Origin: an uncultured Wohlfahrtiimonas sp.
GTDB taxonomy: Bacteria; Pseudomonadota; Gammaproteobacteria; Cardiobacteriales; Wohlfahrtiimonadaceae
DNA: 35,220 nucleotides
Direction of reading: 5' to 3'
Assembly (NCBI GenBank): GCA_947630895.1
Contig: CANRJJ010000015.1
Span: 1-35,220 of the forward strand
The notes below the pieces were generated by a model, which saw nothing but the letters and a program-made list of their open reading frames with translations, was not told where the DNA came from and made no database searches. The stretch's first letter is position 1. Each line of letters opens with the position of its first letter. The translations under genes and the position numbers were made by a program. This document shows, one piece after another, positions 1 to 35,220 of this stretch.

Positions 1-37
1 TATTGAGCTGATTTTTTTTAAAAGTGTCTCATAAGAA

Positions 38-63
38 AAACCTCGATGAAAATACCGAGGTTT
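38..63 (-). terminator. Terminator-like hairpin after the zapG-like gene
   Basis: An 8-bp stem (AAACCTCG at 38-45 with CGAGGTTT at 56-63) closes a 10-nt loop. Read on the minus strand it is followed by a T-rich run (TTTTTCTTAT). It lies about 60 nt past the stop of the minus-strand gene at 122-727, so it is the likely end of that transcript. Confidence 0.65.
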
Positions 64-76
64 ATCAGCGATCTGA

Positions 77-101
77 GGCTAGAATATTTTCTAGCCTTTT
101 T
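77..101 (+). terminator. Terminator-like hairpin, plus strand
   Basis: A perfect 8-bp stem GGCTAGAA (77-84) / TTCTAGCC (89-96) with a 4-nt loop is followed on the plus strand by five T (97-101). It would stop plus-strand transcription entering from the left edge. It sits back to back with the hairpin at 38-63. Confidence 0.6.
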
Positions 102-121
102 GTTACATCACTACTATATAA

Positions 122-727
122 TTATTTATTATCTTTTGGTTCTAACTTTCTAGCCAATTCATCAATTGTCTCATTGATTTTATCTTTAACATCATCTGGA
201 ACTTCTGTTTGTTTAGCATCAACAGCAATTTCAATCTCTTTAGCCGCTATAATTTTCTCATCTTTTACAGCAGTCTCTTCTGGCTTAACTGATAACTTCG
301 CATCAATCTCATCTATTTTATCTTCTGTAGCATCCTTAATTTCAACTGATTTCTCTACGATTTTATCTTTAGCTTCAATTGTTTTTTCTTTTAAATCATC
401 AACTGCTTCATCAGCCTTATGAGCTAACTCATCTAATTTCGTATCTGCATCAATTACTAAACCTTTGAATTTTTCTTTTAATGTAGAAATCTCATTTTTA
501 CTCATGTGTTGGTATAAATCTTTCAAGTCTGTACCAATTTTATGGAGCATATTTTCACTTTCAGCAAAATGTTCTGTTTGTTGTTTTAATTTATTTTTAA
601 CATCTTCTAATTCTTCTTTTAATTTTGTAATGACTTCACCATTAGCATTACCCATGCGCCCAACGATTAAACCAATAACAATTCCAGCAATACCACCGAA
701 AATAAAAGCCAATAAATATTCGCCCAT
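122..727 (-). CDS. zapG: ZapG/YhcB-family (DUF1043) inner-membrane protein with extended tail
   Basis: A 201-residue protein with one N-terminal transmembrane helix (about residues 5-22), a coiled coil, and the family signature ESENMLHKIGTDLKDLYQHM. In E. coli YhcB/ZapG this segment reads similarly (YRQLYQHMAKS). The family is linked to cell division and envelope growth. I chose the ATG at 727 because AAGGAG lies 6-7 nt upstream. A TTG 15 nt further up (742) overlaps that ribosome site. E. coli YhcB is about 132 residues; here about 100 extra C-terminal residues are rich in Lys, Glu, Asp and Ala with regular helical repeats (DDLKEKTIEAKDKIVEKSVE), like a long charged coiled coil. The family call is firm; the role of the tail is unknown. 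Confidence 0.85.
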   Translation of the reverse strand: MGEYLLAFIFGGIAGIVIGLIVGRMGNANGEVITKLKEELEDVKNKLKQQTEHFAESENMLHKIGTDLKDLYQHMSKNEISTLKEKFKGLVIDADTKLDELAHKADEAVDDLKEKTIEAKDKIVEKSVEIKDATEDKIDEIDAKLSVKPEETAVKDEKIIAAKEIEIAVDAKQTEVPDDVKDKINETIDELARKLEPKDNK

Positions 728-780
728 TTTTAACTCCTTCAATATTGTTTATACGTTTAATTAAATCTTTAAGATTGGAC

Positions 781-786
781 ATTATA
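781..786 (-). promoter_or_regulatory. Candidate -10 box for the zapG-like gene
   Basis: The minus strand reads TATAAT at 786-781, about 54 nt upstream of the chosen ATG. No good -35 hexamer lies 16-18 nt further up, so this is supported only by the perfect -10 box and its position. Confidence 0.4.
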
Positions 787-870
787 CTACCCTAAACTAT
801 GTAAATTTAACCTTTACATGTTATTAAAAAAATTTATATCAGCTTTAGTGCAGTAAAAGGTAATTATAAG

Positions 871-899
871 TTGAAAACTATATTTTAACTCCATACAAT
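871..899 (+). promoter_or_regulatory. Sigma70-type promoter of trkA
   Basis: TTGAAA (871-876), a 17-nt spacer and TACAAT (894-899) make a near-consensus sigma70 promoter. The predicted start near 906 leaves a leader of about 26 nt before the trkA ATG at 932. Confidence 0.7.
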
Positions 900-931
900 G
901 ATTCGATTTATTTTTAAAATTGTGTCTTTAT

Positions 932-2320
932 ATGAAAATACTGATTTTAGGCGCAGGACAAGTTGGCTCTAACGCTGCAAACATTCTATCTCAAGAAGCT
1001 GAGCATGAGGTCACGATTGTTGACATTGATGCTTCTATTCTAGCGAATCTACAAGATCGTTATGATATCCGAACTGTTGTAGGTAATGCGTCACTTCCTC
1101 ACGTTCTAGATGAAGCCGGTGCAAAAGAAACAGATATTATTATCGCAGTGACTTCTAGTGATGAAGTTAATATGATCGCGTGCCAGTTAGCACACACTCT
1201 ATTTAATATTCGCTTAAAAATTGCCCGTATTCGTTCACAGTCTTATATCGAATATGCTGACATATTCGGCCATGAACTTGAAAAGGCTTTCAATATTGAT
1301 GTAATCATCAGCCCTGAAATATTGGTCAAAGAGCGCCTTAAAAACATTATTAACTTACCTGGTGCACAGCAAGTATTACGTTTTGATCGTGGTAGAGTTT
1401 TGATGGTGGCCGCTGAGGCTGAAGATGGCGGTAGATTAGTTGGATCGCCAATTAAAAGTTTGCCTGAACATCTTCCTAACATTGATGTTCGTATTGTTGC
1501 GGTATTTAGAAACGGTGAACCATTAGAAATTAGTGGGGAAACAGTCATATTAGAAGGGGATGAGGTTTATTATCTTTGCCCGCAAAAACATGCAAAACTA
1601 GTAATGACTGAGATTCGTCCTTCTACGAAAATAGTCAAAAAAGTTATGATTGCCGGCGGTGGAAACATTGGATATCGCTTAGCTAGCGCATTAGAAGATG
1701 ATCTTCGCGTAAAAATTATCGAAGTGAACAAAGCAAATGCCGCTCGATTAACATCACACTTAAAAAATGCATTAGTGCTCAATGGTGACTGCACCGATGA
1801 GTCATTATTGTACGAAGAAAATATTGATCAAATAGATGTTTACTGTGCTGTAACTGAAGATGAGCAAACCAATATTTTATCCAGCATGCTAGCGAAACGA
1901 TTGGGTGCAAAACGCGTAATCACCTTGATCAATCGAAGTGCTTTTGTTGATTTAGTGGAAAATGAATCTAATATTGATATCGCATTCTCACCACAACAAG
2001 TGACTTTGGGCGTACTGTTAACTTATATCCGTAAAGGTGATGTTGTTCAGCTTTATTCACTGGGTACAGGTGATTTGGAAGCATTTGAGCTTGTTGTTCA
2101 TGGCACACCTGAAACATCCAAAATCATCGGCAAAACGATTGATAAAATTAACTGGCCTGAAGGAATTACACTCGCAGGCATCATTCGTCATCAACAAGTT
2201 ATCGTTTCACATAGAAATTTCACATTAGAAGAAAATGATCACATGATTTTCTTCATTTCAAATAAACAAAGCATTCCTGATCTGGAATTCCTTTGTCAAA
2301 CAAAAGACATCAATGATTAA
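932..2320 (+). CDS. trkA: Trk potassium uptake system, NAD(H)-binding peripheral subunit TrkA
   Basis: A 462-residue protein with two RCK (Rossmann plus TrkA_C) repeats. The first NAD-binding loop is GAGQVG at residues 7-12, with acidic residues D31/D33 at the end of strand 2. The second is GGGNIG at about 242-247 followed by KIIEVNK. Length and duplicated layout match E. coli TrkA (458 residues). It sits on the cytoplasmic face of TrkH/TrkG and gates K+ uptake by nucleotide binding. No trkH is in this window. The ATG at 932 gives the canonical MKILILGAGQVG start; an in-frame TTG at 920 would add four residues and is unlikely. No clear Shine-Dalgarno is seen. The argG gene starts 24 nt after the stop and may be co-transcribed. 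Confidence 0.95.
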   Translation: MKILILGAGQVGSNAANILSQEAEHEVTIVDIDASILANLQDRYDIRTVVGNASLPHVLDEAGAKETDIIIAVTSSDEVNMIACQLAHTLFNIRLKIARIRSQSYIEYADIFGHELEKAFNIDVIISPEILVKERLKNIINLPGAQQVLRFDRGRVLMVAAEAEDGGRLVGSPIKSLPEHLPNIDVRIVAVFRNGEPLEISGETVILEGDEVYYLCPQKHAKLVMTEIRPSTKIVKKVMIAGGGNIGYRLASALEDDLRVKIIEVNKANAARLTSHLKNALVLNGDCTDESLLYEENIDQIDVYCAVTEDEQTNILSSMLAKRLGAKRVITLINRSAFVDLVENESNIDIAFSPQQVTLGVLLTYIRKGDVVQLYSLGTGDLEAFELVVHGTPETSKIIGKTIDKINWPEGITLAGIIRHQQVIVSHRNFTLEENDHMIFFISNKQSIPDLEFLCQTKDIND

Positions 2321-2344
2321 CACACAAGTAGGAGCATGTAATTA

Positions 2345-3553
2345 ATGAGTAAAGTAAACAAAGTTGTCCTCGCCTATTCTGGTGGACTAGATACATCAGT
2401 AATCCTTAAATGGCTTCAAGATGAGTACCAATGTGAAGTGGTAACATTCACAGCGGACTTAGGACAAGGTGAAGAAGTTGAACCTGCTCGCGCTAAAGCA
2501 CAAGCATTAGGCGTGAAAGAAATCTATATTGATGACTTACGTGAAGAATTTGCACGTGATTTCATTTTCCCAATGTTCCGTGCTAATACAATTTATGAAG
2601 GCGAATACTTATTAGGTACTTCTATTGCTCGTCCATTGATTGCTAAAAGATTAATTGAAATTGCAAATGAAACAAATGCAGATGCTATTTCTCACGGCGC
2701 AACAGGTAAAGGTAATGACCAAGTTCGTTTTGAATTAGGCGCATACGCATTAAAACCAGATGTAAAAGTAATTGCCCCTTGGCGTGAATGGGACCTAATG
2801 TCTCGTGAAAAGTTATTGAATTATGCTGAAAAACATAACATCCAAATTGATCGTGGCGGTAAAAAATCACCATATTCAATGGATGCAAACTTATTGCACA
2901 TCTCATATGAAGGCTTAAACTTAGAAGATCCATGGACAGAGCCTGAAACTGATATGTGGCGCTGGACTGTTTCTCCTGAAGAAGCACCAAATGAAGCAAC
3001 ATACATCGAATTAACATTCGAAAAAGGTGACGTAGTTGCAATTGATGGCGTTGCAAAATCACCAGCAACAGTTGTCGCTGAATTGAATAAAATCGCAGGT
3101 GCTAATGGCATTGGTCGCGTAGATATCGTTGAAAACCGTTACGTTGGTATGAAAGCACGTGGTTGCTACGAAACTCCAGCAGGTACTGTAATTCTAAAAG
3201 CACACCGTGCAATCGAATCTATCACTTTAGATCGTGAAGCTGCTCACTTGAAAGATGAGTTAATGCCTCGCTATGCTTCTTTGATTTATAACGGTTACTG
3301 GTGGAGCCCTGAGCGTGAAATGCTACAAGCTGCTATTGATAAATCTCAAGAGCACGTTTCAGGCGTTGTACGTTTAAAACTTTACAAAGGCAATGTAATC
3401 GTTGTTGGTCGTAAATCAGACGAGTCTTTATTTGATGAAAACATCGCAACATTTGAAGATGATGCAGGCGCATACGATCAAAAAGATGCTGCAGGCTTTA
3501 TTAAATTGAATGCTCTACGTTTACGCACTGCAGCAAAACGTAATGCTAAATAA
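2345..3553 (+). CDS. argG: Argininosuccinate synthase
   Basis: A 402-residue protein that joins citrulline and aspartate with ATP to make argininosuccinate, the penultimate step of arginine synthesis in the cytoplasm. The N-type ATP pyrophosphatase P-loop SGGLDTS is at residues 12-18. Other conserved family stretches are visible, such as [14 protein letters not shown] and APWREWD. The length fits the short (type 1) ArgG subfamily. AGGAG lies 10 nt before the ATG. It is followed by a strong bidirectional terminator. No other arginine gene is adjacent, so the gene stands alone here. Codon use is more regular than in its neighbours, as expected for a well-expressed enzyme. Confidence 0.97.
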
Positions 3554-3570
3554 TTTAAACTAAAACAAAA

Positions 3571-3595
3571 AAACCGCTGAAAAGCGGTTTTTTTT
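3571..3595. terminator. Bidirectional terminator between argG and lptG
   Basis: Stem AAACCGCT (3571-3578) / AGCGGTTT (3583-3590) with a GAAA tetraloop. Eight T follow on the plus strand (counting the stem end), and an A-rich run precedes it, which reads as T-rich on the minus strand. It serves the convergent genes argG and lptG. Confidence 0.9.
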
Positions 3596-3613
3596 ATTAT
3601 CTTAATTTCCAAG

Positions 3614-4660
3614 TTATTTAGATGCCACAAATTTAAATAGTATAAAAGCGATCAATAAAGCAATAATAATTGGTAGCACAGCACCTGCAATCGGTGGATA
3701 TCCAAATACTAAAATCGTATGACTTAAGATTCGAGAAGTTAGGTAGATAATCAGCCCGATCATAATCCCCAAGAAAATTCTCATACCTAAGTTGCCTTGA
3801 CGATTTTGAGAAAATATTAATGGTGCAACAATGATTAGCATCACAAAATTCATAATAGGACTTACTAATTTTGTCCAAAATGCCAAACGATATTCAGAGC
3901 TATCTAACCCATTATTTTCCATATAACCAATAAAGCGCCATAAATTTACGATGGATAAATTTTCAGGTTTAGAAATTAAGGCATCTAAAATTCGTTGCTC
4001 AATTAAATTTGGGAATACTAAATTTTCTTCAAACTTTCTAGTCACCTCAGAAGCTGTAATATCAGTGGTTACAACATCTGTCATCATCCAATCACGTCTA
4101 TCTAAGGTAGCATCAGGCGCTCTAACAATTTGTTTAATTGTCTGCCCTTCAATATCGAATAAAGTGATATTTTTCAAGTCACCATTTTGAATAGAAGAAA
4201 CATTCAATACTTCAGACCCTGAGATTGCCCAAAACCCTGGTTGAATATTATCTGAGCCTGCACTTTTATTTTGATAATTTTCCGCTTTTACTGAACTGTA
4301 AGGAATAATACCTTCACTTAAAAATATTGACAACATGCTCATCAATATCACAGTAATAATCGCTCCCCATAAGATGCGAAATTTACTTAAACCAGCCGCT
4401 CGCATAACCGTCAACTCATTGGTTGAAGCCAATTGCCCCATACCGATAAGAATTCCTAATAAAAGCCCCATTGGGATCATTCTATTTAAGCGCATCGGCA
4501 AATCATACGTTAGATATAAAAGTATATTAGTGATGTTGACATCATTTTCACCCAATTCATTTAAGAAGGTAAAAAATGTCTCAATAATAGATAAAAGAAT
4601 CAAACTGCCAATAACAGTAAGCAGCGTAACCCACAAAGTGTAGCGATCTAATTTTATCAT
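3614..4660 (-). CDS. lptG: LPS export ABC transporter permease LptG
   Basis: A 348-residue YjgP/YjgQ-family inner-membrane permease. It has three N-terminal transmembrane helices, a beta-jellyroll periplasmic domain (about residues 130-265), and three C-terminal helices. With LptF and the LptB ATPase it extracts lipopolysaccharide from the inner membrane and feeds it to LptC-LptA-LptD. The opening MIKLDRYTLWVTLLTVIGSL is typical. I start it at the ATG at 4660, 4 nt after the lptF stop; a longer frame from 4693 would lie within lptF and add 11 non-conserved residues. LptG rather than LptF is assigned from its second place in the pair and the short N-terminus. It is the last gene of tgt-lptF-lptG. 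Confidence 0.92.
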   Translation of the reverse strand: MIKLDRYTLWVTLLTVIGSLILLSIIETFFTFLNELGENDVNITNILLYLTYDLPMRLNRMIPMGLLLGILIGMGQLASTNELTVMRAAGLSKFRILWGAIITVILMSMLSIFLSEGIIPYSSVKAENYQNKSAGSDNIQPGFWAISGSEVLNVSSIQNGDLKNITLFDIEGQTIKQIVRAPDATLDRRDWMMTDVVTTDITASEVTRKFEENLVFPNLIEQRILDALISKPENLSIVNLWRFIGYMENNGLDSSEYRLAFWTKLVSPIMNFVMLIIVAPLIFSQNRQGNLGMRIFLGIMIGLIIYLTSRILSHTILVFGYPPIAGAVLPIIIALLIAFILFKFVASK

Positions 4661-4664
4661 TTCA

Positions 4665-5729
4665 TCACATCCGCTTACTAAAACGATAAGCAATAACTAA
4701 GGCAACAATGAGCATCACGACATGAGTCCACCATAAACCCAACCAATCTGGCGTAATACCTTTTCTCATCCATGTTTGCGCCATATTCAATAAATTAAAA
4801 TAAATAACGTAAATAAATATAGCAACCAAAAGATTGCCAAAGCGCCCTTGTCTAGGATTGGAATGTGATAATGCAGGAATCATCAAAACAACAATCAATA
4901 AACTAATCGCTGTTGATAAACGGCGCTCAAACTCTCTTTGATAAAGTACATTATCGAGATTACTCAAGAGTTCTTTAGTCGAAAAAGCAGCCATTCTTGG
5001 AACGACTTGTTCAGCATTGGTGTCTAAGCGCAAAACGACTTCCTGAAAATTGAGCACATCAATCGCACCACTTTTTGCAAATGAATATCGGTTACCATCA
5101 TTTAATATTAAAAATCTAATCCCCGAATTTGGTTCTATTTCTTGTCTACCTGTTTTAGCCAAAGTGACTGAGTAATCACCATTTTTTTCTTGTGTTCGGA
5201 TAAAAACATCTTTAATTTCTTGCTGATTATCTGAAATTTCTCTCACATAAACAGTGTTCTTACCTCGAGACAACTCTTTAAAGGTGCCCGCTTTAATGAT
5301 GGTTAACTGCGCTTCTTCTCGCGCTTGCTGTTGAATGTCATGAAACCTCAGTGAAAAATGAGGAATCATAAAAAAATTCAACAATAAAAGAATAGCCGCC
5401 AATGGAATTGTGATTTGAAACAACAACCGATAAAGCGTAGATAACGGCATACCTAAAGCAAACATCGCTGTCATTTCAGAGTCTTTGTATAATCGACCAA
5501 ATGCAACAATGGATGCCAATAAAAAACTCAACGGCACTAACTCGGCAACAAATCGCAAAATTTGAATGCCTATCATTGAGAAAATGACATTAGGCGAAAT
5601 TCCACCACTCATGACTTCGTTTAGCATCAAGGCTAAACGCTGCACCAATAAGATCGCCAATAGAACGATAATGGTTGCGGCAAAAGTGAATAATATCTCT
5701 TTTGAAATATAGTGGCGGATGATTCGCAT
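4665..5729 (-). CDS. lptF: LPS export ABC transporter permease LptF
   Basis: A 354-residue YjgP/YjgQ-family permease, partner of LptG. The N-terminus MRIIRHYISKEILFTFAATI matches the LptF amphipathic start followed by the first membrane helix. The family segment ALGMPLSTLYRLLFQITIPL is present, as are a periplasmic jellyroll and three C-terminal helices ending RFSKRM. The TGA stop lies 4 nt before the lptG ATG, and the ATG is 5 nt after the tgt stop with GAGG about 10 nt upstream, so all three are translated from one message. In E. coli lptFG lie next to pepA; here they follow tgt, a different arrangement. Confidence 0.92.
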   Translation of the reverse strand: MRIIRHYISKEILFTFAATIIVLLAILLVQRLALMLNEVMSGGISPNVIFSMIGIQILRFVAELVPLSFLLASIVAFGRLYKDSEMTAMFALGMPLSTLYRLLFQITIPLAAILLLLNFFMIPHFSLRFHDIQQQAREEAQLTIIKAGTFKELSRGKNTVYVREISDNQQEIKDVFIRTQEKNGDYSVTLAKTGRQEIEPNSGIRFLILNDGNRYSFAKSGAIDVLNFQEVVLRLDTNAEQVVPRMAAFSTKELLSNLDNVLYQREFERRLSTAISLLIVVLMIPALSHSNPRQGRFGNLLVAIFIYVIYFNLLNMAQTWMRKGITPDWLGLWWTHVVMLIVALVIAYRFSKRM

Positions 5730-5734
5730 TGCGC

Positions 5735-6862
<1,128 letters not shown>

Positions 6863-6957
6863 CTACAACAGGAATAAATATAAACCGTGGATTTTAACCT
6901 TTAATCCTGATTTTTTCAGAAAAACTTCATACAATGTTTTTATTTTGCGAATGAATT

Positions 6958-7389
6958 ATGTCAAATGTCTCGTTTTATGTTTTAGAAAGCACTAGCATCA
7001 ACGATTTATACAAAACTGTTATCCGCCTTTCCATCAAAGCTTATGAAGCCGAAAATCAAACTTTAATCTACAGCAATCATACCGATTTATTGGCAAAAAT
7101 TGATGATTATTTATGGACATATTCAAATACGAGCTTTATTCCTCACATTCATATCACATCTAATGAAGAGGCTGACGATATTGACCCAATTATTTTAGCG
7201 AGCTTTGAGCCAACATTACCCAAAAAAGATCTATTGATTCAGTTGGCTGATAATCCATTGCCGAACTTTCAAGAATATAACCGTGTGATCGAGATTTTAT
7301 ACAATGATCCAGAATATTTAGCCAAAGGGCGCGAACGTTTTAAGTTCTATCGTAGAAATGGCATTGAGCCAAAAACGATCAAAATCTAA
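6958..7389 (+). CDS. holC: DNA polymerase III chi subunit
   Basis: A 143-residue HolC-family protein. It links the clamp loader (through psi) to single-stranded DNA-binding protein at the replication fork. Family features are the FYVL start, the hydrophobic helix with YSNHTDLLAKIDDYLW, the SFIPHIH segment and the C-terminal RFKFYRRNGIEP. The length agrees with E. coli chi (147). In many relatives holC sits between pepA and valS; here it is apart from pepA and precedes a SirB2-like gene. No Shine-Dalgarno is evident before the ATG, so the start rests on the match to the family. Confidence 0.85.
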   Translation: MSNVSFYVLESTSINDLYKTVIRLSIKAYEAENQTLIYSNHTDLLAKIDDYLWTYSNTSFIPHIHITSNEEADDIDPIILASFEPTLPKKDLLIQLADNPLPNFQEYNRVIEILYNDPEYLAKGRERFKFYRRNGIEPKTIKI

Positions 7390-7446
7390 CTACAATAATC
7401 ATTAATTGATACTACACTTTATAGGATATCTTTATCAGGAGCTTTT

Positions 7447-7830
7447 ATGTTTGCTTACTACACAGCTTTTAAACATTCACATTTATTGTTTGTGGTCATC
7501 ACTTTAGTACTGTTTAACTTTCGTTTCTTCTGGAAGCAATTCGCACCACAAAAACCATTACATAAAGTTTTCCGAATTATTCCACACATCAATGACACAT
7601 TGTTATTATTAACAGGTGCTTTAATGGCATATACCGTTAAATTTATTCCATTTGTGAATGCCAATTGGCTTGGTATAAAACTAATCTTACTCGTTTTATA
7701 TATTGGCTTTGGCTTTATGGCAATCAAAGCTCAACCTCGTTCGAAACAAGCCATCATTGGTTATATTTTTGCGATGGTATCTGTTCTCGGCATTATCCAT
7801 TTAGCAATGGCAAAACCTTTACTTTTCTAA
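7447..7830 (+). CDS. SirB2-family inner-membrane protein
   Basis: A 127-residue, very hydrophobic protein with four predicted transmembrane helices (about residues 7-27, 44-63, 72-92 and 101-121). The layout and the motifs HSHLLFVVITLVLFNFRFFW and IIPHINDTLLLLTG match the SirB2 family, which was named after a Salmonella invasion-gene locus but has no established biochemical role. AGGAG sits 5-6 nt before the ATG. It is 9 nt upstream of msrB, with the two genes probably co-transcribed. The family call is good; the function is unknown. Confidence 0.8.
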   Translation: MFAYYTAFKHSHLLFVVITLVLFNFRFFWKQFAPQKPLHKVFRIIPHINDTLLLLTGALMAYTVKFIPFVNANWLGIKLILLVLYIGFGFMAIKAQPRSKQAIIGYIFAMVSVLGIIHLAMAKPLLF

Positions 7831-7839
7831 GGATATATT

Positions 7840-8271
7840 ATGAAAGTTGATAAAGACAAACTCAAAGAAACACTAACAGATCTTCAATATCATGTGACAC
7901 AAGAGAATGGCACAGAAAGACCTTTCACAAGTGAATACAATGATCTGTATGAAGATGGTATCTATGTTGACATCGTAAGTGGTGAAGCACTCTACTCTTC
8001 TCGTGATAAATATGATGCGGGTTGTGGCTGGCCATCATTTAGCAGATCATTGGTTGATTTGGTTAATGTAGAAGATTATAGCCTCAGTAGAGTTCGCACA
8101 GAAATTCGTAGCCCAGAAGGCGATTCTCACCTCGGCCATGTATTTAATGATGGACCTGTAGAATTGGGCGGTATTCGTCATTGTGTGAATGGTGCTGCGC
8201 TTAAATTCATTCCTGTTTCAGAGATGGAAGCGCTTGGCTACGGTCAATGGCTATTCTTATTTGAAGAATAA
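7840..8271 (+). CDS. msrB: Peptide-methionine (R)-S-oxide reductase, zinc-free type
   Basis: A 143-residue MsrB that reduces methionine-R-sulfoxide in proteins. The catalytic Cys is C115 in RHCVNGAAL, and the likely resolving Cys is C62 in DAGCGWPSF. The substrate-site stretch [13 protein letters not shown] is intact. The two CxxC zinc pairs of E. coli MsrB are replaced by [10 protein letters not shown] and [10 protein letters not shown], so this is the metal-free subclass. It has only two cysteines in all. AGGA precedes the ATG. There is no MsrA here and no signal peptide, so it should act in the cytoplasm. Confidence 0.95.
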
Positions 8272-8278
8272 AATTACC

Positions 8279-8312
8279 AAAAATAAAAAGCTAGTGGAAC
8301 AATCCACTAGCT
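8279..8312 (-). terminator. Strong minus-strand terminator
   Basis: A perfect 10-bp stem AGCTAGTGGA (8289-8298) / TCCACTAGCT (8303-8312) with a 4-nt loop. On the minus strand it runs straight into TTTTTATTTTT (8289-8279). On the plus strand it is followed by A, so it does not terminate msrB in the usual way. It ends either the M48 operon, about 240 nt past its stop codon, or a separate small RNA. Confidence 0.85.
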
Positions 8313-8411
8313 AAAAAGCAAAACTCATAATAGTAGTAATGGCTGTTTCTTAATTAGGCCTTAAGAAGCAGTGATTCCAATACTAGTCTCAACTCTCCGT
8401 ACTGTCTAAGC
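8281..8411 (-). ncRNA. Candidate small RNA between msrB and the M48 gene
   Basis: This non-coding stretch between convergent genes carries two stem-loops on the minus strand. The first is CTGCTTCTTAA / TTAAGAAACAG (8372-8342, one internal mismatch). The second is a strong 10-bp terminator ending at 8289 with a T-rich tail. An FNR-like palindrome lies just upstream (8450-8463) where no protein gene needs it. The 5' end near 8411 is a guess, since several weak -10 boxes compete in AT-rich sequence. Alternatively the stretch is only the 3' untranslated end of the M48 transcript. I recognise no known RNA family. Confidence 0.4.
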
Positions 8412-8449
8412 AATTTAATTAATCAATCAATTTAATATTTATATTAAAT

Positions 8450-8463
8450 TTGATATAGATCAC
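8450..8463. promoter_or_regulatory. FNR-like binding site
   Basis: TTGAT-ATAG-ATCAC matches the FNR consensus TTGAT-N4-ATCAA at nine of ten positions. It also resembles a CRP half-site pair but fits FNR better. It lies between two convergent genes, more than 85 nt past the M48 stop and about 180 nt past the msrB stop. An 18-bp AT palindrome (8431-8448) is next to it. The best explanation is control of a minus-strand non-coding transcript. Confidence 0.45.
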
Positions 8464-8554
8464 TATGTTAAGAATTTTCAAAAATAACCATTATTAAATT
8501 TTTCAATATTAATATATTTGATTATATAAATTGATAATGTAATGAATTACATTA

Positions 8555-10447
8555 TTAATATAGAAAACTAAATGCCCTTTGCAAAATAAATAATAAACAC
8601 TGCCCATCCGATCCTAATCTTGGCATTTGGCTAAGCTCAGCAAACACTTCTTCTAGTTTCGTTTGATCTTGTGCGGACAAGCTACTCAATAATGGCAAAG
8701 CATTATCAAATACCTCATGCCAAGATAAATTCTCCTGATACGGAATAGTTATTTGCAAAAATTCTGCAATATCTGTGTAGCATAGCTTTGCCGATGCTGG
8801 ATTTTGATTAAAAACAATCGCCATTGTGACACTGAGTAATTCAGACAATGGTTTTTGTAATGTTTCAATGGAATCTTTGTGCGCAGAAAATCGTATTAAA
8901 TGATTATGTGCAGATTTAGCAATATGCACTCTCAAGATTAAAATCATGCAATATTCGGCAATTGAAACCTCATCATCCATTTCAATCAAATCTTGGCAGA
9001 TATTTTCTATGTCTTGTATTTGAAACTTGGCTAAATTATCAAAATTGGGCAGTTCATTATTCAATGACTGCAGTCGTTGCAAATCAGTCATATTTTCTAG
9101 TCGATGTGATTCTCGAGCCACTGACTCAAACAGATGATGGGATAATTTAGCGCGCAGATAATCCATCTGTGCTTTTTTAGTCACCACATCATTAAATGAC
9201 AGAAAAGCAGCATAGCATTTTGCCAATTTAGCAAAAATGATTTGGCTATTTTTATCTAGTCCTAATTCAATGGAGATATTGTGGCTAATATTATTCAAGC
9301 GACTTAAGGAATAGCCTTCCAAAGCAGTGACCAAGACAAGATCATCCATCTCATTTCTATCCACCCATCTTTTGGCCAATTGCTCTATACCCTCTTGATT
9401 CGGCCAACGATACGCAGGTTGAATTTTACGAATGCGCTTTAAAATAGGTGGATGCGTATCAAAAATACTTGTTTTTTCATGGTAGTTTTGCAAATAAAAA
9501 TGAGCAAATTCCTGATGATCCGCATCCATAGCCGTCGAACTCTCGTCATCTTCATCTTTCAAGAAAGCAATCTTCTCTAAAACTTTAACAATTTGATGCC
9601 CACGCACAAATCTTACTGATTCCGAATCTGCCAAATATTCACGCTGCCTTGAGATTATAGCTTTAACAATTCTGGCAGAAATAGCACCAATCGCCCCAAC
9701 ACACATGATTAACAGACTCAACAAGATGACAGGTAAAGTTACAAAAATGATAATTATATCTATCAGATAATCGCCATCGTTAGCTTTTCTTGAAACTGTT
9801 CCTATCGTTCGCATTGAATAACCTAGACAAAAACGATTCACCAAATCAAAGTCCCCAAATAAATGGCGCGTAAACGCATGAAACATTGTATAGCCATACA
9901 AATAAACACTTTGTAATCCATACAACCAGCCGATGAGCTTAAAGTTTAAAATAGGATCTCCATGCAAAATATGGCTAATTTCATGCCCTACTAAAGCTTG
10001 CAATTCAGAGCGGGTTAAACGAGTAATCGAACCTTCTGTCACAGCGATTGCTGTATCTTTACGATTGGTCGATATTGCAAAAGCATTGATGTCATATGAT
10101 GGCAATATGTATAATTTGGGCGTTTGAATACCTGCTGCAATACTCATTTCAACCACAACCTTCATGTAACGAGCGACTATTGGATTTTGATTGAACTGAT
10201 TCACTTCAATCGCACCGAGTTTTTTCATCACATAACCGATACCTTCGCGCATTTCAGCAAATTTGCTCCACACCATAATCAGCATGAATACATTACAAAC
10301 TGCGATCCAAATCCAAGCATTTGAATTTGTAACGGCCGACAATACAAAACCCATCGCAATGGATGTTAATAAATAAACACCTAAAAAAATGAGCAAGAAA
10401 GTAAAACTATTGATTAATAACGATCGTCTATTTTCCCAATTTTGCAT
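8555..10447 (-). CDS. HtpX-like M48 membrane zinc protease with C-terminal extension
   Basis: A 630-residue protein. Two N-terminal membrane helices (about 12-38 and 42-61) precede an M48 peptidase domain. The zinc motif is VGHEISHILHGD (H155, E156, H159), and the third ligand is probably E270 in RQREYLADSESVRF. Another hydrophobic pair spans about 228-262. HtpX of E. coli has about 293 residues, so roughly 250 C-terminal residues (about 380-630) are extra; they look helical, contain no membrane segment and match nothing I know. The family removes damaged or misassembled membrane proteins. It is the last gene of the bamD-waaA cluster, 51 nt after its neighbour, with AGGA before the ATG. Not htpX itself by length. 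Confidence 0.85.
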   Translation of the reverse strand: MQNWENRRSLLINSFTFLLIFLGVYLLTSIAMGFVLSAVTNSNAWIWIAVCNVFMLIMVWSKFAEMREGIGYVMKKLGAIEVNQFNQNPIVARYMKVVVEMSIAAGIQTPKLYILPSYDINAFAISTNRKDTAIAVTEGSITRLTRSELQALVGHEISHILHGDPILNFKLIGWLYGLQSVYLYGYTMFHAFTRHLFGDFDLVNRFCLGYSMRTIGTVSRKANDGDYLIDIIIIFVTLPVILLSLLIMCVGAIGAISARIVKAIISRQREYLADSESVRFVRGHQIVKVLEKIAFLKDEDDESSTAMDADHQEFAHFYLQNYHEKTSIFDTHPPILKRIRKIQPAYRWPNQEGIEQLAKRWVDRNEMDDLVLVTALEGYSLSRLNNISHNISIELGLDKNSQIIFAKLAKCYAAFLSFNDVVTKKAQMDYLRAKLSHHLFESVARESHRLENMTDLQRLQSLNNELPNFDNLAKFQIQDIENICQDLIEMDDEVSIAEYCMILILRVHIAKSAHNHLIRFSAHKDSIETLQKPLSELLSVTMAIVFNQNPASAKLCYTDIAEFLQITIPYQENLSWHEVFDNALPLLSSLSAQDQTKLEEVFAELSQMPRLGSDGQCLLFILQRAFSFLY

Positions 10448-10498
10448 GAGAGTATTTTCCTAATATTTTTATAATTTATAGCTTATATATGAATTTAT

Positions 10499-11203
10499 TT
10501 ATTGATCTAATTGGATATATTTCGTAATTTCATCGACCAGCGCTTGCTGATCTTGCTTGGTAAAAAATGTCACTAACTTTCCTTTTGGATTGACTAAGAA
10601 ATAAGGTCGGCTACCAAAATTAAATAACGTCAAACCATTTTTATTTTTAAACTTAAATCGTTCAGCAAATGATAAATGGGCAGTTTTCTCAGGGTCTATA
10701 TAAAACAAATGAGCACAAGCATTAAAATGCTGATAATTTCCCAAAGAACCGATTAAAACTATCTGCACATCATTTTCTATTGATAGATCAATCGCTTCAA
10801 TAATCTTCTCGACCGCCTCTAATTCATCTTCAAATTCTGCCAAATCAATAAAAAATGAATACTTGCCCAGTAAATCCGCTGATGACAATGTCTCTTTATC
10901 ACTTTGCCACTCGATATATGGGATAGAATCATTCAGCGTTAATACACTATTACCTTCAAACACCGAGCCATCTCGCACAATTAAAAGATAGTCATGTAAA
11001 CACTGAGTTTGCCATGCTAAAGCCTCTTTAGACAATAACTTATACTTTTTATAAGGTGTTTGAACCAACCAGCTTTCAGGATCTGCGATGCGCACAAACA
11101 ATGGAATATTGAATACAGCTTTCTCTAAAGCAATGCGCTCATAATACAATTTACACAAAGGCGGAATATAAAACTGTTTCAACGCTTGCATCAACTCTTT
11201 CAA
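10499..11203 (-). CDS. Thioredoxin-fold-like protein lacking a CxxC site (unrecognised)
   Basis: A 234-residue protein I cannot assign to a named family. Residues about 105-230 read like a TlpA/AhpC-type fold: strand GKYSFFID, a helix with AEFEDELEAVEKI where a redoxin would have the WCxxC helix, strand VQIVLIGS, then SRPYFLVNPKGKLVTF, which looks like the cis-proline strand pair (P200). No CxxC is present; the three Cys (17, 68, 163) are scattered. There is no signal peptide or membrane helix. The start is TTG at 11203: AAAGGAGGT lies 6-7 nt upstream and the waaA stop ends 1 nt before it, while the first ATG (11191) is too far from the ribosome site. It lies between waaA and the M48 protease. 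The fold is inference. Confidence 0.7.
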   Translation of the reverse strand: MKELMQALKQFYIPPLCKLYYERIALEKAVFNIPLFVRIADPESWLVQTPYKKYKLLSKEALAWQTQCLHDYLLIVRDGSVFEGNSVLTLNDSIPYIEWQSDKETLSSADLLGKYSFFIDLAEFEDELEAVEKIIEAIDLSIENDVQIVLIGSLGNYQHFNACAHLFYIDPEKTAHLSFAERFKFKNKNGLTLFNFGSRPYFLVNPKGKLVTFFTKQDQQALVDEITKYIQLDQ

Positions 11204-11204
11204 T

Positions 11205-12467
11205 CTATACCTCCTTTATGCAGTTATGTAATTCCTCAACAACTATGGATAATGCTTTTTGATTTTGCATCACAACTTTATATGCCCTCTCTCCCATCAC
11301 CGTCCGATCAATATCGCCATCAATTAATTTCTTGATAGATACATATAGATCATCAGCATTTAATACCATAATTGCATCGTTTTGCTGAAATTGTTCGATC
11401 ATATCTTGAATATTATCAATGTAAGGACCAACTGTTATCGCTTTTTTCAAAAATGCTGGCTCTAAAATATTATGTCCACCGATCGAAACAAAGCTACCAG
11501 CAACTGTCACAATATCCGAAGCGCCATATAAATATAGTAACTCACCAATACTATCAAACAGCCATACATCAGCATCATCAAAACTAAATTCAGTAAATTG
11601 AGTTTCACTGCGTTTTTGGTATTTTAAATTATGTTCAATAATTAGATTCTCTACCTCAGAGAATCGCTCAGGATGCCTTGGTGCAATCGCTAGTTTTAAA
11701 TACGGATATTCTTTTTTAAGTTCAATAAACTGATTAATGACTATTTTTTCTTCTCCAGCATGGCTGCTTGCCAAGCACCAAAGAAGTTGATCTTTTTTCG
11801 CACGAATCAATTCATTGGATTTCATAGCAAAATCATCAGGCAAAACTGTAATGTATTTTAGATTCCCCATCACGGAAACTTGTGTCGCACCTACTGAGAT
11901 AAATCTCTCTTGATCTTCTTTTGTTTGCGCCATAATGTGCACATTGGAAAGCAATTGATGAATTGTTTTCGGGATTTTAGAGTACCCTTTTTGCGATCGC
12001 TCAGATAAGCAAGCACTGATGATAAACGTCGGGATATCAAGTTGCTGACAAGAATCAAATAAATTTGGCCAAATTTCAGTCTCCATAATTAGAAATGCTT
12101 TAGGCTGAATTTTTTTCAAGAATCTTCGTATAAAAAAACCAATATCATGTGGCAAGAAGGTTATAGAAACTCGATCACCAAAATAACTTTCTAATTGCGC
12201 TCTTCCCGTCAAAGTCGTTGTGGTGATTAAAACTTTATGATCAGGAAACTGTTTCAACACTTCAATCACCAATGGAGTCATTGCCCTCACTTCACCTAAT
12301 GATACTGCATGCATCACAATATCATGAGGTTTCGTAACAGCCGAAAAGCCCAAACGTTCGAAGAGATAACGAAAACCTTTACCTGATTTTTTATCTTTTA
12401 AATATCTAAAAAATAAAACCCATGGCAGGATTACCCACCACAGGATTTTATATATCAAAAATATCAT
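11205..12467 (-). CDS. waaA: 3-deoxy-D-manno-octulosonic acid (Kdo) transferase
   Basis: A 420-residue GT30 glycosyltransferase that adds Kdo from CMP-Kdo to lipid IVA on the inner face of the cytoplasmic membrane. One N-terminal hydrophobic anchor (about 2-20) precedes the donor fold. The catalytic base is probably E59 in HAVSLGEVRA. Further family marks are TETIWPN-type METEIWPN, the second-domain APRHPER and SIGGHNILEP. Its length agrees with E. coli WaaA (425). The ATG is 6 nt beyond the bamD stop with no good Shine-Dalgarno, so translation is probably coupled. A perfect AAAGGAGG near its 3' end drives the next gene. Confidence 0.95.
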   Translation of the reverse strand: MIFLIYKILWWVILPWVLFFRYLKDKKSGKGFRYLFERLGFSAVTKPHDIVMHAVSLGEVRAMTPLVIEVLKQFPDHKVLITTTTLTGRAQLESYFGDRVSITFLPHDIGFFIRRFLKKIQPKAFLIMETEIWPNLFDSCQQLDIPTFIISACLSERSQKGYSKIPKTIHQLLSNVHIMAQTKEDQERFISVGATQVSVMGNLKYITVLPDDFAMKSNELIRAKKDQLLWCLASSHAGEEKIVINQFIELKKEYPYLKLAIAPRHPERFSEVENLIIEHNLKYQKRSETQFTEFSFDDADVWLFDSIGELLYLYGASDIVTVAGSFVSIGGHNILEPAFLKKAITVGPYIDNIQDMIEQFQQNDAIMVLNADDLYVSIKKLIDGDIDRTVMGERAYKVVMQNQKALSIVVEELHNCIKEV

Positions 12468-12473
12468 AGAAAA

Positions 12474-13238
12474 TTATAAATTCGCTAAACCTTCATAGTT
12501 CGGATAGTTCATTTGTAAAATACGCAAACGATCATTTGCTATATCATCTAACCCTAGCTCACGGTAAGCTTTCACTTGAATAGCCAAAGCTTCTTGAACA
12601 GCTGGCGCACCATCATAGTTATCAATTACGTATTGCGCTCTATTCGCAGCGCCGATATAAGCTTTGCGCTCCATATAGAAGTTTGCAATATGAATTTCTG
12701 ATTGCGCTAGAATATTTCTCAAATAAACTACGCGCTTAGCTGAATCTTCAGCATAAATACTCGTTGGATATTTATCCAAAATTACTAAGAATGCAGCCAA
12801 GGATTCTGTTAACTGCTTTTGATCCACTTTTGAGTGATCAGGTGGCAAGAATTTATCGATAATAGAACGTGCTTTGTCAAAGTTTACAAGACCTTTTATG
12901 TACCAAGCATAAGCTGTATTAGGATGATTTGGATACAATTTAATAAAGTTATCGGCTTCTGCAATCGCTTCTTTATGATCACGATTTAAATAATAAGCAT
13001 ACATTTTATTTAATTTTGCTTGCTCTGCATAAGTGCCTTGTGGGAATCGCGCTTCAATAACATCAAATCTTTCAATGGATTCTTTATAGCTACCGCCGTC
13101 TAAACTATTTCTACCTTCTTGTAATAGATCACTGCCAGACATCATTCGATAACGATCTTCTTTTTTAGTAGCCGAACAACCAACAATCAACAACATTGCT
13201 GACAAAAGTACGCTACAATGCACAACAGTTTTATTCAT
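12474..13238 (-). CDS. bamD: Outer-membrane assembly lipoprotein BamD
   Basis: A 254-residue lipoprotein, the essential tetratricopeptide partner of BamA in outer-membrane protein insertion. The signal peptide ends in the lipobox LIVGC with C21 as the lipidated residue. Several TPR-like helix pairs follow: LLQEGRNSLDGGSYKESIER, FPQGTYAEQAKLNKMYAYYL, YPNHPNTAYAWYIKG, and YPTSIYAEDSAKRVVYLRN. Length matches E. coli BamD (245). It is divergent from rluD, a classic gammaproteobacterial arrangement, and heads the minus-strand run bamD-waaA-unknown-M48. Confidence 0.95.
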   Translation of the reverse strand: MNKTVVHCSVLLSAMLLIVGCSATKKEDRYRMMSGSDLLQEGRNSLDGGSYKESIERFDVIEARFPQGTYAEQAKLNKMYAYYLNRDHKEAIAEADNFIKLYPNHPNTAYAWYIKGLVNFDKARSIIDKFLPPDHSKVDQKQLTESLAAFLVILDKYPTSIYAEDSAKRVVYLRNILAQSEIHIANFYMERKAYIGAANRAQYVIDNYDGAPAVQEALAIQVKAYRELGLDDIANDRLRILQMNYPNYEGLANL

Positions 13239-13264
13239 ATCTCAAATCCATGTGATTTAGTGAT

Positions 13265-13294
13265 TTAACAGAAATTTTAACCCGCTATTATACT
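13265..13294 (+). promoter_or_regulatory. rluD promoter overlapping a bamD -10 box
   Basis: On the plus strand TTAACA (13265-13270), 18 nt, TATACT (13289-13294) form a good promoter that would start at about 13298-13301, right at the rluD ATG (13302). On the minus strand TATAAT (13292-13287) lies in the same bases and would serve bamD, though its -35 is weak. The two divergent promoters thus appear to share a palindromic -10 region. Confidence 0.55.
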
Positions 13295-13301
13295 CAAATT
13301 T

Positions 13302-14270
13302 ATGCAAGCTACCGAAACTTTTTCATTGATTATCCCCATAACTGCCGCAGGTGGTCGCCTCGATGCTGTTTTAAGCGATCTATTACCTGGCTTTTCTCGT
13401 AATAAAATCCAAGATGCCATCAAAAATGGTCAAGCGACTCTCGATGGTAAAATACCGAAGATGAGAGACAAAGTCTATGGTGGGGAAAATATTTCTATCA
13501 CCTTAATCCTTGAACAAGATTATCTCAATAATGCTCAAGCCGAGGATATTCCTCTAGATATTATTTATGAAGATGATGATATTTTAGTCATCAACAAACC
13601 TGCAGGATTGGTTGTTCATCCTGCAGCTGGCAATCATGATGGTACTCTTTTAAACGCCTTGTTATATCACAATGAAAACGCACATCTTCTACCCCGTGCA
13701 GGCATTGTTCATCGTTTAGATAAAGATACCTCAGGCTTGATGGTGGTTTCTAAAAACCTAGATGCTTATTATCATTTAGTAGAGCAACTCAGCGATCACT
13801 CGATGGGCAGAATTTATCATGCAATCGCAAGCGGCAACATGATATCAGGCCAAACCATTGATGTACCAATTGGCCGTCATAAAACTGATCGCAAAAAAAT
13901 GAGTGCTCAAGCGATTGGCAAGCCTGCCATTACACACTTCAGAATTTTAGATCATTATCGTGGTCATACGTTGATTGAATGCCAGCTTGAAACAGGTCGT
14001 ACACATCAAATTAGAGTTCATATGGGCTTTATTCATCATCCATTATTTGGTGATAGCACATACGGTTGGCGCTTAAAACTGCCATCTAAAATTGATCCTG
14101 AATTGGCAGATGAATTACGTGCATTTAAACGCCAAGCATTGCACGCTAAAAAATTAGAATTAACGCATCCAAAAACAGAAAAAAGAATGGTTTTTGAATG
14201 TGAATATCCTGAAGATTTTACAAAAATCATTGAAGTTTTCGAACAAGATCAAAGACAAAACGAGGATTAA
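13302..14270 (+). CDS. rluD: 23S rRNA pseudouridine synthase RluD
   Basis: A 322-residue enzyme that makes pseudouridines 1911, 1915 and 1917 in helix 69 of 23S rRNA. An S4 RNA-binding domain (about residues 18-65) is followed by the RluA-type catalytic domain. The catalytic Asp is D140 in GIVHRLDKDTSGLM. The DIIYEDDDILVINKPAGLVV and ETGRTHQIRVHM motifs are also intact. The ATG at 13302 has no Shine-Dalgarno and falls almost at the predicted transcription start, so the mRNA may be nearly leaderless; residue-by-residue similarity to RluD from the very N-terminus supports this start. pgeF follows 2 nt later, as in E. coli (rluD-yfiH). Confidence 0.95.
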   Translation: MQATETFSLIIPITAAGGRLDAVLSDLLPGFSRNKIQDAIKNGQATLDGKIPKMRDKVYGGENISITLILEQDYLNNAQAEDIPLDIIYEDDDILVINKPAGLVVHPAAGNHDGTLLNALLYHNENAHLLPRAGIVHRLDKDTSGLMVVSKNLDAYYHLVEQLSDHSMGRIYHAIASGNMISGQTIDVPIGRHKTDRKKMSAQAIGKPAITHFRILDHYRGHTLIECQLETGRTHQIRVHMGFIHHPLFGDSTYGWRLKLPSKIDPELADELRAFKRQALHAKKLELTHPKTEKRMVFECEYPEDFTKIIEVFEQDQRQNED

Positions 14271-14272
14271 TC

Positions 14273-15052
14273 ATGTCTATCGTCAAAATTGATGGCTTAT
14301 CTGTGGTACAACCCAACTGGAAAGTACCTCAGCACATCAAAGCATTCACAACAACACGCTTAGGTGGAAAAAGCACACATCCTTTTGACTCATTTAATCT
14401 CAGTTTAAATATTGGCGATGATCGCGACAATGCTATTGCAAACCGTGATCATCTTGTCCAAGCATTAAAACTGCCTGAACCCCCAAGATGGGTTTCACAA
14501 ACTCACAGCACTTTGGTGCAAAATATCAGTGAAATGGAAGCCATTTGCGAAGCAGATGCAACTTACACTGAAGATAGCAATCAAGTTTGTGCTGTTTTAA
14601 CAGCAGATTGCTTACCTGTTTTACTCACTAATCAAGCAGGTACATTTGTCGCAGCAATTCATGCTGGCTGGCGTGGTCTATTAAATGGCATTATTGAAAA
14701 TACACTATCAGCCTCTCATTTGATTGATAACACAGCCATTGCATGGTTAGCACCTGCCATTTCACAAAAAGCATTTGAAGTTGGTCCTGAAGTACGCGAA
14801 GCATTTGTCAATGATGATCCTAGCTACAGCGTTTATTTCATTGATAGCCATCGCCCAAATCACTTCTTTGCAGACCTATATGGCATTGCGCGTCAAAAAC
14901 TCATGAACTTTGGTGTATTAGCGAGCAACATTTATGGCGGCGATTACTGTACGTTTAGTGATTCAGAACACTTTTATTCTTATAGGAGAGATGGCAAAGA
15001 TTCTGGTCGACAAGCCACCATCATTTGGATGGATGAAAGCTCAATTATTTGA
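14273..15052 (+). CDS. pgeF: Peptidoglycan editing factor PgeF (YfiH/laccase-like family)
   Basis: A 259-residue member of the YfiH/DUF152 family. The metal-binding triad is H78 in SQTHST, C113 in TADCLPVL and H130 in AIHAGWRG. In E. coli the protein prevents wrongly built muropeptides (L-Ser in place of L-Ala); family members also show purine-nucleoside phosphorylase or phenol oxidase activity. GAGG precedes the ATG, which lies 2 nt after the rluD stop, so the pair is co-translated. Length matches E. coli YfiH (243) with a short N-terminal addition. Confidence 0.92.
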   Translation: MSIVKIDGLSVVQPNWKVPQHIKAFTTTRLGGKSTHPFDSFNLSLNIGDDRDNAIANRDHLVQALKLPEPPRWVSQTHSTLVQNISEMEAICEADATYTEDSNQVCAVLTADCLPVLLTNQAGTFVAAIHAGWRGLLNGIIENTLSASHLIDNTAIAWLAPAISQKAFEVGPEVREAFVNDDPSYSVYFIDSHRPNHFFADLYGIARQKLMNFGVLASNIYGGDYCTFSDSEHFYSYRRDGKDSGRQATIIWMDESSII

Positions 15053-15121
15053 TCAAGAATTTTTTCTTAAAAGCGTGTAGAATCCACGTTATTTAACTCA
15101 CGAATTTTTATTTAGAATTTT

Positions 15122-16468
15122 ATGACAAGCACTGAATTATCTTCACCAAAAACTTTTTACATCCAAACTCAAGGCTGCCAAATGAATGAGTATGACTCAA
15201 ATAAAATGGCAGATAGTCTAAAAGCATTCTGTAAATTAGACAAAACGGATGATGTAAAAAAAGCTGACGTAATCATTTTAAACACATGTTCTATCCGCGA
15301 AAAAGCTCAGGAAAAAGTATTCTCTGAACTGGGTCGTTGGCGCGAACTAAAAGCAGCCAATCCTGATATTGTTATCTGTGTTGGTGGTTGTGTTGCAAGC
15401 CAAGAAGGCGAATTAATTCGAAAACGCGCACCTTACGTTGACATTGTATTTGGCCCACAAACATTACATCGCTTACCAAAAATGTTGAATGATGTATGGA
15501 AAGGCAATGGCGCACAAGTAGATGTGACATTCCCTGAAATTGAAAAATTTGATCACTTACCAGAGCCTCGCGCTGAAGGCCCGTCTGCTTTTGTTTCTAT
15601 CATGGAAGGCTGTAATAAATACTGCTCTTTCTGTATCGTTCCTTATACACGCGGCGAAGAAATCTCTCGTCCTGTGATGGATGTAATTGGTGAAATCTCA
15701 TTGCTGGCTGATCAAGGTGTTAAAGAGATCAATTTATTAGGTCAAAACGTTAATGACTACCAAGGTTTAATGCCAGATGATTCAGTTTGTGACTTAGCAT
15801 TACTGATTGAATATGTTGCGAAAATTGATGGCATTGATCGCATCCGCTTCACAACATCTCACCCGATTGCTTTCTCTGATCGTTTAATTGAAACTTATGC
15901 ACGAGTTCCTGAATTAGTATCTCATTTACACCTACCGATTCAGTCTGGCTCAGATAAAATCTTAATGGCGATGAAACGTAATCATACAGCACTTGAGTAC
16001 AAATCCAAAATTCGCAAACTACAAAAAGTTCGCCCAGATATTTCTTTATCAACAGACATTATCGTTGGCTTCCCTGGCGAAACTGCTGAAGACTTCGAAA
16101 AAACAATGGATTTAGTTAAAGAGTTAAACTACGACATGTCTTTCAGCTTTATCTATTCTCCAAGACCAGGTACACCTGCGGCATCTTTGCCTGATGATGT
16201 TTCTATGGAAGAGAAAAAAGAACGTTTAGCACGCCTACAAGCACAAATTACATCACAAGTTCATGCTATCTCTGAAAGCATGGTTGGCACAACACAACGT
16301 ATATTAGTGGATCGACCATCTAAAAAAGATCCAAATGTACTAGCGGGACGCACAGAAAATAACCGTGTTGTGAACTTTGTGGGCCCTCAAGAGTTGATTG
16401 GTCAATTCTGCGATGTAATCATCACTGAAGCATTACCAAATTCTTTACGTGGACGTTTAGTGATATAA
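15122..16468 (+). CDS. miaB: tRNA-2-methylthio-N6-dimethylallyladenosine synthase MiaB
   Basis: A 448-residue radical-SAM methylthiotransferase acting on i6A37 of tRNA. The N-terminal MTTase domain has cluster ligands C19 ([12 protein letters not shown]), C56 (LNTCSIRE) and C90 (VGGC). The radical-SAM motif is C164-x3-C168-x2-C171 ([17 protein letters not shown]). A C-terminal TRAM domain covers about residues 380-448. Full length for the family. The ATG at 15122 is preceded by AT-rich sequence without a clear Shine-Dalgarno. The 69-nt gap from pgeF suggests its own promoter; TAGAAT at 15078-15083 is a possible -10 box without a good -35. Confidence 0.96.
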
Positions 16469-16512
16469 ATTAAGTTTTAGCCCATTGATAATATAGAGAG
16501 GAAGAGTCATTC

Positions 16513-19102
<2,590 letters not shown>

Positions 19103-19117
19103 TAATATTTAATTGCT

Positions 19118-19150
19118 AAACAGGCATAATTTAAAATATGCCTGTTTATT
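19118..19150 (+). terminator. Terminator of gapA
   Basis: A perfect 11-bp stem AAACAGGCATA (19118-19128) / TATGCCTGTTT (19137-19147) with an 8-nt loop. The stem ends in TTT and is followed by ATTTAAT, giving a T-rich tail on the plus strand. Confidence 0.85.
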
Positions 19151-19301
19151 TAATCTATTTTATTTCAAATATATTATTTTAATAATTAAATAATAATATA
19201 CTGATAATCCTATATTCTCTTACACTTTTTAGTGCTAATATTTAAATGAGAGAAGTAAGAAGCAATAAGAAATATATTTATCTAATAAAAGGAGTGACTA
19301 T

Positions 19302-19721
19302 ATGTATAAAAAAATTCTACTTGCTGTTGATGGCTCTGATAATTCGCTTCGTGCAACGGTAGAAGCTGCAAAAATTGCAAAAATTGAAAATGATGCAATT
19401 GTTGATATTTTATTTGTTAATGTTCCACCAAAAACTGCACGTGAAATTCTACTAGAGCCATCTAAAGAAGAACAAGATGCAGCTAGAAAAAACAAATTAC
19501 ACCCTGTGGAAGAGATCTTAAGTAAAGAAAACATCAATCACAAAACTACAATTTTAACTGGCGAAGCCTCACCAACAATTATCCAACATGCAAATTCAAC
19601 TGATGCTGACATTATCATCATTGGTAGTCGTGGATTAAATGCTGTTCAAAAATTTGTATTAGGTGGTGTCAGCAATGAAGTAGTACAAAAAGCAACAATG
19701 CCAGTATTACTAGTTAAATAA
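19302..19721 (+). CDS. Universal stress protein (UspA family)
   Basis: A 139-residue single-domain Usp protein. It opens with KKILLAVDGSDNS, the usual first strand and loop. The nucleotide-binding stretch GSRGLNAVQKFVLGGVSNEV resembles G-2x-G-9x-G-(S/T), with Gly in place of the last Ser/Thr. It ends with the family strand MPVLLVK. Such proteins accumulate in starvation and stress. AAAGGAG lies before the ATG. The 199-nt gap from gapA is AT-rich without a clear consensus promoter. It converges on rpoS with a shared terminator, a suggestive but unproven regulatory link. Confidence 0.9.
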   Translation: MYKKILLAVDGSDNSLRATVEAAKIAKIENDAIVDILFVNVPPKTAREILLEPSKEEQDAARKNKLHPVEEILSKENINHKTTILTGEASPTIIQHANSTDADIIIIGSRGLNAVQKFVLGGVSNEVVQKATMPVLLVK

Positions 19722-19740
19722 CTTCAATTTATAATCAAAA

Positions 19741-19770
19741 ACTCCCTTGATGACTCAAGGGAGTTTTTTT
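19741..19770. terminator. Bidirectional terminator between uspA-like gene and rpoS
   Basis: A perfect 10-bp stem ACTCCCTTGA (19741-19750) / TCAAGGGAGT (19755-19764) with a 4-nt loop. It has seven T on the plus strand (19764-19770) and a T-run on the minus strand as well. The plus-strand T-run touches the rpoS stop codon (19769-19771). Confidence 0.92.
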
Positions 19771-20701
19771 ATTTATCTTCATTTACTTGAATTAAGTACT
19801 CTCGTATCTCTTTTAAGGCTTTCATTTGAATTCTACGTACCCTTTCATTGCTCATACCAAGTAAGTCACCAACTTCAGCATACGTTTTAGGAATATCATC
19901 CTCTAAACCAAAACGCTCAATAATTACATTTCGCGCTTCCCTATCTAAGCCATCCAAACCATCTTTCAATGACAACATCAAAGACACCTCTTCGAGCAGC
20001 CCTAAAGCATTATCTGTCTTATTTTCACTAGAAAGCGTATCTAATAAAGAACCATGCTCTTCATTTGTTTCCATATCCAATGATAAAATAATTTCATTAT
20101 CCAATAAAAGCTCTTCAACTTCTTTAACAGTTTTATCGCTTTCTTCTGCAATTTCAGCATTGGTCGGCTCCCTATTAAATCTTACAGCCAACTCTCTCTT
20201 TGTTTTCAAAATTTTATTAATCGCTTTATGCAAATGAATGGGCAATCTCACTGCTCTGCCAGTATTCATAATATCTCGTTCAATGGCATAACGAATCCAC
20301 CATACTGCATATGTCGAGAACCTATAGTTCATTTCAGGATCAAATTTTTCTACAGCCTGCATCAACCCTAGATTACCTTCAGCGATCAAATCAGCTAAAG
20401 ATACGTCACGTGTGCTATAACGCTTCGCGACAGAAACCACCAATCTTAAATTACTTTCTATCATTTTTTGACGAGCAGCTTCGTCACCTTGCTGCACCAT
20501 ATAAGCCAGCTCTTTTTCTTCATCTGCACTCAATAATGGATTATCTGCAAGCTCGCTGAAATACATACTCAAAGAATCGGATACATCGATATTGCTATGC
20601 TTATCATAACTGGTGATAATATTTGAAAACTCATCAGGTTCTTCTATATGATCAATCATCATTTCATTATCACGATCGTAATGTAAACCTAGCTTATTCA
20701 T
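19769..20701 (-). CDS. rpoS: RNA polymerase sigma factor RpoS (sigma-38)
   Basis: A 310-residue group-2 sigma70-family factor. Region 1.2 is SLSMYFSELADNPLLSADEE, and region 2 includes ESNLRLVVSVAKRY, LADLIAEGNLGLMQAVEKFD and the -10 recognition helix RFSTYAVWWIRYAIERDIMN. RAVRLPIHL is the RpoS-like turn into region 3. Region 4 has the helix-turn-helix AEVGDLLGMSNERVRRIQM. Length fits RpoS (330 in E. coli) and not RpoD or RpoH. The ATG at 20701 is chosen: AAGGG is 5 nt upstream. A GTG at 20707 abuts that site and is unlikely. nlpD, the usual upstream neighbour, is absent. It ends at a terminator shared with the stress gene. Confidence 0.9.
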   Translation of the reverse strand: MNKLGLHYDRDNEMMIDHIEEPDEFSNIITSYDKHSNIDVSDSLSMYFSELADNPLLSADEEKELAYMVQQGDEAARQKMIESNLRLVVSVAKRYSTRDVSLADLIAEGNLGLMQAVEKFDPEMNYRFSTYAVWWIRYAIERDIMNTGRAVRLPIHLHKAINKILKTKRELAVRFNREPTNAEIAEESDKTVKEVEELLLDNEIILSLDMETNEEHGSLLDTLSSENKTDNALGLLEEVSLMLSLKDGLDGLDREARNVIIERFGLEDDIPKTYAEVGDLLGMSNERVRRIQMKALKEIREYLIQVNEDK

Positions 20702-20778
20702 TTGCACCCTTATTCATATTTATTTTTAATCAATTTAGATATACATCATTTTAATTACATAAATCATTGACGGGGCAT

Positions 20779-20806
20779 ATAGTATAATCAACAAGATAGA
20801 AGTCAA
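20779..20806 (-). promoter_or_regulatory. Candidate rpoS promoter
   Basis: On the minus strand TTGACT (20806-20801), a 16-nt spacer and TACTAT (20784-20779) give a moderate sigma70-type promoter, which would leave a leader of about 70 nt before the rpoS ATG. Confidence 0.45.
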
Positions 20807-20908
20807 AATAAAAAACTCTTATAAGTATTATTTATAAAATCTATAATGAGATTATCTGCTTAGATAATAAAAAAGACACCTGCAATCTTTCATTACCATA
20901 CATTTTTA

Positions 20909-20992
20909 ATGAGTCGCTTACTATTTACTTACTTGCCACAACTATTTTTATTAACATATTTACTTATAAAACCTAGTAAAATACTAGCCTAA
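20909..20992 (+). CDS. Possible 27-residue hydrophobic small protein
   Basis: A short frame from ATG 20909 to TAA 20992 encodes a very hydrophobic peptide (MSRLLFTYLPQLFLLTYLL, then IKPSKILA) that could form one membrane helix with a basic tail. A terminator-like hairpin with eight T follows 17 nt after the stop (21009-21046), and TATAAT occurs upstream at 20842-20847 with a poor -35. There is no Shine-Dalgarno. AT-rich DNA yields such Leu/Phe-rich frames by chance, so this is weak. It lies in the 479-nt gap between rpoS and the phosphoesterase gene, where I see no other gene. Confidence 0.2.
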   Translation: MSRLLFTYLPQLFLLTYLLIKPSKILA

Positions 20993-21008
20993 CCAGCATA
21001 TATAGAAT

Positions 21009-21046
21009 TAATGTAAATTATTGCAATTTACATTAGAATTTTTTTT
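21009..21046 (+). terminator. Terminator-like AT-rich hairpin, plus strand
   Basis: A perfect 11-bp stem TAATGTAAATT (21009-21019) / AATTTACATTA (21025-21035) with a 5-nt loop is followed on the plus strand by GAA and eight T (21039-21046). The stem has only two G-C pairs, so it is weak. No recognised plus-strand gene lies upstream, which implies a small transcript, an operator-like palindrome or chance. Confidence 0.4.
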
Positions 21047-21180
21047 ACAATTCAAGCCATTTCCACAAAATAAGAATTTAATAAATAGACAAAATTGACT
21101 GCTCAATTTTTGAGCACAATACATATCTTATGTGTAGTCATTTTTCTAATTAAGAGTAGTATGTTTTTAAAAAAAATGTG

Positions 21181-23019
21181 TTATCTGATCAAAAACAATG
21201 CAAATCTTTGAGCATCATATTGATTTGTAAATTTCACATCATATAAATTATTATTTATGTACTGAATGCTTTTAGACATTGGCGACGATTCATAGATTAT
21301 ATTCTGGGCCTTTCCAAATTCCAATCGCCAGTTATTTTCAGGTTGTACGCTAATCGCCTCAAGTTCTGCCGATAGAAAAAGTAGGTACTGTTTGATAATT
21401 TCTGGGATTTCATTTGATGATAATGCCACAACCTTTTCCTCACCACTGCCTGGAAATTTTCCTGAATACGCACGATATTGATTGGTTGCCATCAAAAAAC
21501 GATCATCATCTTGAACTAGCTTATTTTGATAAGTTAGATCATAAATTCGCTCACTATTAGGATTAATCAATAAGCAATCTCCATTATAACGCCTTGGAAA
21601 ACGCACATCGACTGAATAAGACAATCCGCCTTTAATAACATCTCGATTATACCCGCGATGACTTTCCCAATTCACTAGATACTGCCACTCATTACTTTCT
21701 TCTTTCAGTTGAAAATAAATACTATTGGCACACTCCAACCATTCTTTTAGTTCTTTTCCAGTAATTTCTATCACAGCGAGCTGATTATTAAAAGGATACA
21801 AATCTGCGATATTCTTAAATGTAAGAATATCATCATCTATCCAAGTAAAATCATAGGGTGCATTTTTTCGCCCACCCACTTTAAATGCAGGCACAGCACT
21901 CAAAATTGGCAACGAAAGATAATTTTCAGATTGAGATTCTAATAATTGCTTGGCATACCAAATTTGAGCATCAGCAACCAATTGAATACAAGCATCATCC
22001 TTAACCAGTGACAAGGCACTTGAAAATAGTGTTTGATTCTTTACGATGGGATCATTCATTCGCTGTATCGTTAATTCATGTGCTGGTTGAATCAATTGAA
22101 AAAGATCATGATCAAATTGATTACCATTACTACTTTCTATAATAGATGTTTGTACATCTACAACTTGCCATTTCTCTTCTTTCCACTCAAGATCAAAATC
22201 AAAAACACCTAGATATTGAGCAAAAGAACCAGCCATAATAATTGGCTTTTCAAAGTAATGAATGTTATCAGGGTAAATATTATGGGCATGCCCAGCAACT
22301 ATGGCATCTACTCCATCAATATCTGCCAAAAATTGAATAATATTTTCAGCACATTTTTCATACGGCCGATTTGAAAAACCTGAATGTGCCAAAACGATTA
22401 TGATATCAGCACCTTCCGCTCTCATTTTTGGTAAGTTTTCTTCGATAGAATCCAAAATATCATTCACACAAAGATTTTTTTCTTCAACCGCATAATCGGC
22501 AAATATTTTATGGTTCCACATGGTAACTTGAGGCGGCAAAGCACCAATAATACCAATTTTGATATTATGTTTTTCAGCACTATCAGTCGTAATTTCTCTG
22601 TCTAAGATTACATATGGTTTAATCCAAGGATCACCTTGATCATCTACAATATTGGCATTCACAATAGGATAATTGATATCCCCTATCATTTTCTCTAAGA
22701 AATCCATACCAAAATCAAACTCATGGTTGCCTAGCGTTCCAGCATCATATTTTAATGCATTCATGATACTAACGATTGGATGCATATTTTCTATAGAATA
22801 ATCGCGTAGGTAATTCCCGATGGGGTTACCTTGTAAAAAATCACCATTATCTAATAACAAGGTATTTGGATTAGTTGAACGTATTTCTTTTATCAGATCT
22901 GATAATCCAATTAAACCAATATTAGCGAGCACTTCATCACGATAATAATCATAATTAGTAGCATGAGCATGGATATCTGTCGTTGTTAAAACTTTTAATC
23001 GTGCTCGCTGTTTAGTCAA
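21181..23019 (-). CDS. CpdB-like 2',3'-cyclic-nucleotide phosphodiesterase/5'-nucleotidase without signal peptide
   Basis: A 612-residue protein with an N-terminal calcineurin-type metallophosphoesterase domain (about 8-330) and a 5'-nucleotidase C-terminal domain (about 345-540). Metal-site residues are intact: D15 and H17 in TTTDIHAHA, D60 in LLDNGDF, N98 and H99 in GTLGNHEFDFG, H212 in LAHSG, H244 and H246 in AGHAHN. E. coli CpdB is similar in order and sequence but is secreted to the periplasm. Here the fold begins at residue 8 with no signal peptide. The start is TTG at 23019 (AAGGCGG just upstream), and an in-frame stop, that of prfA, lies 9 nt before it, so no longer N-terminus is possible. 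It is probably cytoplasmic and co-translated with prfA. Confidence 0.85.
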   Translation of the reverse strand: MTKQRARLKVLTTTDIHAHATNYDYYRDEVLANIGLIGLSDLIKEIRSTNPNTLLLDNGDFLQGNPIGNYLRDYSIENMHPIVSIMNALKYDAGTLGNHEFDFGMDFLEKMIGDINYPIVNANIVDDQGDPWIKPYVILDREITTDSAEKHNIKIGIIGALPPQVTMWNHKIFADYAVEEKNLCVNDILDSIEENLPKMRAEGADIIIVLAHSGFSNRPYEKCAENIIQFLADIDGVDAIVAGHAHNIYPDNIHYFEKPIIMAGSFAQYLGVFDFDLEWKEEKWQVVDVQTSIIESSNGNQFDHDLFQLIQPAHELTIQRMNDPIVKNQTLFSSALSLVKDDACIQLVADAQIWYAKQLLESQSENYLSLPILSAVPAFKVGGRKNAPYDFTWIDDDILTFKNIADLYPFNNQLAVIEITGKELKEWLECANSIYFQLKEESNEWQYLVNWESHRGYNRDVIKGGLSYSVDVRFPRRYNGDCLLINPNSERIYDLTYQNKLVQDDDRFLMATNQYRAYSGKFPGSGEEKVVALSSNEIPEIIKQYLLFLSAELEAISVQPENNWRLEFGKAQNIIYESSPMSKSIQYINNNLYDVKFTNQYDAQRFALFLIR

Positions 23020-23028
23020 AGTACCGCC

Positions 23029-24114
23029 TTATTGTTCACTTAAAGAAGCTAACATATCTGCTTGATGCTCTTGGATCAATGGCTCAATTATTTGATCCAC
23101 ATCTCCACTCACAACATCATCTAGTTTATATAAGGTTAAATTTATACGATGATCTGTAATACGACCTTGTGGGTAATTGTATGTACGAATACGCTCAGAA
23201 CGGTCACCAGACCCTACCAAGCTACGACGACTATCACTCATTGCCTTTTGTTCTTTCTCACGTTCTGCTTCCAATAAACGTGAAGCCAATAAGCTCATTG
23301 CACGCGCACGGTTTTTATGCTGAGAACGCTCATCCTGACACTCAACAACAGTGCCCGTCGGTAGATGCGTTATACGAATTGCTGAGTCGGTTTTGTTAAC
23401 GTGCTGTCCACCTGCACCAGATGCTCTAAAAGTATCTACTTTTAAATCAGCAGGGTTGATGTTCACAACTTCTGTTTCCGGCACTTCTGGTAAAATCGCA
23501 ACAGTTGCAGCTGATGTATGAACACGACCTTGTGATTCAGTCTCAGGAACTCGTTGAACGCGATGTGCACCAGATTCAAATTTCAAGCGAGAATAAGCAC
23601 CATTGCCAATGATGCGTGCGATGATTTCTTTAAAGCCACCATGCTCACCTCTATGCTCGGAGATAATTTCAACTTGCCAACGGCGAGATTCTGCATAACG
23701 TGCATACATATTGAATAAATCACCAGCAAAAATCGCGGCTTCATCACCACCTGTTCCAGCTCTTACCTCTAAGAAGATATTGCTATCATCATTTGGGTCT
23801 TTTGGTAATAATAAGATTTGCAGATTTTTTTCTAACAACTCTTGCTGCTCTTGCAACAATGGCAATTCTTCTCTAGCCATTTCTTTTAACTCAGCATCAC
23901 CGCTTTCCAGCATATCTTTTGCTTCAGTTAAATTGAATTCATTTGTTTTCCATGCTGTAAACTCTTCTACAACAGGCGATAATTGAGCATATTCTTGAGA
24001 AAGCTCGCGAAATTTATTTTGGTCAGTAATAATGTCAGGCTCAGACAATAAAACGCCTACTTCTTGGTGTCGTTCTATTAACTGATCTAATTTGTGAATA
24101 ATCGATGGATTCAT
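23029..24114 (-). CDS. prfA: Peptide chain release factor 1
   Basis: A 361-residue class-I release factor that reads UAA and UAG. The catalytic GGQ is at residues 235-237 ([11 protein letters not shown]). The stop-codon tripeptide is PET at 190-192 ([17 protein letters not shown]), a common variant of the PxT motif of RF1. The acidic stretch [14 protein letters not shown] is intact. Length matches E. coli RF1 (360). The usual partner prmC (hemK), which methylates the GGQ glutamine, is not next to it; a CpdB-like gene follows after 9 nt in the same frame. It is divergent from ftsB. Confidence 0.97.
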
Positions 24115-24201
24115 AAAGTTCTACTATATTCTTTGAGAAATAGATAAAATAGTTATTATCGCAAAATATTTGTACTTAGTGTACCCGATAGGAAAAAATT
24201 T

Positions 24202-24510
24202 ATGAAATGGCTGCATGTTTTCTTGGCTTTTATCGCTGGATTAATCTTTTTTATTAGTTACAACCTTTGGGTTGATGAAGAGAAAGGCGTACATGCAATC
24301 TCTGATTTAGAAAAAAAAATTGCTGAATTAAAATCACACAATCAACAACTAGAAGAAAGAAATAATAACTTAGAGATAACCATCACAAGTTTAAAAAATG
24401 ACGTTAATTCTCAAGAAGAGTTAGCTCGTTATAAATTAGGCTTTATCCAAGAAGATGAAACTTTTTATCAAATTTTGCCAGAAGAAGAAGTAAATACTAA
24501 TGAAAAATAA
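24202..24510 (+). CDS. ftsB: Cell-division protein FtsB
   Basis: A 102-residue bitopic membrane protein of the FtsB/DivIC family. A short cytoplasmic start leads into one membrane helix (about 4-20), followed by a periplasmic coiled coil (about 33-70) and the conserved ELARYKLGFIQEDETFYQIL, which matches ARYELGMIKPGETFY of E. coli FtsB. It bridges FtsQ and FtsL in the divisome. AGGA lies before the ATG. The last 11 nt overlap the YeiH-family gene. In many gammaproteobacteria ispD follows ftsB, but not here. Confidence 0.92.
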   Translation: MKWLHVFLAFIAGLIFFISYNLWVDEEKGVHAISDLEKKIAELKSHNQQLEERNNNLEITITSLKNDVNSQEELARYKLGFIQEDETFYQILPEEEVNTNEK

Positions 24511-25495
24511 TTTTTTTATCGCAGGAATTGGGCTTTGCTTTCTAATTGCCACTTTTTCATTTTATTTAGGCAAAACTTTCCCCATTATTGGCGGCCCTGT
24601 ATTTGGTATTTCTTTAGGCATTTTAATCGGCACTATACTCTCTAATCAAACCAAATCCATCAGCTCAGGCTCGAACTTCTCGGGCAAAAAAATCTTACAA
24701 TACTCTATTATTCTCTTAGGCTTTGAAATGAATATTAGAGATATTATTTCTGTCGGTATGAGCTCTCTTTGGATAATGATCTTCACATTACTGACGACAT
24801 TCATAACAGCTTGGATGATGGCGAAAATATTAAAAATAGATTTCATTACAGGTACTTTAATTGGGGTTGGAACAGCTATTTGCGGTGGATCAGCTATCGC
24901 TGCAACAGCGCCTGTGATTCAAGCAAAAAACCAGGAAATATCATATGCTATTGCGACTATTTTTCTATTTAATATTATCGCTGTATTTATTTTCCCTGCT
25001 TTTGGGCACTTATTTAATCTGAGTAATAAAGCTTTTGGTATCTGGGCAGGCACAGCAATCAATGACACTTCATCTGTACTAGCCGCAGCATACTCTTACA
25101 GCGATGAATCAGGTGCTTTAGCAACAATCGTCAAGCTTACTCGCACATTAATGATTATCCCCATCACATTTGTATTATCCATATATATGGCTAAATATCG
25201 TTCAACTGATAATAATTACCAGTTCAAGTTACTCCATGCTGTTCCATATTTTATTATTGGCTTTATAATCACTGCAATCATTAACTCATTAGATTTTTTA
25301 CCCGTTTCCGTCACTAATTTTTTAGCGCAAACAGGTAAGTTTTTAATTATTGTCGCAATGGTTGGCATTGGACTAAATACAAACATAAAAACTCTCATTC
25401 AAAATGGCATTAAACCAATTCTAATGGGTGCTGTGTGTTGGGTAACTCTATCAATCATATCTTTGTTTATTTTATATATGATGAACTATATTTAG
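24500..25495 (+). CDS. YeiH-family (UPF0324) membrane permease
   Basis: A 331-residue polytopic membrane protein with about ten helices. Family marks are GPVFGISLGILIG, LQYSIILLGFEMNI, the GTAICGGSAIAATAPVI signature and GTAINDTSSVLAAA. The family is usually described as putative sulfate exporters, which is not proven for most members. It starts inside ftsB (11-nt overlap, ATGAAAAATAA), so its translation is probably coupled to that of ftsB. It ends 3 nt before the convergent truA stop, with no visible terminator. No LysR regulator of the yeiE type is adjacent. Confidence 0.88.
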   Translation: MKNNFFIAGIGLCFLIATFSFYLGKTFPIIGGPVFGISLGILIGTILSNQTKSISSGSNFSGKKILQYSIILLGFEMNIRDIISVGMSSLWIMIFTLLTTFITAWMMAKILKIDFITGTLIGVGTAICGGSAIAATAPVIQAKNQEISYAIATIFLFNIIAVFIFPAFGHLFNLSNKAFGIWAGTAINDTSSVLAAAYSYSDESGALATIVKLTRTLMIIPITFVLSIYMAKYRSTDNNYQFKLLHAVPYFIIGFIITAIINSLDFLPVSVTNFLAQTGKFLIIVAMVGIGLNTNIKTLIQNGIKPILMGAVCWVTLSIISLFILYMMNYI

Positions 25496-25498
25496 CCC

Positions 25499-26275
25499 TT
25501 ATTTAAGCTCTCTAAATAGATTAAAGTCGTAATCAACTTTATCTAAAAATAAACCTTGAGCAGGTGCTGTAATACCTGCTTTTTTACGGTCTAAGCTTTC
25601 CAATACCATTTTGGCATATGATGTATCAGCTTTTCCGCTACCAACCTTTAAAAGCACACCCACAATATTTCTTACCATATGATGTAAAAAAGCATTGCCA
25701 TGAACATCAATATAAATATATTCATTTTGCTGATAAACATTAATGGAGAATATTTCTCTCACAGAAGTTGGTGCTTGACATTCACTAGAACGAAACGCAT
25801 TAAAATCATGCTCACCAACCAAATAATTGGCTGCAATTTGCATCGCCTCAACGTCTAATGAATAATTAATATGTGTCGCATACAATCGATTTAAGACAGA
25901 TTTATATGGCTGATTGCAAATAACATACTGATAATAACGACTTTTTGCACTGTAACGCGCATGAAAATCCAAAGGCGCTTGATAAACCGCTATAACAGCA
26001 CAGTCTTCAGGTAAATGCGTATTGATACCTCTAATCCATGAATATTCAGAACGATCAGCTTCTGTGATGAAATTAACTGTTTGATTTCGTGCATGCACAC
26101 CAGCATCAGTTCTACCAGCACACATTAAATCAATTGAATGATTGGCAATTTTTTCAATTGCAGGAACAAGGGCACCTTCTACAGAGCGGACAGGCGGCAC
26201 TTTCTGCACCTGCCATCCTTTAAAATTTGTACCATCATAAGAAATAGATAGCACTATATTTTTTTGCTCACTCAT
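25499..26275 (-). CDS. truA: tRNA pseudouridine(38-40) synthase TruA
   Basis: A 258-residue enzyme that makes pseudouridine at positions 38-40 in the tRNA anticodon arm. The catalytic Asp is D57 in AGRTDAGVHA. The SYDGTNFKGWQ start, RYSAKSRYYQY and the conserved FLHHMVRNIVG are all present. The ATG overlaps the stop of the preceding regulator gene by 4 nt (ATGA), so it is the last gene of the overlapping operon that begins at 29095. In E. coli truA lies in an unrelated operon. Confidence 0.96.
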   Translation of the reverse strand: MSEQKNIVLSISYDGTNFKGWQVQKVPPVRSVEGALVPAIEKIANHSIDLMCAGRTDAGVHARNQTVNFITEADRSEYSWIRGINTHLPEDCAVIAVYQAPLDFHARYSAKSRYYQYVICNQPYKSVLNRLYATHINYSLDVEAMQIAANYLVGEHDFNAFRSSECQAPTSVREIFSINVYQQNEYIYIDVHGNAFLHHMVRNIVGVLLKVGSGKADTSYAKMVLESLDRKKAGITAPAQGLFLDKVDYDFNLFRELK

Positions 26276-27117
26276 TGTTTGCTGTCGCGCACTCGCTTAG
26301 ATTCTATGATTGCTTTTGAACGGCTCATTTCCTCAATAAATGATGAACCTATTTTCAATGCTAATGTCACTAATAACACATCCACAATAGCCAAGTCCGC
26401 CAAACGAGAAATCATTGGAATATATTCTTTAGTATCCTCCGTTGCACCAGATTCCAAAACAACATCTGAAGCTTGCCCTAATGGAGAATCTTTACTAGTG
26501 AATGAAATAACTGACGCACCACAATCTCTAGCGAATGCAACTGAGTCTAAAATATCCTGGCTTCTTCCTGTGTGGGAAACTGCAATCAAAACATCTTTTT
26601 TGTTCATTAAAGAAGCAGCTAAAGAATGAACATGGTGATCACTAAACACAGACACTGTAATACCCACGCGTAATAGTTTTTGCTGAATATCAGTTGCTAC
26701 AACGTTTGATGCGCCATGACCAATACATAAAACCTTAGACGATTTTAATAAGATTTTCACGGCTTGTTCAATAGCTTTCACTGAAACAGATTCTTTGGTG
26801 CGCAATAAAGCTGCTGATGCTTGAGTAATAACTTTATTAACAATATCTCTAGTATTATCGGACTCAGAAACATTACTATGAATAAAAGGAACGCCAGCAT
26901 TTAAAGCTTCAGCAAGCTCTTGCTTAAATACATGATAGCCATCAAAGCCCAATGCTCGGCAAAATCTAATTACTGTTGGCTCAGAAACACCAACTGTCTT
27001 TGCTAACATACCAATAGATAAGGAAGCTGCATCATTTGGGTGACCCATTATCCAGTCTGCGACTAATTTTTCTGATTTTCTTAGTTTGTCACGATGGCTT
27101 TTAATATGTGAAATCAC
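26272..27117 (-). CDS. RpiR-family regulator, HexR-like
   Basis: A 281-residue transcription factor. The N-terminal helix-turn-helix domain (1-77) contains LAKTVGVSEPTVIRFCRALG. A SIS sugar-phosphate-binding domain (about 120-260) has SKVLCIGHGAS and VLIAVSHTGRSQDIL. The whole sequence lines up well with E. coli HexR, the repressor of Entner-Doudoroff and central carbon genes that senses 2-keto-3-deoxy-6-phosphogluconate. GTG is the start: AAGGAG lies 8 nt upstream and the GTGA overlaps the glk stop. Sitting beside glk fits a sugar-metabolism role, but no edd, eda or zwf gene is in the window, so the effector is not certain. Confidence 0.85.
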   Translation of the reverse strand: MISHIKSHRDKLRKSEKLVADWIMGHPNDAASLSIGMLAKTVGVSEPTVIRFCRALGFDGYHVFKQELAEALNAGVPFIHSNVSESDNTRDIVNKVITQASAALLRTKESVSVKAIEQAVKILLKSSKVLCIGHGASNVVATDIQQKLLRVGITVSVFSDHHVHSLAASLMNKKDVLIAVSHTGRSQDILDSVAFARDCGASVISFTSKDSPLGQASDVVLESGATEDTKEYIPMISRLADLAIVDVLLVTLALKIGSSFIEEMSRSKAIIESKRVRDSKQ

Positions 27118-28091
27118 TCTTTTGTCTCCTTCATATAAGCAACTTTTCGAGTTAATCCGGTTAAAGCGGGATAAGGATCAGTTACCACAAATGTCGGTAT
27201 GTTTTTGAGTAATTTTCCTACAGATGGACTTTCTTCGAATGATGAACGGAAATCTGATTGTGCAAAAAACTCTAAAAACCTAGGAATTATACCACCAGCG
27301 AGATAAACAGACTTTGCTCCCGTAATTAAAGTGTAGTTTTTAGCTACGGTGCCAATAATATCACAATATCTAGTAAAGAGTTGCACTGCAAATGCATCTT
27401 TTTTGCTAATTAAATGATCAACTAGTTCAACAGGATTCATGCCCGGTGAATTAACCTTAAGATATTCATTCATAAAACTAGTTAATTGCGGAATGCCTTT
27501 TTTACCTGCTATAAAATCTTCAACAATAATTTCATCTTTCCCGCGTGCTTTTAAAAAGCTCCAAAAATCTCTCAAAAACTCATCTTCAATCATCATGTTT
27601 GAATGCCCGCCTTCTGAGGGAACGACAAGCCAATCATGATGAAAAATCGTCAAACTTGTACCAACGCCAGACCCTAAAGATAATGCTAATTTAGGAGATA
27701 ATTCTGACAACTCACCACCACCAATTTGCACCAAAGATGTACTTGGTAAATAAGGTAAAGCATAGCCTAGCATCGCTACATCATTATAAAAATGGACTTT
27801 TGCAGGTGAAAGCTTATTTTTCAGTTCGCTGAGCTTAAATGCCCAATGATTATTTACAAAGCTTATTTCATCTAAATCAACTGGTGCAGCTATGGCCAAC
27901 AGTAATAATTCTGGCACAACAATTTGGTATTGTTCACAGTATTTACGAACAATTTCCTCAGGCGTATTAAAATCAGCTGAACGAAAAATCTCAACAGAAT
28001 GGTATTTAATAATATTATTTGAAGAAACCATAGCAATTCGGCTATGAGTTGCACCGATATCAGCAATCAGTGCATACACATCTTTATTCAC
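27114..28091 (-). CDS. glk: Glucokinase
   Basis: A 325-residue bacterial glucokinase (Glk family), phosphorylating glucose with ATP in the cytoplasm. The catalytic Asp is D104 in FYNDVAMLGYALP, and glucose ligands are E160 and H163 in SEGGHSNM. Two phosphate-loop motifs are changed from the usual: DIGATHSR where DIGGTNAR is common, and SLGSGVGTS where GPGTGLG is common. The start is a GTG at 28091 that overlaps the engB stop by 8 nt (GTGAATAA) with no clear Shine-Dalgarno. Length matches E. coli Glk (321). Its stop overlaps the HexR-like gene by 4 nt. The altered loops leave slight doubt over substrate. Confidence 0.88.
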   Translation of the reverse strand: MNKDVYALIADIGATHSRIAMVSSNNIIKYHSVEIFRSADFNTPEEIVRKYCEQYQIVVPELLLLAIAAPVDLDEISFVNNHWAFKLSELKNKLSPAKVHFYNDVAMLGYALPYLPSTSLVQIGGGELSELSPKLALSLGSGVGTSLTIFHHDWLVVPSEGGHSNMMIEDEFLRDFWSFLKARGKDEIIVEDFIAGKKGIPQLTSFMNEYLKVNSPGMNPVELVDHLISKKDAFAVQLFTRYCDIIGTVAKNYTLITGAKSVYLAGGIIPRFLEFFAQSDFRSSFEESPSVGKLLKNIPTFVVTDPYPALTGLTRKVAYMKETKE

Positions 28092-28695
28092 GCGGCAACC
28101 ATTCGTTCAATATTTTTAGTGCGTCTTGCAAACCAATCGTGTGATCAGTTGCCGAGAAAAGTTGAACCGTCGCCGGCATCGCAAACTCTTTTAAAGCTTC
28201 TTCAACTTTAAACAATGAAGTTTTTGCAGGGCCACGTTTTAATTTATCTGCTTTCGTTAATAAGATATGCGTGCGTAATTCTTGTGATTCACACCAACGA
28301 AGCATTTGAACATCTAATGCTGTTAATGGATGCCGAACATCCATCATCATTATTAACCCTGATAAATTTTGGCGAGTTTCAAAATATCCTTGAATAATAC
28401 CTTGCCAGTGTAAACGAATACGCTCAGGTACTTTTGCATAACCATAACCTGGTAAATCTACCAGAAAATTATCAGGATCAATTTCAAAATAGTTAATCAA
28501 TTGTGTACGCCCTGGAGTTTTACTCGTTCTTGCTAATGTTGATTGTGATGTCAATGCATTTAAAGCACTTGATTTACCAGCATTAGAACGACCTGCAAAC
28601 GCAACTTCATGACCTTTAGGCTCAGGCAACTGACTGAGTTGATTAGCACTTGTTAAAAATTTTGTCGCATGAAAGCGATGAATTAAATTACTCAT
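28084..28695 (-). CDS. engB: Ribosome-biogenesis GTPase EngB (YihA/YsxC)
   Basis: A 203-residue small GTPase needed for 50S subunit assembly. Motifs seen are G1 GRSNAGKS (35-42), the switch region TSKTPGRTQLINYF, G3 DLPGYGYAKV (80-89) and G4 LTKADKL. I use the ATG at 28695, which gives the typical short N-terminus; the open frame extends 13 Lys-rich residues further up but these overlap the previous gene. The start overlaps that gene's stop by 8 nt (ATGAGTAA) and the end overlaps glk by 8 nt. In other proteobacteria a cytochrome c4 gene is often next to engB; here an unrelated exported protein takes that place. Confidence 0.95.
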   Translation of the reverse strand: MSNLIHRFHATKFLTSANQLSQLPEPKGHEVAFAGRSNAGKSSALNALTSQSTLARTSKTPGRTQLINYFEIDPDNFLVDLPGYGYAKVPERIRLHWQGIIQGYFETRQNLSGLIMMMDVRHPLTALDVQMLRWCESQELRTHILLTKADKLKRGPAKTSLFKVEEALKEFAMPATVQLFSATDHTIGLQDALKILNEWLPRE

Positions 28696-29095
28696 TTTCT
28701 TCTTTTGGAGTTTCTTGACTACACTCTTCTGCAATAATCGCTAAAGCAGTGAGATATTTGTCGTTAATAGTTTGCATAAAATTGATTTCTTCAATAGAAA
28801 GAGATTCAATTTGATGCGCATAAGCTTTTTCGGCAATAGCTGCAAATCGTTCAGCATTATCATCACCAAACATAACAACAATATTACTTGAAATACAGCG
28901 AGACTCAAATTCTTTCAACTGACCAGCTTCAATTTGCTTTTGTTGTGTCGCGATTAATCGCGCGATAATGCTTTGCTGTTTAAATGAAAATTGCTGTTTC
29001 ATTTTTTCTAATGCACCAAATATTAATTGCGCATTAGCAACAGCAAAAATTAGCAGATTAAGCCCAAGAAAGATTCGTTTTATAATTTTTTTCAT
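28688..29095 (-). CDS. Small exported protein of unknown function
   Basis: A 135-residue protein I do not recognise. It has a clear signal peptide with a KKIIKR start, a hydrophobic core and a likely type-I cleavage site after residue 22 (ANA-Q). The mature part is about 113 residues, largely helical, with Gln/Lys-rich segments and two cysteines (C67, C125) that could form a disulfide. There is no CxxCH haem motif. It is the first gene of the overlapping run exported-engB-glk-HexR-like-truA. No Shine-Dalgarno is evident before the ATG, and an upstream promoter was not identified. Confidence 0.75.
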   Translation of the reverse strand: MKKIIKRIFLGLNLLIFAVANAQLIFGALEKMKQQFSFKQQSIIARLIATQQKQIEAGQLKEFESRCISSNIVVMFGDDNAERFAAIAEKAYAHQIESLSIEEINFMQTINDKYLTALAIIAEECSQETPKEENE

Positions 29096-29231
29096 ATTTA
29101 AATTAATTCATGAGCACAAAATTTAGCTAAAAACCTCGATATTAGTGCTATTACTGATGTTAAGAAAAGTAAAAGCATGCTAAAATACCCACGTCTCAGA
29201 AGTCCCTAGATAGTTATAGCCGTTTGGCATG

Positions 29232-29271
29232 ATAAATGATTTTCAACAAGTTTGCTTGTTTTATCATTTAT
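29232..29271. repeat. Two-part inverted repeat in the BCCT gene leader
   Basis: Outer arms ATAAATGAT (29232-29240) and ATCATTTAT (29263-29271), and inner arms AACAAG (29245-29250) and CTTGTT (29255-29260) around a TTTG loop, are separated by a small internal loop. It lies 58 nt before the BCCT ATG in the divergent 234-nt gap. There is no strong T-run, so it is more likely a leader structure or operator than a terminator. Confidence 0.55.
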
Positions 29272-29329
29272 TAATTATATTCACAACCCCATATAACATG
29301 GGTTAATTACAACAAAATAAGGGTTTTTT

Positions 29330-31441
29330 ATGTCAAAAACAATGAGGACACCTAGCAAATATTTTGCAAGCCTCAACATTCCAGTGTTCGTAGGCGCAAA
29401 TGTATTAATATTAGCACTGTTATTAGTGACCGTTTTTGTTCCAAATACCAAAGATTTTTTTGGCGCAATTCAAACATGGATTGTTGATAATCTCAAATGG
29501 TACTACATTCTTTCAGTTGCAATCATTCTTGGCGCTGCAATTTTTATCACTTTAAGTAGATTTGGTGATATACGCTTAGGGCCAGATCACTCAAGACCAA
29601 CCTATAGTAACTTTAGCTGGTTTGCCATGCTATTTTCTACCGGTATGGGGATTGGACTTATGTTCTTCGGTGTTGCTGAACCGGTAATGCATTACATTGC
29701 ACCACCTGTAGGTGATCCCGAAACCATTCAAGCAGCAACAGAAGCCATGCGTTTAACATTTTTCCATTGGGGACTACATGCCTGGGCAATTTACGCAATT
29801 GTCGGTTTAATTTTAGCGTATTTCTGCTTCCGTCATAAATTACCATTAGCATTGCGTTCTGCTTTATACCCATTAATCGGCGACCGTATCTATGGCAGAA
29901 TAGGCGATGCCATAGATATATTTGCTGTCATCGGCACTGCATTTGGTGTTGCGACATCACTAGGTTTTGGTGTTGAGCAAATTTTCGCAGGATTAGATTA
30001 TTTAAGTAATTATAAATTATCTACTTATGCGGCTTCTCCTGATGCTGCCTTATCAGTCAACAGTATAAAAATTATCATAGTAATAATCGCAACAGCTGGT
30101 GCAACAATTTCTGTAAGCTTAGGTTTAGACAAAGGCATAAAGTTTTTATCTGAAGCTAATCTTTATTTAGCTTTAGTACTGATGTTATTGGTGCTTTTTT
30201 TAGGTGGCAAAACTGTCGACTTATTCCAAGCTTATATCCAAAATACTGGTAGCTACATCTCAGATTTAGTAAACAAAACATTCAACTTATACGCTTATGA
30301 ACCTAAAGACCCGAAAGATTGGATTGGTGGTTGGACAATTTTATATTGGGGCTGGTGGTTATCTTGGTCCCCATTTGTAGGTATGTTCATTGCTCGTATT
30401 TCTCGTGGCCGCACAATTCGTGCTTTCCTATTAGGTGTATTATTAGTACCAGCAGGCTTCACACTATTATGGATGACAATTTTCGGTAATACTGCAATAG
30501 ACATGATTCGTACAGATGGCGTGATTGAGCTAGTAGATGCAATTAATACCGATAAATCATTGGCACTATTCGTATTTCTAGAATCATTCCCATTTACACA
30601 ATTATTATCAGGGTTAAGCATTGTGATGGTTTTTGTATTCTTTATTACAAGCGCTGATTCAGGTGCGATCGTAATGGATATGCTCGCCTCAAATAAACAA
30701 CAAACACCATTGTGGCAACGTATTTATTGGGGTTCTATTACCGGGATTATCGCAATCGTCTTAATGTCAGCCAATGGTTTAGAAGCACTACAAACAGCAA
30801 CAATTGCCTCAGCTTTCCCTTTCAGTATTATCTTATTGATTTCATTATATGGATTGTTTAAAGCTTTACGAGTTGATTATGGTAAAAAAGAAATTCGCCT
30901 TAACTCGATCAACAACGTGCAATCAAGCTTAGTTTCAGGTGGCTGGCAAAAACGTTTACGCAGCTTAGTATTATATCCAAGACGCGATCACGTGATTCGT
31001 TTTATAGATGAAGTTGTGCAACCTGCTTTTGAAGAAGTGTCTGCTGAACTCACCAAACAAGGAATTCAAGCGACCATTACACGTCAAAATGATGATGATA
31101 TTCTGTTTGAAGTAGAACATGGTAAGAATGATAACTTTATGTATCGCATCAAAGCACGTCATTATTTAAAACCGAATTTCTCTTCGATTGAAGCTTCTGA
31201 TATTGATCCTGATTATCAAAAATATTTCAGAGCTGAAGTTCACTTAGATAACGGTGCTCAAGGCTATGACATTATGGGTTATAGCAAAGAAAGTTTAAGC
31301 AATGATATTGTTGATCAATATACAAACCATCTCCAATTCATTCATAATTTCCAATTAGAACATAACTATGATCCTGAAGGCAAACCAATGATTAGAGAAA
31401 CTGTAGAGAATGTCGAAGAAAATACCATAACCAAAATATAA
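29330..31441 (+). CDS. BetT-like BCCT-family transporter (choline/betaine)
   Basis: A 703-residue carrier with twelve predicted membrane helices (about residues 15-510) and a cytoplasmic C-terminal domain of about 190 residues, as in BetT (677 residues). The family box YWGWWLSWSPFVGMFIARIS (339-358) with its aromatic cage residues is intact. The TM3 segment reads GMGIGLMFFGVAEP (105-118), with Gly where E. coli BetT has GIDLMFFSVAEP; this Gly version is found in sodium-coupled betaine carriers such as BetP. So the layout says BetT but the substrate/ion motif leans to BetP. AAGGG precedes the ATG. No betA, betB or betI is nearby. Likely an osmoprotectant importer. Confidence 0.85.
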   Translation: MSKTMRTPSKYFASLNIPVFVGANVLILALLLVTVFVPNTKDFFGAIQTWIVDNLKWYYILSVAIILGAAIFITLSRFGDIRLGPDHSRPTYSNFSWFAMLFSTGMGIGLMFFGVAEPVMHYIAPPVGDPETIQAATEAMRLTFFHWGLHAWAIYAIVGLILAYFCFRHKLPLALRSALYPLIGDRIYGRIGDAIDIFAVIGTAFGVATSLGFGVEQIFAGLDYLSNYKLSTYAASPDAALSVNSIKIIIVIIATAGATISVSLGLDKGIKFLSEANLYLALVLMLLVLFLGGKTVDLFQAYIQNTGSYISDLVNKTFNLYAYEPKDPKDWIGGWTILYWGWWLSWSPFVGMFIARISRGRTIRAFLLGVLLVPAGFTLLWMTIFGNTAIDMIRTDGVIELVDAINTDKSLALFVFLESFPFTQLLSGLSIVMVFVFFITSADSGAIVMDMLASNKQQTPLWQRIYWGSITGIIAIVLMSANGLEALQTATIASAFPFSIILLISLYGLFKALRVDYGKKEIRLNSINNVQSSLVSGGWQKRLRSLVLYPRRDHVIRFIDEVVQPAFEEVSAELTKQGIQATITRQNDDDILFEVEHGKNDNFMYRIKARHYLKPNFSSIEASDIDPDYQKYFRAEVHLDNGAQGYDIMGYSKESLSNDIVDQYTNHLQFIHNFQLEHNYDPEGKPMIRETVENVEENTITKI

Positions 31442-31533
31442 TCTTTTTGAGTTCTCTTAATATGCGTTGTTATCTTACTTCTCCAAAATGGATGAATGAA
31501 AGCGTCAACTCTATTTAGGATGGGTCAACACCT

Positions 31534-31569
31534 TTAAACAAGCCTAAACATCTGTTTAGGCTTGTTTAA
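31534..31569. terminator. Long inverted repeat between the BCCT gene and LysR gene
   Basis: A perfect 17-bp inverted repeat, TTAAACAAGCCTAAACA (31534-31550) with its complement at 31553-31569 and only 2 nt between. T-runs are short (TTTAA) on both strands. It lies between two convergent genes and probably works as a bidirectional terminator. The remaining 92 nt after the BCCT stop show nothing else. Confidence 0.65.
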
Positions 31570-31632
31570 TGTGATAACTTCATAACTACTAGAAGAAGTT
31601 AAATTTGCTACATGCTGTTATTTTACGCACAT

Positions 31633-32493
31633 TTAAATTCTCAATAGCCGTTCAATAAACCAGCAGCTCACAGCACCTAAAGAATGTTGATTAGACCGAA
31701 TAATATCTGTTGATATCACTCTAGTCAGATCAGGAACATCTAAACGCCTAATTAAGCTAGAGTTATAATCTTTCAATAATGAAATAGGTAATTCTGCCCA
31801 ACCAAAACCCTCTTCGACCATTTCAAGTATTAGCATATAATCAGATGCTAGCCATACTTTACCTGCTGGCTTATGTTTATCCTCCGTGTATGTATTCAAA
31901 CAAATTTGTCGTTCTTTCAGTAATAGCTCGCGATCTATTTTTTTATTATTGGTTAAAACTGGATGATGTTTACTAATAAAAATCCCCATTTCAACAATAT
32001 TGGGCAATCTATTGTATGTAATGTCTATAGGGTAAGAATCTTGCGAAGCCACTAACCCTATTTGGGCACGGCCATTTTGTACCAACGAAATAATATCCTT
32101 TCCCTCTGCATCTAATAATTCCAATTCAACAAAAGGAAATTTTTCTTCAAATTCTCGAATAATATTATAACTGGGACTTATATGGTAAGTATCCGATAAT
32201 ACAAGTGTGACTCTTTTTTCAACATTCGTTTGCACAAGATTGGTGACCGTCCTTTCCATATTTTCCATGGCATCTAGAATATCTTTTGCATACCTTAATA
32301 AAATTCGGCCTTCAGTCGTCAACTCTGGATATTTCTTACTTCTATCAAATAGCTTTAATCCAGTGTCAATCTCTAAATTAGAGATCATTGTGCTGATGCC
32401 TGATTGAGCTTTCCCTAATCGCCTAGCCGCTTCGGAAAAAGAACCAAATTTAGCCGATATGTAAAAAGCCTTAAGCATATCAATAGTAATCAT
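31633..32493 (-). CDS. LysR-family transcriptional regulator
   Basis: A 286-residue LysR regulator. The N-terminal winged helix-turn-helix (1-60) contains FGSFSEAARRLGKAQSGISTMISNLE. A co-inducer domain covers about residues 88-286 with VELELLDAEGKDIISLVQNG. The family usually controls a divergently transcribed target; here that is the mdtJ-mdtI-like pair starting 98 nt away. The ATG at 32493 gives the canonical short arm before the first helix. I cannot name its effector. It is ended by the inverted repeat at 31534-31569. Confidence 0.88.
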   Translation of the reverse strand: MITIDMLKAFYISAKFGSFSEAARRLGKAQSGISTMISNLEIDTGLKLFDRSKKYPELTTEGRILLRYAKDILDAMENMERTVTNLVQTNVEKRVTLVLSDTYHISPSYNIIREFEEKFPFVELELLDAEGKDIISLVQNGRAQIGLVASQDSYPIDITYNRLPNIVEMGIFISKHHPVLTNNKKIDRELLLKERQICLNTYTEDKHKPAGKVWLASDYMLILEMVEEGFGWAELPISLLKDYNSSLIRRLDVPDLTRVISTDIIRSNQHSLGAVSCWFIERLLRI

Positions 32494-32532
32494 TCAATCC
32501 ATCTCTTTTAAGTATACATTCTATCTTTACCC

Positions 32533-32554
32533 ATAATAACATTAGATATATTAT
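32533..32554. promoter_or_regulatory. Possible LysR operator
   Basis: ATAATA (32533-32538), 10 nt and TATTAT (32549-32554) form an AT-rich dyad in the 98-nt gap between the LysR gene and mdtJ-like gene. It resembles the spacing of LysR-type boxes but the sequence is low in complexity, so support is weak. Confidence 0.3.
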
Positions 32555-32591
32555 TTAGGCCTTGTAAAAAACAGTTTTTTTTGGAGTACAC

Positions 32592-32948
32592 ATGTTATTT
32601 ACTAAAAAAGTAAATAAATCATTATTAGTCGCATGGCTTTTTTTATTTTTAGCAATTATCACCGAAGTTACCGGCACATCTTTCTTGGCTTCTGCCACTA
32701 GAAACAGCAATTATATTGGCTATATTGTAATGGCCATTGCTATAGCCCTTTCTTATTTCTTTCTCGCTCTATCGACAAAAAAGATTTCTATTGGCGTCGC
32801 TTATGCCATTTGGGAAGGATTAGGATTAACGATGTTAACCATCATCGGAATTTTAATTTTTAATGAATCTGTCTCTTTCATGGAATTTCTCGGTCTTATT
32901 GCCGCAATCATTGGAATTATTTGCGTAACATTAGGAGAGGTTAATTAA
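32592..32948 (+). CDS. mdtJ: SMR-family exporter subunit, MdtJ-like
   Basis: A 118-residue four-helix small multidrug resistance protein. It matches E. coli MdtJ at ATEITGT (here ITEVTGTSF, with the essential TM1 Glu as E25), ALSYFFLALSTKKISIGVAYAIWEGLG and the IFNESVSFMEFLGL stretch. MdtJ works as a heterodimer with MdtI and exports spermidine in E. coli. The N-terminus is about 10 residues longer than in MdtJ; ATG 32592 has GGAG 6-7 nt upstream. Its partner begins 2 nt after the stop. It is divergent from a LysR gene that probably regulates it. Substrate is inferred from the family only. Confidence 0.85.
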   Translation: MLFTKKVNKSLLVAWLFLFLAIITEVTGTSFLASATRNSNYIGYIVMAIAIALSYFFLALSTKKISIGVAYAIWEGLGLTMLTIIGILIFNESVSFMEFLGLIAAIIGIICVTLGEVN

Positions 32949-32950
32949 TC

Positions 32951-33271
32951 ATGACGATCACAGTAATTTTTTATGTCATTTTATCAGCAGTCATCGATAT
33001 TATTGCCAATATGTTTATTGCCAAATCACAAGGCTTTAAAAACATCAAATGGGGAATTGGCTCAATCATTCTAATTTGGATAGCATTTGCAATATTAGGA
33101 GAAGCAATTAAAACTATCGATTTAGCTGTAGCATACACTTTATGGGGGGCAATCGGCGTCGTTGGTACAGCTCTTTTTGGCAGAATTATATTTGGTCATA
33201 AACTCAAACCAATTGGCTGGTTTGGGATTTTCATGGTCACTTTAGCAGTTATTTTATTATCTATGAGCTAA
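32951..33271 (+). CDS. mdtI: SMR-family exporter subunit, MdtI-like, with Asp in place of TM1 Glu
   Basis: A 106-residue four-helix SMR protein, partner of the MdtJ-like protein before it. It matches E. coli MdtI at EAIKTIDLAVAYTLWGAIGV, close to [20 protein letters not shown], and at the C-terminal GWFGIFMVTLAVILL. The proton-coupling acidic residue of helix 1, Glu in nearly all SMR proteins (LEIVANVF in MdtI), is Asp16 here (VIDIIANMF). It still provides a carboxylate but is unusual. It ends 3 nt before the stop of a convergent gene, and no terminator separates them. Confidence 0.83.
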   Translation: MTITVIFYVILSAVIDIIANMFIAKSQGFKNIKWGIGSIILIWIAFAILGEAIKTIDLAVAYTLWGAIGVVGTALFGRIIFGHKLKPIGWFGIFMVTLAVILLSMS

Positions 33272-33274
33272 CAA

Positions 33275-34741
33275 TCATTGAAACGCTGGCTCAGCATCTG
33301 CAAAATCCAATGTCTTAAGCAGTTCCAGCCGTTTGATTCCATCAACATTAATGACTAGTCTCACTAGCTCTGTTGCTAAATTACCGTGATTCATTTTTAT
33401 TCGACGTATCATATAAACATGATACGTTTTTTCACCCAGTACAGGTGTTTCGTCTTCTTCTAAAAATGGTAATTCCTCAAAAGCAATATCAATATAACGT
33501 AAATAATCCGTGATATTAAAACGTGTTATGTCTGCAATTGGAAAGCGAGTTTTCTCAAATAAGTTTGGACGATTAATCAAATGCATCTCTTTTTTATAAA
33601 AAAGAATGTCCTCTTCTCGCTCATTATTCATCAATAACTCTGTGTGTGAACTTGCTCGTAACTTTTGAATATCACTTGGTAACTCGCGATGAGATAAAAA
33701 CCGAAATGTTTCTTTACAAATACCAATTGGCTTTTTCATCCCTTCACGATAAATCATTAACTTACGATCAGGAATCCAACGCTGAAATGTTCGATACAAT
33801 TTATCTCTACCAATTTCTTTAATGCGATCTTTAAAGATATAACCCACAACCATTGCCACAAATAAATTAACACTTAAAGCGCCATACTTCCCTTGCCATG
33901 TGAAGGCGATAATTGTGGCAAAAATCATGGAAAAAGCAGCCGCAACACCATAAATTGAGTGCAATAAAATTGGCGCTCCTTTTTTATGGCTAATGTCTAA
34001 AAATAGATAACGACTGATATAACGCTTTAATGAGCTCCATCTATGCAAAACAGACTCATTACTTTCACCCAACTTTGCAATGCTTTCAGGATATTTTTTT
34101 TGACGATAATCAATCTCTGCTCGCCAAATTTCACTAATCGTTGCTCTGCAATGCATTTCAGATTCAGTCATTAATTTTCGCAAGTAAAAAGTTGTGACCC
34201 AAGAAATATATTCATCACAATACTCAAATGCTTTAGACCGAATCTTCTGCTCAATTTTTTTACAAGTCGTCGCTAAACTTCGATATTTAGTAATCGAGTT
34301 CTGAATATCATCTAAAAACTGTATCACATTCTCTTCAGTTTTATGATTGGGTGATTTCAACAATGCTTTAACCGCTAAACGTAAACTGCGCTTATACGTT
34401 AAAGCAACTTTCTTAAGCTCATTTTCATACTCATCTAAACTGATCTCTATCCCTGGCTCTAAATATTCAATTAATTGAATAGATAGTTTTTCAAGCAAAC
34501 CTTTCTCTTTATATAGAGATTTTAGTTTATGAGTTGCTGGGCTCAATCGAACATAATTCTTGATGGATTGTTGAAATTCTTTAGTTGAATATGATTGAGG
34601 ATTAATTTGTAAGGCTGCAGGCAAGAAAAAATAAGTTTCTACGTGATATTTAATATCTTTTGCAGTTGCATGATCAAAAGAGACCTTTTGTTTAATTTCA
34701 AATTGCCTATGACCATGAATTTTTAGTGATTCTTTAATCAT
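33275..34741 (-). CDS. Unrecognised protein with a central two-helix membrane hairpin
   Basis: A 488-residue protein I cannot name. The N-terminal part (1-250) is charged and mostly helical, with the stretch HVETYFFLPAALQINPQSYS near residues 33-52. Two membrane helices follow at about 259-280 and 284-303, with WQGKYGAL as the short turn between them. The remaining 185 residues look cytoplasmic, starting with a basic stretch (KDRIKEIGRDKLYRTFQRW), and contain several beta-like segments. There is no signal peptide and no enzyme motif I can see. ATG at 34741, 11 nt after the stop of the upstream gene, suggests one transcript. It converges on mdtI. Confidence 0.75.
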   Translation of the reverse strand: MIKESLKIHGHRQFEIKQKVSFDHATAKDIKYHVETYFFLPAALQINPQSYSTKEFQQSIKNYVRLSPATHKLKSLYKEKGLLEKLSIQLIEYLEPGIEISLDEYENELKKVALTYKRSLRLAVKALLKSPNHKTEENVIQFLDDIQNSITKYRSLATTCKKIEQKIRSKAFEYCDEYISWVTTFYLRKLMTESEMHCRATISEIWRAEIDYRQKKYPESIAKLGESNESVLHRWSSLKRYISRYLFLDISHKKGAPILLHSIYGVAAAFSMIFATIIAFTWQGKYGALSVNLFVAMVVGYIFKDRIKEIGRDKLYRTFQRWIPDRKLMIYREGMKKPIGICKETFRFLSHRELPSDIQKLRASSHTELLMNNEREEDILFYKKEMHLINRPNLFEKTRFPIADITRFNITDYLRYIDIAFEELPFLEEDETPVLGEKTYHVYMIRRIKMNHGNLATELVRLVINVDGIKRLELLKTLDFADAEPAFQ

Positions 34742-34752
34742 TGCCCAATAAC

Positions 34753-35220
34753 CTAATTCGTTCGTGAAGAGTTACTACTTTCATCTTCATTTATATCATC
34801 ATTTAAAGCTTCCGATAATGCTTCTTGCTCATTTGTCATAGGATCACTGTTAGAAAAAGGATAATTTTGGCTTTCTATCGTAAAAATTAATATACCAAAT
34901 AAACTTTTGATCAAACGTCGACAGTAACTTAAGTCATTCATCACTGAACTTGTACTGAAGGCATTGATCTCATTTTGGCTGCTCGCTATGAATAATTCTC
35001 GACGAAACATTTGTTCAAACTGCTTACTTTTAGCCAATAAAGTTTGGATCTCTTTCAAGATTTCGTCGCGTTTACTCTCTTTAGTGAGGTTATTTTCAAT
35101 TGCGATATTTAATTGATAAAGCGCCTGCATGTTTTTAAATAAAAACAATTTCAAATCCTGATAAAAATCTCGCATGATGGTGTCATGCATCGTTAAATAA
35201 CGATTAAAGTTCTTCTGTAA
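34753..35220 (-). CDS. Unrecognised helical protein, partial at the window edge
   Basis: The visible part runs from the right edge to a TAG stop at 34753. The first ATG in frame is at 35190, but the frame stays open to the edge (LQKNFNRYLT precedes it) and this ATG has no Shine-Dalgarno, so the gene probably begins outside. The 145 residues from the ATG are helical and charged, with a possible coiled coil (TKESKRDEILKEIQTLLAKS) and an acidic, Ser/Asn-rich tail (NDDINEDESSNSSRTN). A short hydrophobic stretch, SLFGILIFTIES, is too brief for a sure membrane helix. It is 11 nt upstream of the membrane-hairpin gene and probably works with it. Confidence 0.6.
   Translation of the reverse strand, partial: LQKNFNRYLTMHDTIMRDFYQDLKLFLFKNMQALYQLNIAIENNLTKESKRDEILKEIQTLLAKSKQFEQMFRRELFIASSQNEINAFSTSSVMNDLSYCRRLIKSLFGILIFTIESQNYPFSNSDPMTNEQEALSEALNDDINEDESSNSSRTN

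Follow-up and report, generated by a model that had tools for sequence, protein, structure and literature searches.

The msrB-M48 intergenic region

The locus described here is a 283-bp gap enclosed by two convergent genes, msrB, whose stop lies at 8271 on the plus strand, and a gene for an M48 peptidase of 630 aa, which ends at 8555 on the minus strand. Both are part of a window of 35,220 nucleotides (the whole stretch of DNA that was analysed) from the genome of an uncultured Wohlfahrtiimonas sp., hereafter G000. Next to the M48 gene is encoded a 234-aa protein (10499-11203), which is without Pfam match and adjoins a kdo transferase gene. An earlier sequence-only reading of this DNA had placed an FNR-like site, an AT palindrome, a stem-loop and a minus-strand terminator between the two converging genes, and all of these are found at the coordinates that it gave (Table 1). 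A further AT-rich palindrome, ATAATGTAAT-GA-ATTACATTAT, is observed at the M48 stop codon (8534-8555) and is not kept in relatives.

A terminator scan of positions 7800-9000 returned a single terminator, located on the minus strand at 8312-8289 and followed by a T tail; the same scan detected no plus-strand intrinsic terminator in the gap between msrB and the M48 gene.

Table 1. Features of the msrB-M48 gap and its flanking genes, in window coordinates.
Feature	Position	Strand	Evidence or remark
msrB (SelR domain)	7840..8271	+	Pfam PF01641; converging gene
Intrinsic terminator hairpin AGCTAGTGGATTGTTCCACTAGCT and T tail	8279..8312	-	Terminator found by scan in 4/4 loci
Predicted small RNA, about 91 nt	8283..8374	-	Promoter spacing and terminator conserved in G000, G029 and G028
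A/U-rich linker, candidate Hfq-binding or pairing stretch	8313..8342	-	Without conserved pairs; ATTAnnAnTATTA partly conserved
5' stem-loop CTGCTTCTTAAGGCCTAATTAAGAAACAG, one C-A mismatch	8343..8371 (loop 8354-8360)	-	Covariation; GCCTAA in loop invariant
-10 element TAGTAT	8380..8385	-	TANNAT conserved; 17-nt spacer
-35 element TAGACA	8403..8408	-	Invariant in four genomes; chosen together with the -10 element by the promoter scan in 3/4 loci
Conserved 18-nt block TTGATTAATTAAATTGCT	8409..8426	-	Almost invariant in four genomes; just upstream of -35
AT palindrome TTTAATAT-TT-ATATTAAA	8431..8448		Not conserved in G029 or G028; no function assigned
FNR-like site TTGATATAGATCAC	8450..8463		9/10 to TTGATNNNNATCAA; centre about 82 bp upstream of predicted start
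M48 peptidase gene	8555..10447	-	Pfam PF01435; upstream of the RNA, same strand

Occurrence in related genomes

The genome of the window was compared with 32 genomes of its order. A DNA search for the element found it in the nearest relative, G031, and in part in G029, and inspection of the sequence downstream of msrB added G028, so that the element is present in four of the six genomes of the genus examined. A covariance model built from the four copies gives one strong match in each of these genomes, always at the same locus (E from 7e-25 to 9e-22), and every copy is flanked by msrB on one side and by the 3' end of the M48 gene on the other. With the same model, no convincing match is obtained in the remaining 28 genomes of the order, and a sample of 369 genomes of the class yields no additional member. 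Other genera of the order give weak matches that seem to be fortuitous; L107, for example, reads like coding sequence. The loop 17-mer has 10 matches in viral contigs, none of which fits the remainder of the model, and a contig scan with an MsrB query retrieved unrelated organisms only. In Rfam, no match is obtained at the gathering score, and the loose threshold returns only chance-level noise; a sub-threshold match to CyaR lies on the wrong strand.

Conservation is concentrated in the element, the core block being 80-96% identical among the copies as compared to 52-74% in the flanking gap. An msrB orthologue is found in 18/18 genomes of the family; a close orthologue of the M48 gene is restricted to the four carriers of the element. 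The other two members of the genus, G027 and G030, lack both the element and an M48 match, and in them msrB directly adjoins the orthologue of the 10499-11203 gene (46% identity), an arrangement which marks the empty site. In this respect the element and the M48 gene (8272-10498) act like a single segment that was inserted or lost.

Structure of the predicted RNA

Read on the minus strand, the element corresponds to a predicted RNA whose start is defined to within 2 nt on either side and whose 3' end falls inside the T tract. Its predicted length is similar in G028 and G029 (about 91-93 nt) and larger in G031 (about 104 nt). In the alignment of the four copies both hairpins keep their pairing, which answers the covariation check in related genomes that the earlier reading had proposed: 7/20 pairs are changed on both sides, and 98.8% of the cells are paired. 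In the 5' stem-loop, 3/11 pairs are changed on both sides with 97.7% of cells paired; the GCCTAA loop and the flanking TTCTTAA and AATT are retained in the four genomes, and the lower stem is rewritten. In the terminator stem, 4/9 pairs are changed on both sides, and its sequence varies while its pairing stays.

In this alignment, which comprises four sequences of one genus and was also used for deriving the structure, the covariation score is 0.467 as compared to 0.260 in shuffles, and this score is attained by 0/500 shuffles; when the partners are shifted by 1-3 columns, pairing falls to 54% or less. Covariation beyond chance strongly supports the terminator and the hairpin of the sequence-only reading, and the support that it gives to both hairpins can be described as good but not overwhelming. 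The folding z-scores of the element range from -2.9 to -4.6. With regard to the strand, reading the minus strand as the RNA gives four G-U wobbles and reading the plus strand gives one, and a T tract follows the terminator stem on the minus strand only. A small-protein reading was dropped, as no minus-strand open reading frame of at least 20 aa lies inside the predicted transcript.

Promoter and upstream block

A promoter footprint was computed from the three copies whose alignment is free of gaps. In these, all six positions of the -35 element are invariant, none of the 17 spacer positions is, and four of the six -10 positions are, as TANNAT (Fisher P 0.0017 for the -10 element against the spacer). 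The three versions of the -10 element, namely TAGTAT, TACTAT and TATCAT, share the invariant T, A, A and T, and their match to consensus is modest (4 to 5 of 6). The distance from the -10 element to the hairpin is 12 nt in three genomes. In G031, 14 bp (AATGTCACTAATTT) are duplicated in tandem in the stretch from the -35 element to the 5' hairpin (L006 1339-1390), which has doubled the -10-like sequence; as a result, the -10 element of this genome may be TAATTT, with a spacer of 17 nt, or TAATAT, with one of 31 nt. The position of the conserved pair at 8408-8403 and 8385-8380 implies a start at about 8374 and a length of about 91 nt, whereas the earlier reading had expected a start between 8400 and 8450 and a length of about 130 nt. 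Its more general proposal, a small RNA on the minus strand, is borne out by conservation, covariation and the promoter footprint.

Upstream of the -35 element, TTGATTAATTAWATTRYT is almost invariant, whereas the 42 preceding bases are not (P 4e-6). Taken together with TAGACA, the block forms a 24-mer, TTGATTAATTAWATTRYTTAGACA (8403-8426), which is nearly invariant in the four genomes and unique in each of them at up to 3 mismatches. The 18-nt block may be an UP element or the binding site of an activator or other regulator. It resembles the ArcA box, with 8/10 positions matching WGTTAATTAW.

A probable trans-acting small RNA

On these grounds, we consider it probable that the gap encodes a trans-acting minus-strand sRNA of about 91 nt, with its own sigma-70-type promoter and an intrinsic terminator. 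The predicted molecule is a new, lineage-restricted small RNA and probably Hfq-dependent. A 5' stem-loop, an A/U-rich linker and a terminator with a U tail form a layout common to Hfq-dependent sRNAs. Hfq is encoded in all six genomes of the genus, and the features of such RNAs found here also include a computational promoter footprint, a U-tail terminator and a covarying structure.

Transcription would begin from the -35 TAGACA and -10 TAGTAT elements and end at the intrinsic terminator. The 5' end of the RNA would lead almost at once into the stem-loop, where the invariant GCCUAA of the loop would probably serve as the seed for pairing, and the stem-loop would be followed by the A/U-rich stretch and then by the terminator with its U tail. 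The 18-nt block adjoining the -35 element is conserved and is probably where the main control is exerted; in G000 and its nearest relative, FNR may contribute further control from the site at -82. From the sequence we infer that the RNA is transcribed, that it binds Hfq and that it represses or stabilises mRNAs via the loop. A search for complements of the loop near ATG codons gives at least 55-81 matches per genome, mostly inside reading frames, and no conserved base-pairing target appears among the matches listed.

The FNR-like site and possible oxygen control

The sequence-only reading had suggested that the RNA is oxygen-responsive. According to this explanation, FNR would activate an FnrS-like sRNA from the site at 8450-8463, a proposal which concerns only the control of the RNA, is compatible with the existence of an independent sRNA and seems to us unlikely. 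The regulator itself is encoded: each genome has one FNR orthologue with the C-x2-C-x5-C motif, the central Cys and the ExxSR recognition helix intact, and in G000 no other full-length protein exceeds the HTH_Crp_2 cut-off. For the latter reason, the FNR-like sequence, which is equally CRP-like (8/10 match), is unlikely to be a CRP site.

The site is present in two of the four genomes that carry the RNA, G000 and its nearest relative G031, where it has 2 mismatches and lies at the same spacing. However, it is missing upstream of the RNA in G029 and G028 (best match with 3 or more mismatches), although RNA and promoter are conserved there. Taken on its own, the site is weak: chance would place an equally good match in about 4% of 283-bp gaps of the same composition (P about 0.04) and in 2% of 110-bp upstream stretches; the window holds 11 FNR-like sites versus 5.4 expected, and the genome has 350 palindromic FNR-like positions with at most 1 mismatch. 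As for geometry, the centre of the site lies at about -82 from the conserved promoter and not at the class II position of -41.5, and the start that the latter would require (about 8415) has no acceptable -10 element. Class I activation by FNR is allowed from a centre near -82. The AT palindrome, whose conservation the earlier reading had set as a test of its proposal, is not conserved in the more distant relatives G029 and G028. FNR control therefore retains some plausibility because a genuine FNR-type protein is encoded and the class I distance is allowed, but it is doubtful because G031 alone shares the site, which lies at about -82 rather than -41.5 and is accompanied by an unconserved palindrome.

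Like the E. coli FnrS, the element would be a small intergenic RNA with an intrinsic terminator and an upstream FNR-like sequence in a genome that encodes Hfq and FNR. However, the FNR site of FnrS is of class II and located at -41.5 (PMC3032703), whereas the site described here is unconserved, at about -82; sequence and loop also differ, and the element is without Rfam match. The gonococcal FnrS, of about 110 nt, consists of a 5' stem-loop, an unstructured region and a 3' terminator (PMC3032703), the same layout as that predicted here for the element. In contrast, the gonococcal locus lies inside a coding region, on the strand opposite to it, and has a class II FNR site, and a 260-fold anaerobic induction has been demonstrated for the Neisseria FnrS/AniS, whereas the present RNA is a prediction.

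Relation to the M48 and msrB transcripts

The strongest rival takes the RNA to be the 3' untranslated region of the M48 mRNA, made up of a protective hairpin and the terminator, with or without an sRNA released by RNase E cleavage at the A/U-rich conserved block. It owes this position to the joint presence and absence of the RNA and the M48 gene: the four genomes with the one also have the other, and G027 and G030 have neither. In addition, no other terminator lies between the M48 stop and the element, and sRNAs derived from 3' regions, such as NarS, are known (PMC8139620). As with NarS-type sRNAs, the element is downstream of a protein gene, on the same strand, and shares its terminator. Unlike them, it is preceded by conserved promoter-like hexamers of its own, which lie about 150-170 nt beyond the stop codon, and a -35/-10 footprint with an unconserved 17-nt spacer fits a promoter rather than a cleavage site; moreover, the gap from the M48 gene to the block is poorly conserved. 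We thus regard a 3' UTR as an unlikely account of the element.

That the RNA is a cis-antisense regulator of the msrB mRNA is very unlikely: its 3' end lies about 12 bases from the msrB stop, and msrB, lacking a plus-strand terminator of its own in the gap, would have a 3' end that runs into the RNA, so that the transcripts could pair or collide, but any convergent transcript would suffice for this, the conserved loop and compensatory changes would be unneeded, and conservation peaks in the loop and promoter. As a side effect, the RNA could nevertheless act in cis as an antisense to msrB.

Significance

Reading raw sequence can detect a real small RNA and yet misjudge its start and its regulator. 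The predicted trans-acting sRNA represents a small-RNA family not described before, whose promoter, seed and terminator can be put to the test and which appears to be confined to one genus among the genomes examined. A more specific account, which we hold to be decidedly unlikely, is that of a young genus-restricted sRNA, gained or lost with the M48 gene, controlled by a factor at the TTGATTAATTAWATT block and newly wired to FNR in two species. If this were true, the sRNA would have been caught during the gain or loss of oxygen control.
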